From NCBI RefSeq assembly GCF_004803475.1, contig NZ_SRKY01000003.1, positions 186,001 through 250,000 on the forward strand: 64,000 nucleotides of DNA, given 5' to 3'. Shown here piece after piece: positions 1 through 64,000 of this stretch. Position 1 is the stretch's first letter. Each line of letters starts with the position of its first letter. The position numbers and the translations under genes were made by a program. The notes under the pieces were generated by a model that saw only the letters and a program-made list of their open reading frames with translations, did no database searches and was not told the DNA's origin. Source of the stretch: Aliishimia ponticola. GTDB lineage: Bacteria > Pseudomonadota > Alphaproteobacteria > Rhodobacterales > Rhodobacteraceae.

Positions 1-246
1 ATAACCGATCAGCAGCGAGATGAAGGCACCGACATGCACGACCATGATCGCGCGGTCCTTCCACATGACCCCGACTGCGAACCACAAAATGATGCCCGCA
101 AAGAAGGCGAACACGTTCCAAGGCACGATGTTGAGCCCGGTCAGCCCATAGCCCACCAGTTGGATCGCGGTGGCGATCCATTTCACGATGTCGACGGTTT
201 GAAAGCCGGGCCGAACTGGCGCTGGTTCGGGTGCGTTCGATGCCAT
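1..246 (-). CDS. Small membrane protein downstream of betB, 3' end cut by window
   Basis: The first 82 codons are visible. After a polar, proline-rich start of about 20 residues there are hydrophobic stretches at roughly residues 25-40, 43-62 and 66-82, so this is a small integral membrane protein. Its ATG overlaps the betB stop by one base (TGATG), which makes it the last visible gene of the betaine operon and suggests translational coupling. It resembles short membrane proteins (which I associate with the DUF6552 label) found beside betaine genes in Rhodobacterales, but that name is from memory. No catalytic motif is visible. A role in choline/betaine transport or membrane adaptation is inference from position only. 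Confidence 0.7.
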   Translation of the reverse strand, partial: MASNAPEPAPVRPGFQTVDIVKWIATAIQLVGYGLTGLNIVPWNVFAFFAGIILWFAVGVMWKDRAIMVVHVGAFISLLIGY

Positions 247-1703
247 CAGAAAGGCGCCTCCAGATCGCCCATGCGGACGAAGACCGATTTGACCTGACTG
301 TAATGGGCGATGGCCTCCTTGGAGTTTTCACGCCCCACGCCAGACATCTTGACGCCGCCAAAGGGTGCTTCGACCGGCGCGTCATTGTAAGTGTTGATAT
401 AGCAGGTGCCCGCTTCGAACCCCGCTGCCACGCGATGGGCACGGGACAGATCGCGGGTAAACACGCCCGCCGCCAAGCCGAATTCGGTGTCATTGGCGCG
501 CGCCATCACCTCTTCTTCGGTGTCGAAATCCAGCACCGCCATGACGGGGCCGAAAATCTCTTCGCGTGCAATGACCATATCGTCCGTCACGTCGGCGAAA
601 ACGGTTGGCTCAAGGTAGAAGCCGTCCCGATTAAGCCGCGCGCCGCCCGTGACCAGCCGCGCACCCTCTTCCTTGCCCTTGGCGATATAGCCTTCGACGA
701 TCTCCATCTGGCGTTGGCTGACCATTGGGCCAAAGCTTGTTTCGGGGTCCATCGGGTCGCCGATCACGGCGTTTGCCAGACGTTCGGAAAGCCGGGTCAG
801 GAACGCCTCCTTGATGCCCTTTTGCACGAAGACGCGCGTCCCGTTGGAACAGACCTGACCAGAGGAATAGAAGTTGCCAAGGATCGCGCCCGACACCGCG
901 TTTTCAATATCCGCATCGTCGAAGATGACCAAAGGCGACTTGCCGCCGAGTTCCATGGTGACATGCTTCATGCCTTCAGCGGCGGCGGCATAGACCTTGC
1001 GCCCCGTCGGCACAGACCCGGTGAGCGAGACCTTGTCCACGCGCGGGTCCGACACCAGCGCAGCGCCAACCGGCCCCATTCCCTGCACCACGTTGTAAAG
1101 CCCGGCAGGCAAGCCCGCCTCGTGCAGGATTTCGGCCACTTTCAGCGCGCAAAGCGGGGTGGTTTCGGACGGTTTGAAGATCATGGCGTTGCCGCAGGCC
1201 AGCGCGGGCGCGCCTTTCCAGCAGGCGATCTGCGTCGGATAGTTCCACGCGCCGATCCCGACGCACAGGCCCAGAGGCTCGCGGCGGGTATAAACCCAAT
1301 CCTCGCCCAGCTGAATATGCTCGCCCGTCAGGCTTGCGGCCAGCCCGCCGAAATATTCCAGCGCATCCGCGCCAGAGGTCGCGTCGACGACGCTCGTTTC
1401 CTGATAGGGCTTGCCGGTGTCATAGGTTTCCAGAACCGAAAGCTCGTGATTGCGTTCGCGGATGATATCGGCCGCGCGGCGCAGGATGCGGCCACGCTCT
1501 GTCCCGGTCATGGCTGCCCATTGCTTTTGTGCGGCCCGGCCCGATGTAATCGCGGCCTCTATCACGGCGGGGGTCGCGGCATGGACTGTCGCGATGACCT
1601 CTCCCGTGGCGGGATAGATCACGTCGAAGGCATCGCCATCGGTATCTTCAAGATAAGCGCCATTCACGAAATGGCTGGCTTTGGGCTGCGTGGCTTGGGT
1701 CAT
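246..1703 (-). CDS. betB: Betaine aldehyde dehydrogenase
   Basis: 485 residues, the usual length for the family. It should oxidise betaine aldehyde to glycine betaine with NAD(P)+ in the cytoplasm, the last step from choline to the osmoprotectant. Visible ALDH hallmarks are the catalytic Glu (about residue 251, in MELGGKSP), the catalytic Cys (about residue 285, in SSGQVCSNG), the GSVPTG cofactor loop near 230-235, and the C-terminal PFGG motif. The ATG is 71 bp after the transporter gene on the same strand, and a strong inverted repeat lies in that gap. Together with betC, betI and the transporter it forms a choline-sulfate to betaine module. No choline dehydrogenase (betA) is in view; it may lie beyond the left edge. 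Confidence 0.95.
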
Positions 1704-1740
1704 CGGACTCTCCGCGGTGGACGTCAGTCAGGAAGGCACC

Positions 1741-1763
1741 CGCGCCGGGACGGTCCCGGCGCG
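1741..1763. repeat. Strong inverted repeat between BCCT transporter and betB
   Basis: The arms CGCGCCGGGAC and GTCCCGGCGCG (11 bp each, perfect) are separated by one base. It lies between the transporter stop (1775) and the betB start (1703). In the minus-strand transcript it would fold into a very stable hairpin without a U tract, so it may be an mRNA processing or stabilising element or an attenuator setting the transporter:betB ratio. The function is inference. Confidence 0.6.
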
Positions 1764-1774
1764 CGCGGTTGGTA

Positions 1775-2962
1775 TCAATTGCTGGCGGCAGCGGTCTGCC
1801 CGCCATGGGACAGGCCCGCCAGTGCATCGCGCCGGGACAGAACCCAGACGATGCAAGCGACATACAGGCCGATCACAACGGTGCCGACCCACTGGATTTG
1901 CAACCACTGCGACTGGAACAGCAGCGTCAGCACGAACAGCAGCGCCGCGTTGCCAAGCACATATTGCACCTTGCCATAGCGGTCAGCGGTCAGGTTCAAA
2001 TTGTCCGTATAAAGCCGGATCAGCGAGTCGAAGGAGTTGATCACGAAGAGGATGCCAACCACCGTCATCGACCAGTTGACCATGCCGGTCATGTCGATCG
2101 CGTTGAGGTGGTAGTAATAGGCCACCGTGAACCACAGCGCGAGCGGGATCGACGGGAACACCAGCAGCGCTGCCAGCAATTGCCATGTGGTCAGGCCGCC
2201 GACAAACCGCGAGGTGAACTGCCCGATCATGATCGACCATGCGAACCACCAGAACAGGTAGAACTCGTGATACTCGGTCAGCGGCAGAACGAATTTGTGG
2301 ATATTCGCGAAGTAGCCGCCAATACCGGACGCGGTTGCAAAGAAGTCGCCCAGACCCATGCCCGCATAGGCCCACATGCCGAAGATCAACGCAAAGAAGA
2401 TGGCTGTCGAGGCCACGGACAGGATCTTCACGAACCGGATATCGGTCGAGGAAAAGCTGGCCGCGAGGATCACGAGGAAGCAGATCACATAGAAGGCCGG
2501 GAGCACCGTTTCGCCGTCGCCGACTTCGGGGATGTAATAGGGCATGTAGATCAGGAACAACGCACCGGTGAAGGCGCAGGTCGTGATGATGACAAGGTTG
2601 TTGATCAGCTTCACCGCGCCGATCTCGAAGAATTTCACGCGCGGCTCGATGGCGCAGAAATAGAACGCGGTGAGGAAGTAGAAGGCCCAGATCAGAAAGC
2701 CCCAGAAGCCGAATTCCAGCGCCAGCGGGTTGGTGAAGGCATAGGCCGGTTCCGTCGCCGTGTCGGCATAGAGCGGGAAGTCAAAGGCGATCGGGAACAT
2801 CACCAGCCCGACATCCAGCCCGGAGGTAAAGAGGATCGCGATGAAAACGAACAGGCTTACGGGCTGTGGTCCCGTCAGTCTTACGTTCCACCATTTGATT
2901 GTGCAGAATGCCACCAGCGCAAAGGCCATCAGCACCCCGAAGGATATGATTGTCGTCAACAT
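1775..2962 (-). CDS. Short BCCT-family choline/betaine transporter
   Basis: 395 residues with about 10-12 hydrophobic segments. The segment around FYLFWWFAWSIMIGQFTSR matches the tryptophan-rich BCCT signature helix, which lines the trimethylammonium site in BetP and CaiT. Classical BetT/BetP proteins run from about 500 to more than 650 residues, so this is a compact form lacking long cytoplasmic N- and C-terminal extensions; it is not an obvious truncation because start, signature and end are clean. It sits between betC and betB, so choline, choline-O-sulfate or betaine uptake is the natural guess. The substrate cannot be read from sequence. I leave the symbol empty because the short form may not be equivalent to BetT. 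Confidence 0.8.
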   Translation of the reverse strand: MLTTIISFGVLMAFALVAFCTIKWWNVRLTGPQPVSLFVFIAILFTSGLDVGLVMFPIAFDFPLYADTATEPAYAFTNPLALEFGFWGFLIWAFYFLTAFYFCAIEPRVKFFEIGAVKLINNLVIITTCAFTGALFLIYMPYYIPEVGDGETVLPAFYVICFLVILAASFSSTDIRFVKILSVASTAIFFALIFGMWAYAGMGLGDFFATASGIGGYFANIHKFVLPLTEYHEFYLFWWFAWSIMIGQFTSRFVGGLTTWQLLAALLVFPSIPLALWFTVAYYYHLNAIDMTGMVNWSMTVVGILFVINSFDSLIRLYTDNLNLTADRYGKVQYVLGNAALLFVLTLLFQSQWLQIQWVGTVVIGLYVACIVWVLSRRDALAGLSHGGQTAAASN

Positions 2963-3028
2963 TTTTCGTGTCCCTGTTCGTTTTAGATCCCGGCTTACGT
3001 CACCGGTATTCGCGCATACGGGTTACTG

Positions 3029-4543
3029 TCACTCTCCGCGCGGGTAGCGCGCATCTTCCTCAACCGTGTTGAGATCCATGTGGTTGCGCATGAAGCGCTC
3101 GGACGCCTTTTGCAGTGGCTGGTAATCCCACGGGTAATAGCCGCCCTGCCGCAACGCCTCGTAGACGACCCAGCGCCGGGCCTGACTTTCGCGCACCTCG
3201 GCATCGAAGGTTTCCAGATCCCAGCGGCTTGCCGCATCCAGTCGGAACCGTTCCAGCACCTCTGCATGGGCGGGGTCGTCGGCCAGATTGGTCAACTCGT
3301 GGGGGTCGGCCGCCAGATCGAACAGCTGTTCGGGATCAAGCGCACAATTGACGTATTTCCACCGCCCCTGCCGCAAGGCGATCAGCGGCGAATAGCTCGC
3401 CTCGGCGGCGTATTCCATCGCCACCGGCTCCGTCCGTGTGCCGCCTTGCCCCAACGGGACCAGCGATTGACCGGTGGTCCAGGGCATGACCTCGTCCATG
3501 GGCACGCCGGCCAGTTCGCACAGCGTCGGGCAAACGTCGATGTTGGAGACCGGAACCTCGACCAGACCCGGCTGCATCTGCGGCGCGGCGATCATCATCG
3601 GCACCCGGGCCGCGCCCTCGTAGAAGCACATCTTGAACCACAGCCCACGCTCGCCCAGCATATCGCCGTGGTCCGAAACAAAGAGAATGATCGTATTCTC
3701 GTCCTGCCGCGTGCCGCGCAGCGCCTCCATCACCTCGCCGATCTTGTCATCGAGATAGGAGATATTGGCGAAATAGGCCCGGCGGGACCGGCGGATATCC
3801 TCATCGGTGATGTCGAAGCTGCGCCAATCGTTCGCGTCGAAGATGCGCTGCGCGTGGGGATCGTGATCCTCATAGGCCATCGCCGGAACCTCGGGCAGCA
3901 GATGGTCGCAATCCTCGTACAGATCCCAGTATTTGCGGCGCGCCACATAGGGATCATGCGGATGGGTGAAGCTGACCGTCAGGCACCACGGGCGATCATC
4001 CTTTCCGCGCGCCAGATCGTAGACCTTGCGCGTCGCGTGATAGGCGACCTCGTCATCATATTCCATCTGGTTGGAAATCTCGGCCACGCCCGCCCCGGTG
4101 ACGGAGCCCATGTTGTGATACCACCAATCGATGCGCTCGCCCGGCTTGCGGTAATCGGGCGTCCAGCCGAAATCGGCGGGATAGATATCGGTGGTCAGAC
4201 GTTCCTCGAACCCATGAAGCTGGTCCGGCCCGACGAAATGCATCTTGCCGCTCAGGCAGGTGTGATAGCCCGCGCGGCGCAGGTGGTGGGCATAAGTGGG
4301 AATATCCGACCGAAACTCGGCCGCGTTGTCATAGACGCCCGTCTGGCTGGGCAACTGCCCCGACATGAATGACGCCCGCCCCGGCGCGCAAAGCGGCGAA
4401 GCCGTATAGCTGAGCGCAAAGCGCGTCGACCGGTCGGCCAGCGCGCGCAGGTTCGGCGCGTGCAGCCAATCGGCGGGACCGTCGGGGAACAGCGTGCCGT
4501 TAAGCTGGTCCACCATGAAAATCAGGATATTCGGACGTGTCAT
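3029..4543 (-). CDS. betC: Choline-sulfatase
   Basis: 504 residues. It hydrolyses choline-O-sulfate to choline and sulfate, feeding the betaine pathway. The sulfatase signature C-A-P-G-R is at residues 52-56, where Cys52 would become formylglycine; metal-binding Asp near residue 12 (VDQ) and the second sulfatase motif (GDMLGERGLWFK) are present. The C-terminal region, with RRWVVYEALRQGGYYPWDYQP, is the conserved tail that separates choline sulfatases from other sulfatases. The start overlaps the end of betI by 4 bases, so the two are co-transcribed and probably translationally coupled. There is no signal peptide, so the enzyme is cytoplasmic and needs substrate import. Confidence 0.95.
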   Translation of the reverse strand: MTRPNILIFMVDQLNGTLFPDGPADWLHAPNLRALADRSTRFALSYTASPLCAPGRASFMSGQLPSQTGVYDNAAEFRSDIPTYAHHLRRAGYHTCLSGKMHFVGPDQLHGFEERLTTDIYPADFGWTPDYRKPGERIDWWYHNMGSVTGAGVAEISNQMEYDDEVAYHATRKVYDLARGKDDRPWCLTVSFTHPHDPYVARRKYWDLYEDCDHLLPEVPAMAYEDHDPHAQRIFDANDWRSFDITDEDIRRSRRAYFANISYLDDKIGEVMEALRGTRQDENTIILFVSDHGDMLGERGLWFKMCFYEGAARVPMMIAAPQMQPGLVEVPVSNIDVCPTLCELAGVPMDEVMPWTTGQSLVPLGQGGTRTEPVAMEYAAEASYSPLIALRQGRWKYVNCALDPEQLFDLAADPHELTNLADDPAHAEVLERFRLDAASRWDLETFDAEVRESQARRWVVYEALRQGGYYPWDYQPLQKASERFMRNHMDLNTVEEDARYPRGE

Positions 4544-5109
4544 GCGGCCACCAATCTATGTGCAACATCAAGCGCGTGCCGGGTCGCTTCTTCGGCGGTG
4601 CCCCTGCGGCTGAGCGCAGCGCGCAGGTAAAGGCCATCGATCAACGCGGCCAGTGTTTCGGCATCCTCTTCCGGCGTGGGGCTCAGCGGGCGCAACGCCA
4701 CGCGCAGATGGGTCCGCAATCGCCGCTGGTAGACGCGCAAGAGCTGCGCTGCCTTGGGGTTGGTGCGCGACAGGCTGTAGAACAGCATCCAGGCCTGAAT
4801 CGTGTCGGGGTCAAAGGAGGGCGGCGCGAAGCAGCCTTCGATGATGGCGTTCAGTTGCGCACGCGGAGTCGTTGCGCCGCGCACCCGGACCTTCACCGCC
4901 GCGCGCAAATCGACAAGGATCTGCCGCATCGCCGCGGCGAAGATATCGTTCTTGCCCCCGAAATAGTGATGCGCCAGCGCAGAGGACATGCCCGCCCGCC
5001 GCGCGATCTGGCCCACGGTCACGTCCAATGTGCCCGCCCCGCCAAGCTCTGCGATGGTGGCCTTCACAAGCGCCGCTCTGCGAACGGGTTCCATTCCTAG
5101 TTTCGGCAT
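4540..5109 (-). CDS. betI: BetI-type TetR-family repressor
   Basis: 189 residues. The N-terminal helix-turn-helix (about residues 20-60, with VGQIARRAGMSSALAHHYFGGK) is typical of BetI, including the start PKLGMEPVRR. The remaining two thirds are helical ligand-binding domain. BetI proteins repress bet genes and are released by choline. Here it is the first gene of the betI-betC-transporter-betB run, overlapping betC by 4 bases, with a near-perfect palindrome 38 bp upstream of its ATG. Autorepression together with the whole operon is the likely circuit. Confidence 0.9.
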   Translation of the reverse strand: MPKLGMEPVRRAALVKATIAELGGAGTLDVTVGQIARRAGMSSALAHHYFGGKNDIFAAAMRQILVDLRAAVKVRVRGATTPRAQLNAIIEGCFAPPSFDPDTIQAWMLFYSLSRTNPKAAQLLRVYQRRLRTHLRVALRPLSPTPEEDAETLAALIDGLYLRAALSRRGTAEEATRHALDVAHRLVAA

Positions 5110-5146
5110 GCCGAGTCTCCGCCTTTAAGCGGCGAACCTGTTGGAT

Positions 5147-5164
5147 ATTGACTGACCAGTCAAT
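5147..5164. promoter_or_regulatory. Probable BetI operator
   Basis: ATTGACTG-AC-CAGTCAAT: two perfect 8-bp inverted arms around a 2-bp centre, 38 bp upstream of the betI start. The size and symmetry fit a TetR-family dimer site, and TTGACT/AGTCAA half-sites are of the kind bound by BetI proteins. It is the only such site seen in the bet region, so the whole operon is probably read from this promoter. Confidence 0.8.
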
Positions 5165-5172
5165 AAAAAACA

Positions 5173-6069
5173 TCACAGCTTGGTGGCTGGCCCCGGCGGC
5201 GTGATGGGACGGCGCTTCAGAACGGCCTCGCGCCAGGTGATGAAGGACACTGCGCCCAAGATGATCGAGCCGCCGATTACCACCCATATATCAACGGGTT
5301 CCGCGAACAGAAGCGCACCAAGAAGCGTGGCCCAGACCAGTTGCAGGAAGGTGACCGGCTGCGTCACGGTCATCGGCGCGGCGGCAAAAGCCAGCGTCAT
5401 GGTGTAGTGCCCGGCTGTCGCAAAACAGGCCACGAGAAAGAGCAAACCGAGTTCTTCCCATGTGGGCGGCACCCAGACGGCGATTGCAAAAGGCGCAAGG
5501 AACAGCGTGACAAAGATCGACAACATGCCCACCACCAGCGCCGCGGGGACCTCATCAGCGAGGATCTTGGCCGTCAGGTATCCGGCCGCGAACACGACCG
5601 CGCAGATCAGCATGGCAAGGTGCCCGTCCTCGATCTCGCGCACGCCCGGTCGCAGGATGACGAGCACACCAATCAGGGCCGCGACAATCGCCATGATCCG
5701 CCGGATCGCCAGCTTTTCGCCCAGCACGAAGACCGCCCCGATAGAGACATAGACCGGCGACAGGTAGTTCATCGCCGTCACCTCCGAGATAGGGATGCGC
5801 GTCATGGCAAAGAACCACAGGATCACGCCGCAGCTATGGCATATCCCGCGAAACACGAAGAGCCGCCAGTGCCGGGGCGTCAGGCGTGTGCCCCCCAGGC
5901 CGCGCAGCAGCGGGATCAGGAAAACAAGGCCAAGAAGATAGCGCAGGAAGGCGGATTCGGTGGCTGGAATCCGGTTGCCTGTCATCTTGACCAGCGCCGT
6001 CACCGCGACGAAGCACAGCCCGGTGACGAGCATCCAGAAAACACCGACAATTGGACGAGAGGGACTCAT
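5173..6069 (-). CDS. EamA/DMT-family transporter
   Basis: 298 residues with about ten hydrophobic helices in two repeats, the classical drug/metabolite transporter layout of 10 TM helices. GVFWMLVTGLCFVAVTALVK opens repeat one and a polar HTG/TMTLAF region sits in repeat two. Substrates in this family (amino acids, purines, cofactors) cannot be inferred from sequence. It lies directly upstream of betI on the same strand; the BetI operator is in the 63-bp gap, so the betaine operon probably has its own promoter. Confidence 0.85.
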   Translation of the reverse strand: MSPSRPIVGVFWMLVTGLCFVAVTALVKMTGNRIPATESAFLRYLLGLVFLIPLLRGLGGTRLTPRHWRLFVFRGICHSCGVILWFFAMTRIPISEVTAMNYLSPVYVSIGAVFVLGEKLAIRRIMAIVAALIGVLVILRPGVREIEDGHLAMLICAVVFAAGYLTAKILADEVPAALVVGMLSIFVTLFLAPFAIAVWVPPTWEELGLLFLVACFATAGHYTMTLAFAAAPMTVTQPVTFLQLVWATLLGALLFAEPVDIWVVIGGSIILGAVSFITWREAVLKRRPITPPGPATKL

Positions 6070-6141
6070 GCGGCCATAGAGGCGACGCCGCGCGCAAATG
6101 GCAAGCCGTTGCAGGGCCTCAGATTAAATTCTGCGCCCCGA

Positions 6142-6750
6142 TCAGTGGCCACCCAACAGCAATCCGGCCGCAATCGCCCACATTGTCAGCGCGATCAGCG
6201 CGTCAAGAACCTGCCACGCCCGGGGCAACCTGAAGACAGGCGACAGAAGCCGCGCGCCATAGCCGAGCGAGAAAAAGAAGGTGAAGCTGGCCAGCACCGC
6301 CCCGATACCGAAAGACAGCCGGTCCGGATATTGCGCCGAGATCGACCCGATCAGCACCACGGTATCCAGGTAGACATGGGGGTTCAGCCAGGTCAGCGCC
6401 GCCAGCGTTGCAAGGATCACGCTCAACCGCGTCTGCGCTGGCCCCTCTGTCTGGAGCGCCGCGCCCCCCTGCCACGCCGAATAAGCGTTCTTCCAGCCGT
6501 ACCAGATCAGGAAGGCCGCGCCGCCGTAACGCATCGCAGTTTCAAACCATGGCACCGCAGTTGCCAGCGCGCCAAAGCCCGCCACCCCGGCGGTGATCAA
6601 AAGCGCGTCAGAAACGGCGCAGAACAGGCAAACCGCAAAGACATGCTGACGCATCAGCCCCTGCCGCAGAACAAAGGCATTCTGTGCGCCGATGGCGAGG
6701 ATCAGCGACAGGCTCAGAAAGAATCCGGAAAGGAAGGCAGGCATCGTCAT
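6142..6750 (-). CDS. LysE/ArgO-family amino acid exporter
   Basis: 202 residues, about six hydrophobic helices. The N-terminal GFFLSLSLILAIGAQNAFVLRQGL is the family signature (IGAQNAFVLRQG is nearly identical to ArgO/LysE proteins). Exports basic amino acids such as arginine or lysine across the inner membrane in characterised members. A second in-frame ATG (start at 6744) two codons in is an equally possible start. No LysG/ArgP regulator is adjacent. It ends 72 bp before the DMT gene, so the two may be co-transcribed. Confidence 0.88.
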   Translation of the reverse strand: MTMPAFLSGFFLSLSLILAIGAQNAFVLRQGLMRQHVFAVCLFCAVSDALLITAGVAGFGALATAVPWFETAMRYGGAAFLIWYGWKNAYSAWQGGAALQTEGPAQTRLSVILATLAALTWLNPHVYLDTVVLIGSISAQYPDRLSFGIGAVLASFTFFFSLGYGARLLSPVFRLPRAWQVLDALIALTMWAIAAGLLLGGH

Positions 6751-6995
6751 CTCTTACACACGGGCCGGACGTCCCTATCGGGCGAACCGCGCCTTGGCAA
6801 ACCCGTTTCGCACAAGGCGGATTGCGAGCCCGAATCGGGCGCTACGCCAGCAAGGGGGCCAAATTGGGGCACGTAGTTTGCAGAGAGTTAACCAAGTCTG
6901 CAATTTCGCATCACATTTTTATGACATTTTGGGGCTGGTACATCTCGCTCTGCGACATAAATAAGCACTCAATTAATAGTAAAGAGAGCGCGAAG

Positions 6996-7220
6996 ATGAA
7001 GTGCCATAAAGAGAACCTTGAGCTGACTGCTGAGCAAATTGAAGTCATTCAAGGAGCGTTGCAGACGCAGGAAAAGATTCTGTCGGTCCAGAGCCGTGCA
7101 GATCGTGACAATGATGCCCACCATCGTTTGGCCATCGTGAAAGGTGTGCTGAAGTCCTTGCCGAAGTCGGCGCCACAACCCTCTTTGTGGAATTCCATGA
7201 CGCGCGGGCTGTTCAGCTAA
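6996..7220 (+). CDS. Small low-GC hypothetical protein
   Basis: 74 residues starting MKCHKENLELTAEQIEVIQ and ending SMTRGLFS; not recognised. It is charged, without membrane segments, and predicted helical. The frame is open further upstream, but this ATG follows a purine-rich stretch (AAAGAGAGCGCGAAG) and an AT-rich leader. GC content of gene and leader is visibly lower than in the neighbours. It stands alone between two minus-strand genes and is followed at once by a strong bidirectional terminator, which supports a real transcript. The AT-rich region 6860-6995 probably holds its promoter. Possibly acquired or a stress-related small protein; function unknown. Confidence 0.6.
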   Translation: MKCHKENLELTAEQIEVIQGALQTQEKILSVQSRADRDNDAHHRLAIVKGVLKSLPKSAPQPSLWNSMTRGLFS

Positions 7221-7243
7221 GCCCATCTTCGTGCCATGCGCAA

Positions 7244-7270
7244 AAAAGGCCGCCCACCGGGCGGCCTTTT
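7244..7270. terminator. Bidirectional rho-independent terminator
   Basis: A GC stem GGCCGCCC / GGGCGGCC with loop ACC, flanked by A6 on the left and T4 on the right, so it can end transcripts in both directions. It lies between the small plus-strand gene (ends 7220) and yebC (minus, ends 7292). Confidence 0.9.
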
Positions 7271-7291
7271 CGCATTCGGATCACGTGACGC

Positions 7292-8032
7292 TTACAGCTG
7301 CGCGAGGACTTCGTCCGAGGCCTCGAAATTCGTGGTGACGCGCTGCACGTCATCATCGTCTTCAAGCGCATCGACCAGCTTCATCAGCTTTTGCATGTTG
7401 TCGAGGTCAAGTTCCGTCGTGGTGGAAGGCTTCCAGACCAGCTTGGTCGACTCCGATTCTCCCAAGGCTGTTTCCAGCGCGTTCGACACTTCGTTCAGAT
7501 CGGTATCGGCGCACCAGATGATATGCCCATCCTCCGAGCTTTCGACATCCTCCGCGCCCGCTTCGATCGCCGCCTCAAAGATCGAATCCGCATCGCCTGC
7601 TTCCAGCGGGTAGGTCACTTCGCCCTTCCGCTCGAACATGAAGGCAACCGAGCCGGTCTCGCCAAGGTTGCCGCCGTTCTTCGTGAAGGTGGACCGCACA
7701 TTGGACGCGGTGCGATTGCGGTTGTCGGTCATCGCCTCGACAATCACCGCAACGCCATTGGGGCCATAGCCCTCATAGCGGATTTCTTCGTAATCGTCGC
7801 CATCGCCTGCGGTGGATTTCTTGATCGCCCGTTCGATCACATCCTTCGGGACGGATTGCGATTTTGCCTCTTTCACGGCAAGGCGCAGGCGCGGGTTCTT
7901 GTCCGGGTCCGGGTCGCCCATCTTCGCCGCAACGGTGATTTCCTTGCTAAGCTTGGAAAACAACTTGGAGCGGGCCGCATCCTGCCGCCCCTTGCGGTGC
8001 TGGATGTTGGCCCATTTGGAATGGCCTGCCAT
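7292..8032 (-). CDS. yebC: YebC/PmpR-family protein
   Basis: 246 residues, full family length. It begins [20 protein letters not shown], the invariant family N-terminus, and carries the conserved [20 protein letters not shown] segment. Members were described as DNA-binding transcriptional regulators; more recent work on some homologues links them to translation of proline-rich stretches. It is cytoplasmic. It is monocistronic here, with an own terminator downstream and 197 bp before the divergent SLC13 gene. Confidence 0.95.
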
Positions 8033-8229
8033 GGTGATGCCTCCATTGGAAGAATTTTGGCAGTTCTATATGCAGGCGCGCGCCTCTGTTCAAGGCAAAG
8101 GCCGGGCGGCACGCTTACGGGGCCGGGATATCGGCATGGCGGGGGCCAGCGCATCGCCGCCTTGGGGCGTAATTCAAGCAGGTCATCTGAGCGCGTGACC
8201 TTCCTCGCGCGCTGGACTAGATATCGCTT

Positions 8230-10002
8230 ATGACACAAGATCAGATCATCCTGTTTGCCCTGTTCGGCGCCGTATTCGGCCTGCTGCTCTGGGGGCGTTT
8301 CCGTTATGATATCGTTGCCTTTTCGGCCCTGCTTGCCGGGGTAACTTTGGGGGTCGTGCCTTCCGATCAGGCGTTTTCGGGCTTTGGCCACCCGGCCACG
8401 CTGGTGGTGGCCTTGGTGCTGGTGGTTTCTGCCGGGCTGGTGCGGTCCGGCGCGGTGTTCCTGATCACCCGGACATTGGTGGACAGTGCCCGCAGCCTTG
8501 GCGCGCATGTGGCGATCATGGGCGCGGTCGGCGGCATCCTGTCGGCCTTCATGAACAACGTCGCGGCGCTGGCGCTTTTGATGCCGGTCGATATGCAGAC
8601 GGCCCGCAAGGCGGGTCGGTCGCCGGGTTTGTCGCTGATGCCACTGTCCTTCGCGACGATCCTGGGCGGCATGGTCACTCTGATCGGCACGCCGCCCAAT
8701 ATCATCATCGCCTCGATCCGCGAGGATAGCCTGGGCGAACCCTTCCGCATGTTTGACTTCGCCCCGGTGGGCGGGGTGGCGGCGATTGCCGGGCTCGCCT
8801 TTGTTGCGCTGATCGGCTGGCGCCTGATCCCAGAGCGGGAAGATGCCGCCGCCGCGCTGGAGGATGTGTCGCAATACATCGCCGAACTGACCGTGCCGGA
8901 GGACAACAAGCATACCGGCAAGCGCCTTGCCGAACTGGATGAAGAGGCCGAGAAGGCGGATGTCGCCATTATCGGGCTGATCCGCGATGGCAGACGCGTC
9001 TATGGCCGCGGGCGCAATACCAACATCAAGGCGGGCGACGCGCTGGTGATCGACGCGACGCCCGATGCGCTGGACGAGTTCCGCGCCGCTTTGGGTTTGT
9101 CGGTCGCGGATGCCACGCGCGAAGAAAAGCTGCGCGCGGGCGGCGAAGGCGTCGAGATCATCGAAGTGGTGGTCACGGAAAACTCCCGTCTGGTGGGCCG
9201 CACGGCGCAATCGGTTGGGCTGGCTTGGCGGCAATCGACGGTGCTGATGGGGATCTCGCGGCAGGGCAAGCGCATCTCCGAGCAGATCCGCAAGACGCAG
9301 GTCATGCCCGGCGACATTCTGTTGCTGCTGGTGCCGCAGGGCCGCGCGGCGGATGTGACCACATGGCTGGGCAGCCTGCCACTGGCGGAGCGCGGCCTCG
9401 CGGTGACGCAGGATGACAAGGTCTGGCTGGCCATTGGCCTGTTCGGCGGCGCGGTCGTCGCGGCCAGCTTTGGACTATTGTACCTGCCGATCGCGCTTGG
9501 CCTTGTGGTCGTGGCCTATGTGCTGTCCAAGATCGTCCCGCTGTCGGAACTTTATACCCATATCGAATGGCCGGTGGTCGTGCTGCTTGGATCGATGATC
9601 CCGCTTGGCGCGGCGCTGGAAACATCCGGCGGGACCGAGCTGATTGCCGGCACGCTCGTATCGCTGACCGAAGGGCTTCCGGCCTGGGCGGTGCTGACCG
9701 TTCTGATGGTTGTGACGATGACCCTGTCCGACGTGCTGAACAACACGGCGACAACCATCGTCGCCGCCCCCGTGGGCATCCAGATGGCGCAAAGCCTTGG
9801 GGTCAGCCCCGATCCGTTCCTGATGGCGGTCGCGGTTGCGGCCTCTTCGGCGTTCCTGACGCCCATCGGGCACAAGAACAACACGCTGATCCTTGGTCCC
9901 GGCGGATACCGCTTTGGCGATTACTGGCGCATGGGCCTGCCGTTGGAAGTGCTGGTGATCGCCGTGTCGATCCCGGCCATTCTGGTGTTCTGGCCGCTCT
10001 GA
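8230..10002 (+). CDS. SLC13-family permease with two TrkA-C (RCK_C) domains
   Basis: 590 residues. N- and C-terminal membrane halves (about 1-195 and 395-590) flank a soluble insert of about 200 residues with two RCK_C-like domains (roughly 205-290 and 305-385, each with the V-IIGLIRDGR / GD-LVIDAT or ISRQGKRI / GDILLLLVPQG pattern). The motif TLIGTPPNIIIAS in the first half and the SSAFLTPIGHKNNTLILGPGGY motif in the second are the substrate/Na+ hairpins of the DASS family. Such proteins import sulfate, dicarboxylates or related anions with Na+. Specificity is unknown. The ATG starts 197 bp after the divergent yebC start. Confidence 0.88.
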   Translation: MTQDQIILFALFGAVFGLLLWGRFRYDIVAFSALLAGVTLGVVPSDQAFSGFGHPATLVVALVLVVSAGLVRSGAVFLITRTLVDSARSLGAHVAIMGAVGGILSAFMNNVAALALLMPVDMQTARKAGRSPGLSLMPLSFATILGGMVTLIGTPPNIIIASIREDSLGEPFRMFDFAPVGGVAAIAGLAFVALIGWRLIPEREDAAAALEDVSQYIAELTVPEDNKHTGKRLAELDEEAEKADVAIIGLIRDGRRVYGRGRNTNIKAGDALVIDATPDALDEFRAALGLSVADATREEKLRAGGEGVEIIEVVVTENSRLVGRTAQSVGLAWRQSTVLMGISRQGKRISEQIRKTQVMPGDILLLLVPQGRAADVTTWLGSLPLAERGLAVTQDDKVWLAIGLFGGAVVAASFGLLYLPIALGLVVVAYVLSKIVPLSELYTHIEWPVVVLLGSMIPLGAALETSGGTELIAGTLVSLTEGLPAWAVLTVLMVVTMTLSDVLNNTATTIVAAPVGIQMAQSLGVSPDPFLMAVAVAASSAFLTPIGHKNNTLILGPGGYRFGDYWRMGLPLEVLVIAVSIPAILVFWPL

Positions 10003-10112
10003 TCCCTGCTGCTGCGGGTGGGTGCCTACCGCCGGTTGACGGCACGTCAGCATTGCGCGGCCGCGCCGCCCACGACTAGCCTTCCGGAAACTACGAGGGA
10101 GGGGAGGCCGTC

Positions 10113-10976
10113 GTGGACACAATCCTGAACATCGGTTTACCGGTGGCGCTGGCGATCATCATGCTGAGCCTTGGCGTCGGCCTGACCATGGCCGATTTCC
10201 GCCGCGTGACCGAACGCCGCCGCGCGTTCGGTTTGGGCGCTTTCAGCCAGATCATCATGGTGCCGCTGACGGCCTATCTGATCATCCGCGCCTTTGGGAT
10301 CACCGGCGAACTGGCCGTGGGGATCATGCTGCTGAGCTTTTGTCCGGGCGGCGTGACCTCGAACATCATCACCAAACTGTCGCGGGGCGATGTGGCGCTA
10401 TCCGTGTCTTTGACCGCTGTGGTGTCGCTCTTGTCGGTGCTGACGGTGCCCGCGCTGGCGGCATGGGCGGTGCTGCATTTCATTGGAACAGAGGCCCCGC
10501 GCGTGTCAGCTGTGTCGCTGGGGGTCACCATGTTCCTCATCACCACCCTGCCCGTCGCATTGGGTGTCGCACTGCGCCATTTCGCCAGCGGCATCACCCA
10601 GCGGATCGAACCGCTGCTTTCCGGCTTCGCCAGTGTGCTGTTCGTGCTGATGGTGATCGGCGCGCTTGCCGGGAACTGGGACATCTTCACCCAGAACCTC
10701 GCATCGCTTGGCCCGGCCCTGATCGGGTTGAACGCGGCGCTGATGCTGATTGGCCTGGGCCTTGCCGCGCTTGCCGGGCTGAGCGGGCCGGAACGCAAGA
10801 CCGTTTCGGTCGAGACGGGCATTCAGAACGCGGGCATGGCGATCACGCTGGCCGGACTTATCGCAGGTACGACCTCATCGGCGGGGCTGTCGACCATTGC
10901 CTTGCCTGCGGGCGTTTATGGGATCACCATGTATCTCGTCGCCCTACCCTTCCTTTTCTGGTTCCGGAGCAAATGA
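10113..10976 (+). CDS. Bile acid:sodium symporter family (BASS) transporter
   Basis: 287 residues, 8-10 hydrophobic helices; GTG start behind a strong GAGGGAGGGGAGG ribosome site. LSFCPGGVTSNIITKLSRGDVALSVSLTA (first crossover region) and ETGIQNAGMAITLA (second) are the BASS Na+/substrate signatures. Bacterial members carry bile acids, pantoate, keto acids or other organic anions. Its stop overlaps the ATG of the following FAD-dependent dehydrogenase by 4 bases (ATGA), so the two are coupled and probably handle the same compound. Confidence 0.88.
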   Translation: MDTILNIGLPVALAIIMLSLGVGLTMADFRRVTERRRAFGLGAFSQIIMVPLTAYLIIRAFGITGELAVGIMLLSFCPGGVTSNIITKLSRGDVALSVSLTAVVSLLSVLTVPALAAWAVLHFIGTEAPRVSAVSLGVTMFLITTLPVALGVALRHFASGITQRIEPLLSGFASVLFVLMVIGALAGNWDIFTQNLASLGPALIGLNAALMLIGLGLAALAGLSGPERKTVSVETGIQNAGMAITLAGLIAGTTSSAGLSTIALPAGVYGITMYLVALPFLFWFRSK

Positions 10977-12637
10977 CAATGGATACGGCAGATGTGATCA
11001 TCGTAGGCGCGGGGCTGGCTGGGTTGGCCGCCGCGGCGGAACTTGGCGACCGGGGCAAGCGCGTCATCATCGTCGATCAGGAAGGCCCGCAGAACCTTGG
11101 CGGTCAGGCGTTCTGGTCATTGGGCGGGCTGTTCATGGTCGACACGCCCGAGCAGCGCCGCCTTGGCATCCACGACAGCCGCGAGCTTGCGATGCGCGAC
11201 TGGATGGGATCGGCGCAGTTCGACCGTCCCGAAGACGCCCTGCCCCGCAAATGGGCCGAGGCCTATGTCGATTTCGCCGCCGGAGAGATGCGCCCGTGGC
11301 TGCACAAGATGGGCCTGCGCTGGTTCCCGGTGGTCGGCTGGGCCGAACGGGGCGGCAGTTTTGCCGATGGCCATGGCAATTCGGTGCCCCGTTTCCACAT
11401 CACATGGGGCACAGGGCCGGGTGTTCTGGAACATTTCGTCCGCCGGTGCCGCGCGCATGAAGCCTCTGGCCTGATCACGTTCCGCTTTCGCCATCAGGTC
11501 GACCGGATCGAGATGGAGAACGGCGCGGCCAAGGGTGTCAGCGGCACGGTGCTGGCCGAAGACCCTGCGGTCCAAGGGGCCAAGACCAACCGCGACCCCG
11601 TGGGCGACTTCACGCTGCGTGCGCCCTCGGTCGTGGTCAGTTCCGGCGGGATCGGCGGCAATTTCGAAATGGTCCGCAAGGTCTGGCCCGAACAGCGGCT
11701 TGGCCCTGCCCCGAAAGAGATGGTGGCGGGCGTGCCGGCGCATGTGGATGGGCGCATGATCGCCATCAGCGAAGCGGCGGGCGGCCATGTCATCAATGGC
11801 GACCGGATGTGGCACTATACCGAAGGCGTGAAGAACTGGGATCCGATCTGGCCCGCGCATGGCATCCGTATCCTGCCCGGCCCGTCCTCCATGTGGTTCG
11901 ACGCGGAGGGCAACCGCTTTGCCCCGCCTGCCCTGCCCGGCTTCGACAGTATGACCACGCTGCGGATGATCCTCGAGACCGGCTATGACTATAGCTGGTT
12001 CGTGCTGACGCAGAAGGTCATCAAGAAGGAATTCGCGCTGTCCGGGTCAGAACAGAACCCCGATTTCACCTCTGCCAAGTGGATGGAGGTCATCCGCCAG
12101 CGCATCCTTTCTGGCAAGAACGCCACCGGACCGGTCGAAGCCTTCAAGGAGCGGGGCGAGGATTTCGTCGTGGCGAATGACCTGCCGACCCTGGTGCGCG
12201 GCATGAACCAAGTCGCGGGTGGCGGGCTGATCGACGAGGCCAAGCTGCGCGCGCAGATCGAAGCGCGTGACGCGCAGGTGGACAATCCCTTCACCAAGGA
12301 CGCGCAGATGGCCGCGATCCTCGCCGCGCGGAATTACAAGGGCGACAAGCTGATCCGCACCGCGAAACCGCACAAGTTCCTTGACCCGGATAACGGCCCG
12401 CTGATCGCCGTGCGTCTGCATGTGCTGACGCGCAAGACGCTGGGCGGGCTTCAGACCGATCTGGACAGCCGCATGATCGATGCCAATGGGCGCGTGGTGC
12501 CGGGGCTGTTCGCCGCCGGGGAGGTCGCGGGCTTTGGCGGTGGCGGGTATCACGGATACAACGCGCTGGAAGGCACGTTTCTTGGCGGGTGCATCTTCTC
12601 GGGCCGCAATGCGGGGCGGTCCAAGGCCGTGTCTTAA
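10973..12637 (+). CDS. FAD-binding dehydrogenase, KstD/flavocytochrome-c fumarate reductase-like
   Basis: 554 residues. The N-terminal Rossmann motif GAGLAG (residues 12-17) and the acidic end of the second strand (VDQEGPQN) bind FAD; the C-terminal GRVVPGLFAAGEVAGFGGGGYHG-type segment closes the flavin site. It belongs to the branch usually annotated as 'FAD-binding dehydrogenase' beside 3-ketosteroid dehydrogenases; the substrate is not determined. Two ATGs are possible: 10973 overlaps the symporter stop (ATGA), whereas 10979 sits 9 nt behind GGAG and may be the better ribosome start. The gene is convergent with the next SLC13 permease, 15 bp apart. The frame is open far upstream but that part is symporter sequence read out of frame. 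Confidence 0.85.
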   Translation: MTMDTADVIIVGAGLAGLAAAAELGDRGKRVIIVDQEGPQNLGGQAFWSLGGLFMVDTPEQRRLGIHDSRELAMRDWMGSAQFDRPEDALPRKWAEAYVDFAAGEMRPWLHKMGLRWFPVVGWAERGGSFADGHGNSVPRFHITWGTGPGVLEHFVRRCRAHEASGLITFRFRHQVDRIEMENGAAKGVSGTVLAEDPAVQGAKTNRDPVGDFTLRAPSVVVSSGGIGGNFEMVRKVWPEQRLGPAPKEMVAGVPAHVDGRMIAISEAAGGHVINGDRMWHYTEGVKNWDPIWPAHGIRILPGPSSMWFDAEGNRFAPPALPGFDSMTTLRMILETGYDYSWFVLTQKVIKKEFALSGSEQNPDFTSAKWMEVIRQRILSGKNATGPVEAFKERGEDFVVANDLPTLVRGMNQVAGGGLIDEAKLRAQIEARDAQVDNPFTKDAQMAAILAARNYKGDKLIRTAKPHKFLDPDNGPLIAVRLHVLTRKTLGGLQTDLDSRMIDANGRVVPGLFAAGEVAGFGGGGYHGYNALEGTFLGGCIFSGRNAGRSKAVS

Positions 12638-12652
12638 GGAACCGGTCGGGCG

Positions 12653-14449
12653 CTACAGCGGCCAGATCAGCGGGATCAAAGCCGAGGCAAGCAGCCCCAT
12701 GCTCAGGTTCAGGGGGATGCCCACGCGCAGGAAGTCGGTGAACTTGTAACCGCCCGGACCATAGACCAGCATATTCGTCTGATAGCCAATCGGCGTCGCG
12801 AAAGAGGCCGACGCCGCGATCATCACCGCCACCACAAGCGGGCGCGGGTCGATGCCCATGGCCTGCGCCAGCCCGATGGCAATGGGTGTGACCACAACCG
12901 CAACCGCGTTGTTGGACACCAGTTCCGTCAGAACCGAGGTCAGCAGGTAAATCGCCCAAACCACAAGGAATGGCGGCAGCGAGCCCAGCATCGGCGCAAG
13001 CGCCTTGACGATCAGCGCCACCGCGCCCGTTGCTTCAAGCGCGGCACCGATGGCAAGCATGGCAAAGATCAGCGTCAAAAGCCGCCCATCCACAAAGCCA
13101 AAAGCCTCATCCGCGTCGATACAGCGGGTGATCAGTACAATGGAGACCGCGATCACCGAAAGCATCAGGATCGGCGCCACTTTCAGCGCGGCCAGCGCCA
13201 CGATCGCCAGCAGCGCAATGATGGCCACCGGCGCGTGCCCGCGGCGGAATTCGCGCTGCGACGGCTTGGAGACATCGATGATCTCCATGTCCTGAGCCAG
13301 CCGCTGAATATCGCCCGGCGCGCCCTCCAGCAGCAGGGTGTCGCCGACACGCACAATCAGTTCGTCGATCTTCGTGCCGATATTTTGGTTCCGGCGGTGG
13401 ACCGCCAGCGGATAGACACCATACCGGCGGCGCAGGCGCATATCGCCCATGCGGCGGCCGACCATGCGGCAACCGGGGGTGATCAGCACCTCGACCGTGG
13501 TCGTTTCGACCGAGCCGACCTGATCGATGCGCTTGAGTTCCTTGTTACGTTGCAGGCTGAGCAATTCGGTCATCTGTGTGCGCAGTATCACGCGGTCGCC
13601 GACTTGAAGCTCCACGCCCTTCAACTCGCGCCGCAGAGAGGTATCGCCGCGCACGACATCGACCAGCCGAACGCCGTCGCGCTTGAACAGCTGAACCCCG
13701 GTGACCTCGCGCCCGATCAGGTTGGATTCGGGGGGAATGACGGCTTCGGTGAAGAACTTCATCTTGGACCGGTCCGACAGCAGCGACGACATGCTGTCGC
13801 GCTCCGGCAGGAGACGCGGCGCGATATAACGCAGATAGATCATCCCCCACGCGACCAGCACAAGGCCCAGCGGCGTGACTTCGAAGATGGTGAACGGCGT
13901 CAGCCCTTGGGTCCGGGCCACACCATCCACCAGCAGGTTCGTCGACGTTCCGATCAATGTCAGCGTGCCGCCAAGGATCGCCGCATAGCTGAGCGGGATC
14001 AGCAGCTTGGACGCGGATACGCCCATGGTGCGGGCAAGCTGGGTAAAGACCGGGATCATCACCACCACCACCGGTGTGTTGGACACGATCGCAGAGGAAA
14101 AGACCACAAAGCCCATCATCAGGACGATGGCGCGGGCCGGGCTGTGCTTGGCCAAACGCTCCGCCTGCCCGGTAAAGCGGTCAAGGGCACCCGTTCGGAC
14201 CAGCGCGCCCATGATGATGAACATCGCCGCGATGGTCCATGGGGCGGGGTTGGACAACACCGCCAAGGCATCGTCATAGGGCAACAGCCCCAGTGCCAGC
14301 ATCAGCGCCGCCCCGGCGATGGCGACCACCTCGGTTGGGAAGCTCTCGCGCAGGAACAAGACGAACATCACGCCAACGACGGCCAATGTCAGTACGGCTT
14401 GCCCGGTCTGGGACAGAGAGAATAAGTCGATCACTTGGGCCTCACCCAT
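12653..14449 (-). CDS. SLC13-family permease with TrkA-C domains
   Basis: 598 residues. Two membrane halves flank two RCK_C-like domains (about residues 205-300 and 305-385, with EVTGVQLFKRDGVRLVDVVRGD and CRMVGRRMGDMRLRRRYGVYPLAVHRRNQN). DASS hairpin motifs TLIGTSTNLLVDG and SASFATPIGYQTNMLVYGPGGYKF are present. It is a distant paralogue of the permease at 8230-10002, sharing the domain order but with different sequence, so not a recent duplicate. Anion uptake is likely; substrate unknown. It is transcribed towards the FAD dehydrogenase. Confidence 0.88.
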   Translation of the reverse strand: MGEAQVIDLFSLSQTGQAVLTLAVVGVMFVLFLRESFPTEVVAIAGAALMLALGLLPYDDALAVLSNPAPWTIAAMFIIMGALVRTGALDRFTGQAERLAKHSPARAIVLMMGFVVFSSAIVSNTPVVVVMIPVFTQLARTMGVSASKLLIPLSYAAILGGTLTLIGTSTNLLVDGVARTQGLTPFTIFEVTPLGLVLVAWGMIYLRYIAPRLLPERDSMSSLLSDRSKMKFFTEAVIPPESNLIGREVTGVQLFKRDGVRLVDVVRGDTSLRRELKGVELQVGDRVILRTQMTELLSLQRNKELKRIDQVGSVETTTVEVLITPGCRMVGRRMGDMRLRRRYGVYPLAVHRRNQNIGTKIDELIVRVGDTLLLEGAPGDIQRLAQDMEIIDVSKPSQREFRRGHAPVAIIALLAIVALAALKVAPILMLSVIAVSIVLITRCIDADEAFGFVDGRLLTLIFAMLAIGAALEATGAVALIVKALAPMLGSLPPFLVVWAIYLLTSVLTELVSNNAVAVVVTPIAIGLAQAMGIDPRPLVVAVMIAASASFATPIGYQTNMLVYGPGGYKFTDFLRVGIPLNLSMGLLASALIPLIWPL

Positions 14450-14516
14450 GGTTTAGGCGTTGAATATGCTCAGATCGGGCGACCGGGCAAGCGCTCCAAC
14501 GCCGCATGGGTCATAT

Positions 14517-15422
14517 TCAGGCTGCGTCGACCGTATCCCGGTGCGGCCTGGGTTGCACGAGATACATGCCGAGCACCAGCAGCCCCAGGGCGAGCCAGAC
14601 AGAGGGCGCATAGCTTTCGCCAAGAAACAGCCGCGCCCAGAACAGGCCGAACAGCGTCACCAGATAGGACACCTGCGCTGAAAAGACCGGCCCCGCCTGC
14701 CCAACGAGCCAGACATATCCCGTATAGACCAGCACATGCGCGATGGATGACGCCACCAGCGCCGCGTCCGGTGCGCCCCAGGGCGCGCGCGGGTCGATCC
14801 ATTGGCCAGAGCCCCAAGCCAGCGGCCCGGCGATGATCATGCCCACCAGCGAGGCCCCGAAAAGAACTTGCAGCGGGCTCAACCCTTCGGTTCCCCAGCG
14901 GGCGACATAGTTGCCTTCAAAGGCGTAGAACGCGCAGGTCAGCAGCACCGCGCCGACCCAGAAAATCGGCAGCGCGCCGTTCAGATCCGCGCCCGGCGCG
15001 ACGATCAGCAGAACCCCGCCAAGGCCGACCAGCAGCCCGGCAAGGCGCAGCCAGTCGAACCGGTCCAGACGCAGCGCCAGCGCGATGGGAAAGGCCAGCA
15101 TCGGGATCATGCTGAGCAGGATCGACACGATGCCCGCGGGCAGATGCACCGCCGCCTGATAGCTGAGCGAGTTCGGCAGCACGGTGCCGATCATCGCGAT
15201 AATGCAGTAAAGCTTCAGGTGACGCGGGCGCAGTGGCAAGCGAATCCCGCGCAGCGCCGCGATAAGCGCCATCAACGCCGAGCCAATCGCCAGTTGCCAG
15301 AAGATCAGGCCGAAATGGCCATAGCCCTCGGAGACCGCGATTTTCGTCATCGGCTGGGTAAAGCCCCATCCCGCGCCAAGGATCACAAGAACCCCGATAA
15401 AGCGCGGGCGGTCCGGGATCAT
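14517..15422 (-). CDS. EamA/DMT-family transporter
   Basis: 301 residues, ten hydrophobic helices in two EamA repeats (GVLVILGAGWGFTQPMTKIAV opens the first). Substrate unknown. Its ATG overlaps the stop of the upstream metallophosphoesterase by one base (TGATG). It ends 67 bp before the SLC13 gene on the same strand and may head a transcript into it. Not closely similar to the other DMT gene at 5173-6069. Confidence 0.85.
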   Translation of the reverse strand: MIPDRPRFIGVLVILGAGWGFTQPMTKIAVSEGYGHFGLIFWQLAIGSALMALIAALRGIRLPLRPRHLKLYCIIAMIGTVLPNSLSYQAAVHLPAGIVSILLSMIPMLAFPIALALRLDRFDWLRLAGLLVGLGGVLLIVAPGADLNGALPIFWVGAVLLTCAFYAFEGNYVARWGTEGLSPLQVLFGASLVGMIIAGPLAWGSGQWIDPRAPWGAPDAALVASSIAHVLVYTGYVWLVGQAGPVFSAQVSYLVTLFGLFWARLFLGESYAPSVWLALGLLVLGMYLVQPRPHRDTVDAA

Positions 15423-16246
15423 CAGGCCACCGTATCCGGGCCGCTGGGTTGCAAGCGGCCACCTTGTCGGACCGGCACGATGCGCGTGGCTGCGCCGGTG
15501 CGGTCATCGGTTTCGATGTAAACACCCGAGAGGCTGACATCGCCCAAAGCGGGGGTGAAACGCTCCTTCGGCATGCCGGTGATGAAACGGCGCATCGGTT
15601 CGGTCTTTTCCATGCCGATCACGCTGTCATAATCGCCGCACATGCCCGCGTCACTGAGATAGGCCGTCCCCTTTTCTAGGATCATCGCATCGGAGGTCGG
15701 CACATGGGTGTGGGTGCCGACGACGAGGCTGGCGCGACCATTGCAGAAATGGCCTATCGCCATCTTCTCGGACGTGGCTTCGGTGTGCATATCGACGATC
15801 ACCGCATTGGCCTGCCCGCCCCGCGGATAGGTCTTGAGCGCGAGGTCCAGCGCCGAGAACGGATCGTCGAAGGGCCGCTTCATGAAGACCTGCCCCAGCA
15901 CCTGCACCACCAGCACCTTGCGCCCGCCCGGCGCATCGAAAAGCCGCGCGCCCTTGCCCGGCGCGGCCTTGGAGAAGTTGAGCGGCCGGATGATGCGCGG
16001 CTCGGCCTCGATCGCCTGAAGCATGTCCTTCTGGTCGAACGCGTGATCGCCCAGCGTGACGACATCCGCGCCCGCATTCAGCAGCCCGGCAGCGTGTGCC
16101 CCCGAAAGGCCCATGCCGGAGGTGGCGTTTTCGCCATTCACGACGACAAAATCGAGACGCCAATCCTTGCGCAATTGCGGCAGGTGGCGGGCCACGGCGG
16201 CGCGTCCCGCGCGGCCCATGACATCTCCGAGAAACAGAATTCGCAT
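15422..16246 (-). CDS. YmdB-like metallophosphoesterase (TIGR00282 family)
   Basis: 274 residues. Metal-binding motifs are visible in order: FLGDVMGRAG (N-terminus), NGENATSGMGL, GDHAFDQ, DMHTEATSEK and GTHTHVPTSD, the set seen in the YmdB dimetal phosphodiesterases. Bacillus and Deinococcus homologues cleave 2',3'-cyclic mononucleotides and affect RNA turnover and biofilm switching. It is cytoplasmic. It is placed between 5-formyl-THF cyclo-ligase and an EamA transporter, an arrangement that hints at co-transcription although a large hairpin/repeat region of 133 bp separates it from the cyclo-ligase. Confidence 0.92.
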   Translation of the reverse strand: MRILFLGDVMGRAGRAAVARHLPQLRKDWRLDFVVVNGENATSGMGLSGAHAAGLLNAGADVVTLGDHAFDQKDMLQAIEAEPRIIRPLNFSKAAPGKGARLFDAPGGRKVLVVQVLGQVFMKRPFDDPFSALDLALKTYPRGGQANAVIVDMHTEATSEKMAIGHFCNGRASLVVGTHTHVPTSDAMILEKGTAYLSDAGMCGDYDSVIGMEKTEPMRRFITGMPKERFTPALGDVSLSGVYIETDDRTGAATRIVPVRQGGRLQPSGPDTVA

Positions 16247-16287
16247 TTGCGTTTGGTAGGTCCGCGCGCGGCTGAGGGCAAGAGGTT

Positions 16288-16339
16288 TCGGATCGGCTTT
16301 CGCCGATCCGACCCGTCGGGGGAGGCGCGGCCTCCCCCG
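16288..16339. repeat. Two adjacent GC-rich hairpins after the cyclo-ligase gene
   Basis: Hairpin 1 is at 16288-16311 (TCGGATCGGC / GCCGATCCGA, loop TTTC). Hairpin 2 is at 16317-16339 (CGGGGGAGG / CCTCCCCCG, 5-nt loop). Neither is followed by a U tract on the minus strand. They lie between the 21-bp repeated motif at 16351-16371 and the start of the metallophosphoesterase gene. They may protect or end the cyclo-ligase transcript. Confidence 0.6.
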
Positions 16340-16350
16340 GGCCCCCTCCG

Positions 16351-16371
16351 GAGTATTTTTCGAACAATGAA
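16351..16371 (-). repeat. Repeated intergenic motif, copy A
   Basis: GAGTATTT-TTC-GAACAATGAA on the plus strand. Identical to the copies at 29970 and 42699 in all 18 positions outside the 3-bp centre. It begins exactly 8 nt after the stop codon of the minus-strand cyclo-ligase gene and is followed, in that direction, by GC-rich inverted repeats. Probably a 3'-end element; function unknown. Confidence 0.75.
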
Positions 16372-16379
16372 AGGGGAGA

Positions 16380-16946
16380 TCAGGCGCGCGCGATGTCGAT
16401 GACTTCGCGTTCGGTGACGATCAGGTCGAGCGGCTGGTCCGTGGGTTCCTGTGGGAGTGTGTCCGCCTGCTGTGCGGCGAAGGCGAAGCCGATGGCCAAT
16501 GTGGCACGGCGGGCGCGGAGCCGTTCCAATGTGCGGTCGTAGAAGCCACCGCCATAGCCGAGCCTGCCGCCATCGCGGGTGAAGGCGACGAGCGGGACGA
16601 TGAGGATTTCCGGTTCGAAGAAATCGTCGGTTTCCGGGATCTGTGCGCCGAAGGGGCCGGGTTTGAGGGGCATGTCCGGCTCCCATCGGGAGAAGTCGAG
16701 CGGTTCGCCTTTGGCTTGGATCACCGGGATGGCGACCGGGCCGTAGGCGGCAGCTTCGGCCATGGCGGGGAGCGGGTTTATCTCTGTTCGGATGGGCATG
16801 TAGCCTGATAGCGGCACGCCGCGATAGCCTGCCAGCACCGAGGAGAGCAGCGCCGATTGCCCCGGCCCCGCGGCGGCCTGCGCGGTTGCGCGGCGGGCGA
16901 AGGCGGCTTTGCGGGCCGCTTCCTTGGTCGCCGCCAGATCGGTCAC
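16380..16946 (-). CDS. 5-formyltetrahydrofolate cyclo-ligase
   Basis: 188 residues from a GTG at 16946 that overlaps the mgtE stop by 4 bases (GTGA). Longer in-frame starts lie inside mgtE and give non-homologous sequence. It converts 5-formyl-THF to 5,10-methenyl-THF with ATP in one-carbon metabolism. The family signature GGRLGYGGGFYDRTL is near residue 130, and basic residues at the N-terminus (KEAARKAAFARR) form part of the ATP site. Usual length 180-200 residues. A GTG start in an overlap suggests lower, coupled translation after mgtE. Confidence 0.92.
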   Translation of the reverse strand: MTDLAATKEAARKAAFARRATAQAAAGPGQSALLSSVLAGYRGVPLSGYMPIRTEINPLPAMAEAAAYGPVAIPVIQAKGEPLDFSRWEPDMPLKPGPFGAQIPETDDFFEPEILIVPLVAFTRDGGRLGYGGGFYDRTLERLRARRATLAIGFAFAAQQADTLPQEPTDQPLDLIVTEREVIDIARA

Positions 16947-18337
16947 AACAGCACCAGTACGGCCAGCCCGAGGAAGGCGAAGAAGCCGACCACGTCGGTC
17001 ACGGTGGTCACGAACGCCCCAGAGGCCAGCGCGGGATCGACGCCGAGCCGGTCCAGCACGATGGGGATGCCCGTTCCGGCAAGTCCGGCAACGACGAGGT
17101 TGATGACCATTGCCGCCGCGATCACGTAGCCCAGCGCGGGAGAGCCGAACCAGACCAGCCCGACAATGCCCATGAGCACCGCGAAGATGCAGCCATTGAT
17201 CAGGCCGACGAGCACTTCGCGTCGGATCACGCGCCAGACATTCGAGCCGGTGAGGTCCTTGGTTGCCAGCGCGCGCACCGCAACGGTCAGCGATTGCGTT
17301 CCGGCGTTGCCGCCCATGGAGGCGACGATCGGCATCAGGACCGCGAGCGCCACGATCTGGGCAATCGCCACGTCGAACTGCGCGATGACCATGGATGCGA
17401 GGATGGAGGTGACAAGGTTCACCGCGAGCCATGGGAAGCGCCGTTTGGTGGTATCGACCACCCGGTCGGCCAGCGAGCTTTCCTCGCCCACGCCAGCAAG
17501 ACGCAGGATGTCTTCTTCGTGCTCTTCGTCCAGCACCGCCATCGCATCATCGATGGTGATGACCCCGACCAGACGCCCGTCCGCATCCACCACGGGGGCA
17601 GAGATCAGATGGTATTGGTTGAACGCATAGGCCACGTCGGATTCGGCCTGATCGACGGGGATCACGCGGAACAGATCCTCTTTGATCGAGGACAGCGGCA
17701 CATCCCGGCGCGAGCGCATCAATTTGCCCAGCGTGACATTCCCGACCGGGTGCAAACGTGGATCGACAAGGGTGATGTGGTAGAATTGTTCCGGCAGATC
17801 CGCCTCGGGCATGGCGCGCAAATGGTCGATCGCCTCGCCGACGCTCCAATGTTCGGGGGACATGACCAGTTCGCGCTGCATCAGGCGGCCTGCGGAGAAT
17901 TCCGGATAGCTCAGCGCCTGTTGCACCGCGACGCGGTCCGCGTCCTCCAACACGTCAAGGATGGCGGTCTGCTGTTCGGCGTCGAGGTCTTCGACGATGT
18001 CGACCACGTCATCGCTGTCGAGTTCGCGCACCGCTTCGGCCAGCACTTCCGGGTGCAGGACAGAGATCACGTCTTCGCGCAGGGATTCCTCAAGCTCGGA
18101 CAGGATCTCCCCGTCGAACTCGCGCCCATAGAGCCGGATCAGCCGCGAGCGGTCGAAGGTGTTCACCTGTTCCAGCAGGTCGGCGATGTCGGCGGCGTGC
18201 ATCGGCTCCATCAGGGCGATGAGTTGTTCGCGGTCCTCGATATCGACGGCATAGAGAATCGCGGCAATCGTCTTGGGGTCCAGCGAATACGCCTTTTCTG
18301 GCACCGCGTTTTCAGTCACTTCCGCCGTTTCCGCCAT
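16943..18337 (-). CDS. mgtE: Magnesium transporter MgtE
   Basis: 464 residues from the ATG at 18337 (MAETAEVTEN...). The frame is open upstream, but that part antisenses the divergent guaD leader and lacks homology. Domain order: N-terminal helical MgtE_N superhelix (about 30-150), two CBS domains (about 150-280, including the segment with VGVITIDDAMAV), and five TM helices (about 300-464, with the GGNAGTQSL and AGTGIPIVLDRLG motifs that line the pore). The CBS/N domains gate the channel by cytoplasmic Mg2+. No leader long enough for a Mg2+ riboswitch is visible upstream: only 127 bp separate it from guaD. Confidence 0.95.
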   Translation of the reverse strand: MAETAEVTENAVPEKAYSLDPKTIAAILYAVDIEDREQLIALMEPMHAADIADLLEQVNTFDRSRLIRLYGREFDGEILSELEESLREDVISVLHPEVLAEAVRELDSDDVVDIVEDLDAEQQTAILDVLEDADRVAVQQALSYPEFSAGRLMQRELVMSPEHWSVGEAIDHLRAMPEADLPEQFYHITLVDPRLHPVGNVTLGKLMRSRRDVPLSSIKEDLFRVIPVDQAESDVAYAFNQYHLISAPVVDADGRLVGVITIDDAMAVLDEEHEEDILRLAGVGEESSLADRVVDTTKRRFPWLAVNLVTSILASMVIAQFDVAIAQIVALAVLMPIVASMGGNAGTQSLTVAVRALATKDLTGSNVWRVIRREVLVGLINGCIFAVLMGIVGLVWFGSPALGYVIAAAMVINLVVAGLAGTGIPIVLDRLGVDPALASGAFVTTVTDVVGFFAFLGLAVLVLL

Positions 18338-18464
18338 ATATGCCCCCGATTTTCTGCTGATCGTCCAGACGTGTGCGGACCATAGGCAGGTGCAATGGCC
18401 GGGGCAATCGAATGCGAAGCATTTGGGTATTTTCGCCCGGCGCACAGTGGCGTATCGCTTGCGA

Positions 18465-19751
18465 ATGAATACTTCGACCCTGATCACCGGCCGCATTCTG
18501 ACCTTCAACGCCTCTCCCTTCGACGGAGCGCCCGAAGATGCCGTGACCTGGCATGAGGCGCTGCGGATCGACTCGGGGCGCATCACCGCTGTCGGATCGC
18601 GGGCCGATCTGGTGCCCGTGGGCGCCGCAACCATCGATTACGGCGCGCATGTGATCTGCGCGGGTTTCGTGGATTGCCATGTGCATTACCCCCAGACCGC
18701 GATGATCGCCAGTTGGGGCAAACGCCTGATCGACTGGCTCAACACCTATACGTTCCCCGAGGAAATGCGCTTTGCCGATCCCGCCTATGCGCAGAAGATC
18801 GCGGCCCGGCATCTTGACCTAGCCCTATCGATGGGCACGACCACGGTCGCAAGCTATTGCACGATCCACCCCGGCAGCGTCGATGCCATATTCGCGGCCG
18901 CAGAGGCGCGCGGCATGGCCATCGTCGCAGGCAAGACCTGCATGGATCGCAACGCGCCCGAAGGGCTGCGGGATACGGCGCAATCGGCCCATGATGACAG
19001 CAAGCTGTTGCTGGACCGCTGGCACGGGCGGGGGCGTGCGCGCTATGCCATCACGCCGCGATTCTCGCCCACCTCCACCCCAGAGCAATTGGAGGCGTTG
19101 GGCGCTCTTTGGGCAGCGCACCCGGATGCACTGATGCAAACCCATCTGAGCGAGCAGACCGACGAAATCGCCTGGGTGAAGTCGCTGTATCCGCAGGCGC
19201 GCGATTATCTCGACACCTATGAGGCCCATGGCCTGTTGGGCGCGCGCGGCATTTACGGCCATGCCATCCATATGGAGCTGCGCGAATTGGACCGGTTAGC
19301 AGAGATCGGCGCGTCGGTGGCACATTGCCCGACCTCGAACACCTTCATCGGGTCGGGCCTGTGTGACGTGACCGGGCTGATGGGGCGCGGCGTGACGGTT
19401 GGGCTGGCGACGGATACCGGCGGGGGGTCCAGCTTTTCGATGCTGCGCACCATGGCGGCGGCCTATGAGGTGGCGCAGTTGCGCGGCACCGCGCTGCACC
19501 CGGCGCATCTGATGTGGCTGGCGACCGAAGGCGCGGCGCGCAGCCTGCATATGGTGGACGATATCGGCACCCTCGCCCCCGGCAGTGCGGCGGATCTGGT
19601 GGTGCTGGATCTGGCCTCCACCCCCGCCATTGCCCAGCGCGAGGCAGAGGCGGACACAATCTGGGAGGCCTTGTTCCCAACGATCATGATGGGGGACGAC
19701 CGCGCCATTGCCGATGTCTGGGTGGCGGGCACCCGGCGCGGGGCGAGCTGA
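18465..19751 (+). CDS. guaD: Guanine deaminase
   Basis: 428 residues. Converts guanine to xanthine with loss of ammonia in the cytoplasm. The amidohydrolase zinc motif D-C-H-V-H-Y-P-Q (about residues 69-76), RFSPTSTPEQLEALG, QTHLSEQTDEI, YGHAIHM and the metal-binding Asp in GLATDTGGGSSFS are all guanine deaminase hallmarks. I chose the ATG at 18465 because longer versions run into the mgtE start region. It is divergent from mgtE and convergent with the WYL regulator (4 bp apart at 19751/19755). With the 8-oxoguanine deaminase at 21023 it makes this a purine-salvage/degradation neighbourhood. Confidence 0.93.
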   Translation: MNTSTLITGRILTFNASPFDGAPEDAVTWHEALRIDSGRITAVGSRADLVPVGAATIDYGAHVICAGFVDCHVHYPQTAMIASWGKRLIDWLNTYTFPEEMRFADPAYAQKIAARHLDLALSMGTTTVASYCTIHPGSVDAIFAAAEARGMAIVAGKTCMDRNAPEGLRDTAQSAHDDSKLLLDRWHGRGRARYAITPRFSPTSTPEQLEALGALWAAHPDALMQTHLSEQTDEIAWVKSLYPQARDYLDTYEAHGLLGARGIYGHAIHMELRELDRLAEIGASVAHCPTSNTFIGSGLCDVTGLMGRGVTVGLATDTGGGSSFSMLRTMAAAYEVAQLRGTALHPAHLMWLATEGAARSLHMVDDIGTLAPGSAADLVVLDLASTPAIAQREAEADTIWEALFPTIMMGDDRAIADVWVAGTRRGAS

Positions 19752-19754
19752 CCA

Positions 19755-20474
19755 CTACTTACCCAGGTCGCGGAACGGGCACACATCGTCTTCGAAAGGA
19801 ACATGGCGGCGGCGAAAGCTGCTGTCTTCAACCGGCGCAGGCGCACTGATCCGATCCATTCGGAAATGCCGGAAATCGTCGCGGTCCGGGTCCCAGCCGA
19901 CAAGATACCAAAGCGGCGGCAGGATCAGCATCGCCTGCGGTTCTACCTCGCGCCGGGTGGCGCGGCCTTTGGCATCGCGGTAGTCGAACCGGATCAACTG
20001 CCGTTGCAGGAACGCGGTCTCGAAGGCCGGCAATAGCGCTGCATCCATTCGCCCCACATCCCCCAAATCCTGATGCGGCGACAACTGGCCGACATGCAGG
20101 CAATCGAGAAAGGCGCGCAGATCGCGCAGCTTGTCCCGGGGCAGCGCCTTTTCGATCTTTGCAAGCCCCGCGTCAGCCAGTTCCGCAAAAGGCAGGTTCC
20201 CCGCCGCGCGCATCGCCGCAACGCTTATCAGAAGGGCAAAGACCTCCGGCACTGTCAGACGGGCCGTGGTTTGCACCGAAGACGGATCAAGTTGCACGCC
20301 GCCGCCCCGTCCAACGTCAGAGTGGATGATATAGCCTTCTTCGCGCAGCGCTCCGATGTCGCGCAGCACCGTGCGCCGCGAGGCCCCGACCTCTTGCGAG
20401 AGGGCGTCGATCGTGCTGGTGCCGCTGCGACGCAAACTGCGCACGATAGCGTCCTGTCGTGTCCGAATGTTCAT
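19755..20474 (-). CDS. YafY/DeoR-type transcriptional regulator with WYL domain
   Basis: 239 residues. N-terminal helix-turn-helix (about residues 8-55, STIDALSQEVGASRRTVLRDIGALREEG) and a WYL ligand-sensing domain from about 140 (with WYLVGWDPDRDDFRHFRMDRI). WYL proteins bind small ligands or nucleic acid and regulate metabolic or defence genes. It is divergent from the RidA-like gene, and a GTGCCA/TGGCAC inverted repeat stands between them, so control of that gene is likely. The gene ends convergent with guaD, almost touching. Confidence 0.9.
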   Translation of the reverse strand: MNIRTRQDAIVRSLRRSGTSTIDALSQEVGASRRTVLRDIGALREEGYIIHSDVGRGGGVQLDPSSVQTTARLTVPEVFALLISVAAMRAAGNLPFAELADAGLAKIEKALPRDKLRDLRAFLDCLHVGQLSPHQDLGDVGRMDAALLPAFETAFLQRQLIRFDYRDAKGRATRREVEPQAMLILPPLWYLVGWDPDRDDFRHFRMDRISAPAPVEDSSFRRRHVPFEDDVCPFRDLGK

Positions 20475-20496
20475 GCAGCACCTTTAGCGATAAATA

Positions 20497-20513
20497 GTGC
20501 CATTTTTTGGCAC
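20497..20513. promoter_or_regulatory. Probable operator of the WYL regulator
   Basis: GTGCCA-TTTTT-TGGCAC, perfect 6-bp arms with a 5-bp spacer, 22 bp upstream of the regulator start and 49 bp upstream of the RidA-like start. Its central position suggests it controls both promoters. Assignment to this regulator is inferred from position. Confidence 0.6.
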
Positions 20514-20562
20514 CGTTTGATTTTATCAAGGTTTCAGCAACAACACGCAAGGAGTTTGAGAC

Positions 20563-20958
20563 ATGGAACGTACAGCTGTGAACCCGTGGGACTGGTCGCT
20601 GAGAATGGGATTCAACCAAGCGGAAATCATCGAGGGCGCGACCCGGCAGGTTACGTGTTCGGGGCAGACCGCGGTGGACGACAATGGCGCATCGCAGCAT
20701 CCGGGGGATATGCGCGCGCAGATCGCCCTTGCGCTCGACAATCTGGAAGCCGTGCTGGAGGGCGCAGGCATGACGCTGGCCAATGTGACCCGGCTTGGGG
20801 TTTACACGACCGATATTGAGGAAGCGCTGCGCAATTTCGACCTGATGGGGATGCGCTTCGGCCCGCATCAGGTGAAGCCGCCCATGACATTGCTTGGCGT
20901 GACGCAGCTTGCCCTTCCCGACCTGATGTTCGAGATCGACGCGACGGCAACTGACTGA
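20563..20958 (+). CDS. RidA/YjgF-family protein
   Basis: 131 residues, typical of the family (about 125-135). RidA proteins hydrolyse reactive enamine/imine intermediates or, in other branches, act on pathway-specific imines. The SGQTAVDDNG and DMRAQIALALDNLEAVLEGAGMTLANVTRLGVYTTD segments are the family core. The canonical C-terminal active-site Arg (an R near 105 in E. coli RidA) is not evident; the matching region reads QVKPPMTLLGVTQLALPDLMFEID, so this is likely a Rid-like branch with another role. It starts with a purine-rich AAGGAG site. It is divergent from the WYL regulator and followed by the purine deaminase gene on the other strand. Confidence 0.88.
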   Translation: MERTAVNPWDWSLRMGFNQAEIIEGATRQVTCSGQTAVDDNGASQHPGDMRAQIALALDNLEAVLEGAGMTLANVTRLGVYTTDIEEALRNFDLMGMRFGPHQVKPPMTLLGVTQLALPDLMFEIDATATD

Positions 20959-21022
20959 TCTTCTGCACTGCTCTTCTGCAATGACACCTGCGCGCGCCTG
21001 ATGATTCCGGCGCGCGCAGCGC

Positions 21023-22366
21023 TTAGCCAGCTTCGGCCAAGGCCCGTGCAAGGCGGTTTTGCGTTTCGATCACCTTCGGCAAGTCGATGGTGGTGACCTG
21101 CCCTTCGGCCACGATACGCCGCCCTTCGACCAGCAGATCGCGCACCTGCATCGGTCCGGCCAGGATCAGCGCTGCCGCATCCCAACTGCCTGCACTTTCG
21201 ATCCCAGTGACATCCCAGATCGCGATATCGGCACGTTTGCCCACGGCGATTTGCCCGCAATCGGCGCGGCCCAGAACCTCTGCCCCGCCGCGCGTCGCAA
21301 GTCGCAACGCCTCACGCGCGCTCATCGCGTCGGCCCCGTTGGCCACCCGTTGCAGCAGCATTGCCTGGCGCGCCTCGGCCATCAGATTGCCCGCATCATT
21401 GGAAGCCGACCCATCGACACCCAGCCCAACCTTGACCCCGCTGTCGCGCATCGCCCGCACTGGCGCGATGCCCGATCCAAGGCGGCAATTGGAACAGGGG
21501 CAATGCGCGACACCTGTGCGCGTGCGGGCGAACAGGTCGATCTCTGCCCCGTCCAGCTTGACGCAATGGGCGTGCCACACATCGTCACCGGTCCAGCCCA
21601 GATCCTGCGCGTATTGGCCGGGACGGCAGCCAAACTGCGCCTCGCTATAGGCGATATCTTCGTCGTTCTCCGCCAGATGGGTGTGCAGCATCACACCCTT
21701 GTCCCGCGCCAGCACTGCGGCGTCCCGCATCAATTCGCGGCTGACCGAGAATGGCGAACACGGCGCCACGCCGACCCGGCACATCGACCCATCGGACGGA
21801 TCGTGGAAGGCGTCGATCACCCGAATACAGTCGTTCAGGATCGCCTCTTCACGTTCCACAAGGCTGTCAGGCGGCAAACCGCCCGCGCTTTCGCCAATGC
21901 TCATCGCGCCGCGCGTCGGGTGAAAGCGCAGGCCAAGCTCGGCAGCGGCGTGGATCGTATCCTCCAGCCGTGCACCGTTCGGATACAGATAAAGGTGGTC
22001 CGAAGACAGCGTGCAGCCGGACAGCGCCAGTTCCGCCAGCCCGATCTGGGCCGAGGTGAACATATGCTCCGGCGTGAAACGCGCCCATATTGGATAAAGG
22101 GTCTGGAGCCAGCCAAACAGCAGCGCGTCCTGCCCGCCCGGCACCGCCCGCGTCAGCGTCTGGTACAAATGGTGATGCGTGTTCACCAGCCCCGGCGTGA
22201 CCACGCAGCCGCCTGCATTGAGGGTGTCATGATCCCCGGCGGGCAGATCGGCACCGATTGCGGTGATGACCCCGTTCTCGATCAGGATGTCTTGCCCGGA
22301 CAGCTCGCGCGCGCCGTCATCCATCGTCAGAATGGCCTGCGCGCCGCAGATCCTGACCCGGCTCAC
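21023..22366 (-). CDS. 8-oxoguanine deaminase (ATZ/TRZ amidohydrolase)
   Basis: 447 residues from a GTG at 22366 overlapping the stop of the HisN-like gene by 4 bases. The HHHLYQTLTRAVPG motif, SGCTLSSDHLYLYPNG, the zinc ligand region HTHLAENDED, HAHCVKLDG and the metal Asp of GLGVDGSASND are those of the 8-oxoguanine deaminase branch characterised from Pseudomonas, which forms urate from 8-oxoguanine; isoguanine or guanylurea-type substrates in relatives cannot be excluded. It is cytoplasmic. Together with guaD it would remove both normal and oxidised guanine. Confidence 0.88.
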   Translation of the reverse strand: MSRVRICGAQAILTMDDGARELSGQDILIENGVITAIGADLPAGDHDTLNAGGCVVTPGLVNTHHHLYQTLTRAVPGGQDALLFGWLQTLYPIWARFTPEHMFTSAQIGLAELALSGCTLSSDHLYLYPNGARLEDTIHAAAELGLRFHPTRGAMSIGESAGGLPPDSLVEREEAILNDCIRVIDAFHDPSDGSMCRVGVAPCSPFSVSRELMRDAAVLARDKGVMLHTHLAENDEDIAYSEAQFGCRPGQYAQDLGWTGDDVWHAHCVKLDGAEIDLFARTRTGVAHCPCSNCRLGSGIAPVRAMRDSGVKVGLGVDGSASNDAGNLMAEARQAMLLQRVANGADAMSAREALRLATRGGAEVLGRADCGQIAVGKRADIAIWDVTGIESAGSWDAAALILAGPMQVRDLLVEGRRIVAEGQVTTIDLPKVIETQNRLARALAEAG

Positions 22367-23157
22367 AGGGCGGCCTGCAAAACCGCCATGGCTTCGGCGT
22401 GAATTTCGCGATTCGCCGCCGCTATGGCGCGGCCTCCGGCATGGACCGGACCGCCCTCCCAATCGGTGACAAGCCCGCCCGCCGCTTCGATCACCGCGAT
22501 CGGGGCCTGAATGTCGTAAGATTGCAGCCCCGCTTCGATCACAAGGTCGATCTGGCCGGAGGCGACCAGCGCGTAGGCATAGCAGTCACAACCATAGCGT
22601 GTAAGTCGCGCTTTTTGGGAGACCGCGCGAAAGGCGTCGCCCTCGCGCGCGCTGCCAATTTCGGGAAAGGTCGTGAACAGCACCGCTTCGGACAAGGGCC
22701 GGGCCGCGCGCGTGCGCAATCCGCGCGTTCCCAACGGGCCGGTCATCTCTGCCTGCCCCGGACCGCCGACAAAACGTTCCCCGATATAGGGTTGGTCGAT
22801 CATGCCAAAGCGCGGGCCAGTCTCATCCGATACGGCGATCAGCACGCCCCAAGTCGGTGTGCCGGACATGAAGCCGCGCGTGCCGTCAATCGGGTCGAGC
22901 ACCCATGTCAGCCCGGAACTTCCCGGTTTTGCACCATATTCTTCGCCGAAAATCGCATCCTGCGGGCGCTCGGCCTCGAGAATGCGGCGCATGGCGGCTT
23001 CGGCAGCGCGGTCAGCCTCTGTCACCGGGTCGAAACCGCTTGCATCCTTGTTCTGCGTATCCAGTCCGTCACTGCGGAAATACGGCAAAATCACCGCGCG
23101 CGCGGCATCGGCCATGGCATCCGCCACGGCCCGGATTTGTGGTGCATCAAATGTCAT
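22363..23157 (-). CDS. Inositol monophosphatase-family phosphatase, HisN-like
   Basis: 264 residues from the ATG at 23157 (MTFDAPQIRAVAD). Metal-binding motifs: GEEYG (about residue 73), WVLDPIDGTRGFMSG (about 87-101) and YDIQAPIAVIEAAGG (about 217). The closest branch is the alphaproteobacterial histidinol-phosphate phosphatase HisN, where DPIDGTR is typical; inositol-phosphatase or PAP phosphatase activity is possible. It overlaps the deaminase gene by 4 bases (GTGA), so expression of both is coupled though their pathways differ. Confidence 0.88.
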   Translation of the reverse strand: MTFDAPQIRAVADAMADAARAVILPYFRSDGLDTQNKDASGFDPVTEADRAAEAAMRRILEAERPQDAIFGEEYGAKPGSSGLTWVLDPIDGTRGFMSGTPTWGVLIAVSDETGPRFGMIDQPYIGERFVGGPGQAEMTGPLGTRGLRTRAARPLSEAVLFTTFPEIGSAREGDAFRAVSQKARLTRYGCDCYAYALVASGQIDLVIEAGLQSYDIQAPIAVIEAAGGLVTDWEGGPVHAGGRAIAAANREIHAEAMAVLQAAL

Positions 23158-23220
23158 GGGGCCTTGGTGCCAAAGGCCAGCGCGGCGCACAAGCGTAATT
23201 GCAGCGCGCGTTACCGCTGC

Positions 23221-23595
23221 CTATGGCACATCGCTCAGCACGCGGGCCAATTCGAACAGGCGTTTGCGCTGCGGTTCGGGAATTCCGAAATAGGCGCGCA
23301 TCAATTCCATCGCTTCACGATCCTGAGTCGGATCTTCGGGCACCTTGACCGAGGACGCCGCGCGCCCGTCTTTCTTGACGTCCAGCCCTTCGAAGAAGAA
23401 CGTCACCGGCACTTCGAGAACCTTGGCGATTTCCCACAGCCGCGAGGCACTGACGCGGTTTGCCCCGGTCTCGTACTTCTGCACCTGCTGGAACTTGATC
23501 CCAACGGCTTCACCCAATTGCTGCTGTGTCAGCCCCAACAGCCACCGCCGTTGCCTGACACGCTTGCCGACGTGGATGTCTACTACATGCGCCAT
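23221..23595 (-). CDS. XRE-family helix-turn-helix regulator
   Basis: 124 residues from the ATG at 23595 (MAHVVDIHVGKRVRQRR). The Cro/CI-type HTH is at about residues 12-65 (LGLTQQQLGEAVGIKFQQVQKYETGANRVSASRLWEIAKVL), followed by a short acidic linker and a helical tail (PEPQRKRLFELARVL). This compact HTH-plus-tail form is common and highly conserved in Rhodobacterales. No target is obvious. It may be co-transcribed with hisN/8-oxoguanine deaminase, 63 bp downstream. Confidence 0.9.
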   Translation of the reverse strand: MAHVVDIHVGKRVRQRRWLLGLTQQQLGEAVGIKFQQVQKYETGANRVSASRLWEIAKVLEVPVTFFFEGLDVKKDGRAASSVKVPEDPTQDREAMELMRAYFGIPEPQRKRLFELARVLSDVP

Positions 23596-23904
23596 ATCCC
23601 ACCTTCCCCCAAAGGCACCCAAAAAACAACCGGGCGTTGCATCACTTGCGTGACACCGCGCCCGTCACCAGAGATTCGTCTCAAACATCGCTACGAAATC
23701 AAAAGTGTGAATAAAAGGTTAACGCCCGATTTTCAAGCAGTACCAACCGTGGGTGGCAGGAAGAGGTCAATTTTTCCGCGCTCTGCCCGGCGGCGTTGCG
23801 CGTTGAAGCTGCGTGAAATCGGCGGTACATCGCGGCGCAAGGACGTTCCGGCACCGCCCAATACAGGCGGGGACGCGCCGGGCGCAGGATGGGGAGGCAT
23901 TGCC

Positions 23905-24864
23905 ATGAAAGCATATCAACTGGCCGCCAAGGGCGAGACACCGGCCCTGATCGATCTGGACATGCCTGCCCCCGCCACAGGTGAGGTTCTGGTAGAGATC
24001 AAAGCCTGTGGGCTGAACTTTGCCGATCTGCTGATGATCAAAGGCACCTATCAAGACACGCCCGCCGCGCCCTTCACCCTTGGCATGGAGGCCGCCGGAA
24101 TCGTGCGCGCCACCGGGGATGGCCTGTCGCGCTTCAAATCCGGGGATCGTGTGGCGGTCTTTGGCGGTCAGGGCGGGCTCGCGGAATATGGCGTATTCCC
24201 CGAAGATCGCTGCCTCGCGCTTCTGGACGATGTGAGCTTTGAGCAAGGCGCGGCGTTCCAGATCGCCTATGGCACCAGCCATCTTGCGCTGGATTACCGC
24301 GCGCGGATGCAGCCGGGCGAAACCCTCGTCGTATTGGGTGCGGCGGGCGGGGTCGGCCTGACGGCGGTCGAAGTCGGGCATCGTATGGGCGCGACTGTGG
24401 TGGCGGTGGCACGCGGAGATGACAAGCTGGCCGTGGCGAAAGCAGCGGGCGCCCATCACCTGATCGACGCCGAAACGCCCGACCTGCGCCAGGCGCTCAA
24501 GGATCTGGGCGGCGCGGATGTGGTCTATGACGCGGTTGGCGGAGACGCCTTCCGCGCGGCCTTCCGTGCCTGCAAGCCCGAGGCGCGGCTATTGCCCATC
24601 GGTTTTGCCAGCGGCGACGTGCCGCAAATCCCCGCCAATCACCTGATGGTCAAGAATATCGACGTTCTGGGCGTGTATTGGGGCGGTTACATGAAGTTCA
24701 AGCCACAGGTCGTAAGGGACTCTCTGGCCGAACTCATGGGCTGGATCGCAGCGGGCGCCATCACCCCGCATATCAGCCACAGCCTGCCGCTGGCCGAGGT
24801 CGAAACCGGGCTGGAGCTGCTACGCGCGCGTAAATCCACCGGCAAAATCGTGATCACCCCCTGA
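23905..24864 (+). CDS. NADPH:quinone oxidoreductase, zinc-independent MDR family
   Basis: 319 residues from the ATG at 23905, seven bases behind GGGGAGG; the frame upstream is non-coding. GroES-like domain (1-120, ACGLNFADLLMIKGTYQ lacks the Cys ligands of zinc alcohol dehydrogenases) then a Rossmann domain with LGAAGGVGLTAVEVG (about 145-160) for NADPH. Members reduce quinones or enones by one or two electrons, and many are detoxification enzymes. The region 23623-23904 between this gene and the XRE regulator (minus) holds both promoters; an AT-rich stretch lies at about 23690-23730. Confidence 0.9.
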   Translation: MKAYQLAAKGETPALIDLDMPAPATGEVLVEIKACGLNFADLLMIKGTYQDTPAAPFTLGMEAAGIVRATGDGLSRFKSGDRVAVFGGQGGLAEYGVFPEDRCLALLDDVSFEQGAAFQIAYGTSHLALDYRARMQPGETLVVLGAAGGVGLTAVEVGHRMGATVVAVARGDDKLAVAKAAGAHHLIDAETPDLRQALKDLGGADVVYDAVGGDAFRAAFRACKPEARLLPIGFASGDVPQIPANHLMVKNIDVLGVYWGGYMKFKPQVVRDSLAELMGWIAAGAITPHISHSLPLAEVETGLELLRARKSTGKIVITP

Positions 24865-24940
24865 GGGGAATGCGAGAACATCCGCCAAGCCCCCCATGAA
24901 CGGCGTGCGGCCCGAACGGGCCGCTCCGATTGATAGCTGG

Positions 24941-25813
24941 TTAGACTGCTTTCAGGCGCGGCGCTTCGCTTATGGAAAAGGCCGCGCGCAGCAGATCGGC
25001 CATCACATCACGCGCCGGATCGCCGGATTTGCCTGTCATCAGGTTGATCTTCTGCTCTGGCAGGTCAGGCAGCGCGCCGCCATGCTCGATCACTTCCAAA
25101 TGTGACGGCTGCGTGCCTTGCAGCGCGATTTGGACGGCCAGATCGGCAGCAACCGCGGCCTCGATCGACCGGTCGCTGTCGCTTTCCACGGTCAGTTCCC
25201 AGTCAAAGCCTGCGCGGTCCAGTGCGGCCACGGCATGGGGGCGAAACACGCAGTGCCGCCCGAAGGCCAGTTTGAGCGGGCGTTGCCGCCACGCCACGCC
25301 GCCCTGCGCGCCGATCCAGACCAGCGGCTTGGTGCACAGCGCCTCTGCCCCCTCGCCGGTTCCGCTTTCCGTAGTCAGCGTCATATCAACCTCGCCGCGG
25401 GCGAATTGCTCTTTCAAAGTCAGCGTGAAGGAAGAGATCAGATGCACGCGCACCTTCGGGAAGGCCGCGTTGAATTGTTGCAGCACGCGCGGGATCGCCG
25501 GGTAGACGACATCATAAGGCACGCCGAGCGTCAGTTCGCCCTCTTGCGACTGTTCGGACAGGCGCGACATGATCTCGTCATTCAAGGCCACCATCCGCCG
25601 GGCATAGGCCAGCAATTGCTCTCCCGCCGCCGTCAGCGCGATCCGCCGCCCCGTCCGGTCCAGCAATTCGACGCCCAGCATATCTTCGAGCCGCTTGAGC
25701 TGCATGGACACAGCCGATTGGGTCAGGTGCAAGAACCCCGCAGCGCGTGTGACACCCCCGTTATCGGCAACCGCGACAAACGACCTAAGCGTCGTCACAT
25801 CAAGATTTCTCAT
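24941..25813 (-). CDS. LysR-family regulator paired with DUF1127 gene (pair 1)
   Basis: 290 residues. N-terminal wHTH (DVTTLRSFVAVADNGGVTRAAGFLHLTQSAVSMQLKRLEDMLG, about residues 4-46), then a periplasmic-binding-like effector domain (about 90-285). It is divergent from the DUF1127 gene at 25941. Two T-N11-A palindromes of the form ATCAA-N5-TTGAT stand in the shared promoter, the first only 2 bp from this start codon, consistent with tight autorepression. The second LysR gene at 57404 has the same arrangement. Effector unknown. Confidence 0.9.
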   Translation of the reverse strand: MRNLDVTTLRSFVAVADNGGVTRAAGFLHLTQSAVSMQLKRLEDMLGVELLDRTGRRIALTAAGEQLLAYARRMVALNDEIMSRLSEQSQEGELTLGVPYDVVYPAIPRVLQQFNAAFPKVRVHLISSFTLTLKEQFARGEVDMTLTTESGTGEGAEALCTKPLVWIGAQGGVAWRQRPLKLAFGRHCVFRPHAVAALDRAGFDWELTVESDSDRSIEAAVAADLAVQIALQGTQPSHLEVIEHGGALPDLPEQKINLMTGKSGDPARDVMADLLRAAFSISEAPRLKAV

Positions 25814-25815
25814 CC

Positions 25816-25830
25816 ATCAAGATCCTTGAT
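25816..25830. promoter_or_regulatory. LysR box 1 of pair 1
   Basis: ATCAA-GATCC-TTGAT, a perfect 5-bp-arm palindrome containing the LysR-type T-N11-A pattern. It ends where the ribosome site of the lysR gene would be, two bases from its start codon. Confidence 0.65.
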
Positions 25831-25882
25831 TAAAATCCACACAAACATTCGTTTTGCAAATGTTGCATGTGGTGCCATATGG

Positions 25883-25897
25883 ATCAAGAGAATTGAT
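25883..25897. promoter_or_regulatory. LysR box 2 of pair 1
   Basis: ATCAA-GAGAA-TTGAT, same arms as the box at 25816 and 67 bp from it. It ends 43 bp before the DUF1127 start, a place fitting activation at its promoter. Confidence 0.65.
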
Positions 25898-25940
25898 GAC
25901 ACTCTTGCCATCCATCACAAACAAAACTGAGGAGGCTGTT

Positions 25941-26156
25941 ATGGCCCTGCTGGATATTTCCGCACCGCGCAGCGCATCGCTGCGTCCCTTCAACCTGTTC
26001 GCCTTCGCAGCGCGTACCGCTGCGTTGTACCGTCAACGTGCCGCGCTGCGCCGTCTGGATGCGGACGCATTGCGCGATATCGGCATCTCGCGCGCCGAAG
26101 CCACTGCCGAAGCGCAGCGTCCTGTTTGGGACGTCCCGCATAACTGGCACAACTGA
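25941..26156 (+). CDS. DUF1127 (YjiS-like) small protein, pair 1
   Basis: 71 residues from the ATG behind a GAGGAGG ribosome site (25928-25934). The N-terminal 30 residues vary; the C-terminal DUF1127 core (YRQRAALRRLDADALRDIGISRAEATAEAQRPVW) is Arg-rich, with the invariant L-R/N-DIG-SR-A. In alphaproteobacteria DUF1127 proteins have been tied to RNA binding, sRNA maturation and phosphate/carbon stress. It is divergent from LysR; an hairpin with stems GCCTGGCGC/GCGCCGGGC follows at 26181-26207. Strongly similar to the protein at 58375. Confidence 0.88.
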   Translation: MALLDISAPRSASLRPFNLFAFAARTAALYRQRAALRRLDADALRDIGISRAEATAEAQRPVWDVPHNWHN

Positions 26157-26180
26157 TCCCCATTCTGGGTCCAAAACATG

Positions 26181-26207
26181 GCCTGGCGCGCTGATTGTGC
26201 GCCGGGC
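26181..26207 (+). terminator. Stem-loop downstream of DUF1127 gene
   Basis: GCCTGGCGC pairs with GCGCCGGGC (one T-G pair) around a 9-nt loop, 24 bp past the stop. There is no clear T run after it, so it may be a stabilising 3' hairpin or the start of a small RNA instead of a true terminator. Confidence 0.4.
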
Positions 26208-26356
26208 ACTGTCGCTACATTTACCCTTCCCCCGGGTTTCGCGCATCTTCGCACCTAAAATGCTTGAATTTGCCGCCCTCTCCCCCAATATAACATAAGG
26301 AAAAGCGTCGGATAAATTCGGCGCGGCTTAGTGTTTTCAGCTTTGTGGAGGTCTAA

Positions 26357-27133
26357 ATGGCTGGATTTGACTCGATGCGGCAGACAGCGGCGGGTACCCG
26401 CTCTGCGGCGATTGACGCGGGTTTGCGCGCGCACATGAACAAGGTGTATGGCACCATGTCCGTGGGCTTGCTCATCACCGCGCTCGCGGCGTGGGCGATT
26501 GCCGGTCTGTCGATCACATCGACCCCGAACGAATTCCAGATCGGTGCAGACCGCTATCTGACCGATCTTGGCTACACGCTTTATGTGTCGCCGGTGAAAT
26601 ACATCCTGATGTTCGCACCGCTGGCCTTCCTGTTCTTCGGATGGGGCGCGCTGATGCGCCGTGGCTCTGCCGCGACCGTGCAATTCGGCTTCCTGGCCTT
26701 TGCCGCCGCGATGGGCCTGTCCTTCGGCACGATCTTCATGATCTACACGCCCTACTCCATCGCGCAGACATTCCTTGTGACCGCGATCGCTTTCGCAAGC
26801 CTCAGCCTTTGGGGTTACACCACAAAACGTGATCTGAGCGGGATGGGCACCTTCCTGACGATGGGTGTCATCGGCCTGCTGGTTGCGATGATCATCAACC
26901 TGTTCCTGCAATCGGGCCCGATGATGATGGCGATCTCTGCGATCGGCGTTCTGATCTTCGCAGGTCTGACCGCGTATTACACGCAGGACATCAAGGCGAC
27001 TTACGTGGCACATGCCGCGCATGGCGATCAGGAATGGCTGGACAAAGCTGCATATGATGGCGCGTTGAGCCTCTACATCAGCTTCCTGAACATGTTCCAG
27101 TTCCTGATGATGTTCATGGGACAGCAAGAATAA
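26357..27133 (+). CDS. Bax inhibitor-1/YccA-family membrane protein
   Basis: 258 residues with seven hydrophobic helices, the BI-1 topology. The start AGFDSMRQTAAGTRSAAIDAGLRAHMNKVYGTMSVGLLITALAAW is typical for alphaproteobacteria, and two Asp residues in the last helices (ITAYYTQDIKATY region) belong to the pH-sensing pair. Bacterial members such as YccA inhibit FtsH or carry Ca2+/H+ leak. A GGAGG ribosome site lies six bases before ATG. It is monocistronic, with a strong terminator downstream. The 200 bp leader (26157-26356) holds the promoter; nothing else recognised there. Confidence 0.93.
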   Translation: MAGFDSMRQTAAGTRSAAIDAGLRAHMNKVYGTMSVGLLITALAAWAIAGLSITSTPNEFQIGADRYLTDLGYTLYVSPVKYILMFAPLAFLFFGWGALMRRGSAATVQFGFLAFAAAMGLSFGTIFMIYTPYSIAQTFLVTAIAFASLSLWGYTTKRDLSGMGTFLTMGVIGLLVAMIINLFLQSGPMMMAISAIGVLIFAGLTAYYTQDIKATYVAHAAHGDQEWLDKAAYDGALSLYISFLNMFQFLMMFMGQQE

Positions 27134-27159
27134 AAAGCCGACTTACCTCGGAAGAACTG

Positions 27160-27182
27160 GGCCGCCTTCGGGCGGCCTTTTT
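27160..27182 (+). terminator. Rho-independent terminator after BI-1 gene
   Basis: GGCCGCC-TTCG-GGCGGCC followed by T5: a 7-bp stem closed by a stable UUCG tetraloop. It is 27 bp after the stop of the BI-1 gene and lies beyond the end of the convergent P-loop kinase gene. Confidence 0.93.
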
Positions 27183-27236
27183 CGTTTCAGCGACGTGTGT
27201 GGGGATGGGGCTGGCGGCCGCACTGCTTGCAATGGC

Positions 27237-27731
27237 TTAACGATACGGGCGGTGCAGGATTTCAAACCCTTCGTCATCCCCGGGCGCAACGAAATACGCG
27301 CTGAACTGGTGGAACTGCGCCTCTGTGGGTGCAAAGGGATGGGCCCCGCGCGCATTTCGTGCCCGCAGACGGTCAAGGCAGACCGCGTCCGGCACATCAA
27401 GGAAGTGCAGCAGCGCCCGCGCATCCGCCTGTTCCGCCAGGCCGCGCGACCAGGCGCGCTCCTCCGGGCGGTTCGCCGCGAAGTCGAGAACGACACTCAC
27501 CCCTGCGCGCAGCATATCCACCACCAGCGGCCCCGCCACATCGCGCACCCGGCCCGCGCATTCGGCATAGTCGGACAGCGACGTCATCCGGTCGCCAAAG
27601 AGGGTCGCCAGCCATGCGTCTTCCGACACGGACACGATGCCCGGCCCGCGCGTCAAATCCGCAGTCAGCGTGGATTTCCCCGATGCGATCTTGCCGCATA
27701 GCACGTGCAGCACAGGCCGTGTCCCGGACAT
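27237..27731 (-). CDS. P-loop kinase-like ATP-binding protein
   Basis: 164 residues. Walker A GKIASGKST is at about residues 13-21. The rest matches small AAA/zeta-toxin-like or gluconate-kinase-like P-loop kinases (VVVDMLRAGVSVVLDFAANRPEERAWSRG carries the Asp of Walker B; DVPDAVCLDRLRARNARG resembles the lid arginines). Substrate unknown; relatives are often fosmidomycin/chloramphenicol-phosphotransferase-like. It is convergent with the BI-1 gene and 103 bp downstream of rpmG's terminator on the same strand, so probably a separate transcript. Confidence 0.8.
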   Translation of the reverse strand: MSGTRPVLHVLCGKIASGKSTLTADLTRGPGIVSVSEDAWLATLFGDRMTSLSDYAECAGRVRDVAGPLVVDMLRAGVSVVLDFAANRPEERAWSRGLAEQADARALLHFLDVPDAVCLDRLRARNARGAHPFAPTEAQFHQFSAYFVAPGDDEGFEILHRPYR

Positions 27732-27783
27732 GGCGCATCCCCTCTGGCCAGTATCAGTGGTTTTCCCAATGGTATCGAAAACG

Positions 27784-27810
27784 AAAAAGGCCGCACCCGA
27801 AGGCGCGGCC
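27784..27810 (-). terminator. Rho-independent terminator of rpmG
   Basis: Read on the minus strand, GGCCGC...GCGGCC encloses a second stem CCTTCGGG and is followed by a T5 run. It lies 24 bp past the rpmG stop. Confidence 0.85.
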
Positions 27811-27834
27811 CATAGAACGTCCGGTCAGCAGATC

Positions 27835-28002
27835 TTACTTGATCTTGCCTTCCTTGTATTCCACGTGCTTACGCGCCACCGGGTCGAATTTACGAACAAC
27901 CATTTTCTCGGTCATGGTGCGTGCGTTTTTCTTGGTCACATAGAAGTGGCCCGTGCCTGCGGTGGAGTTCAGGCGGATTTTAATCGTGGTCGGCTTCGCC
28001 AT
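27835..28002 (-). CDS. rpmG: Ribosomal protein L33
   Basis: 55 residues, [20 protein letters not shown]... ending [11 protein letters not shown]; nearly identical to L33 of alphaproteobacteria. Component of the 50S subunit near the E site. It has no Cys-X2-C pairs, so it is the zinc-free (C-minus) form. It is too short to stand out among larger overlapping frames but is unambiguous. Own terminator at 27784-27810. Confidence 0.97.
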
Positions 28003-28092
28003 TGGCTCTCTCCTGCGCCGCGCAAGTCAGGGGCGCGGGTTTGAATTCGTGTGAGACCCGCCTTTTAAGGATTGGCGGGCGCGAGTCAACAG

Positions 28093-29397
28093 CTATTGCA
28101 CGCCAATCAGGTGCAAACCCAGCGCAAGCGTCGCGGCGATGCCCAAAACCCGCGTGAGCGGCCAGTTCAGGCGGAAAAGCGCGACGATCGACAGCCCCGC
28201 AAGGGCGAGCGCGCCGGGATCGAGACTCGCCAGTTCTGGCAGCCAAAGGTGCAGCGGGCCGATGCTCTGCCGGGTGACAACGCCGAAAAGCACATGCAGC
28301 GCGAACCACAGCGACAGATTGGCAATGACACCCACCACCGCCGCCGTGATCCCTTGAAGGGCCCCGGACAGACGCGGCTGCGCGGTGAGCCATTCGACAT
28401 AGGGCGCGGCGGCGAAGATCCACAAGAAGCAGGGCACGAAGGTAACCCATAATGTCAGGCAGGCAGCCGCAATGGCCATCGCCGTGCCCGCCCCGCCCCC
28501 ACCAGCGGCGGCCCCCGCCCCGTAACCGGACAGGTAGCCGACGAATTGGGTGACGAGGATCAGCGGGCCGGGCGTGGTTTCCGCCAGCCCAAGCCCATCC
28601 ATCATCTGACCCGCCGTCAGCCAGCCGTAATCGCTGACCACCTCCTGCGCCATATAGGCCAGCACGGCATAGGCCCCGCCAAAGGTCACGACCGCCAGTT
28701 TGGAAAAGAACAGGCCGATTTGCAGCAGCAGCCCCTCCGGCGCGGTCAGCCAGAGCGCCAGCAGCGGCGCGGCCCAAAGCGCCAGCCAGATAGAGATGGT
28801 GCGCAGAAGGCCGGGCGACACCGGCGGCGCCGGGGCTGCGGGTCCGGATTGCGGTGCCATGAGCGCGCCGAAAGCTGCGGCCACGGCAATCACCAATGGG
28901 AATGGCAGCGCGAAGGCATAGAGCGCGACGAACCCGAAGGCGGCCAGCGCCCAATGCGCCGGTCCCTTCAGCGCCCGCCCCATGAGGGCGGCCAAGGCTT
29001 GCAATACTATGGCGATGACCGCCGCCTGAACCCCGAGAAACAGCGCCTGAACCCATGGCAGCGTGCCGAAGGCGACATAGGCGGCAGCCAGCGCCATGAT
29101 CACAGCCGCGCCGGGCAGGATGAACAGCGTGCCTGCGGCCAAGCCGCCCCGCGTGCCATGCAGCCGCCAGCCCGCATAGGTGGCGATCTGCATTGCCTCC
29201 GGCCCCGGAAGAAGCATGCAGAACCCGGTGGCGTTGAGAAATTGCCGCTCTGTCAGCCAGCCGCGCTCTTCCACGATTTCGCGGTGCATCAGGGCGATCT
29301 GGGCGGCCGGTCCGCCGAAGGACAGCACGCCAATGCGCGCCCAGACCGGCAGCGTCTCGCGCAAGCGGGGCGCGTTGGAACTTGATGCCTGCGTCAC
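28093..29397 (-). CDS. chrA: Chromate efflux transporter ChrA
   Basis: 434 residues with about 10-12 TM helices in two CHR domains, the long-chain two-domain form. First domain: FGGPAAQIALMHREIVEERGWLTERQFLNATGFCMLLPGPEAMQIATYAGW; second: TFGGAYAVLAYMAQEVVSDYGWLTAGQMMDGLGLAETTPGPLILVTQFVGY. Both carry the paired GG-A and PGP motifs. It expels chromate from the cytoplasm in characterised members. No chrB regulator is adjacent. It lies downstream of rnpB with 122 bp between. Confidence 0.93.
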   Translation of the reverse strand: MTQASSSNAPRLRETLPVWARIGVLSFGGPAAQIALMHREIVEERGWLTERQFLNATGFCMLLPGPEAMQIATYAGWRLHGTRGGLAAGTLFILPGAAVIMALAAAYVAFGTLPWVQALFLGVQAAVIAIVLQALAALMGRALKGPAHWALAAFGFVALYAFALPFPLVIAVAAAFGALMAPQSGPAAPAPPVSPGLLRTISIWLALWAAPLLALWLTAPEGLLLQIGLFFSKLAVVTFGGAYAVLAYMAQEVVSDYGWLTAGQMMDGLGLAETTPGPLILVTQFVGYLSGYGAGAAAGGGGAGTAMAIAAACLTLWVTFVPCFLWIFAAAPYVEWLTAQPRLSGALQGITAAVVGVIANLSLWFALHVLFGVVTRQSIGPLHLWLPELASLDPGALALAGLSIVALFRLNWPLTRVLGIAATLALGLHLIGVQ

Positions 29398-29519
29398 TGC
29401 CCTGCCCCCCGAAATTCGGCCCGTTCACACCGCCCGGCGTAGCGCCTGCGACGCGGCCCATGCAACCGTAAAGCCAAGTGTCATATGGAAAACCCGGTTA
29501 AGGGCGAAAGAGGAGATAT

Positions 29520-29901
29520 GCGCGGAAGGCCTATAAGCCGGATTCTGTCCCCCGAAGGGTGATGACCATTCCTCTTGGTCCTGTATTGCTACAGGCCCTC
29601 TAGCTGCCAACCCGGACCTGACTTCGGGCGAAAGCAGCCCTGCCTTGGATCTTGCGACCCTTGGCGCGTCGGTCCCTATTCGGCATTGCTCCCGGTGGGG
29701 CTTGCCTTGCCCGCGCTGTTGCCAGCCCGGCGGTGGGCTCTTACCCCACCGTTTCACCTTTTCCCGTGCAGGCACGGGTAGTTTGTTTTCTGTGGCGCTT
29801 TCCGTCGGGTTTCCCCGCCCGGGCGTTACCCGGCACCGCTACTTTCTGGAGTCCGGACTTTCCTCGGACGTTGCCGCCCGCGGTCATCCGGCCTTCCGCG
29901 C
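29520..29901 (-). ncRNA. rnpB: RNase P RNA (bacterial type A)
   Basis: 382 nt. The 5' and 3' ends pair perfectly as helix P1: GCGCGGAAGGCC at 29901-29890 and GGCCTTCCGCGC at 29531-29520. The conserved 5' core GAGGAAAGTCCGGACTCC is at about 29868-29851, and the 3' core with AGAATCCGGCTTATAGGCC at about 29550-29530. This is the catalytic RNA that matures tRNA 5' ends. Ends were set from P1 and could be off by a few bases. Confidence 0.96.
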
Positions 29902-29908
29902 GACGTTG

Positions 29909-29938
29909 TGGGTACGCCGCAAGCAGGCCCGAGGTCAA
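29909..29938 (-). promoter_or_regulatory. Probable sigma-70-type promoter of rnpB
   Basis: On the minus strand TTGACC (29938-29933), an 18-bp spacer, then TACCCA (29914-29909); the predicted start 7 bases on matches the first base of helix P1 at about 29901. Confidence 0.5.
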
Positions 29939-29969
29939 TGGGCGTGACGCGGTCGGGTGCCTCCGGCGG

Positions 29970-29990
29970 GAGTATTTTGCGAACAATGAA
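29970..29990 (-). repeat. Repeated intergenic motif, copy B
   Basis: GAGTATTT-TGC-GAACAATGAA on the plus strand. On the minus strand it begins exactly 8 nt after the ampD stop, as copy A does after the cyclo-ligase stop, and is followed by CTCC-CGCC-GGAG, a small hairpin. Confidence 0.75.
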
Positions 29991-29998
29991 GCGGGCGT

Positions 29999-30679
29999 TT
30001 AATCGGCAGGGCCGAGCGCGTCGTGGTCTGCAGCAGTGAGTGGACCGCGCCCCCACGGGCGGTAGCGCAGGCGGATGGCGGCAAGGAGCGTGGCATCATC
30101 GACCGGCGCGGTGAAGCCGTGGGCCTGCGCGCGGGCGCGGAATGTGTCGGCGGTTGGGGTGACAGGTGCAGGGGGGTCACCACGGGGTTGGGCCAGGCCT
30201 TGCCGTTCGAGGCGCTGCCAGTCGAAACGTGGGCCGGGGTCGGATTTACGCCCCGGTGCCATGTCCGAATGGCCGATCACCCCTGTGGGCGGGATGCCGT
30301 GGCGCCGCATGATTGCGCGCAGCAGGACTTCGAGCGTGGCCATCATCGGTTCGGAAAAAGGCGCGCGCCCGTCATTGTCGAGTTCGATGCCGATGGAGCG
30401 CGAGTTGATGTCGTCCAACCCCTGCCATTCCCCTGCCCCGGCATGCCATGCGCGCAGGTGTTCAGGCACCAAGGGCACGGTTTCGCCGGTGCGGCAGATC
30501 AGGTAGTGTGCGGACACCTCGGCCGCGGGATCGCAAAGGCGGTCCACGGCGGCATCTGCGCTGGCCATGGCGGTGTAGTGCAGCACGATCAGCGTTGGTG
30601 TCAGACCGTTTCGGCGCGGTCCGCAATTGGGGGACAGGCCATGTCCGTGTTGCCGTGCCGGGCTATCCGCCGCACTCAT
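29999..30679 (-). CDS. ampD: N-acetylmuramoyl-L-alanine amidase AmpD
   Basis: 226 residues. Zinc ligands are His in LIVLHYTA (about residue 34) and His/Asp in GHSDMAPGRKSDPG (about 138-150), the amidase_2 set; the RSIGIELDNDG motif carries the catalytic Glu. No signal peptide, so the cytoplasmic muropeptide-recycling form is likely (cleaves 1,6-anhydroMurNAc-peptides). A C-terminal helical extension follows the catalytic domain. It begins one base after the stop of the lipoprotein gene and so is translationally coupled to it. Confidence 0.92.
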   Translation of the reverse strand: MSAADSPARQHGHGLSPNCGPRRNGLTPTLIVLHYTAMASADAAVDRLCDPAAEVSAHYLICRTGETVPLVPEHLRAWHAGAGEWQGLDDINSRSIGIELDNDGRAPFSEPMMATLEVLLRAIMRRHGIPPTGVIGHSDMAPGRKSDPGPRFDWQRLERQGLAQPRGDPPAPVTPTADTFRARAQAHGFTAPVDDATLLAAIRLRYRPWGRGPLTAADHDALGPAD

Positions 30680-30680
30680 A

Positions 30681-31556
30681 TCACTCTGTCGAGATGGCGA
30701 GCGGTTCGACCACGGGCGAGGAGGCTGCCGACGCGTTCTGCGTCACCGTTTGCGCCTGTGATTGGGTCTGGGTCTGCGGCTGTGCCTGGGACTGCGTCAC
30801 CGGGGCCGCAGCCGTCTGGGTTGCGCCGCGTGCGTTGCGGAAGGGGCGTGGATCCCATGTGCAGGCATAGCCATCGCCATCCGGATCCAGTCCGCGGCGG
30901 TCCCGTTCGGGGCCACCTGAGGACAGGAATTCCGCCTGTGCCAGATCCGGCGAGGCGAATTTGCGGCAGGCTGCGGCGGCACGCTGGGCGCGCAGGCCAG
31001 AGCGGCGATAAAGCTGCGTGCCCACGGGATTGTCGGTGCGCAGCGCGTATTCGACGATATTGGGCTGGTTGGAGCCCGGACGCGTTGGCAGTTCGGTCGG
31101 GTCGATCACCGTGTATTGCGCCCGGTTGCTGGCGATAAGCTCTGCGTCGGACGCGATGCTGCGCTGCGCCGAGACGGCCTCGAAGTCCTGCTCGTTGGAG
31201 ATACCCACTTCGTTGACAATGACCGGCGGCGGGTTGGAGGGGCTTGCCTCGATCGGGGCGACGCCCGAATTGGCCGCAGCGGCTTGTGCGGCGGCGGTGT
31301 TTTCCTGCTGCGCCGAAGCGGCATCGCCAGAAACGGCAGCGGTGACAGAGCTGGGCAAAGGCTGCAACGCCGGATCGCCGCCCGTCGTCGCCAGCGGCGT
31401 TTCGGCCACTGGTGTCGGCGCGGACACGACAGGCGCCGAAAGCGCGCTATCCCGCGACGTTTGCGCCGCTGGCGAGTAGACCACATCATCGGGGATTGTG
31501 GATTGGCATGCCGCCAGCCCTGCCAGCGCCACGCCCGAAAGCAAAAACCGCACCAT
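30681..31556 (-). CDS. Lipoprotein with C-terminal Excalibur-like motif
   Basis: 291 residues. Signal peptide and lipobox LAGLAAC (Cys17), so it is a lipid-anchored envelope protein. Residues 25-130 are a low-complexity Ala/Pro/Ser/Thr spacer. A cysteine-containing C-terminal domain follows (about 200-255), with ACRKF and DPDGDGYACTWDPRPFR; the D-D-DG-AC pattern is that of the Excalibur calcium-binding motif. The last 35 residues are Gln/Thr-rich (TQSQAQPQTQTQSQ). It directly precedes ampD, pointing to a cell-wall related role. No further match recognised. Confidence 0.8.
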   Translation of the reverse strand: MVRFLLSGVALAGLAACQSTIPDDVVYSPAAQTSRDSALSAPVVSAPTPVAETPLATTGGDPALQPLPSSVTAAVSGDAASAQQENTAAAQAAAANSGVAPIEASPSNPPPVIVNEVGISNEQDFEAVSAQRSIASDAELIASNRAQYTVIDPTELPTRPGSNQPNIVEYALRTDNPVGTQLYRRSGLRAQRAAAACRKFASPDLAQAEFLSSGGPERDRRGLDPDGDGYACTWDPRPFRNARGATQTAAAPVTQSQAQPQTQTQSQAQTVTQNASAASSPVVEPLAISTE

Positions 31557-31593
31557 ATCTGCCTACCTCGGCGTTTTTATCGTTGGAGCCTAT

Positions 31594-33075
31594 TTACCAC
31601 CATTTACTGGGCTTGGCTACAAACCCGGCGCGATCTTCCAACGCATAGGCAAGGTTCAGCAAATCGCTTTCCTCCCACGGGCGGCCGATCAATTGCAGCC
31701 CCAGTGGCAGGCCATTCGCATCCAGCCCCGCGGGCACCGAGATCCCGGGCAGCCCGGCCAGGTTGACCGTGACGGTGAAGACGTCGTTCAGATACATCTG
31801 TACCGGGTCGGCATCGGCCATCTCACCCAGCCCGAAAGCTGCAGAGGGGGTCGCCGGGGTCAAAATCCCGTCGATGCCCTGAGCGAAGACATCCTCGAAG
31901 TCTTTCTTGATCAGCGTCCGCACCTTGCGCGCGCGGTTGTAGTAGGCGTCGTAGAACCCGGCCGACAGCACATAGGTGCCGACCATCACGCGGCGCTGGA
32001 CTTCGTCGCCGAAGCCTTCGGCGCGGGTCTTTTCGTACATCTCGGTGATGCCGTCGCCCTGATCCAGCTTGGCGCGGTGGCCAAAGCGCACACCGTCATA
32101 GCGCGCAAGGTTGGAGGAGGCTTCCGCCGGCGCAATCACGTAATAGGTCGGCAGCGCGTATTTCGTGTGCGGCAGAGAGATATCGACAAGCTCTGCGCCC
32201 GCGTCCTGCATCATCTCGCGCCCCTTGGCCCAGAGATCTTCGATCTCTTGCGGCATCCCGTCCATCCGGTATTCGCGTGGAATCCCGATCTTTTTGCCCT
32301 TGATGTCACCGGTCAGCGCGGCTTCGAAATCCGGCACGGCCAAATCCACGGAGGTGCTGTCCTTGGGGTCGTGGCCGCACATCGCTTCGAGCATGATCGC
32401 CGCGTCGCGCACCGATTTGGTCATCGGCCCGGCCTGATCCAGGGACGAGGCAAAGGCGATGATGCCCCAGCGCGAGCAGCGCCCATAGGTCGGCTTGATC
32501 CCGGTAATGCCGGTCAGCGCGGCGGGCTGGCGGATCGAACCGCCGGTATCGGTCCCGGTCGCGGCAAGGCACAGGTCGGCCGCCACGGCAGCGGCGGACC
32601 CACCAGAAGAGCCACCCGGCGTCAGCTTGCGGTCATCGATCTTCCACGGGTTCACCGCGTCTCCATAGACGGAGGTTTCGTTCGACGAGCCCATGGCGAA
32701 TTCGTCCATGTTCAGCTTGCCCAGCATCACCGCACCCGCATCGAACAGGTTCTGCGTGACCGTCGATTCGTATTGCGGCTTGAACCCTTCGAGAATGCGC
32801 GAGGCCGCCTGAGAGGCAACGCCCTTGGTGCAGAACAGGTCCTTGATGCCCAGCGGCAGGCCGTTCAGCGACGGCGCGTCGGCAGACATGCGCGCATCGG
32901 CGGCCTTGGCCTGCTCCAGCGCCAGATCGGGGGTGTTGTGCACAAAGGCGTTCAGCGCGCCCGCGCCGTCGATTTCCGACAGGCAGGCTTCGGTCAGGGC
33001 CACGCTTGTGGTTTCCCCCTTGCGCAGCGCGTCGCGGGCTTCGGCCAGCCCCAGCTTGTTCAAATCGCTCATCAC
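31594..33075 (-). CDS. gatA: Glu-tRNA(Gln)/Asp-tRNA(Asn) amidotransferase subunit A
   Basis: 493 residues. Amidase-signature Ser-cisSer-Lys triad: Lys in [11 protein letters not shown] and the serines of [12 protein letters not shown]; the metal/ammonia channel motif [16 protein letters not shown] follows. It liberates ammonia from glutamine for transamidation of misacylated tRNA with GatB. It starts 4 bases before gatC ends. gatB is not in this window, as is usual in Rhodobacterales where gatCA is separated from gatB. Confidence 0.97.
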
Positions 33076-33359
33076 TCAACCACCTTGGGAACTGCAAAGA
33101 AGCCTTCGCGGGCATCGGGCGCATTGGCGAGAACGGCGGATTGCTGATTGCCATCCGTCACCACATCCTCGCGGCGCTTGAGACGCTGCGGCGTGACCGA
33201 CGTCATCGGCTCGACATTGTCGACATCCACTTCACCCAATTGTTCGATGAAGCCCAGAATCGTGTTGAATTCCTCGGCCAGCGCGGGAAGTCGGTCTTCC
33301 TCAACGCGGATACGGGCAAGCTTGGCCACCTTCGCGGCGGTCGCTGTATCGATGGACAT
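33072..33359 (-). CDS. gatC: Glu-tRNA(Gln)/Asp-tRNA(Asn) amidotransferase subunit C
   Basis: 95 residues from the ATG at 33359 ([17 protein letters not shown]). The conserved N-terminal helix with KLARI and the central [15 protein letters not shown] are GatC features; it wraps around GatA and stabilises GatAB. Overlaps gatA by 4 bases. Confidence 0.96.
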
Positions 33360-33454
33360 GGATAGCACCTGTTTTCTTCGGGTCGCCTGCACATATCGCC
33401 CTGCCCCCGGCTTGCCAAGTCTTGCTGCGCGAAAGCGCGCGGGCGGGGGCGCAA

Positions 33455-34183
33455 TTAAGCGCCGGAACCACCGGCTTGGCCCCTGCCCTGCACATTATCC
33501 ATGCCGAAACCCATGCCGGGCCGGGCCGGGTTCAGGTGCCGGCGCGCCGGCACCTGATGGCGGCGATAGGTTTCGATCATCCATCCCAGCATGACCGCAT
33601 TCAGCACGTGCCACAGGAAATGCGTGCCAATCGGCACGTGATCGCACAGCGCCTCGTCCACCGATCGCAACGAGATCGACACGCAAAGGATCAGCCCGCC
33701 GATCACAAGGCCCCGCGCCGTCTGCGGCACGCGCTTGCGCAGCAAAGCGCCATAGACAAACAGCAAAATCGGCACCGTCCAGTAGAAATCGGACACCCGC
33801 AAAAAGGGGATACGGTCCAGCACCGGCACCAGCAGCGCGGCATAGGGAAAGAACAGCGCCGTCGCCAGAAGCGCCTGCCAGCCTTTCATGCCGACGACAT
33901 CGCGGTTCACAAGGAACAGGTACAGCAGGATGAACACGCCAATCGGCACCACATCCGCAAGCGCGGCCCATTGTGTCGCATAGCTGTGGAACAGGAATGA
34001 CCCGATGCCGATCGTGAACAGGATCACGCATAGCACCCGCGCCATCGTCACCCCTGCGCAGCGTTGCCACATCCACGCCGCCGCCACCACGAAGCCCGCA
34101 TTTGTGATCGCGTTCACAGGCTCCGACCAGAAAGAGAAATCGATCCGCTCGCAATACCCGTCGATCTGCCTGTTCCAATCCAT
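33455..34183 (-). CDS. Ceramidase-domain membrane protein
   Basis: 242 residues with seven hydrophobic helices. Motifs of the alkaline ceramidase / PAQR-like superfamily are visible in order: D-x-YCER at residues 8-13 region, SEPVNAITNAGF, GIGSFLFHSYATQWAALADVVPI and C-terminal GTHFLWHVLNAVMLG, giving the zinc ligands (His of FLFH, HFLWH) and Asp. Such enzymes hydrolyse amide-linked lipids; bacterial members may act on sphingolipid-like or ornithine lipids. The last about 40 residues form a Pro/Gly-rich tail encoded partly by a perfect 24-bp palindrome, unlike the rest of the protein. Inner membrane. Divergent from the UPF0173 gene. Confidence 0.85.
   Translation of the reverse strand: MDWNRQIDGYCERIDFSFWSEPVNAITNAGFVVAAAWMWQRCAGVTMARVLCVILFTIGIGSFLFHSYATQWAALADVVPIGVFILLYLFLVNRDVVGMKGWQALLATALFFPYAALLVPVLDRIPFLRVSDFYWTVPILLFVYGALLRKRVPQTARGLVIGGLILCVSISLRSVDEALCDHVPIGTHFLWHVLNAVMLGWMIETYRRHQVPARRHLNPARPGMGFGMDNVQGRGQAGGSGA
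33533..33556. repeat. Perfect 24-bp palindrome in 3' part of ceramidase gene
   Basis: Each arm is CAGGTGCCGGCG with no spacer. It lies in the region coding for the protein's tail, after the last TM helix. It could have been a 3' hairpin overrun by the reading frame, or a protein-binding site. Confidence 0.65.
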
Positions 34184-34281
34184 CGCGCGCTTTTCCTCTT
34201 TGGCCCTGCGGCGGGCTTACCCTCTCCCCAAGGGCGAAACATCCGTTACATTGGGTCATATCATCTAGGGAGATTTATCGC

Positions 34282-34974
34282 ATGAACATCATCTGGCTGG
34301 GGCACGGGTCGTTCCGAATCGAGATTGGCGGGCAGGTTCTACTGGTTGACCCGTGGCTGACCGGCAATCCCGTCCTGCCCGAAGACCAGCACGAGGCCGC
34401 AACGGCGGGGGCGACGCATCTGTTGCTGACCCATTGCCATTTCGACCATGTCGCCGACCTGATCCCGCTCTGCCGGGCGCTGAAAATCCCGGCGGTCGGG
34501 CAATATGACGTGATGAGCCACTGGGCCGCGCAGGACGGGATAGAGACCGTCGGGTTCAACAAGGGCGGCACGGTGGATTTGAACGGGGTGCGGGTGGCGA
34601 TGGTGCCGGCCTCTCATTCGTCCACCTTCGGCAGCGATGACGGGCCGAAAGCCGCCGGGTCCGAGGTGGGCTACATGATCATGGGCGAAGGTCACACGAT
34701 CTATGTTTCCGGCGATACGGCAATCATGGCCGATATGGATTGGATGGGGGATTACTACAAACCCGATATCGGCATCCTGTCCGCAGGCGGGCACTTCACG
34801 ATGGACATGAAGCAGGCGGCCTATGCGTCGAAACGCTATTTCGACTTCAAGACCGTGATCCCGTGCCACTACAAGACCTTTCCGATCCTTGAACAGGACG
34901 CGAAGGCGCTGCGGGATGGCCTTCCCGGCGTGGACGTGATCGAGCCCGAGGTGATGGTGCCCATCGCGCTTTGA
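34282..34974 (+). CDS. UPF0173-family metal-dependent hydrolase
   Basis: 230 residues, MBL fold. Metal ligands: LGHGSF at the start, LLTHCHFDHVADLIP (about 50-64), the His in PASHSS, GDTA and the C-terminal PCHYKTF. No signal peptide. The family name is UPF0173; some members are annotated as L-ascorbate-6-phosphate lactonase-like, but the true substrate is unknown. A GGGAG site precedes the ATG. Confidence 0.92.
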   Translation: MNIIWLGHGSFRIEIGGQVLLVDPWLTGNPVLPEDQHEAATAGATHLLLTHCHFDHVADLIPLCRALKIPAVGQYDVMSHWAAQDGIETVGFNKGGTVDLNGVRVAMVPASHSSTFGSDDGPKAAGSEVGYMIMGEGHTIYVSGDTAIMADMDWMGDYYKPDIGILSAGGHFTMDMKQAAYASKRYFDFKTVIPCHYKTFPILEQDAKALRDGLPGVDVIEPEVMVPIAL

Positions 34975-34993
34975 TCGCCGGGTTAACAAGGTA

Positions 34994-35030
34994 TTACGGC
35001 ACCGTGCGGTCCCTGCGTGCGGTGCTGTAA
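34994..35030. repeat. Stem-loop between convergent genes
   Basis: TTACGGCACCG and CGGTGCTGTAA pair along 11 bp with one G-T pair around a 15-nt loop. It lies after the UPF0173 gene and before the end of tadA, and could end or protect either transcript. No T run. Confidence 0.5.
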
Positions 35031-35103
35031 CAATTCACAAACGAAGATTAACGCGCCGAGTCAAATACGCGCCACAAGCCACTGAAATAGCTGTACTTTT
35101 AGT

Positions 35104-35553
35104 CTATCTTCGCTGCGCGAAAAAGGCCTTGAGCAGCGCTTCGGCCTCTTGTCCGGCGATGCCGTCATAGACCTCTGGCACGTGATGGGCCTGCGCGTGC
35201 GAAAAGACGCGCGCACCATGCGCAACGCCGCCGGATTTCGGATCGCTCGCCCCGTAATAGACGCGGGCGATGCGGGCGGCGGCGATGGCCCCGGCGCACA
35301 TGGCGCAAGGCTCCAGCGTCACGTAAAGATCATGGCCGGGCAGACGTTCGGACCCGGCAGCGGCGCAGCCCGCGCGGATCGCCAGCATTTCCGCATGGGC
35401 GGAGGGGTCGTTCAACTCGCGCGTCCTGTTCCCCGCCCGCGCGACCACCTGCCCGTCCGGCGCGACGAGGACCGCGCCCACCGGCACCTCGCCCCGATCG
35501 GCGGCAGCGCGCGCTTCGTCCAGCGCAAGCGACATGTAAGAACGGAACTCCAT
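35104..35553 (-). CDS. tadA: tRNA-specific adenosine deaminase
   Basis: 149 residues from the ATG at 35553, behind a GGGGGG site; an inner ATG at 35535 is also possible. Longer frames read into rluB in antisense. Zinc-deaminase motifs HAEMLAIRAG (about 55-57) and LEPCAMCAGAI (about 85-91) are complete. It deaminates A34 of tRNA-Arg(ACG) to inosine and is essential in most bacteria. It is divergent from rluB, with 61 bp between the starts. Confidence 0.95.
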   Translation of the reverse strand: MEFRSYMSLALDEARAAADRGEVPVGAVLVAPDGQVVARAGNRTRELNDPSAHAEMLAIRAGCAAAGSERLPGHDLYVTLEPCAMCAGAIAAARIARVYYGASDPKSGGVAHGARVFSHAQAHHVPEVYDGIAGQEAEALLKAFFAQRR

Positions 35554-35614
35554 CCCCCCAGATGCGCCGAATCCTCCCCCTTCCGCAAGCGCGGCAAACC
35601 GGGTAAGCGAAGCC

Positions 35615-36430
35615 ATGACCAAGGAAACTCCGGAAGGCGACCGCATCGCCAAGGTTTTGTCGCGGGCCGGGATCGCCTCGCGCCGGGAAGCCGAACGCAT
35701 GATCGAAGCCGGGCGTGTGACCGTCAACGGCAAGGTCATCACGCGCGCCGCGCTGAACGTGACGGACAAGGATACAATCACCGTCGACGGGAAGCTGGTG
35801 GGCGAACCGGACCCGCCGCGCCTGTGGCTGTATCACAAGCCCGCCGGGCTGGTGACGACCACGAAGGACGAACAGGGGCGGCCCACGATCTTTGACGACC
35901 TGCCGGAGGATTTGCCTCGGGTGATGACTGTCGGACGGCTCGATCTCAATTCCGAAGGCCTGCTGCTGCTGACCAATGATGGCGGCATCAAACGGCAATT
36001 GGAACTGCCGCAAACCGGGTGGCTGCGGCGCTACCGGGTGCGTATCCACGGGCGGCCCACGGATGACACCTTTGCCCCGCTGCGCGATGGGATCACGGTG
36101 GACGGGCAGAGATTCCTGCCCATGCAGATCACGCTGGATCGCCAGCAAGGGGCGAATGCGTGGGTCACGGTGGGCCTGCGCGAAGGCAAGAACCGCGAGA
36201 TTCGCCGCGCCATGGACGATATCGGCCTGTCGGTGAACCGGCTGATCCGCGTCTCTTACGGCCCATTCCAGCTGGGACAGCTCAAGCAGGGCGAGGTCGA
36301 AGAGATCCGCCGCCGCGTGCTGCGCGACCAGTTGGGACTGGAGGCGCAAGAGCCCGGCCCCGCCCCGGCCCGCCGCCAGGTCAGCCGCCGCCCGCGTGGC
36401 CGAAAGGGCGCGCCCGGCAGCCGCGGATGA
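35615..36430 (+). CDS. rluB: 23S rRNA pseudouridine synthase, RluB-like
   Basis: 271 residues. N-terminal S4 domain (KVLSRAGIASRREAERMIEAGRVTVNG, about 10-40), catalytic core with the active Asp in VGRLDLNSEGLLLLTNDG (about residue 110), and the EGKNREIRRAMDDIG motif near 190. The RsuA/RluB/RluE/RluF group; the basic Arg/Pro-rich tail (PAPARRQVSRRPRGRKGAPG) is typical of RluB. It modifies U2605-type sites in helix 93 of 23S rRNA in characterised members; the exact target here is inferred. Confidence 0.9.
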   Translation: MTKETPEGDRIAKVLSRAGIASRREAERMIEAGRVTVNGKVITRAALNVTDKDTITVDGKLVGEPDPPRLWLYHKPAGLVTTTKDEQGRPTIFDDLPEDLPRVMTVGRLDLNSEGLLLLTNDGGIKRQLELPQTGWLRRYRVRIHGRPTDDTFAPLRDGITVDGQRFLPMQITLDRQQGANAWVTVGLREGKNREIRRAMDDIGLSVNRLIRVSYGPFQLGQLKQGEVEEIRRRVLRDQLGLEAQEPGPAPARRQVSRRPRGRKGAPGSRG

Positions 36431-36542
36431 TGCGAGATATGGCAATTTCCCCTTGTACCCCAACCCACCGTCACACATTTCCATTAGGCCCGCGCTTGGC
36501 AGAGCGCTGCGCTGCGGCTAGACTTCGTTCCGGGGGGCCTGA

Positions 36543-36632
36543 ATGAAAACGACCCAAGTCCAGAAGATCGCCTATGTGGCGTTGATCGTGCTGATGTTCG
36601 GCACCTGCACCGGCTGGCTGGGAGGCTTGTGA
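36543..36632 (+). CDS. 29-residue single-TM small protein
   Basis: MKTTQVQKIAYVALIVLMF then a Cys and a short WLGGL end: a polar head and one TM helix. It starts behind a GGGGGG stretch, and its stop is 4 bases before the XpaC-like gene, whose GGAGG ribosome site (36621-36625) lies inside it. It is too short for ordinary ORF calls, but the position, hydrophobic profile and spacing support translation. It is the first gene of the 36.5-42.7 kb cluster and may act as a leader or as a small membrane partner. Confidence 0.6.
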   Translation: MKTTQVQKIAYVALIVLMFGTCTGWLGGL

Positions 36633-36636
36633 CCTC

Positions 36637-37539
36637 ATGAACAAACGCTATGGCGGCAAATACAGCCCGGATGGCAGCTTTGACCAAGGCGCCGACGGCA
36701 AAGAGGCAGCACAGACGCCGATTGCCCCGCGGATCGAGGTCAACCCGGTCGGCGCGCGCGCCAACGTGCTGTTCATCCCGGCGATTCCGCTGGTGTTCAC
36801 TACGTTGAACAATGGCGCTGTGGGGATGGCTCTGGGCCTTGTGGGCGCGGGTCTGCTGACGCTGGCGGCGTTTTTGCTGCGTGGTGGCCTGGAAGCGGCG
36901 GCCGAGTATGAGGCCCGCCGGGTCGCGCGCCGCCCCGCCTTTCCGCGCAAGATGGCGGCATCGCTGCTGACCGGATTGGGGGTTTGCGCGGCGACGCTGG
37001 CGCATGGTCATCCGCTTCTTGGGGCGTTGATCTTTGGCGCTGCGGCAGGCGCGCTGCACGTGGCGGCCTTTGGCATCGACCCGCTGCGCAACAAGGGAAT
37101 GGAGGGCATCGATACCTTCCAGCAAGACCGCGTCGCCCGTGTTGTGGACGAGGCGGAAAAGCACCTCAATGCCATGGAAGACGCACTACGCCGCGCAGGC
37201 GACCGCCGGGCCGAGGCCGCAGCCGAACAATTCCGCGCCACGGTCCGCGATCTGGTGCGCACGGTCGAAGAAGACCCGCGCGACCTGACGGCGGCGCGCA
37301 AGTATCTGGGCGTGTACCTGATTGGCGCGCGCGACGCTGCCGTGAAGTTCGCCGACCTGAACGCCCGCGCGCAAAACCCTGAAGCACAACAGAAATTCAT
37401 CGCTTTGCTGAGCGATTTGCAGAACAACTTTGCCGCCAAGACCCGCGCGCTGATGGCCGATAGCCAGACCGATCTGGACATCGAAATCAGCGTCCTGCGG
37501 GACCGGTTGGCGCGCGAAGGCGTAAGACTAGACACCTAA
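36637..37539 (+). CDS. XpaC-like protein ('5-bromo-4-chloroindolyl phosphate hydrolysis' family)
   Basis: 300 residues. Two hydrophobic pairs lie at about 40-75 and 100-145; the C-terminal 150 residues are helical and charged. XpaC and TelA lie together in many genomes; the historical name came from a screen and does not prove phosphatase activity. The central segment RVARVVDEAEKHLNAMEDALRRAG and the following coil-prone stretch suggest assembly at the membrane. It precedes telA by 26 bp in the same operon. Confidence 0.8.
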   Translation: MNKRYGGKYSPDGSFDQGADGKEAAQTPIAPRIEVNPVGARANVLFIPAIPLVFTTLNNGAVGMALGLVGAGLLTLAAFLLRGGLEAAAEYEARRVARRPAFPRKMAASLLTGLGVCAATLAHGHPLLGALIFGAAAGALHVAAFGIDPLRNKGMEGIDTFQQDRVARVVDEAEKHLNAMEDALRRAGDRRAEAAAEQFRATVRDLVRTVEEDPRDLTAARKYLGVYLIGARDAAVKFADLNARAQNPEAQQKFIALLSDLQNNFAAKTRALMADSQTDLDIEISVLRDRLAREGVRLDT

Positions 37540-37565
37540 AAAGTGACCTGAACGAGGAAGAACCA

Positions 37566-38762
37566 ATGTCCGACAACGTGCGCCAAAAAGCCGAGGCCGC
37601 CCTGGCCGAGGTGGAGGAAGTCACCGCAATGATCCTGCCGGAACCCGGTGCAGCAGCGGATATCGTTCCGCTTGAGCAGGCCGATCCGGCCCTCACCGCC
37701 GAGATCAACGCACGCATGGACGAAATAGACATGGAGGATACCAACTCCATCGTGTCCTTCGGCTCTGCCGCGCAGGCCGAATTGCAGGAAATCAGCCAAT
37801 CGATGCTGTCGGGCGTGCGCAACAAGGATGTTGGCCCCGCCGGCGACAGCCTGCGCAATATCGTCACCACGATCCGCGGCTTCTCCGTGTCGGAACTGGA
37901 TGTGCGCCGGGACCGGACATGGTGGGAAAAGCTTCTGGGCCGCGCCGCGCCTTTCGCCAAGTTCACCGCCCGCTTCGAAGAAGTGCAGGGCCAGATCGAC
38001 CGCATCACCGACGATTTGCTGGGCCACGAACATGTGCTGCTGAAAGATATCAAATCGCTCGACCTGCTTTATGACAAGACGCTGCAATTCTACGATGAGC
38101 TGGCGCTTTATATCGCGGCGGGGGAAGCCAAGCTGGGCGTGCTGGACGGCACGGACATCCCCGCCAAGGAGGCCGCCGTTCAGGCCGCGCCCGAGGCCGA
38201 TCAGGTGATGGCGGCGCAGGAATTGCGCGACCTGCGCGCGGCCCGCGACGATCTGGAGCGCCGCGTTCACGACCTGAAACTGACGCGGCAGGTGACGATG
38301 CAATCGCTGCCCTCCATCCGGCTGGTGCAGGAAAACGACAAATCGCTGGTCACGAAAATCAACTCGACGCTCGTCAACACCGTGCCGCTTTGGGAAACCC
38401 AACTGGCGCAGGCTGTCACCATCCAGCGCTCGGCGGAAGCTGCGGCGGCGGTGCGCGACGCCAATGACCTGACCAACGAATTGCTGACTGCGAATGCCAA
38501 GAACCTGCGCGACAGCAACAAGATGATCCGTCAGGAAATGGAACGCGGCGTCTTTGATATCGAAGCGGTGAAGAAGGCCAATGCGGATCTGATCGGCACG
38601 ATCGAGGAAAGCCTGCAAATCGCGGACGAAGGCAAACGCAAGCGGGCCGAAGCCGAAACCGAACTCAAGAAGATGGAAGCGGAACTGCGCGATACGCTGG
38701 CCTCTGCCAAGTCGCGCCGCGACGGCGTTGGCGACAATGCCGGAACGGCGGTGCCCGCTTGA
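37566..38762 (+). CDS. telA: Toxic anion resistance protein TelA
   Basis: 398 residues, full-length TelA-family protein (PF05816), all-helical and highly charged. FGSAAQAELQEISQSMLSGVRNKDVGPAGDSLRNIVTTIRGF is the family N-terminal core; the middle is coiled (about 200-330) and it contains SLPSIRLVQENDKSLVTKI. Cytoplasmic. TelA proteins confer tellurite or cell-envelope-antibiotic tolerance by an unknown route. Together with the XpaC-like gene upstream it forms the conserved core of this cluster. Confidence 0.92.
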   Translation: MSDNVRQKAEAALAEVEEVTAMILPEPGAAADIVPLEQADPALTAEINARMDEIDMEDTNSIVSFGSAAQAELQEISQSMLSGVRNKDVGPAGDSLRNIVTTIRGFSVSELDVRRDRTWWEKLLGRAAPFAKFTARFEEVQGQIDRITDDLLGHEHVLLKDIKSLDLLYDKTLQFYDELALYIAAGEAKLGVLDGTDIPAKEAAVQAAPEADQVMAAQELRDLRAARDDLERRVHDLKLTRQVTMQSLPSIRLVQENDKSLVTKINSTLVNTVPLWETQLAQAVTIQRSAEAAAAVRDANDLTNELLTANAKNLRDSNKMIRQEMERGVFDIEAVKKANADLIGTIEESLQIADEGKRKRAEAETELKKMEAELRDTLASAKSRRDGVGDNAGTAVPA

Positions 38763-38775
38763 ACGGCGGCGCGGC

Positions 38776-39717
38776 ATGACGGCGCGGCGGCGCATCGCGG
38801 CGCGCGCGCTGGCCGGGCTGGCCCTGGTTGGCCTGACCGCGTGCGATCTGATGGCACCGGTTGAACCGGTGCTGACGCCGCGCGCGCGTCCGCCGCAAGT
38901 CACCGCGCCGGAAAGCCAGGAAACGCCCGAGCCCTCAGCCAACAGCGAGGCGCTGCGCGCCTACTACGCCCAGGTTCTGCGCGACGGTCAGACGCGCGGG
39001 CTGCTCCGCACCGATGGCGGCGGGCCGGACACGCCCTATACGGTCGACATGCTGGTGCGCAATTTCGAACAAATCTCGTTCTTCAGCGAATATGAGCGCG
39101 GCGAACAACCGCTTCGGCGGTGGGATGGTCCGGTACGGCTGCAGGCGCGCTTTGGGGCGTCGGCCTCGCCCGCGCTGCGCACCCGCGATACCAACGCGCT
39201 GATTGGCTACGCGAACCGGCTGGCACGGGTCACGGGCCACCCTATCTCCGTCTCTGCCGACCAGCCCAATTTCCTTGTATTCTTCGTCAGCGAGGACGAG
39301 CGCGCGGGCGCGATCGAGGAAATGCGCCGTATCGAGCCGCGGCTTGACGGGCGCACGCTGGCCTCCATCACCAACCTGCCGCGATCGACCTATTGCCTGG
39401 TGGTGGCGATGACCGATGCGGGCGATGCCGCCCGGTATCGCCGGGCCTTTGCGATCATTCGGACGGAACAGCCCGACCTGATGCGGCTCTCCTGTATCCA
39501 CGAGGAAGTCGCGCAAGGCTTGGGGCTGGCCAACGATTCCCCCTATGCGCGCCCGTCGATCTTCAATGATGATGACGAATTCGCACTGCTGACCAGCCAT
39601 GATGAAAAGCTGCTAAAGCTGCATTACGACCCGCGCCTGACCACCGGCATGGGCGCAGAGCAAGCGCTGCCCATCGCGCGCAACATTGCCGCCGATCTGA
39701 TGGCACCGGGATCGTAA
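38776..39717 (+). CDS. DUF2927 lipoprotein
   Basis: 313 residues from the ATG at 38776, 14 bases after telA stops. Signal peptide with lipobox LVGLTAC (Cys about 23), then a Pro-rich spacer, then a DUF2927 domain (about 75-270, with YTVDMLVRNFEQISFFSEY, LRRWDGPVRLQ, ASITNLPRSTYCL and CIHEEVAQGLGLANDSP). The HEEVAQ-LG segment resembles a zinc-metalloprotease-like HExxx motif but lacks the second His in place. An inner-membrane or outer-membrane lipoprotein, perhaps sensing or processing at the envelope. Confidence 0.85.
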   Translation: MTARRRIAARALAGLALVGLTACDLMAPVEPVLTPRARPPQVTAPESQETPEPSANSEALRAYYAQVLRDGQTRGLLRTDGGGPDTPYTVDMLVRNFEQISFFSEYERGEQPLRRWDGPVRLQARFGASASPALRTRDTNALIGYANRLARVTGHPISVSADQPNFLVFFVSEDERAGAIEEMRRIEPRLDGRTLASITNLPRSTYCLVVAMTDAGDAARYRRAFAIIRTEQPDLMRLSCIHEEVAQGLGLANDSPYARPSIFNDDDEFALLTSHDEKLLKLHYDPRLTTGMGAEQALPIARNIAADLMAPGS

Positions 39718-39844
39718 CCTTCGCGATCCGGGGGCCCGGTCACTCCGGCCTCACCTTGGCTGACGGCTTCGTGTCCGCGCATTGCACCGCCCCGGCGCGC
39801 CCATATTTCCGCTGCGTAACATATGCCATCGCAAAGGAACTGCC

Positions 39845-40321
39845 GTGCCCGCTTCGCCCCCTCTCAATTCTATCGTGCTGGCAGGTCTTGCCGGCGAACT
39901 CGCCTTCGAAGCCTATGCGTGGCTACTGTCCCCGGTCCTGTTCGGCGTCACGTTGGAGCCCGCCCGGCTGGTGACTGCGCTGACGCAGATGGGAACCGGC
40001 ATTGCCCTGCCCTATGGCGCGGCCTTTGCGCTGCATTTTGCCATCGGCGCGCTGGTGTTTCCGGCCATTGTCTGGATGACCCACGCCCGCACCGGGCTGA
40101 AATTGCCGCTGGCGGGCGCGGTGGCCGGGCTGGGCCTTTGGTTCGTGGCCCAAGGCCTGCTGGCCCCGGTGGTGGGGCGCAGCTTCATGATGGGATTCGG
40201 TGCCTATACGCAATCGTCCTTCATCGGCCATGTCGGCATGGCGGCCCTGATGGGCGGGCTGATGGTCTGGTTCATGGCGCGCTTTGCGCCGCCGCGCAAA
40301 AATGAGGTGCCACTGGGCTGA
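39845..40321 (+). CDS. Four-helix membrane protein, unknown
   Basis: 158 residues from a GTG at 39845 behind an AAAGGA site; a longer frame upstream has no membrane character. Four hydrophobic helices at about 8-28, 40-75, 85-110 and 125-150. No family recognised. It lies between the DUF2927 lipoprotein and the SPFH gene in the cluster; a 127-bp gap precedes it, so it may have its own promoter. Confidence 0.7.
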   Translation: MPASPPLNSIVLAGLAGELAFEAYAWLLSPVLFGVTLEPARLVTALTQMGTGIALPYGAAFALHFAIGALVFPAIVWMTHARTGLKLPLAGAVAGLGLWFVAQGLLAPVVGRSFMMGFGAYTQSSFIGHVGMAALMGGLMVWFMARFAPPRKNEVPLG

Positions 40322-40397
40322 TTTCCCCGGCAAAAACCCGTCGCGCTTCGTCGCCCACCCGTCTATAAGGTTCGCAGATTTTCAGACGGGTGGGACA

Positions 40398-41516
40398 ATG
40401 GGCATCTTCGACTTTCTTTCCGGCGAATTCATCGACGTCATTCACTGGGTGGATGATACGCGCGATACGATGGTCTGGCGCTTTGAACGCGAAGGGCACG
40501 AGATCAAGTACGGCGCAAAGCTGACCGTGCGCGAAGGGCAAGCCGCCGTCTTTGTCCATGAAGGCCAATTGGCGGATGTGTTCACCCCCGGTCTTTACAT
40601 GCTTGAGACCAACAACATGCCGATCCTGACCACGCTTCAGCATTGGGATCACGGCTTTCGCAGCCCGTTCAAGTCCGAGATTTACTTCGTCAACACGACC
40701 CGGTTCAACGACCTGAAATGGGGCACGAAGAACCCGATCATCTGCCGCGACCCGGAATTCGGCCCGGTGCGTCTGCGCGCCTTTGGCACCTATTCGGTAA
40801 AAGTCGCCGACCCCGCACGTTTTCTGGTCGAAATCGTCGGCACCGATGGCGAATTCACCATGGACGAGATCAGCTTTCAGATCCGCAACGTGATCGTGCA
40901 GGAATTCTCCCGCACCATTGCGCGGGCGGGCATTCCGGTGATGGACATGGCCGCCAACACCCGTGAATTGGGGCAGCTTGTGGCCAAGGAAATCGGGCCG
41001 CGGATCGCGGAATATGGTCTGGCCCTGCCAGAGCTTTATATCGAAAACATCTCGCTCCCGCCTGCGGTCGAAGCGGTTCTGGACAAGCGGTCGTCGATGG
41101 GCGTGATCGGAAACCTGGGCGAATACATGCAGTTCCAGGCGGCCGAAGCCTTAGGCCGCGATGGGGCCGGCGCCGGGGCCATTCAGGCCGGCATGGGCGC
41201 GGCCATGGGGATGCAGATCGCGCATCAGGCCGCCGGTCCATGGGGCACGCGCCCCGCGCAAGTCGAAGCGGCCCCCGCGCCCGCCGCGCTGGCACCGCCT
41301 CCGCCGCCCGTCGAACATGTCTGGCATATCGCTGAGGCCGGGCAAACCAAGGGTCCGTTCTCCAAGGCGCGGATGGGCCAGATGGTCGCCGATGGCGCGC
41401 TGACGCGGGAAACCTATGTCTGGACCCCCGGACAGGACGGCTGGTTGCGGGCCGAGGACGTGACCGAACTGGCGCAGCTTTTCACCATTCTGCCGCCCCC
41501 GCCGCCGGGGGCTTGA
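40398..41516 (+). CDS. SPFH-domain protein with C-terminal GYF_2 domain
   Basis: 372 residues. N-terminal IFDFLSGEFIDVIHWVDDTRDTMVWRFEREGHEIKYGAKLTVREGQAAVFVHEGQLADVFTPG is the YdjI/virion-core type of SPFH (prohibitin/flotillin-like) and extends to about residue 260. A Gly/Ala-rich and Pro-rich linker (PAPAALAPPPPP) follows. The C-terminal 60 residues (VWHIAEAGQTKGPFSKARMGQMVADGALTRETYVWTPGQDGWLRAEDV) match the GYF_2 fold, which binds proline-rich or signal sequences. Likely membrane-associated scaffold; 34 bp before the zinc-ribbon gene. Confidence 0.88.
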   Translation: MGIFDFLSGEFIDVIHWVDDTRDTMVWRFEREGHEIKYGAKLTVREGQAAVFVHEGQLADVFTPGLYMLETNNMPILTTLQHWDHGFRSPFKSEIYFVNTTRFNDLKWGTKNPIICRDPEFGPVRLRAFGTYSVKVADPARFLVEIVGTDGEFTMDEISFQIRNVIVQEFSRTIARAGIPVMDMAANTRELGQLVAKEIGPRIAEYGLALPELYIENISLPPAVEAVLDKRSSMGVIGNLGEYMQFQAAEALGRDGAGAGAIQAGMGAAMGMQIAHQAAGPWGTRPAQVEAAPAPAALAPPPPPVEHVWHIAEAGQTKGPFSKARMGQMVADGALTRETYVWTPGQDGWLRAEDVTELAQLFTILPPPPPGA

Positions 41517-41550
41517 TCGCCTTTGCACCGCTGAACAGGCAAGCTGGATC

Positions 41551-42660
41551 ATGATGGATCTGACGGACGTCGCCCCGCTGGAAGAGCACCGATTCCCCTG
41601 TGACACATGCGGGGCCGATCTGCGCTATGATCCCGGCGAGGGCCAGCTGATCTGCGACCATTGCGGTAACACCGTGCGCCTGCACGAACGCGCCCAAACG
41701 CGGCACGCGCTGCGCGAGCTTGATCTGCGCGCGGCGCTGAACGACCGCCTGCCGCAGGCAGATATGGAAGAAACCCGCGTGTCCGTCTGCCCCAATTGCG
41801 CGGCGCAGGTGGAGTTCGACCCGGACGTACATGCCGCCGAATGCCCCTTTTGTGCGACGCCCGTGGTCACGGATACCGGTATCCACCGCCATATCAAACC
41901 GCGCGGTCTTCTGCCCTTCGCGCTGGATGAAAAACAGGCGCGCGCGGCAATGAACGATTGGCTTGGATCGCTTTGGTTCGCCCCGAACGGGTTGCAGGAC
42001 TATGCGCGCAAGGGCCGGAAGATGCAGGGGATCTACGTCCCCTACTGGACCTTCGATGCGCAGACCCAATCGCGATATTCCGGCCAGCGCGGCACGGTGT
42101 ATTACGAAACGCGGATGGTGCAGCGCGACGGCAGGCGGGTGCAGCAACGGGTTCAGAAGGTTCGCTGGACCAATGTGCGCGGTCGGATTGCGCGGTTTTT
42201 CGACGATGTGGTTGTACTGGCCTCTCGGTCTTTGCCCAAACGTTATACCGACGCGCTGGAGCCGTGGGATCTGACCGCGCTGGAGCCGTACGCGCCAGAG
42301 TACCTCGCCGGGTTTCGTGCCGAGGGCTATACGGTCGAGCTGGGCGAAGGCTTTGCCGAAGCGCGCGCCATCATGGACCGGGTGATCGTGCGCGACGTCA
42401 AGTTCGATATCGGCGGGGACCGGCAGCGCATCCATGATATCGACACCGATCTGAGCGATATGACGTTCAAGCATGTGCTTTTGCCGGTCTGGCTGGCGGC
42501 CTATAAATATCGCGGCACCACCTACCGTTTCGTGGTGAATGGGCAATCGGGCCGTGTGCAGGGCGAGCGCCCTTGGTCGGCCTGGAAGATCACCTTCGCC
42601 GTGTTGGCCATCGCGGTGCTGGCTGCGGTTTTCGGATATCTCTACGCCCAAAACGCTTGA
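41551..42660 (+). CDS. Double zinc-ribbon protein with C-terminal TM helix
   Basis: 369 residues. Two CX2C pairs form zinc ribbon 1 (CDTCG about 17-21 and CDHCG about 34-38); a second ribbon has CPNCA and CPFCA (about 80-105). The middle (110-340) is a beta-rich region with WFAPNGLQDYAR, VPYWTFDAQTQSRYSGQRG and KRYTDALEPWDL, seen in proteins annotated as 'TFIIB-type zinc finger' or 'primosomal protein N'-like' beside SPFH genes. A single TM helix (WKITFAVLAIAVLAAVFGYLY) anchors the C-terminus. It is not a transcription factor; likely part of the SPFH membrane assembly. Confidence 0.85.
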   Translation: MMDLTDVAPLEEHRFPCDTCGADLRYDPGEGQLICDHCGNTVRLHERAQTRHALRELDLRAALNDRLPQADMEETRVSVCPNCAAQVEFDPDVHAAECPFCATPVVTDTGIHRHIKPRGLLPFALDEKQARAAMNDWLGSLWFAPNGLQDYARKGRKMQGIYVPYWTFDAQTQSRYSGQRGTVYYETRMVQRDGRRVQQRVQKVRWTNVRGRIARFFDDVVVLASRSLPKRYTDALEPWDLTALEPYAPEYLAGFRAEGYTVELGEGFAEARAIMDRVIVRDVKFDIGGDRQRIHDIDTDLSDMTFKHVLLPVWLAAYKYRGTTYRFVVNGQSGRVQGERPWSAWKITFAVLAIAVLAAVFGYLYAQNA

Positions 42661-42698
42661 TGCGGATGGCTCTTCGCGCGGGTGGTCCGCCGTGGATT

Positions 42699-42719
42699 GA
42701 GTATTTGTGGAACAATGAA
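42699..42719 (-). repeat. Repeated intergenic motif, copy C
   Basis: GAGTATTT-GTG-GAACAATGAA on the plus strand, the same orientation as copies A and B, 38 nt after the zinc-ribbon stop. Unlike A and B no minus-strand gene ends 8 nt away. The rest of the 212-bp gap to the nitroreductase shows no other feature. Confidence 0.7.
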
Positions 42720-42872
42720 GAGGATTGGCGCGCCCTTGGCCAGCGGCAGCCAGTTTGGGTCGGCGGGGGGGCGCCTTTGTCCGGAACGGGCAAATAGTGC
42801 CAACCGGCAACCGGGCCATTTGCGCGTGTTTTTTCCGCTGGACGCGCCGCTGCGCCTTGATAGGGTCACGGC

Positions 42873-43550
42873 ATGACCAGCCCTTCTGATGCCCTGCATT
42901 CACTTGCCACGGAACGATTTTCCTGCCGCGCCTATTTGACCGATCCGGTGGGCGAGGATGTGATTACGCAGATTGTGGATACTGCCCGGCATGTGCCCAG
43001 CTGGTGCAATGCGCAGCCTTGGCAGCTTGAGATCACCCGCGGCGACGAGACGGACCTGTTCCGCGACGCGCTTTACACTTATGCGACGGCGGGTGCGGCC
43101 CCTGCCCCGGACCTGACGTGGCCGGATGGGTATCCCGGTATTTACGGTGCGCGGCGGCGGGAATGTGGCTGGCAGCTTTACGAGGCTGTCGGGATCGAGA
43201 AAGGGGACCGTGCTGGATCGGCCCGGCAGATGATGGAGAACTTCCGCCTGTTCGGTGCGCCGCATGTTGCGATCCTGCATTCGCCTGCAGCGCTTGGCCC
43301 CTACGGCGCGATGGATTGCGGCGGTTTTGTTACCGCGTTTTGTTTGGCGGCGCAGGCGCGGGGTGTCGCGAGCATTCCGCAGGCGGCTGTGGCGTCCCAT
43401 GCGCCATTCGTGCGCGATTGGTTTGGCATTGGCGAGGATCGGTTGATCTTGTGCGCGATCTCCTTCGGGTGGCCGGACCTGAACCATCCGGCGAACGGGT
43501 TTCGCACCAACCGGGCGGCGCCGGACGCTTTGATCAACTGGAAGGGCTGA
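42873..43550 (+). CDS. Nitroreductase-family flavoprotein
   Basis: 225 residues. FMN-dependent, NAD(P)H-linked fold: the N-terminal [43 protein letters not shown] (phosphate-binding Arg and Ser/Asn around PSWCN) and the C-terminal CAISFGWPD motif. It reduces nitro compounds or enones; physiological substrate unknown. It stops one base before the dtd ATG, so both are coupled. Confidence 0.9.
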
Positions 43551-43551
43551 G

Positions 43552-44001
43552 ATGCGCGCGCTGTTACAACGGGTAAGCGAGGCCCGTGTCGAGGTGAATG
43601 ACACGACGGTTGGTGAAATCGGGCACGGGTTGTTGGTTCTCATTTGTGCCATGCCCGGCGACACGCCGGAGATCAGTGCCAAGCTTGCCGCGAAGATTTC
43701 GAAGCTGCGCATCTTCAAGGATGAGGCCGGCAAGATGAACAGGTCCCTGCTTGATACGCGGGGCGCGGCGCTGGTGGTGTCGCAGTTCACCCTCGCGGCA
43801 GATATGTCGCGCGGAAATCGGCCCGGATTTTCCGGCGCATGTCCACCGCAAGAGGCAGAGCGGCTCTATGAGCAATTCGCGGCGGATTTGGCAGCGCTGG
43901 AGGTGCCCGTGGCAACAGGCCGGTTCGGGGCGGATATGCAGGTCAGCCTGGTGAATGACGGGCCGGTGACGCTTTGGCTGGACACGGAGGCGCTGGGGTG
44001 A
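43552..44001 (+). CDS. dtd: D-aminoacyl-tRNA deacylase
   Basis: 149 residues, full length. Removes D-amino acids from mischarged t[11 protein letters not shown] (about 83) and the Gly-cisPro motif NDGPVT (about 138) build the chirality-proofreading pocket. The start lies one base after the nitroreductase stop and its own stop overlaps the glycerate kinase GTG start by 4 bases (GTGA). Confidence 0.96.
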
Positions 44002-45098
44002 GGCATGGCGGCGAGTTGCTGAGCCTGTGGCAGGCGGGGGTCGCGGCGGTACGCGGCGCGGCTGCCATACGCGCGGCGCTTCCGGATCTGGCGGAGCCAC
44101 CGACCCGTATGATCGCCGTAGGCAAAGCGGCATGTGATATGGCCGCGCCAGTGCTGGACCAATGGCCCGACCTGCCCGCGCTGCTTGTCACCAAGCACGG
44201 GCATGAGACCGCCCTGCCCGGCGCGCCGCGCATCATTGGTGCGGGCCACCCGATCCCGGACGCGGCATCGCTGGACGCGGGCGCAGCCTTGGCGGAGGCC
44301 GTTGCCGCCGGTGCGGCGGACGATCATTTGTTGATGTTGGTTTCGGGCGGTGCTTCTGCCGTGGCGGAGTTGCTTCCCGCCGGGATGACGCTGGATGCGT
44401 GGCAGGCCGAGACAGAGGCCCTTGTCGCCTCTGGCGCCGATATCCATGCGATCAACCAGCGGCGGCGCGAGGTCAGCCAGATCAAGGGCGGCAAGTTGCT
44501 GGCCGGGTTTGGCGGGGCGCGCGTCACGACGCTGGCGATTTCGGATGTCGAGGGGGATGCGCTCAATGTCATCGGGTCCGGCATTGGTGCCGCGCCCGAG
44601 GATGCGCCTTTTGTCTTTCGCGCGCAGATCGTCGCCTCCAACGCGATTGCGCGTGCGGCAGCCGAGGCGGCCGCCGGAGGGCAGCGCATCGCCGCGAATG
44701 AAGAATGCCTTTACGGCGATGTGACCGAGTTGGCCCCGGCCCTGGCAAAGCGGCTGCGCGGCGGCGCTGCGGGGCTTTATATCTTTGGCGGCGAGCCGAC
44801 GGTGAAGCTGCCGGACAGCCCCGGCCGCGGCGGGCGCAACCAATTGCTGGCGCTGCTGCTGGCGCGCGAGATCGCGGGACGTTCCGATATCGAAATCCTT
44901 GTCGCCGGGACCGACGGCACCGATGGTCCGACGCAGGATGCCGGCGCATGGGTGGATGGCGATACGTGGGAGGCGCGCGCGCTGGACTACATCGGCCGCG
45001 CCGATAGCGGGACGTTCCTTGCGGAGCGGAACGCGCTGATCACCACGGGGCCGACCGGGACCAATGTGATGGACTTGATGATCGCCCGGAAAACCTGA
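43998..45098 (+). CDS. Glycerate 2-kinase (MOFRL/DUF4147 family)
   Basis: 366 residues from a GTG that overlaps dtd by 4 bases. An N-terminal DUF4147 domain with [28 protein letters not shown] and [14 protein letters not shown], then the MOFRL domain with [15 protein letters not shown] and the C-terminal [21 protein letters not shown]. It phosphorylates D-glycerate to 2-phosphoglycerate with ATP and works in glyoxylate/serine-cycle carbon assimilation. Expected for a Rhodobacterales organism using C2 acids. Confidence 0.92.
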
Positions 45099-45119
45099 AA
45101 CCCAGCGAAGGACCGCCCC

Positions 45120-47075
45120 ATGACCAGTAACAGCCTGCGCGAGATCGTCGAGACAGCGGATATGGGCATCACGTTGAGCGACGGGACACGCCTGTCGGCG
45201 CGTTGCTGGATGCCTGCGGATGCCACCGACGCGCCGGTTCCGGTCATTCTGGAATATTTGCCCTATCGCAAGCGGGATGGCACCTGTGCGCGCGATGCGC
45301 TGACCCATCCTTACTTCGCCGCGCGGGGCTATGCCTGTTTGCGCGTGGATATGCGCGGCAATGGCGACAGCGAAGGCCTGATGGAGGACGAATACACGCC
45401 GCAGGAACTGGCCGACGCGGTAGAGGTCATCAACTGGGCCGCCGCGCAAGACTGGTGCTGCGGCACGGTGGGCATGATGGGGATCAGTTGGGGCGGATTC
45501 AACGGGTTGCAGGTCGCGGCGCTTGCGCCAGAGCCGCTGAAGGCGGTAATCACGCTCTGTTCGACGGTGGATCGGTTTGCCGATGACATCCATTACAAGG
45601 GCGGCTGCCTGCTGAACGAAAACCTTGGCTGGGGCGCGACCATGTGGGCCTATTCCAGCCGTGCGCCCGATCCGGCGCTGCGGGAAAACTGGCGCGAGAT
45701 GTGGCTGGACCGGCTCAAGGCAGAACCGTTCCTGCCCGCCGTGTGGCTGCGGCACCAGACGCGCGACGCCTATTGGAAGCATGGGTCCGTCTGCGAGGAC
45801 TATCCCGCCATCAAGGCAAAGGTGCTGGCGATTGGCGGCTGGGGCGATGCCTATAAGAACGCGGTGCCGCAGATCGTGCAGAATATTCCCGGTGCCAAGG
45901 GCATTCTGGGCCCCTGGGTGCATAAGTACCCGCATTTCGCCGTGCCCGAGCCGCGCATCGGCTTCTTGCAAGAGGCGCTGTGCTGGTGGGATCGCTGGCT
46001 CAAGGACGATCCGAACGGGGCGGAGGGCGACCCGGATCAGCGCCTTTATCTGATGGATGGGGTCCGCCCCGCCACGTGGTATACGGAGCGGCCCGGTCGC
46101 TGGCTTGCGGATCCGCAGGGGGAAACGCGCACCTGGTTCCTTGGTGCCGATGGTCTGGGCGGCGCGCCTTCGGGATGCGCCCGTGTGGTGGCCTCGCCCC
46201 AGGATACGGGGGCAGATGGCGGCGAATATTGCGCGATTTGGCTGGGGCCGGAAATGCCGGGCGATCAGCGCCGCGACGACGCCATGAGCCTGTGCTTCGA
46301 CAGCCCCGTGCTGGAAGACGATGTAAACATTATCGGCGCGCCCACGGTGCGCCTGAATCTCAGCGTCGATCAGCCACGCGCCCAGATTGCGGTGCGCCTG
46401 TGCCATGTGCATCCTGACGGGGCTTCGACCCGGATCACCTATGGCGTTTTGAACCTGAACAGCCAGCTTGGCCGCGATTGCGTGCCGGGTCAGCGCGAGG
46501 CGATCACCATCGCCCTTGACCAGATCGCCTATAAGGTGCCGGCGGGGCATCGGCTGCGCATTGCGATCTCTACCGCCTATTGGCCGCTGATCTGGCCCAG
46601 CCCCGCGCCGGTGACGGCCACGGTGCATGGCGGCTCGCTCTCGCTGGAGCACACGGATAGCGAAGCGGGCTGGGATTTCCCGCCCCCCGAGGCCGCCGCA
46701 CCATGGCAGACGGAAACCCTGCGCGAGGAACATCACAGCCGCGTGCGCGAAACCGATATGGTGACGGGCGATGTCCGGCTAATCATCGAGGATGATTTCG
46801 GCATGGTGCGCGATCTGGATCACGGGCTGGAAAGCGGCGGCATCGCGCGCGAGACATGGTCGATCCACCCCGATGACCCGCTTTCGGCTCGCGGATCGTG
46901 CCATTGGACCGAAGAGATGACGCGCGGCGGGACCGCCCTGCGCAGCGAGGCGCGATGCGACATGCGATGCGACGCGCACCACTTCTATCTGCACGCGCGC
47001 ATCGAGGCCTACGAGAACGATGTGCTGGTTTTTGAAAAGACTTTCGAGGACAAGATCAAGCGCGCGGCAGTTTGA
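45120..47075 (+). CDS. CocE/NonD-family hydrolase
   Basis: 651 residues. Alpha/beta-hydrolase core with the nucleophile in GMMGISWGGFNGLQ (Ser about residue 124), catalytic Asp/His further on (about LKAVI... and WVHKYPHFA), then the C-terminal jelly-roll domain of X-Pro dipeptidyl-peptidase/cocaine-esterase families (about 400-580, VRLNLSVDQPRAQIAVRLCHVHPDG). No signal peptide is seen, so cytoplasmic. Substrate may be an ester or acyl-peptide; it precedes a peptide-type ABC importer by 135 bp, so it could hydrolyse the imported compound. RBS GAAGGA before ATG. Confidence 0.9.
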   Translation: MTSNSLREIVETADMGITLSDGTRLSARCWMPADATDAPVPVILEYLPYRKRDGTCARDALTHPYFAARGYACLRVDMRGNGDSEGLMEDEYTPQELADAVEVINWAAAQDWCCGTVGMMGISWGGFNGLQVAALAPEPLKAVITLCSTVDRFADDIHYKGGCLLNENLGWGATMWAYSSRAPDPALRENWREMWLDRLKAEPFLPAVWLRHQTRDAYWKHGSVCEDYPAIKAKVLAIGGWGDAYKNAVPQIVQNIPGAKGILGPWVHKYPHFAVPEPRIGFLQEALCWWDRWLKDDPNGAEGDPDQRLYLMDGVRPATWYTERPGRWLADPQGETRTWFLGADGLGGAPSGCARVVASPQDTGADGGEYCAIWLGPEMPGDQRRDDAMSLCFDSPVLEDDVNIIGAPTVRLNLSVDQPRAQIAVRLCHVHPDGASTRITYGVLNLNSQLGRDCVPGQREAITIALDQIAYKVPAGHRLRIAISTAYWPLIWPSPAPVTATVHGGSLSLEHTDSEAGWDFPPPEAAAPWQTETLREEHHSRVRETDMVTGDVRLIIEDDFGMVRDLDHGLESGGIARETWSIHPDDPLSARGSCHWTEEMTRGGTALRSEARCDMRCDAHHFYLHARIEAYENDVLVFEKTFEDKIKRAAV

Positions 47076-47210
47076 AGGCGCGCTGCGTCAAGCGGACGGG
47101 TTTGTCGGAATTAGCCCTTGCGAGCCGGGGTGAAACGCGCAACTCTTCGCGCCGTAAGCTAGTTAAAAAACCGCCCTCACGAAGCGGGAATAATCAATCG
47201 GGAGATATCA

Positions 47211-48794
47211 ATGACCACGAAACTGGATTATTTTGCCATGCGCGCGGCACGCGGACTCATGTCGCGCCGCGAATTCATGGGCCGTGCGGCGGCAATGGGT
47301 GTGACTGCAACTGCGGCCGCCACGCTGCTGGGTGATGCGGCGCTGGCCGCTGGCCCGCAGAAGGGTGGCACGCTGCGCATGGGCCTGCAGGGCGGGTCGT
47401 CCTCCGACAGCCTCGACCCGGCGCTGGCGACCAACCAGGTTGCACTGATGGCGATCCGCCTTTGGGGTGAGCCGCTGGTCGAACTGGCCGACGATGGCGG
47501 GCTTGAGGGCAAGGTCGCCGAAAGCTTCGAAGGCTCTGCCGACGCGGCCACATGGACGTTCAAGATCCGCTCCGGCATCACCTTCTCCAACGGCAAGACC
47601 GTGACGGCAGAAGACGCGGCGGCTTCGCTGATGCGCCACTCTGGCGAAGACACCAAATCCGGCGCGCTTGGCATCATGCGCTCGGTCAAGAATGTGCGCG
47701 CCGAAGGCGATAGCGTCGTCGTTGAACTGGACGGCCCCAATGCCGACCTGCCCTACCTGATGGCCGACTATCACCTGATCATCCAGCCCAATGGCGGCAA
47801 TGACGATCCGACAGCCGCCATCGGCACCGGCCCCTACATCATCAAGGATGTCGAGATGGGCGTGCGCCTCGTGGCCGAGAAGAACCCCAACTACTGGGGC
47901 GATCTGGGCAATGCGGAAACGATCGAACTGCTGGTCATCAATGACAACACCGCCCGCGTGGCCGCGCTGCAATCGGGTCAGGTGGATATGATCGACCGCG
48001 TTCCGCCGAAAACCGCGGGCCTTGTGGCACGTGCGCCGGGCGTCAACGTGCATTCGACAGCCGGTCCGGGCCATTACGTGTTCATCATGCATTGCGACAC
48101 CGCGCCCTTCGACAACAACGATCTGCGGCTGGCGCTGAAATACGGCATCAACCGTCAGGAAATGGTCGACAAGATCCTGTTCGGCTATGGCTCTGTCGGG
48201 AATGACACGCCGATCAACGCGTCCTATCCGTTCTACACCGAGATCGAGCAGCGCGAATACGATCCGGACAAGGCGAAGTTCCACATGCAGAAATCCGGCT
48301 ATGATGGCCCGGTGCTGCTGCGTACGTCGGACAACTCCTTCCCGGGCGCGCCGGATGCGTCGGCCCTGTTCCAGCAATCCGCCAAGGCGGCAGGCATCAA
48401 CCTTGAGATCAAGCGCGAGCCGAATGACGGCTATTGGTCCGAGGTCTGGAACAAGCAGCCGTTCTGCACGTCCTATTGGGGCGGTCGTCCGACACAGGAC
48501 CAGATGTTCACCACCGCGTATCTGTCTTCGGCGGACTGGAACGACACCCGCTTCAAGAACGAGCAGTTCGACCAGCTTCTGATCGCCGCACGGGCCGAGC
48601 TTGACGCCGCCAAGCGCACGCAGATGTATGCCGATATGGGCAACATCCTGCACAACGAAGGCGGCCTGATCTGCCCGATGTTCAACGATTTCGTCGACGC
48701 GACATCCGATCGTATCGACGGCTATGTCGAGAACACGGCAGGCTACGCGCTGATGAACAGCTACGCCCCGATGCGGATGTGGGTGAAAGCCTGA
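47211..48794 (+). CDS. ABC transporter substrate-binding protein (SBP_bac_5, peptide/nickel type)
   Basis: 527 residues. Twin-arginine signal SRREFMGRAAAMGVTATAAATLLGDAALA, so exported folded by Tat to the periplasm. SBP class C fold: LDPALATNQVALMAIRLWGEPLVEL near the N-terminus, FKIRSGITFSNGKTVTAEDAAASL and DYHLIIQPNGGN. Binds oligopeptides, opines or similar. First gene of the importer operon; the 135-bp gap before it holds a likely promoter region with GGGAG ribosome site. Confidence 0.93.
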   Translation: MTTKLDYFAMRAARGLMSRREFMGRAAAMGVTATAAATLLGDAALAAGPQKGGTLRMGLQGGSSSDSLDPALATNQVALMAIRLWGEPLVELADDGGLEGKVAESFEGSADAATWTFKIRSGITFSNGKTVTAEDAAASLMRHSGEDTKSGALGIMRSVKNVRAEGDSVVVELDGPNADLPYLMADYHLIIQPNGGNDDPTAAIGTGPYIIKDVEMGVRLVAEKNPNYWGDLGNAETIELLVINDNTARVAALQSGQVDMIDRVPPKTAGLVARAPGVNVHSTAGPGHYVFIMHCDTAPFDNNDLRLALKYGINRQEMVDKILFGYGSVGNDTPINASYPFYTEIEQREYDPDKAKFHMQKSGYDGPVLLRTSDNSFPGAPDASALFQQSAKAAGINLEIKREPNDGYWSEVWNKQPFCTSYWGGRPTQDQMFTTAYLSSADWNDTRFKNEQFDQLLIAARAELDAAKRTQMYADMGNILHNEGGLICPMFNDFVDATSDRIDGYVENTAGYALMNSYAPMRMWVKA

Positions 48795-48795
48795 T

Positions 48796-49755
48796 ATGGG
48801 CTCTGTAACACGACTTCTGGCCCAGCGCATTGCGCTGGGCCTGCTGCTTCTCTTTCTCGTCTCCATCCTGATCTTCGTCGGAACGATCATCCTGCCCGGA
48901 GACGTGGCGCAATCCATTCTCGGCCAATCGGCAACGCCCGAAGCGCTCGCCAACCTGCGCGCAGAGCTTGGCCTGAACGAACCTGCCTTCTCGCGGTATT
49001 TCAGCTGGCTCGGGGGCGCGATCACCGGGGATTTCGGCACCGCGCTGACATCGGGGCTGGATATCACCACCGAGATTGGCCGCCGCCTTGGCAATACGCT
49101 TTTCCTCGCCTTCTGGGCCGCGATCATCGCCGTGCCACTGGCGATCTTCCTTGGGCTTCTCGCGGTGCGCTACCGCGAACGCTGGCCCGATAAACTGATC
49201 TCCGGGGTGACGCTTGCTTCCATTTCGATCCCGGAATTCCTGATCGGCTACGTGGTGATGTTCTATATCGGCGTCAAGCTGCGCTGGTTCCCCTCTACCG
49301 CCGTGTCCTATCGCCCGGATGCGGACCTGCTGACCCGGCTGGATTCCATCGCGCTGCCCGTGATCGTGCTGACGCTGGTGGTCCTTGCACATATGATGCG
49401 CATGACCCGCGCCGCGATCCTGAACGTGATGCAATCGGCCTATATCGAAACGGCCGAACTCAAAGGCCTGACGATGTTTACGATCATCCGCAAACATGCG
49501 TTCCCGAACGCGGTTTCGCCTATCGTCAATGTGGTGATGCTGAACCTCGCCTATCTGGTGGTCGGCGTTGTCGTGATCGAGGTCGTCTTCGTCTATCCCG
49601 GCATGGGCCAATATCTGGTCGACCATGTGTCCAAGCGGGATGTGCCAGTGGTGCAGGCCTGCGGTCTGATCTTCGCGGCTGTCTATATCGGCCTGAACAT
49701 GGTGGCTGACATCGTGTCGATCCTGTCCAACCCGCGCTTGCGGCACCCCAAATAA
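48796..49755 (+). CDS. ABC transporter permease, DppB/GsiC type
   Basis: 319 residues, six TM helices. The N-terminus (RLLAQRIALGLLLLFLVSILIFVGTII) and the BPD_transp_1 EAA loop (YIETAELKGLTMFTIIRKHAFPNAVSPIVNVV) are typical of the first permease of peptide importers. It begins one base after the binding protein stops (TGAT-ATG). Confidence 0.93.
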   Translation: MGSVTRLLAQRIALGLLLLFLVSILIFVGTIILPGDVAQSILGQSATPEALANLRAELGLNEPAFSRYFSWLGGAITGDFGTALTSGLDITTEIGRRLGNTLFLAFWAAIIAVPLAIFLGLLAVRYRERWPDKLISGVTLASISIPEFLIGYVVMFYIGVKLRWFPSTAVSYRPDADLLTRLDSIALPVIVLTLVVLAHMMRMTRAAILNVMQSAYIETAELKGLTMFTIIRKHAFPNAVSPIVNVVMLNLAYLVVGVVVIEVVFVYPGMGQYLVDHVSKRDVPVVQACGLIFAAVYIGLNMVADIVSILSNPRLRHPK

Positions 49756-49765
49756 GGAGGCGAAG

Positions 49766-50578
49766 ATGCGTATTCCCGTTGCGGCCGCGATCGGCCTCTT
49801 TTTCACCGCCCTCTACTTCCTGATGGCAATCTTCGCACCGCTGATCGCGCCTTACGGCGTGGCCGAAGTCGTTGGCGGCGTCTGGGAGCCGTCCTCGGGC
49901 GATTACCTGCTGGGCACCGATTCCATCGGGCGCGACCTGCTGTCCCGCATGATCTATGGCGGGCGCACGACGATCTTCATCGCGACCGCGGCGACGATCC
50001 TCAGCTTCACCACCGGGTCCATCCTTGGCTTTCTGGCGGCGGTTCTGGGCGGCTGGGCCGATCAGCTCATGTCGCGCTTCGTCGATCTGCTGATGTCGAT
50101 CCCGACGCTGATCTTTGCACTGGTAGTCCTGTCGGTCACGCCGGTGACGATCCCGGCGCTGATCCTCGTCATGGGGCTGCTCGATTCCACGCGGGTCTAC
50201 CGGCTCGCACGTGCTGTCGCGGTGGACATCAACGTCATGGATTACGTCGAAGCCGCCAAGCTGCGCGGTGAAGGGCGCGGCTGGATCATCTTCCGCGAGA
50301 TCCTGCCCAATGCGCTCTCCCCCCTTGTGGCAGAGATGGGCCTGCGCTTCATCTTCATGGTGCTCTTCGTGTCCACCCTCTCCTTCCTCGGGCTGGGCGT
50401 ACAACCGCCCGCTGCGGACTGGGGCGGCATTGTGAAGGAAAATGCCGAAGGCATCGTCTATGGCGTCGGCGCGGCGCTTTATCCGGCAATCGCCATCGCG
50501 ACGCTGGCGATTTCGGTGAACCTCGTGGCGGACTGGGTGCTGAACCGGACCACCTCGCTGAAAGGAGGCCGGGGATGA
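49766..50578 (+). CDS. ABC transporter permease, DppC/GsiD type
   Basis: 270 residues, about six TM helices; starts with a short cytoplasmic head and HPVLGTDSIGRDLLSRMIYGGRT (DSIGRDLLSR) of the second-permease family. EAA-like loop DYVEAAKLRGEGRGWIIFREILPNALSPLV. It follows the first permease by 10 bp and is joined to the 21-codon frame by a 4-base overlap. Confidence 0.93.
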   Translation: MRIPVAAAIGLFFTALYFLMAIFAPLIAPYGVAEVVGGVWEPSSGDYLLGTDSIGRDLLSRMIYGGRTTIFIATAATILSFTTGSILGFLAAVLGGWADQLMSRFVDLLMSIPTLIFALVVLSVTPVTIPALILVMGLLDSTRVYRLARAVAVDINVMDYVEAAKLRGEGRGWIIFREILPNALSPLVAEMGLRFIFMVLFVSTLSFLGLGVQPPAADWGGIVKENAEGIVYGVGAALYPAIAIATLAISVNLVADWVLNRTTSLKGGRG

Positions 50579-50640
50579 GCCTGACACGATCTTTCTGTCG
50601 CCCGCTCTCTCACAGCCCCAAGAAGGAGGCCGCAGCATGA
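50575..50640 (+). CDS. 21-codon bridging open frame between permease and ATPase
   Basis: ATG at 50575 overlaps the permease stop (ATGA); the frame runs MSLTRSFCRPLSHSPKKEA... and its stop overlaps the ATPase ATG (ATGA, 50637-50640). A near-ideal AAAGGAGG ribosome site (50561-50568) lies 6 bases upstream. The peptide itself has no recognised function; the two ATGA joints and strong site suggest that it passes ribosomes from the permease to the ATPase. Inference only. Confidence 0.5.
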   Translation: MSLTRSFCRPLSHSPKKEAAA

Positions 50641-52274
50641 GCGCCCCGCTTGTTCAGGTCAAAAACCTCAAAATCGGCGCGACCGTCTATCCGCCCGGTG
50701 AAAAACCGCATGAGATCGAAATCGTCCACGGCATCGACTTCGCGCTGGAAAAGGGCAAGGTGCTGGGGCTGATCGGTGAATCCGGCGCCGGCAAATCCAC
50801 CATCGGGCTGGCCACGATGGCCTATGGCCGCGGCGGGGTGGAAATCACCGGCGGCGAGGTTTGGGTCAACGGGCGCGATATTCTGAAATCGGGCCTGAAA
50901 GACGTGCGCAGCCTGCGCGGCAGCGAAGTGACCTATGTGTCGCAATCTGCGGCGGCCAGCTTCAACCCGGCCAAGAAGATCATGGAACAGGTGATCGAAG
51001 CGGCAGTGCGCCACGGCAAGTTCACCAAGTCCGAGGCCACGGCCCGCGCTGTGGACCTGTTTCGTCAGCTTGGCCTGCCGGACCCGGAAAAAATCGGGGA
51101 CCGCTTTCCGCACCAAGTCTCCGGCGGGCAGTTGCAGCGCTGCATGACGGCGCTTGCGCTTTGCCCGGAACCCGATCTGGTCGTGTTCGACGAGCCGACG
51201 ACAGCGCTGGACGTGACCACCCAGATCGACGTTCTGGCCGCGATCAAGCGGGCGATCCGCGATACGGGCGTTGCCGCGCTTTATATCACCCATGACCTCG
51301 CCGTTGTGGCACAGGTCAGCGATGACATCATGGTGCTGAAGATGGGCGACATGGTGGAATACGGCACCACCGATCAGATCATCAACGCCCCGCGCGAGGA
51401 ATATACCCGCGCGCTTGTGACCGTCCGTTCCATCGAACATCCCGAAAAGCCGCCGCAGGGCGATCCCGTGCTGCGCTGCGAGGGGATCACAGCGCGCTAC
51501 AAGGGCACCAAGTTCGATGTGCTGCATAGCGTGAATGTGGAGCTTTATCCGGGTCAGACCCTCGCCGTTGTGGGGGAAAGCGGATCGGGCAAATCGACGC
51601 TGGCACGTGTGATCACCGGGCTGCTGCCGCCGCGCGAAGGCAAGATCATCTTCGACGGGCGCGAACTGACGCCCGATCAGCCCTCGCGCCCGAAGGAAGA
51701 CCTGCGCGAGTTGCAGATGATCTACCAGATGGCCGATGTGGCGATGAACCCGCGCCAGACGGTCGGGACCATCATCGGCCGCCCGCTGGAGTTTTATTTC
51801 GGCCTGAAAGGCGCGGAAAAGCAGCGGCGGATTCAGGAACTTCTGGACGAAATCGAACTGGGTGACGGGTTCCAGGACCGCTACCCGGCGGAATTGTCGG
51901 GCGGTCAGAAACAGCGGGTCTGCATCGCGCGGGCGCTAGCGGCGAAACCCAAGCTGATCATCTGTGACGAGGTCACATCGGCGCTTGATCCGCTGGTCGC
52001 CGACGGGATTTTGAAGCTGCTGCTCAAACTGCAAGAGGTGGAAGATGTCGCTTATCTGTTCATCACCCATGACCTTGCGACGGTGAAGGCGATCAGCGAT
52101 TCCATCGCGGTGATGTATCAGGGGCGCGTACAGCGCTATGGCAGCAAGTCCGAAGTGCTGACCCCGCCCTTCGACGACTATACCGACCTGCTGCTGTCCT
52201 CCGTGCCGGAAATGAAGCTTGGCTGGCTCGAAGAGGTCATCGCAAACCGCAAGATGGAGAGCGCCGGGAATTAG
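50637..52274 (+). CDS. ABC transporter ATP-binding protein, fused DppD-DppF type
   Basis: 545 residues with two complete ATPase modules. First: Walker A GESGAGKST (about 50), signature SGGQLQR, Walker B LVVFDEPT. Second: GESGSGKST (about 315), LSGGQKQR, LIICDEVT. Single-chain two-domain ATPases power the peptide permeases. It ends at a TAG whose G is the first base of the insertion sequence; the DNA to the right of the IS (TAGG...) would give TAG too, so the protein is unaltered. The start has AAGGAGG 7 bases before. Confidence 0.93.
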   Translation: MSAPLVQVKNLKIGATVYPPGEKPHEIEIVHGIDFALEKGKVLGLIGESGAGKSTIGLATMAYGRGGVEITGGEVWVNGRDILKSGLKDVRSLRGSEVTYVSQSAAASFNPAKKIMEQVIEAAVRHGKFTKSEATARAVDLFRQLGLPDPEKIGDRFPHQVSGGQLQRCMTALALCPEPDLVVFDEPTTALDVTTQIDVLAAIKRAIRDTGVAALYITHDLAVVAQVSDDIMVLKMGDMVEYGTTDQIINAPREEYTRALVTVRSIEHPEKPPQGDPVLRCEGITARYKGTKFDVLHSVNVELYPGQTLAVVGESGSGKSTLARVITGLLPPREGKIIFDGRELTPDQPSRPKEDLRELQMIYQMADVAMNPRQTVGTIIGRPLEFYFGLKGAEKQRRIQELLDEIELGDGFQDRYPAELSGGQKQRVCIARALAAKPKLIICDEVTSALDPLVADGILKLLLKLQEVEDVAYLFITHDLATVKAISDSIAVMYQGRVQRYGSKSEVLTPPFDDYTDLLLSSVPEMKLGWLEEVIANRKMESAGN

Positions 52275-52349
52275 GGTCAGGACTCATAGCCAGTAGATGA
52301 CGATGGCCGCGAAAGCGATTGCTGAGAGGAACACCTTGGAGCATCTGTC

Positions 52350-53082
52350 TTAGCGGGTCGCCACGCGCCTCCAATCCTTGAGCCTGCCGAACATGATCTC
52401 GATCCGATTGCGGCGTTTGTATCGGCGCTTGTCGTATTTCACCGGTGTCTTCCGCTGCTTTCGACCGGGGATACAGGCGCGTATCCCTTTGTCTTGCAAC
52501 GCTTCCCTGAACCAGTCGGCATCATAGCCGCGATCCCCAAGCAACCAATCCACGTCCGGCAAGCTGCTCAGCAACGCCCGCGCGCCGATGTAGTCGCTAA
52601 CCTGTCCTGCGGTCACGAACAGGTTCAGTGGGCGTCCCTTGCTGTTGCAGATGGCGTGCAGCTTGGTGTTCATGCCGCCTTTGGTGCGTCCGATCAGGCG
52701 TCCACACCCCCCTTTTTCACGCCCATGCTGGTCGCTGTCCGGTGGGCCTTGAGATAGGTTGCGTCCACCGCCCGGCAGGGCATCACGCAGTGATGTCCCG
52801 AGAGGGGATCAAGACGGTCTTCTGTTCGCCATGCTCAGCGGCCAGACCCGCCATCATCCGGGCGAAGACGCCCTTGTCGCTCCAACGCTTCCAGCGATTG
52901 TAGAGCGTCTTGTGTGGCCCATAGGCAGCGGGGGCATCGCGCCATCGTAAGCCATTGCGGTTGATGAAGATAATCCCGCTCAACACACGCCGGTCATCCA
53001 CGCGTGGCTTGCCGTGGGACTTTGGAAAGAAGGGGGCAAGACGCGCCATCTGCGCATCCGTCAGCCAGAAAAGATCAGACAT
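52350..53082 (-). pseudogene. Frameshifted IS5/IS427-type transposase
   Basis: The N-terminal part runs from the ATG at 53082 (MSDLFWLTDAQMARLAPFFP) to a TGA at 52783. The C-terminal part continues in another frame, ending at 52350 with MNTKLHAICNSKG and RNRIEIMFGRLKDWRRVATR, the DDE catalytic region. Two breaks are needed: a palindromic insertion of about 38 bp near 52778-52799, and an apparent missing G in an A5G6 run at about 52714-52724. IS427 elements can use programmed frameshifting at such runs, so the second break may be functional, but the first is not explained this way. Confidence 0.8.
52778..52799. repeat. Small palindrome inside the IS transposase
   Basis: GGG-CATCAC / GTGATG-T-CCC arms around GCA. 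It sits within an apparent 38-bp insertion that splits the transposase between its KTVLI and VDATYLKAHR parts and adds the stop codon. Confidence 0.55.
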
Positions 53083-53158
53083 GTTAACCGCTCGTTTTTC
53101 GAACCGTGAATCATGCCGCCAGCCGGAAATCAATGGGTCCTGACCCTAGGCTGCGTTG

Positions 53159-53326
53159 TTACCGGCGCTCACGGTCTTCGGGGGCAATGTCGTCGTCTTC
53201 GAGAATGCGCATCGCATCGCCTTCGATATCGGAATACTGATCCGCCTTCAGCGTCCACATGAAACCGACAAGCGCCAGAAGGCCAAGGCCAAGAGAGACC
53301 GGGATCAAGACGACCAGCACGTTCAT
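53159..53326 (-). CDS. ccoS: Cbb3-type cytochrome oxidase assembly protein CcoS
   Basis: 55 residues, MNVLVVLIPVSLGLGLLALVGFMWTLK then an acidic tail (DQYSDIEGDAMRILEDDD). One TM helix; needed for heme/Cu insertion into CcoN. It overlaps ccoI by 4 bases (ATGA), completing ccoGHIS. The stop is 12 bp from the right end of the IS, so a native terminator may have been displaced. Confidence 0.95.
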   Translation of the reverse strand: MNVLVVLIPVSLGLGLLALVGFMWTLKADQYSDIEGDAMRILEDDDIAPEDRERR

Positions 53327-55467
53327 TGGGCTCTTCCCTTTCGCATTGCGTTGGCGATGACCGTAATGGAACTGGCGGACATGGCAATGGCCGCCACCAG
53401 CGGTGTAACCCAGCCGATGGCTGCGACCGGCACGGCGATCACGTTGTAAAGCCCGGCCAGAAAGACGTTCTGCTGCATCCGCGCCAGCGCCGTGCGCGCC
53501 TCTGCCAGCACTTCGGGGATCAGCGTCACATCCCCGCCCAACAGCACCGCATCCGCCGCGCTGCGGCTTGCCTCCAGCGCCGAGGACGGCGCGATGGACG
53601 CATGGGCGCTGGCCAGTGCCGCCGTATCGTTCAGCCCGTCACCCACCATCAGCACGCGGTGACCTTCGCCGGTCAGCGCCTTGACCATGTCCACCTTGCC
53701 TTCGGGCGACACTCCATGCGCCGCCGATCCGATGCCCAGTGCCTCTGCCAAGGCCGTGACGCGCGTCGCGCTATCGCCAGAGATCAGCCGCGTCTGATAG
53801 CCCCGCGCGTGCAGCGCCGCGATCATCTCCGCCGCGCCATCCAGCGGGCGTTCGGAAAAGGTCAGCGGCTGCGCGCCTTCGGTCTGCGTCCAAAACACGG
53901 TCTGCGCCTCGGCCCCAAAGGCGCGGCCCGCACCCATGGCGACCGGCACGCCATTCAGTTGCGCGCGCACCCCGAACCCGGCCTGCTCGCTCACATTGTC
54001 CAGCGCGGCGGGTTCGACATCCGGCAGCCCCGCCACCACGGCTTGTGACAGCGGGTGGTCCGAGGCCAGCGCCAACGCCTTGAGCGTGGGTAGCATATCG
54101 GGCGTCAGCCCCACCGGATCGAAGGCAGAGCGCGTCAGCGTCCCGGTCTTGTCGAAGACGATGGTATCGACCTCTGACAAACGTTCGAGCGCGGTCGCGC
54201 TTTTGAGGATCACGCCCTTCTTGAACAAACGCGCCGTCACATTCGTCGCCACCGCAGGCACCGCAAGTCCCAGCGCGCAGGGGCACGTGATGATCAGCAC
54301 CGCCACCGCGATATTGAAGGCCAGCCGCAAATCGCCCGTGGCCCAGATCCATCCGATAAAGGCGAGTGCCGCAAGGATATGTACCCCCGGCGCATAGGTG
54401 GCGGCGGCCCGGTCAGACAGCGAACGGTACTTGCCGCGCGCGTTCTCCGCGACCTCTACCAAGGCCGCAAGGCGGCGCAGCGTGCTATCGTCGCCCACCG
54501 CCGTTGCCCGCACCTTGATCGGCCCTGTCAGCGCAATCGTCCCGGCCGTCACGACCTGCCCCGGACGCGAAGGCACCGGGTCGGCCTCGCCCGTGATAAA
54601 GCTGAGATCCAGCAGGCTGTCGCCGTCCTCAAGCACCCCGTCCACGGCAAGCCGCCCCCCGGCCTGAATGGCCAGAAGATCGCCGACCTGCACCTGCGCC
54701 AGCGGCACGTCGCGCGCGCCTTCGGGCGTTTCCACCCGCACGCGAGCCGGTTCCATCGCGGTCAGTTCTTTGGCGGCAGAGCGTGCGGCCCGCCGCATCC
54801 GGTGATCCAGATAGCGGCCGATCAGCAGGAAAAAGGTCAATGACAGCGCCGCGTCGAAATAGGCATGACGCCCGCCAAGGCTTGTTTCATAAAGCGACAT
54901 GCCCACGGTCATCGCCACGGCCAGCGCGATCGGCACGTCCATGTTCATCCGCCCGCCTCGCAAAGCCGTCCAGGCAGAGGCAAAGAACGGCTGCGCGGCA
55001 ATCACTGTCACGGGAATCGCGATCATCGCGCTGATCCAGTGGAACAGATCCCGCGTCGCTTCGGGCGCACCGGACCAGACCGCAATGGATAGCAGCATCA
55101 CGTTCATCACGGCGAAACCGGCCAGACCGATCCGCCACAGCAGCGCGCGCCCGCGCGCGTCGAAATCACTTTCCAGCAGTTCGGAGTTCAGCGGGTACGC
55201 CTCGAAACCGCGATCGGTCAGCGCGGCCAGAAGATCGGCGTCACTGACCGCGTCATCGGCATGGACCACCACCCGCTTGAGCGAGAAATTGACCCGCGCA
55301 TTGCTGACCCCCTGAAGGCCCGCAAGGGTCTGTTCGACGCCGCGGATGCAGCCGGCACAGTGAATGGCCGGCAAGGAAAACACACGCTGGCTATGGGTCG
55401 CCTCGGGGCGGCCCATCTGCGCGGCAAGTTCCCCTGCCCCGCAGGCCGGACAGGCGCTGACGCTCAC
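53323..55467 (-). CDS. ccoI: Copper-transporting P1B-type ATPase CcoI
   Basis: 714 residues from a GTG at 55467 overlapping ccoH by 4 bases. N-terminal CPACG motif and heavy-metal domain (IHCAGCIRGVEQTL), eight TM helices, the CPC ion motif (ITCPCALGLAVP), phosphorylation site DKTGTLT, and MVGDGLNDTAAL hinge. It delivers Cu to the cbb3 oxidase from the cytoplasm. Part of ccoGHIS, with ccoG at 57340 as first gene. Confidence 0.96.
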   Translation of the reverse strand: MSVSACPACGAGELAAQMGRPEATHSQRVFSLPAIHCAGCIRGVEQTLAGLQGVSNARVNFSLKRVVVHADDAVSDADLLAALTDRGFEAYPLNSELLESDFDARGRALLWRIGLAGFAVMNVMLLSIAVWSGAPEATRDLFHWISAMIAIPVTVIAAQPFFASAWTALRGGRMNMDVPIALAVAMTVGMSLYETSLGGRHAYFDAALSLTFFLLIGRYLDHRMRRAARSAAKELTAMEPARVRVETPEGARDVPLAQVQVGDLLAIQAGGRLAVDGVLEDGDSLLDLSFITGEADPVPSRPGQVVTAGTIALTGPIKVRATAVGDDSTLRRLAALVEVAENARGKYRSLSDRAAATYAPGVHILAALAFIGWIWATGDLRLAFNIAVAVLIITCPCALGLAVPAVATNVTARLFKKGVILKSATALERLSEVDTIVFDKTGTLTRSAFDPVGLTPDMLPTLKALALASDHPLSQAVVAGLPDVEPAALDNVSEQAGFGVRAQLNGVPVAMGAGRAFGAEAQTVFWTQTEGAQPLTFSERPLDGAAEMIAALHARGYQTRLISGDSATRVTALAEALGIGSAAHGVSPEGKVDMVKALTGEGHRVLMVGDGLNDTAALASAHASIAPSSALEASRSAADAVLLGGDVTLIPEVLAEARTALARMQQNVFLAGLYNVIAVPVAAIGWVTPLVAAIAMSASSITVIANAMRKGRAQ

Positions 55468-55919
55468 TTGGCGACCTCGACGATGATCCGCTGCTTGAAG
55501 AGCGTACCATCCGCCGCGCGCGCCTCGACCCGGAGGTTCCAGTTGCCGGGCGCAATTTCCACCGGGGCGGCAAAGGCCGCGCCATCCCAAGCAAAGGCAG
55601 GTTCTTGATCCTGTGCAACCGTGGTGGCCCGGCCAAATACGGCCTTTTCGATCACCGGCTGTACCGGCACGCCGTCACGCAGGAAGCTCAACGTCAGCGT
55701 CTCACCCTCGACCCGTGCTGCCGCGTCCCAGCCCAGCGCCAGTTGCGCCGCGCGGTCCGCGTCAAAGCTTTGCGAGGCGACATAGGAGTTCTTGACCTCC
55801 AGCCCCGGAAAGGTGCGGACCGCCTGAAACGCCAGCGTCAGATTGACCGCGATGATGATGCCGAAGCCAACGACGAAGATCGCCAGAACGTGCCAGCCTG
55901 TGATTTGCCGAGCCATCAT
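55464..55919 (-). CDS. ccoH: Cbb3 oxidase assembly protein CcoH (FixH)
   Basis: 151 residues: N-terminal TM helix (VLAIFVVGFGIIIAVNLTLAFQA) and a periplasmic beta domain (LGWDAAARVEGETLTLSFL...WNLRVEARAADG). It stabilises CcoI/oxidase assembly. Overlaps ccoG and ccoI by 4 bases on each side. Confidence 0.94.
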   Translation of the reverse strand: MMARQITGWHVLAIFVVGFGIIIAVNLTLAFQAVRTFPGLEVKNSYVASQSFDADRAAQLALGWDAAARVEGETLTLSFLRDGVPVQPVIEKAVFGRATTVAQDQEPAFAWDGAAFAAPVEIAPGNWNLRVEARAADGTLFKQRIIVEVAK

Positions 55920-57340
55920 TGCCCCTTCCCGTTGAACGTCGTGTCCTTGTAGGCGCGGTCGCCATTGGTGGTGTCTTCGACCCAGAAGCGGAACTCCGTC
56001 CGGTCGTTCCTGGCCGGTTCGGAATTGGGCGGCGCAACCACATAGACGCGCTGCAACTGGGTGGAATCGGCGCTGACCTCAACCGTTTCGTAAGGTGTAC
56101 CCTCGACCCGGACCCGAAGCGAGGGATCACCCGCGACAGAGATGCGGAAGGGCCGTTCTTCGCCATGCTTGTTCAACAAACGGATGTCATAGGTGTTGCG
56201 GATCGACCCATCGGACAGGGTCACGAATGTGGGATTGCGCACCGGGGCCACGGTCATTTCGATATCCGGGCGGATGAACAGCGCCCACAGCAAGGCGACG
56301 CCCACAAGGCTCCAGAGGCCGGTATAAAGCACCGTCCGGGTGCGGAAGACGTGATGCCAGATCGGACGCGGCTTTTCGCCGGACCGCTCGCGCGGCTCAT
56401 CGGACAGGGCGAGATAGTCGATCAGACCACGCTCCTTGCCGATTTTGGCCATCATGTCATCGCAGGCATCGATGCACAGCGCGCAGGTGATGCATTCCAT
56501 CTGCTGGCCATCGCGGATGTCGATCCCCATCGGGCAGACATTCACGCAGGCCATGCAATCGATGCAATCGCCAAGGTTCTCTGCCCCTTCCGCCTTGCGG
56601 TGCTTGCCACGCGGCTCGCCGCGCCAGTCGCGATAGGCCACGGTCAGCGTGTCGCTATCCATCATCGCGCCCTGAATACGCGGCCACGGGCACATATAGA
56701 TGCAGACCTGTTCGCGCATGAAGCCGCCAAAGACGAAGGTCGTCGCGGTCAGGACGGCAATCGTCGTATAGGCGACCGGGTGGGCCGAGAACGTCACCAG
56801 ATCGCGCAGCAGGGTCGGCGCATCGGCGAAATAGAACACCCAAGCCCCGCCCGTCGCGACAGAGATCAGCAGCCACGCCACCCACTTCGTCACCCGCAGG
56901 CGCACCTTGCGGGCATCCCAGTCGGCCTTCCACAGGCGCACCCGCGCGTTGCGGTCGCCTTCGATCCAACGTTCCACCAGAATGAACAGGTCGGTCCACA
57001 CGGTCTGCGGACAGGTATAGCCGCACCAGACCCGGCCTAGCGCAGAGGTGAACAGGAACAGCCCCAGACCCGCCATGATTAGCAGCCCGGCCACGAAGTA
57101 GAATTCATGCGGCCAGATTTCGATCCAGAAGAAGTAGAAGCGCCGATTGGCCAGATCAATCAGAACAGCCTGATCGGGCAATTGCGGGCCGCGGTCCCAG
57201 CGAATCCACGGCGTGAGGTAGTAAATGCCCAGCGTGATTGCGAGAATCCACCACTTCATGGTCCGGAAAAAGCCGGACACACGGCGTGGAAAGATCGGTT
57301 CTCGCGGCGCGTAAAGCTGGGGAACTTCAGAATCAGACAT
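55916..57340 (-). CDS. ccoG: Cbb3 oxidase accessory protein CcoG (RdxB/FixG)
   Basis: 474 residues. About five TM helices in the N-terminal half, then two 4Fe-4S sites with CIDCMACVNVCPMGIDIRDGQ and CITCALCIDACDDMM, and a C-terminal periplasmic immunoglobulin-like domain (FRISVAGDPSLRVRVEG). It reduces Cu(II) for the cbb3 assembly path. Its start lies 53 bp after a perfect FnrL-type box (57394-57407), so low-oxygen induction is expected. Confidence 0.95.
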   Translation of the reverse strand: MSDSEVPQLYAPREPIFPRRVSGFFRTMKWWILAITLGIYYLTPWIRWDRGPQLPDQAVLIDLANRRFYFFWIEIWPHEFYFVAGLLIMAGLGLFLFTSALGRVWCGYTCPQTVWTDLFILVERWIEGDRNARVRLWKADWDARKVRLRVTKWVAWLLISVATGGAWVFYFADAPTLLRDLVTFSAHPVAYTTIAVLTATTFVFGGFMREQVCIYMCPWPRIQGAMMDSDTLTVAYRDWRGEPRGKHRKAEGAENLGDCIDCMACVNVCPMGIDIRDGQQMECITCALCIDACDDMMAKIGKERGLIDYLALSDEPRERSGEKPRPIWHHVFRTRTVLYTGLWSLVGVALLWALFIRPDIEMTVAPVRNPTFVTLSDGSIRNTYDIRLLNKHGEERPFRISVAGDPSLRVRVEGTPYETVEVSADSTQLQRVYVVAPPNSEPARNDRTEFRFWVEDTTNGDRAYKDTTFNGKGQ

Positions 57341-57393
57341 TCGCTACACTCCTGTTCGCCCGTCGGTTTTGCAGCCACGCGCCATCTGGCACC

Positions 57394-57407
57394 TTGATCT
57401 GCATCAA
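57394..57407 (-). promoter_or_regulatory. FnrL-type box upstream of ccoG
   Basis: TTGAT-CTGC-ATCAA, perfect FNR symmetry, 54 bp upstream of the ccoG start. The box covers the TGA stop of the lysR gene transcribed in the same direction (57404-57406 lies in one arm). Confidence 0.85.
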
Positions 57408-58279
57408 CTTTTTGAGCGCCCAGCCTCCGCGCGTAGCCACTTCATCAGCTTGCGCAACGGCGGGCGTAAAACTCCGGGGCGTGTCACCATGTAATAGCCC
57501 GCTTCGCTGCGCAGTTCGAAGAGACAAATCAGCCCACCCGAGGCAAGGTCGGCTTCGACCGCGATGCGTGCCGTCAGCGCGATTCCCTCCCCCGCACGGG
57601 CGCCGTCGATCGCAAGGTTTCCCGGCACCGTGACGACGCCAGTGCTGGCGCGCAGCCCGCGCGGCCCCAACCAGTCAGAACCTTCATGCGTGCCCAATTC
57701 CTGAAACCACGTGTATTCGGTCAGTTCGGTCAGATCCTCGGGCGGTGCGCCCCCGAACAGCGAAGGGGCCGCCACACCGACGATGGGCGCGCCCATCAGC
57801 AATTCGCTGTCGACACCGGACCAGTCCCCGTCACCATAACGCAGGGCCAGATCGACACCGCCGGGGGCCGGGTCCACCCGCTGCGGCGCGGCTGATATGA
57901 CAAGGTCGATCTCTGGGTATTCCGCGCGAAATCCCCCCAGACGCGGCATCAGCCAATTGGCGGCGAAGCTCGCCGTGGTGGAGATCTGCAAAGGGCGATC
58001 CGCCTCGGCGCCGGTAAGTTCCGCGACAGCCCCGGCCATCTTGCCGAACCCTTCGAGCGTTGCCGCCGCCAACGCGCGGCCCTCGGGCGTCAGCGTCATC
58101 GCGCGCCCGGACCGGTCTAGCAGCGCAAGGCCAAGGTGATCCTCCAACGCGCGCAATTGCTGGCTGATCGCCGCATGACTGACATTCAGCGCCGCGCCCG
58201 CAGCCTGCACATTCCCGGTATCCGCAAAGGCCGCGAAGGCCCGGATCGCTGCCAGCGGGGGGAGGTCTCGCCATTCCAT
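57404..58279 (-). CDS. LysR-family regulator paired with DUF1127 gene (pair 2)
   Basis: 291 residues from the ATG at 58279 (MEWRDLPPLAAIRAFAAFA). HTH about residues 8-45 (NVQAAGAALNVSHAAISQQLRALEDHLG) of the GcvA-like subgroup; effector domain from about 90. It lies inside the cco block, divergent from a DUF1127 gene. Two GTAAT-N5-ATTAC-type boxes are between them, the first 3 bp from its start. Its stop lies within the ccoG FnrL box. Longer upstream starts would pass through these boxes and lack homology. Confidence 0.9.
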   Translation of the reverse strand: MEWRDLPPLAAIRAFAAFADTGNVQAAGAALNVSHAAISQQLRALEDHLGLALLDRSGRAMTLTPEGRALAAATLEGFGKMAGAVAELTGAEADRPLQISTTASFAANWLMPRLGGFRAEYPEIDLVISAAPQRVDPAPGGVDLALRYGDGDWSGVDSELLMGAPIVGVAAPSLFGGAPPEDLTELTEYTWFQELGTHEGSDWLGPRGLRASTGVVTVPGNLAIDGARAGEGIALTARIAVEADLASGGLICLFELRSEAGYYMVTRPGVLRPPLRKLMKWLRAEAGRSKS

Positions 58280-58282
58280 CGT

Positions 58283-58297
58283 GTAATCCTGACTTAC
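58283..58297. promoter_or_regulatory. LysR box 1 of pair 2
   Basis: GTAAT-CCTGA-CTTAC, arms matching the box at 58321 with one mismatch; contains T-N11-A. It stops three bases before the lysR start codon. Confidence 0.6.
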
Positions 58298-58320
58298 ATA
58301 AGCGAAAATCCGTTTCCTTT

Positions 58321-58335
58321 GTAATTTGCCATTAC
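58321..58335. promoter_or_regulatory. LysR box 2 of pair 2
   Basis: GTAAT-TTGCC-ATTAC, perfect arms, T-N11-A pattern; it ends 39 bp before the DUF1127 start and is 38 bp from box 1. Confidence 0.65.
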
Positions 58336-58374
58336 TGAGCAAAACTGACTTCACACGCTAAAAGGAGCTTACAA

Positions 58375-58590
58375 ATGATTGGAATTCTCGCAAACAGTTT
58401 TCGCACAGCCTCGCGGCTGGATACCCCGGTTCGGGACAATCTGCGTCACATGTACGAGGTGCGCCGCGAACGCCACGCGCTGAGCAAACTGGACGATCAC
58501 CTGCTCAACGATATCGGCGTGTCGCGCGCCGATGCCGAGGACGAAGCCCAGCGCGCCTTCTGGGATGCGCCGACCTGGTTCCAACGCTGA
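58375..58590 (+). CDS. DUF1127 (YjiS-like) small protein, pair 2
   Basis: 71 residues behind AAAGGAG. C-terminal core YEVRRERHALSKLDDHLLNDIGVSRADAEDEAQRAFWD aligns closely with the core of the protein at 25941 (RQRAALRRLDADALRDIGISRAEATAEAQRPVWD); the N-terminal halves differ. It lies between the ccoNOQP and ccoGHIS operons on the opposite strand, divergent from its LysR partner. Confidence 0.88.
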   Translation: MIGILANSFRTASRLDTPVRDNLRHMYEVRRERHALSKLDDHLLNDIGVSRADAEDEAQRAFWDAPTWFQR

Positions 58591-58689
58591 CCGCGCGCCC
58601 GCAAGACGATCCAGCGCGTTCGAAAAAACGGTGTATATCCTGACAGGCTTTGCTACATGTCCTGAAGCCGCGTCCGATGGGCAGGCTAC

Positions 58690-58724
58690 AAAAAGCGGCA
58701 GGGCCCCTGAAACAGAGGCCCTGC
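58690..58724 (-). terminator. Terminator between DUF1127 gene and ccoP
   Basis: GCAGGGCC / GGCCCTGC, 8-bp stem with an 11-nt loop at 58698-58724. On the minus strand a CG pair of bases and then T5 follow (58694-58690), so it probably ends the ccoNOQP transcript; on the plus strand only TTT follows. Region 58591-58832 contains nothing else recognised. Confidence 0.65.
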
Positions 58725-58832
58725 TTTGCCCTCGACAGCCTGCGCAGGATTGCGCGAACAGGGGCGCAGGCGTCGGGGGTCTGATGGGCCGCCGGGAGGT
58801 CATCCTGCGGCCCGCGTGCACTCAGGAGGTGA

Positions 58833-59702
58833 TTACTCCCCTCCTCCCAGCTGGTGCACGTATAGCGCGACGGCTTTCACATCGGCCTCGCTCAGGCGCT
58901 GCCCCCAAGCGGGCATAACGCCGAAACGGGCATTCGTGATCGATTCAACAACCGTGTCGAGATCGCCGCCATACAGCCAGATCGCATCCGACAGCTGCGG
59001 CGCCCCTTGCGCGATGTCGCCCTCACCGGAATCGCCGTGGCAGGTTGCGCAGTTGTCCATGAACAACTCTTCACCCTGCGCGGCCAGTTGCGCATCTGTC
59101 TCGCTGCCCGAAAGCGACAGGACGTATTGCGCGGTGGCAAGGATTTCATCCCGCTCGAGGATGTCACCGAATTTCGGCATCTCGGACCAGCGGGCATCGT
59201 CGTCGGTCGCGTTGCGAATACCGTGGCGGATCGTTGCTTCGATCTCGTCCACAGCGCCGCCCCACAGCCAGTCATCGTCCAGCAGGTTGGGATAGCCTTT
59301 GGCCCCCGCCGCGCCAGACCCGTGGCATTGCGAACAGTTGCTGCGGAAGACCGCCGCACCGCCCGCCACCGCGAAATCATGGACCGGCGTGCCCGGCACG
59401 ACCTCTGTCAGGTCGGCGCTGGCCAGTTCGGCAGAGACTTCGGCATTGCGCTCTTTGAACATTTCGATATCCGCCGCGACATTGGCGCGGGTGGAAAAGC
59501 CCAGCACCCCGGCCGTCGCACTGGAAAGCAGCGGCCATGCCGGATAGGCGATCGAATAGCCAATGCCCCAGATGATGGTCAGATAGAAGGTCCAGAGCCA
59601 CCAGCGCGGCAACGGCGTGTTGAGCTCCTTGATACCGTCCCACTCGTGGCCGGTGGTATCAATGCCGGTGACATTGTCCGTTTCTTTATCGTGGTCGGCC
59701 AT
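58833..59702 (-). CDS. ccoP: Cbb3 oxidase diheme subunit CcoP
   Basis: 289 residues. N-terminal cytoplasmic/TM part (LPRWWLWTFYLTIIWGIGYSIAYPAWPLL) and two c-type hemes, CSQCHG and CATCHG, with Met axial ligands further on (including EMPKFGDI and VMPAWG). Receives electrons from cytochrome c. Its ATG overlaps the ccoQ stop by one base (TAATG). Confidence 0.96.
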   Translation of the reverse strand: MADHDKETDNVTGIDTTGHEWDGIKELNTPLPRWWLWTFYLTIIWGIGYSIAYPAWPLLSSATAGVLGFSTRANVAADIEMFKERNAEVSAELASADLTEVVPGTPVHDFAVAGGAAVFRSNCSQCHGSGAAGAKGYPNLLDDDWLWGGAVDEIEATIRHGIRNATDDDARWSEMPKFGDILERDEILATAQYVLSLSGSETDAQLAAQGEELFMDNCATCHGDSGEGDIAQGAPQLSDAIWLYGGDLDTVVESITNARFGVMPAWGQRLSEADVKAVALYVHQLGGGE

Positions 59703-59881
59703 TACTTTGCCTCCCTTTCGCTCAAAGTGTCGTTGCGAAGCGGGATCTGCGCAATCTCGTCATGTGTGCGGCGGGATCCGGGCCGGAAGGCCCAGAAAAT
59801 CGCGCCGACATAGAAGACGAACAAGGCAATCAGAACCCAGCTATCGGCCAGTTCGCGGAGCCAGGAATATGTGTCTTGCAT
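59702..59881 (-). CDS. ccoQ: Cbb3 oxidase subunit CcoQ
   Basis: 59 residues: MQDTYSWLRELADSW then one TM helix (VLIALFVFYVGAIFWAFRPG) and a charged end. Stabilises the complex. It is in the usual order N-O-Q-P, stopping on the ccoP start and starting 12 bp after ccoO. Short enough to be lost among overlapping frames. Confidence 0.94.
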   Translation of the reverse strand: MQDTYSWLRELADSWVLIALFVFYVGAIFWAFRPGSRRTHDEIAQIPLRNDTLSEREAK

Positions 59882-59893
59882 CCTCAGCCCTCC

Positions 59894-60619
59894 TTAGCGG
59901 CTTGCGTCCGGGGTGAAGGTGGAAAAATCCACCATCGTGCCCAGAACCTGTAGATAGGCCACCAGCGCGTCCATCTCTGTCAGGGCGTCCTGCCCGTCGA
60001 AGTTGGACACGACCGCGCCGGGATAACGCTCCAGCAGGCCATCGTAATCGCCGTCGGGATCGGCCTGAACCTGGAAGTCCGCATAGGCCACTTCGATCTG
60101 CGCGTCCGTATAGGGCACGCCGACGATACGGTGCGTGCGCATGACGTCGGCGATATGCTCGCCATCGATCTGCGTCCGCATCAGGAAGCCGTATTTCGGC
60201 ATGACAGATTCCGGCACCACCGATTGCGGGTCGATCAGGTGATCCACATGCCACGCATCCGAATAGCGGCCGCCCACACGGGCAAGGTCAGGCCCCGTCC
60301 GCTTGGAGCCCCATTGGAACGGGTGGTCATACATGGATTCGGCGGCAAGGCTGTAATGGCCGTAACGTTCCACCTCGTCCCGCATGGGCCGGATCATCTG
60401 GGAGTGGCACACATAGCACCCTTCCCGGACATAGATATCGCGGCCAGCCAGTTCCAGCGGGCTGTAGGGCCGCACCCCTTCGACTTCCTCGATCGTATTT
60501 TCGAGGTAGAAAAGCGGTGCGATCTCTACGATGCCACCAATCGTGACCACCAGAAGCGACGACACCAAAAGCAGTGTCGGGCTTTTTTCGAGGATCGCGT
60601 GTTTGTCGAGAATACCCAT
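59894..60619 (-). CDS. ccoO: Cbb3 oxidase monoheme subunit CcoO
   Basis: 241 residues. N-terminal TM helix ([24 protein letters not shown]) and one c-heme site CYVCHSQ near residue 70, with Met ligand in the [11 protein letters not shown] segment. Periplasmic electron-transfer subunit. 14 bp after ccoN. Confidence 0.96.
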
Positions 60620-60633
60620 CTTCGTGATCCCCT

Positions 60634-62232
60634 TTACTCAGCCGGAACGCCGACCTGGGCGCGGACACGTTCGCCGCCCCGGATCGTCATCCACAAGTTC
60701 CACACCATGATGATCGCACCCGTGAGATAGAGCAGGCCACCTGTGCCACGCACCACATACATCGGGAATTTCGCGCTCACGGTGTCCGCGAAGGAGTTCA
60801 CCAGGAACCCTTGGCTGTCCACTTCACGCCACATCAGGCCTTCCATGATCCCGGTCACCCACATCGACGCCGCGTAAAGGACGATACCGATGGTGGCGAG
60901 CCAGAAGTGCCAGTTGATCGCGGGCAGAGAGTACATCTCTTTGCGGCCCCAAAGGCGCGGCGCAAGGAAGTAGAGCGCCCCGAAGGAGATCATGCCGTTC
61001 CAGCCAAGTGCGCCGGAGTGAACGTGACCAATGGTCCAGTCGGTATAGTGGCTCAGGCTGTTGACCGCGCGGATCGACATCATCGGACCCTCGAAGGTCG
61101 ACATGCCGTAGAACGCGATGGAGATGACGAACATCCGAATGATCGGGTCTGTCCGCAGCTTGTCCCACGCCCCTTGCAGGGTCATCAGGCCGTTGATCAT
61201 CCCGCCCCAGGACGGCATCCAGAGCACGATGGAGAACACCATGCCAAGGGTCGACGCCCAGTCCGGCAGCGCGGTGTAATGCAAGTGGTGCGGACCGGCC
61301 CAGATATAGATGAAGATCAGTGCCCAGAAGTGGATGATCGATAGCTTGTAGGAATAGACCGGGCGCTCTGCCTGTTTCGGCACGAAATAGTACATCATGC
61401 CCAGGAACCCGGCGGTCAGGAAGAAGCCCACGGCGTTGTGACCGTACCACCACTGCGTCATGGCATCCTGCACACCCGCGAAGACCTGCACCGATTTGGA
61501 CCCCCAGATCGTCACCGGGATCGACAGGTTGTTGACGATATGCAGCATCGCAACGGTGATGATGAAGGCAAGGAAGAACCAGTTGGCGACATAGATGTGC
61601 TTTTCCCGGCGCTTGAAGATCGTGCCAAGGAAGACAACCAGGAAGGCCACCCAGACAAGGGTCAGCCAGATATCCACGTACCATTCAGGTTCGGCATATT
61701 CCTTCGACTGTGTCGCACCCAGCAGATAGCCGGTGGCGGCCAGCACGATGAACAGCTGATACCCCCAAAAGACAAACCACGCGAGATTGCCGCCAAACAG
61801 GCGCGCGCCCGACGTGCGCTGCACCACATAGAAGGCGGACATGATGAGAGCATTGCCCCCAAACGCAAAAATCACCGCACTTGTGTGCAGCGGTCTGAGC
61901 CGTCCGAAATTGGTAAAGGGTTGGCCCCAATCGAAATTCAAGACCGGAAATGCCAGTTGGAAGGCGATGAACACCCCCGCAGCAAAGCCTACGACCCCCC
62001 AGAAAGCCGTAGCGATTACACCTGCGCGCACGACGCCGTCCATATACCCATTGGCATCGACGACTGGTACTGTTTCTCCCGTTTGGCGCAGCGTCCAGAT
62101 GAACATGCCCGCTGCAACAAGGAAGATCAGAATCCCGTGCACGCGAAACGCCAGATCGACGCCCTGATAGCCCGCGTAAAGCGCGACCAGAGACACCAGA
62201 CCAAGCGCGATAAGTTTGACGGTTTGTGACAT
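60634..62232 (-). CDS. ccoN: Cbb3 oxidase catalytic subunit CcoN
   Basis: 532 residues, about 12 TM helices. Heme/CuB ligand histidines occur in [55 protein letters not shown] and [20 protein letters not shown]. High-affinity O2 reduction in microaerobic respiration. First gene of ccoNOQP; a perfect FnrL-type box is 91 bp upstream. Confidence 0.97.
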
Positions 62233-62322
62233 TTATTGCCCCTCAATACCTTCGCGTGTCAGAATCACGGACATGACTTGCCCGTTCCTAGATTGGACTA
62301 AGCCCCCGCTCCCGGCCCAACC

Positions 62323-62336
62323 TTGATCCAGATCAA
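62323..62336 (-). promoter_or_regulatory. FnrL-type box upstream of ccoN
   Basis: TTGAT-CCAG-ATCAA, a perfect FNR/FnrL site, 90 bp upstream of the ccoN start. With the box at 57394 it places both cco operons under the adjacent fnrL product. Confidence 0.88.
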
Positions 62337-62391
62337 GCGCTTATTATGTAAGGTGGTCAAGTGGGCTATATTGGCGGGTGCTCAGCGCACC

Positions 62392-63360
62392 CTATGGCTG
62401 GCCACCCAACAGGCGCTGCATCGCGCGCGCGGCGAAGTCATCATCCTGCGGCTTGAGCATCTGCTGCGCCAGAAACCAATAGAAATACTTGGCAAATTGG
62501 AAACCGTCGGCAAAGTCCCTGGCCCGCGTCAGGTTATGCGCCAGCGCGTCGGTATCGCGGCAGACAAGGCTGGCATGATGGTAATCACAGCGCGCACAGG
62601 TCAGCACGGGCTTGGCCTGCATTAGCGCCTCGAACCCCACCGCAGAATTCTGCGTCACCACTACGTCACAAGCCGCAATCAGGTCATGCACGCTGGCATC
62701 CTGCACGGTCACGTTGTCCAGACTGTCGCATAGCCCGGTGATCTGCGCCTGCCGTTCGGGCGATTGCAGCGGATGCAGTTTGACATAGACGTGCCCAGCC
62801 CATGCTGCGGCGGTGCGGATCATTTCCTCGGTCGTGAGGTCATGCACCCGGTCGCGGTATTTTTCGATATCCTGCGTGACGACAAAAACGCTTGCCGGGG
62901 GCAAACCGGCGGCACTGCGCGGCGGCTGTGGCCGTTTCGACAGGTTCTTGCCGATCATGCGCTGGCGAAGCTGCCGCATGAACTGCCGGGCGCGGGCGCC
63001 GTCGATCTGCTGCGGGTCGAACGCCGCCTCGACCAGCGAAGAGTTCCAGAAATAGCCTTGCGGGTCGAGATACCAGTAGTTGCGGATGTAAGAGGGGTGC
63101 GCATGCCAGATATGCGCGCCGCGGTGCCGCTTCGGGCCGACAACGATCTGCGGACGGGTCTGCGCCATCAACGCCACCGCGTTAAGGTCGCCATCGCGCA
63201 CAATCCGGGGCGCATAGCCCGCCGCGATCAGCGCCTGCCCCAGTTTTTCGAAAAACCCCGCCTCGCCCCGCAGGATATGGCCGTACCACGTGTCATCCGC
63301 ATGGACGATGACCGACCGTTCGGGCGCGCGCGGCCCCGACATCGCGGTGAAAGCGCCCAT
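62392..63360 (-). CDS. Capsule-synthesis-like (KpsC/KpsS, PF05159-type) protein
   Basis: 322 residues (or 316 from the inner ATG at 63342). The C-terminal half has DIEKYRDRVHDLTTEEMIRTAAAWAGHVYVKLHPLQSPE and VVTQNSAVGFEALMQAKPVLTC, which match the HP and QNS..EAL motifs of the CMP-Kdo-utilising capsule proteins; the N-terminal half (HPSYIRNYWYLDPQGYFWNSSL) fits also. So it is probably a glycosyltransferase for surface polysaccharide, cytoplasmic. No other capsule gene is nearby. It follows fnrL by 13 bp on the same strand, thus an odd member of the fnrL transcript. Confidence 0.75.
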   Translation of the reverse strand: MGAFTAMSGPRAPERSVIVHADDTWYGHILRGEAGFFEKLGQALIAAGYAPRIVRDGDLNAVALMAQTRPQIVVGPKRHRGAHIWHAHPSYIRNYWYLDPQGYFWNSSLVEAAFDPQQIDGARARQFMRQLRQRMIGKNLSKRPQPPRSAAGLPPASVFVVTQDIEKYRDRVHDLTTEEMIRTAAAWAGHVYVKLHPLQSPERQAQITGLCDSLDNVTVQDASVHDLIAACDVVVTQNSAVGFEALMQAKPVLTCARCDYHHASLVCRDTDALAHNLTRARDFADGFQFAKYFYWFLAQQMLKPQDDDFAARAMQRLLGGQP

Positions 63361-63373
63361 CTAGGATGACGCC

Positions 63374-64000
63374 TTAGTCGAGAATACCGCCATCATCGTC
63401 ATCGCCCGATTCCATCATCAGCGCGATGAGATCCTTGATCACGATCACTTTCTTGCCCTGAACGTCGATCACACCATCCTTGCGCAGCGCGGTCAGTTGG
63501 CGCGACACGGTTTCGATGGTCAGCCCCAGATAGGTCGCCATGACCTCGCGCGTCAGGGGCAATTCCAGCCGAAGATCCTCGCCCAGTTCTTCACCGCCGG
63601 GCCGGGCCGATCGCTTCTGGATCAACAGCAGGAAGGACGCGACTTTCTCGCGCGCGGTCTTGCGGCCCAGAAGCAGCATCCAGTCGCGCGCGGCATCCAG
63701 TTCATCCAGCGCCATTTCAAGCATCCGCTCGGACACATGCGGCGTGCGCGTCACCATCTGTTCGAATGGCGCGCGGCGGAAACAGCACAGCGTCACGTCG
63801 CTGATCGCCTGAATATCGTATTGCGCATGGGTGCGCCCCGGACGCCCAATGAAATCAGAAGGCAAAAGCAGCCCGACGATCTGGGTCCGCCCATCCTCCA
63901 TCACCCGGCTCAGCGTGGCTGTCCCGGTCACGACCGACGATACCGTTGTCAGGTCGTCACCGCGCACGGCGATGGTCTGACCGGCCTTGTAGGTGCGGTA
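63374..64000 (-). CDS. fnrL: FNR/CRP-family oxygen regulator FnrL, 5' end cut by window
   Basis: 209 codons are visible, missing the N-terminus with expected iron-sulfur cysteines. Cyclic-nucleotide-like beta-barrel (GTATLSRVMEDGRTQIVGLLLPSDFIGRPG), long dimer helix (VSERMLEMALDELDAARDWMLLLGRKTAREKVASFLL) and HTH (LPLTREVMATYLGLTIETVSRQLTALRKDG). The E-T-V-S-R-Q recognition helix is that of FNR proteins binding TTGAT-N4-ATCAA. It regulates the cco operons here and, in relatives, anaerobic heme and photosynthesis genes. Confidence 0.93.
   Translation of the reverse strand, partial: YRTYKAGQTIAVRGDDLTTVSSVVTGTATLSRVMEDGRTQIVGLLLPSDFIGRPGRTHAQYDIQAISDVTLCCFRRAPFEQMVTRTPHVSERMLEMALDELDAARDWMLLLGRKTAREKVASFLLLIQKRSARPGGEELGEDLRLELPLTREVMATYLGLTIETVSRQLTALRKDGVIDVQGKKVIVIKDLIALMMESGDDDDGGILD

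Follow-up and report, generated by a model that had tools for sequence, protein, structure and literature searches.

A conserved XpaC-TelA and SPFH-zinc-ribbon gene cluster of Aliishimia ponticola: a proposed membrane-protection device related to half of the PspA system

Introduction

In Bacillus subtilis, the SPFH protein YdjI acts with YdjG/H to localise PspA, and peptidoglycan synthesis becomes delocalised when YdjG/H are lost (PMC8581546). A Bacillota module of an SPFH protein, a zinc-ribbon (ZR) protein and a TPM protein, SPFH-ZR-TPM, is annotated with this pspA-ydjGHI phage-shock machinery (PMC11237479). A second set of genes, the xpaC-telA pair, is linked to similar stresses: xpaC-yaaN(telA) and pspA-ydjGHI of B. 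subtilis are both envelope-stress operons under sigma-W (PMC3498285), the L. lactis pair is under CesSR and its deletion partly impairs growth during membrane-protein overproduction (PMC3139573), and in Listeria a telA mutation raises sensitivity to nisin 4-fold and to tellurite 2-fold (PMC12791056). TelA and XpaC have hitherto been known by phenotype only, through tellurite, nisin and envelope-stress regulons. In the open-access literature (subscription papers could be missed) we found no paper that links TelA with SPFH; flotillin and toxic anion resistance are each named a single time in one paper, and TelA or toxic-anion proteins go unmentioned in two large surveys of Psp systems. Here we describe a locus in which the two sets of genes stand in one row.

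The gene row and its conservation

The locus lies in a 64,000-nt stretch of the Aliishimia ponticola genome (GCF_004803475.1, contig NZ_SRKY01000003.1), hereafter the window, where the cluster occupies positions 36543-42660 of the plus strand. Its features are:

36496..36524, plus strand: candidate promoter TTGGCA-17-TAGACT, 18 bp upstream of the peptide start
36543..36632, plus strand: 29-aa peptide with a single TM segment, MKTTQVQKIAYVALIVLMFGTCTGWLGGL, opening the putative operon; kept before xpaC
36637..37539, plus strand: XpaC-like membrane protein (PF10112, E=3.4e-21)
37566..38762, plus strand: TelA, cytoplasmic long-helix protein (PF05816, E=5e-107)
38776..39717, plus strand: DUF2927 lipoprotein, predicted periplasmic, a Rhodobacterales accessory (PF11150, E=4e-61)
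39845..40321, plus strand: 158-aa multi-TM protein, a private insertion with no Pfam match
40398..41516, plus strand: SPFH (Band_7_1) protein with C-terminal GYF_2 (PF13421, E=2e-101)
41322..41471, plus strand: GYF_2 domain, SPFH residues 309-358 (PF14237, E=2e-20)
41493..41513, plus strand: Pro-rich C-terminal tail PPPPPGA of SPFH, candidate GYF ligand
41551..42660, plus strand: double zinc-ribbon protein with C-terminal TM anchor, YdjG-like (ribbon match PF11781, E=2e-7)

An ORF check recovered all seven consecutive plus-strand frames of the original prediction, and its gaps of 4, 26, 13, 127, 76 and 34 bp are reproduced with ATG 38776, GTG 39845 and ATG 40398 as the respective start codons of DUF2927, the membrane protein and SPFH. 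The XpaC, TelA, DUF2927, SPFH and GYF_2 identities that it gave agree with Pfam, its zinc-ribbon protein matches a ribbon family, and the C-terminal TM anchor that it placed in this protein is indeed a single hydrophobic segment at the extreme end. In a structure-database search, none of the five main proteins had a clear homologue among solved structures.

Judged from gene order, five of the seven genes (the 29-aa peptide, XpaC, TelA, SPFH-GYF_2 and ZR) are confirmed as one conserved unit, and a sixth, DUF2927, is an addition of Rhodobacteraceae between TelA and SPFH. In fact, 56 to 59 of 60 relatives, sampled one per genus of the family, keep the other genes beside telA on the same strand (xpaC 59, immediately 5' of telA as in most loci of other groups; DUF2927 57; SPFH 57; ZR 56), so that the order lies far beyond chance. 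The order XpaC-TelA-SPFH-ZR recurs in Alphaproteobacteria, Gammaproteobacteria and Campylobacterota, and is also present in two further alphaproteobacterial families, there without DUF2927. In a cross-phylum set of 80 loci, counting adjacency only where room remains in the locus, SPFH follows TelA in 27/31 alphaproteobacterial, 21/34 gammaproteobacterial and 11/11 Campylobacterota loci, and ZR follows SPFH in 21/22, 15/17 and 11/11. Even groups as far apart as Campylobacterota and Alphaproteobacteria share this adjacency, with gaps of few bases, and in one locus (L125) a very diverged SPFH-GYF still lies 3' of xpaC-telA. The original prediction had named scattering of these genes among relatives as the observation to look for against it; what we found is conserved adjacency in three bacterial classes and two phyla. 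On this gene-order evidence, the row is a real conserved operon common to alphaproteobacteria, gammaproteobacteria and Campylobacterota.

Presence and absence of the genes follow the same pattern. Among 80 family genomes, 72 are TelA-positive and all 72 carry SPFH, and SPFH and ZR are missing in seven of the eight TelA-negative ones; 90% of family genera have the cluster, as a single-copy gene set, and telA is single copy in A. ponticola. Each pair also occurs alone, xpaC-telA in other alphaproteobacterial families and in Chromatiaceae, and SPFH-ZR where TelA is missing, so the two halves are not strictly dependent on each other. The two halves are separated in three family genomes, DUF2927 goes with either pair where they are split, and Paracoccus-type loci hold no recognisable XpaC.

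The 158-aa protein, a four-helix membrane component in the original prediction, adjoins the cluster in none of 60 family loci, and its distant homologues, present in 3 of 100 other genomes, are never near the cluster; together these counts rule it out as a part of the system.

Promoter region and micropeptide

Between positions 36300 and 42900 the candidate promoter is the only sigma-70-like match and, because one was found where 1.4 are expected, it is weak when taken alone. A similar -10 element (CCTAGATT, CCTAAGTT, CCTATATT) lies at the same place in many relatives. In 7 of 12 genomes tested, a longer element, TTCCCCCTAGC-N14-18-CCTA, is found at a single site, just 5' of the operon; it has no match in the A. 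ponticola window. RpoH-like, EcfG and RpoE alphaproteobacterial promoter motifs were also sought 5' of xpaC and set aside, showing no excess over shuffles.

A peptide similar to the 29-aa one precedes xpaC in 54 of 61 family loci, that of A. ponticola counted. In the cross-phylum set it is found in 49 of 66 loci (24/29 Gamma, 21/27 Alpha, 4/9 Campylobacterota), whereas such a peptide occurs at 24 of 1360 random positions. The peptide has no Pfam match, is named by no family library that we used and is, apparently, a conserved TM micropeptide so far undescribed.

The encoded proteins

XpaC (PF10112) stands directly upstream of TelA (PF05816), as in described pairs; hydrophobicity gives XpaC two strong hydrophobic segments, followed by a C-terminal helical domain, and TelA no TM segment. 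The AF2 model of TelA (mean pLDDT 75) predicts long helical hairpins, with helices at residues 129-207 and 210-322. The matches listed against the PDB (Foldseek and VIA) are generic long-helix ones, with a best Z of 12.4 that is below the trust level for helical folds; they comprise alpha-pore-forming toxins, coiled coils and BAR proteins, with no ESCRT-III chains among the matches listed. We therefore do not claim an ESCRT-III- or BAR-like fold for TelA on these generic matches of Z up to 12.4.

The SPFH protein has no TM segment by hydrophobicity and is homologous to the SPFH protein of an Enterococcus SPFH-ZR-TPM locus (BLASTP E=9e-10). Its Pro-rich tail is a family trait (all 57 of 57 members have PP among their last 16 residues, and 53 of 57 have PPPP), and most full-length gammaproteobacterial and Campylobacterota members end in PPPLP, PPPVP or PPPIP. 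This conserved PPPxP tail is a better candidate GYF ligand than the Pro-rich stretch of DUF2927 favoured in the original prediction, which is unlikely to serve because DUF2927 is predicted to be periplasmic and the GYF domain cytoplasmic.

The conserved partner of SPFH, in family and cross-phylum loci alike, is ZR. Eight of its cysteines (17, 20, 35, 38, 80, 83, 98 and 101) are invariant in 21 aligned proteins, one of them from Enterococcus, its sole TM helix by hydrophobicity spans residues 342-369 at the extreme C-terminus, and over 374 aa it is 27% identical (E=4e-40) to the ZR protein of the Enterococcus locus. NfeD, the mark of flotillin-NfeD pairs, has no match among the cluster proteins and their immediate neighbours. 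SPFH-ZR is thus related to the Bacillota SPFH-ZR-TPM set, that is, to the YdjI/YdjG half of pspA-ydjGHI, a link made by sequence to the Enterococcus locus and by annotation to pspA-ydjGHI. Calling the cluster uncharacterised, as was originally done, does not wholly hold for this half.

The other components of the PspA system were not found, PspA in the genome and TPM in the fetched loci. A YdjI-type SPFH (Band_7_1) and a YdjG-type double zinc ribbon with a TM helix are present, but PspA/IM30 (PF04012) has no match in the whole A. ponticola genome (99.9% complete), and the YdjH-type TPM protein of Enterococcus matched no fetched locus but its own. PspA is above cut-off in 16 of 80 family genomes, nearly all of which also carry the cluster.

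DUF2927, mentioned in no paper of the open-access literature (subscription papers could be missed), gave an AF2 model with pLDDT 88.5. In VIA, all 50 of the 50 matches listed are matrixins (Z 9.9-10.8), and the top Foldseek matches are MMPs, at E about 3e-3; a matrixin fold is thus found, on the predicted model only. Predicted residues 96-288 resemble MMP-7 and karilysin (Z about 10.8 over 150 residues, rmsd 3.1 A) and keep the active-site helix, but the HExxHxxGxxH of matrixins is replaced by EExxQxxGLxND, which leaves zero zinc histidines. The replacing residues (E243-E244-x2-Q247-x2-G250-L251-x2-D254) are invariant across 25 DUF2927 sequences, in which no Met-turn methionine is conserved between residue 254 and the C-terminal helices, where the conserved stretch reads RPSIFNDDEEF. 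DUF2927 is therefore a candidate pseudo-protease, a predicted periplasmic lipoprotein of matrixin fold without zinc ligands. Its proposed membership of the system stands in Rhodobacterales and fails elsewhere, where the four-protein core occurs without it.

A proposed mechanism and its rivals

We infer an envelope-stress role for the operon and envision it as follows. Tail-anchored ZR in the inner membrane would dock a soluble SPFH ring, on the model of YdjI docking by YdjG/H in B. subtilis, with the SPFH subunits joined via their GYF domains and PPPxP tails. SPFH and ZR could then recruit long-helix TelA to, and organise it at, damaged, crowded or stressed inner membrane, as YdjI gathers PspA, with XpaC and the small peptide acting as membrane receptors or partners of TelA. 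In Rhodobacterales, the DUF2927 pseudo-matrixin lipoprotein would sense or bind a periplasmic peptide or wall ligand. In this proposal TelA replaces PspA as effector, and its tellurite phenotype would therefore be one read-out of membrane damage. This account, in which a single conserved transcription unit encodes a membrane-protection device, seems to us about evenly balanced. Its fullest form, a PspA-independent Gram-negative membrane-repair machine headed by the micropeptide, in which TelA is a polymerising or membrane-coating effector that does the work of PspA/ESCRT-III and the pseudo-matrixin is a Rhodobacterales envelope sensor, is a possibility that we hold less likely than not.

SPFH proteins are scaffolds for proteases and wall enzymes. 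The cluster could accordingly serve quality control of membrane proteins or cell-wall machinery, SPFH-ZR scaffolding proteases or wall synthases and XpaC-TelA being chaperone-like helpers, with no PspA-like patching. The delocalised peptidoglycan synthesis of YdjG/H mutants (PMC8581546), the impaired growth of the L. lactis deletion under membrane-protein overproduction (PMC3139573) and a locus (L111) in which the SPFH-ZR pair stands after a PBP1C-type gene all point this way. However, that neighbour was seen in a single locus and the operon has no conserved protease or wall gene, and we consider this account somewhat unlikely. Nor is a reductase, transporter or metal sensor conserved there, which argues against a tellurite or metal resistance operon whose zinc ribbons and XpaC would handle metal or oxyanion chemistry. 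The TelA family is named for toxic anion resistance and the Listeria mutant is indeed 2-fold more tellurite-sensitive, but nisin hits the same mutant harder, at 4-fold (PMC12791056), xpaC-telA is under envelope-stress regulators (PMC3498285, PMC3139573), and a single-copy set in 90% of family genera is unlike a mobile resistance gene; oxyanion resistance is thus improbable.

The nisin phenotypes of telA and pspA-type genes (PMC12791056) would also suit a guard against external membrane attack by bacteriocins, phage or predatory toxins, with DUF2927, decoy-like in its predicted matrixin fold without zinc ligands, as a decoy or inhibitor-binding pseudo-protease, and SPFH-ZR does adjoin a TIR-domain gene on a Vibrio plasmid. 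That neighbour is a single case, however, and the cluster is found almost throughout the family and changes slowly there rather than being island-like, which makes such a guard very unlikely. We give still less credence to the view that the pairs are independent housekeeping genes which happen to remain adjacent and have no joint function. Each pair is found alone and DUF2927 accompanies either when they are split, but adjacency with gaps of few bases reaches from Campylobacterota to Alphaproteobacteria, presence and absence coincide across family genomes, and even the highly diverged SPFH-GYF of L125 comes after xpaC-telA.

If true, the membrane-repair reading would give the decades-old TelA and XpaC families their mechanism. 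TelA/XpaC are genetically tied, in two phyla, to the SPFH-ZR half of the PspA system, which yields a concrete hypothesis, TelA recruitment by SPFH/ZR, and the stress module would gain two uncharacterised families, the conserved TM micropeptide and DUF2927. The cluster may be a general membrane-stress device of Rhodobacteraceae, since it is near-universal in the sampled genera, most of them without PspA.

Comparison with known systems

The polyamine-linked SPFH-DUF4178 operons (with DUF350 and sometimes PspA; second group of Ravi et al. 2024) share a related Band_7_1 SPFH followed by a larger zinc-ribbon protein, here with DUF4178 (L121). In L121, however, the SPFH protein has no recognised C-terminal GYF, and the nearby genes are DUF350 and a spermidine synthase, not XpaC-TelA. 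The pspA-ydjGHI operon shares a gene for a cytoplasmic SPFH protein beside one whose product has two zinc ribbons at the N-terminus and a TM helix at the C-terminus. There, PspA and TPM stand where A. ponticola has XpaC, TelA and the small TM peptide; the B. subtilis SPFH is described as ending in a zinc ribbon, whereas that of A. ponticola ends in GYF_2 and a PPPxP tail; and YdjH directly anchors PspA/YdjI, whereas no TPM (YdjH) gene lies near the A. ponticola cluster. The Firmicutes xpaC-telA pairs (B. subtilis xpaC-yaaN, L. lactis llmg_1115-1116, Listeria lmo1966-1967), for which envelope-stress regulation is known, share both families in the same order. We found no earlier report, in the open-access literature, of TelA and SPFH paired in one operon, the parts being known separately: in the literature the Bacillota pair is separate from SPFH-ZR, whereas in A. 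ponticola both appear, from their order and spacing, to form one operon with a small TM peptide ahead.

Results

Conservation of the operon

The seven plus-strand reading frames (36543-42660) and the gaps between them hold in the window sequence as the original prediction gave them. A Pfam search identified XpaC, TelA, DUF2927, a zinc ribbon and an SPFH protein (Band_7_1) that carries GYF_2; it assigned no family to the 29-aa micropeptide or to a 158-aa multi-TM protein.

Features of the cluster and its upstream region
36496-36524: sigma-70-like site, related to the composite element of the next line
Upstream of the operon in genomes G005, G020, G031, G038, G043, G067 and G073: TTCCCCCTAGC-N14-18-CCTA, candidate promoter or regulator site
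38776, plus strand: best start (ATG) of DUF2927
39845-40321, plus strand: 158-aa multi-TM protein between DUF2927 and SPFH, best start GTG 39845
40398, plus strand: best start (ATG) of SPFH

Among 80 Rhodobacteraceae genomes, one per genus, TelA occurs in 72, SPFH-GYF in 73 and the zinc-ribbon protein (ZR) in 70. SPFH is present in all 72 TelA genomes, and all three proteins are missing from seven genomes; the exception, G022, is an incomplete assembly without TelA, in which a contig begins with fragments of SPFH and ZR. The predicted gene neighbourhood is conserved across the family: in 60 loci read in detail, xpaC (59), DUF2927 (57), SPFH (57) and ZR (56) keep strand and order around telA, and three loci (G004, G018, G062) have the row split into xpaC-telA and SPFH-ZR. 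The 158-aa membrane protein, originally counted as a component, drops out of the system: its gene is found in 0 of the 60 loci and the homologues found, in just 3 of 100 other genomes, all lie away from the cluster, so we consider it a private insertion. At the SPFH/ZR gap, 8 of the 60 loci (e.g. L057, L071, L073, L084, L085, L087) carry an unrelated gene of ~175 aa, cytochrome-b561-like by eye, and in other loci this gap contains different insertions.

Beyond the family, two genomes from other alphaproteobacterial families (loci L092, L093) have xpaC-telA-SPFH-ZR without DUF2927. A contig scan with a TelA alignment gave 80 loci, chosen by TelA likeness and including many metagenome bins, from Alphaproteobacteria, Gammaproteobacteria (Granulosicoccus, Thiothrix, Leucothrix, Sedimenticola), Campylobacterota (Sulfurovum and others) and one Thermodesulfobacteriota. 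Where enough DNA was available, SPFH lies downstream of TelA in 27/31 alphaproteobacterial, 21/34 gammaproteobacterial and 11/11 Campylobacterota loci, with ZR next after SPFH in 21/22, 15/17 and 11/11; DUF2927 is confined to Rhodobacterales-like loci. The existence and conservation of the XpaC-TelA-SPFH-ZR operon are nearly certain. Loci without SPFH require about six changes on the TelA tree, which fits an old operon lost repeatedly or one assembled more than once. In another proteobacterial family, L125 (7414-10814) shows the TelA-SPFH link in a version of its own: downstream of xpaC-telA come an SPFH protein that has diverged strongly but still ends in GYF_2, and a 201-aa orphan. One genome (G143; L093, L094) has a second xpaC-telA pair, its second telA with an in-frame TAG; at L102 (9235-15566; G191, another family) a divergent TelA-like gene and a DUF2927 gene lie ~4.4 kb apart on opposite strands.

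The components

In 54 of the 61 family loci, including the window, a similar single-TM peptide of 22-35 aa is encoded just before xpaC, with a consensus close to MSxTGLQKLAFVLLIxLILYVSxxGGV. In the wider set a similar peptide precedes 49/66 xpaC genes versus 24/1360 random positions. The gammaproteobacterial form (e.g. L139, L141, L142) often reads ...SCQAL near its end, lipobox-like with a tiny mature peptide, and a micro-lipoprotein upstream of xpaC is possible there. The composite element occurs once per genome, just upstream of the operon only, in 7 of 12 genomes tested.

The DUF2927 model (pLDDT 88.5) has matrix metalloproteases as top Foldseek matches at a borderline E of ~3e-3; with VIA, all 50 matches listed are matrixins (Z 9.9-10.8, ~150 residues, rmsd ~3 Å). 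The sequence alignment had pointed to matrixins before the model did: in it, an invariant EExxQxxGLxxD occupies the matrixin HExxHxxGxxH position. Because the zinc histidines are all replaced in 25 of 25 sequences, DUF2927 is likely a pseudo-protease or a protein with an altered metal site. Its two invariant cysteines, C207 and C240, would fit a periplasmic disulfide. The TelA model, of modest confidence (pLDDT 75), shows long helices at 129-207 and 210-322 and matches only generic helical bundles in the PDB.

In family SPFH proteins, GYF_2 is followed by a C-terminal PPPxP tail (PP in 57/57, PPPP in 53/57); similar tails end most full-length gammaproteobacterial and Campylobacterota SPFH proteins. 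Since GYF domains generally bind Pro-rich peptides, the pairing may serve subunit-to-subunit linkage or self-blocking.

Discussion

In B. subtilis, xpaC-yaaN and pspA-ydjGHI are both sigma-W operons (PMC3498285); the cluster thus joins in one operon sets that are co-regulated there. The L. lactis xpaC-telA pair is a member of the CesSR envelope-stress regulon, and deleting it causes a partial growth defect when membrane proteins are overproduced (PMC3139573). In Listeria, a telA mutation raises sensitivity to nisin 4-fold and to tellurite 2-fold (PMC12791056).

The relation to YdjGHI was traced via an Enterococcus SPFH-ZR-TPM locus. ZR, in which eight cysteines and a C-terminal TM helix are conserved, is 27% identical over its full length to the Enterococcus protein encoded between the SPFH and TPM genes (E=4e-40); for the SPFH proteins the match has E=9e-10. 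In B. subtilis the corresponding proteins are YdjI (SPFH), YdjG (ZnR-TM) and YdjH (TPM) (PMC11237479, where SPFH is written YdjL), and PspA recruitment to the membrane needs YdjI with YdjG/H (PMC8581546). PspA itself is above cut-off in only 16 of the 80 family genomes. In the cluster, XpaC-TelA stands where PspA-TPM would be. SPFH-ZR pairs without TelA exist in other groups, for instance next to a PBP1C gene or together with DUF350/DUF4178 genes. At L111 (3077-7679; a non-alphaproteobacterial genome) the pair lies directly 3' of a PBP1C-type transglycosylase/transpeptidase gene, and on a Vibrio coralliilyticus plasmid (L213:1093-7154) it adjoins TIR-domain and TRAFs-binding-domain genes in divergent orientation.

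The analysis shows operon conservation, this modular exchange, the sequence relationships and PspA absence. We infer a mechanism in which ZR would hold SPFH at the inner membrane, SPFH would gather TelA, XpaC and the micropeptide would be TelA's membrane partners and DUF2927 would read the periplasm. We give this scheme as a whole an even chance; functional equivalence of TelA with PspA/ESCRT-III seems rather unlikely.

Unlike the Psp system proper, the cluster has no TPM nearby and a genome search found no PspA in Aliishimia ponticola; it stands outside that system, yet probably works like it. It is a conserved combination of known protein families, apparently not described before, and belongs among SPFH-based membrane-stress modules as a new variant combination.
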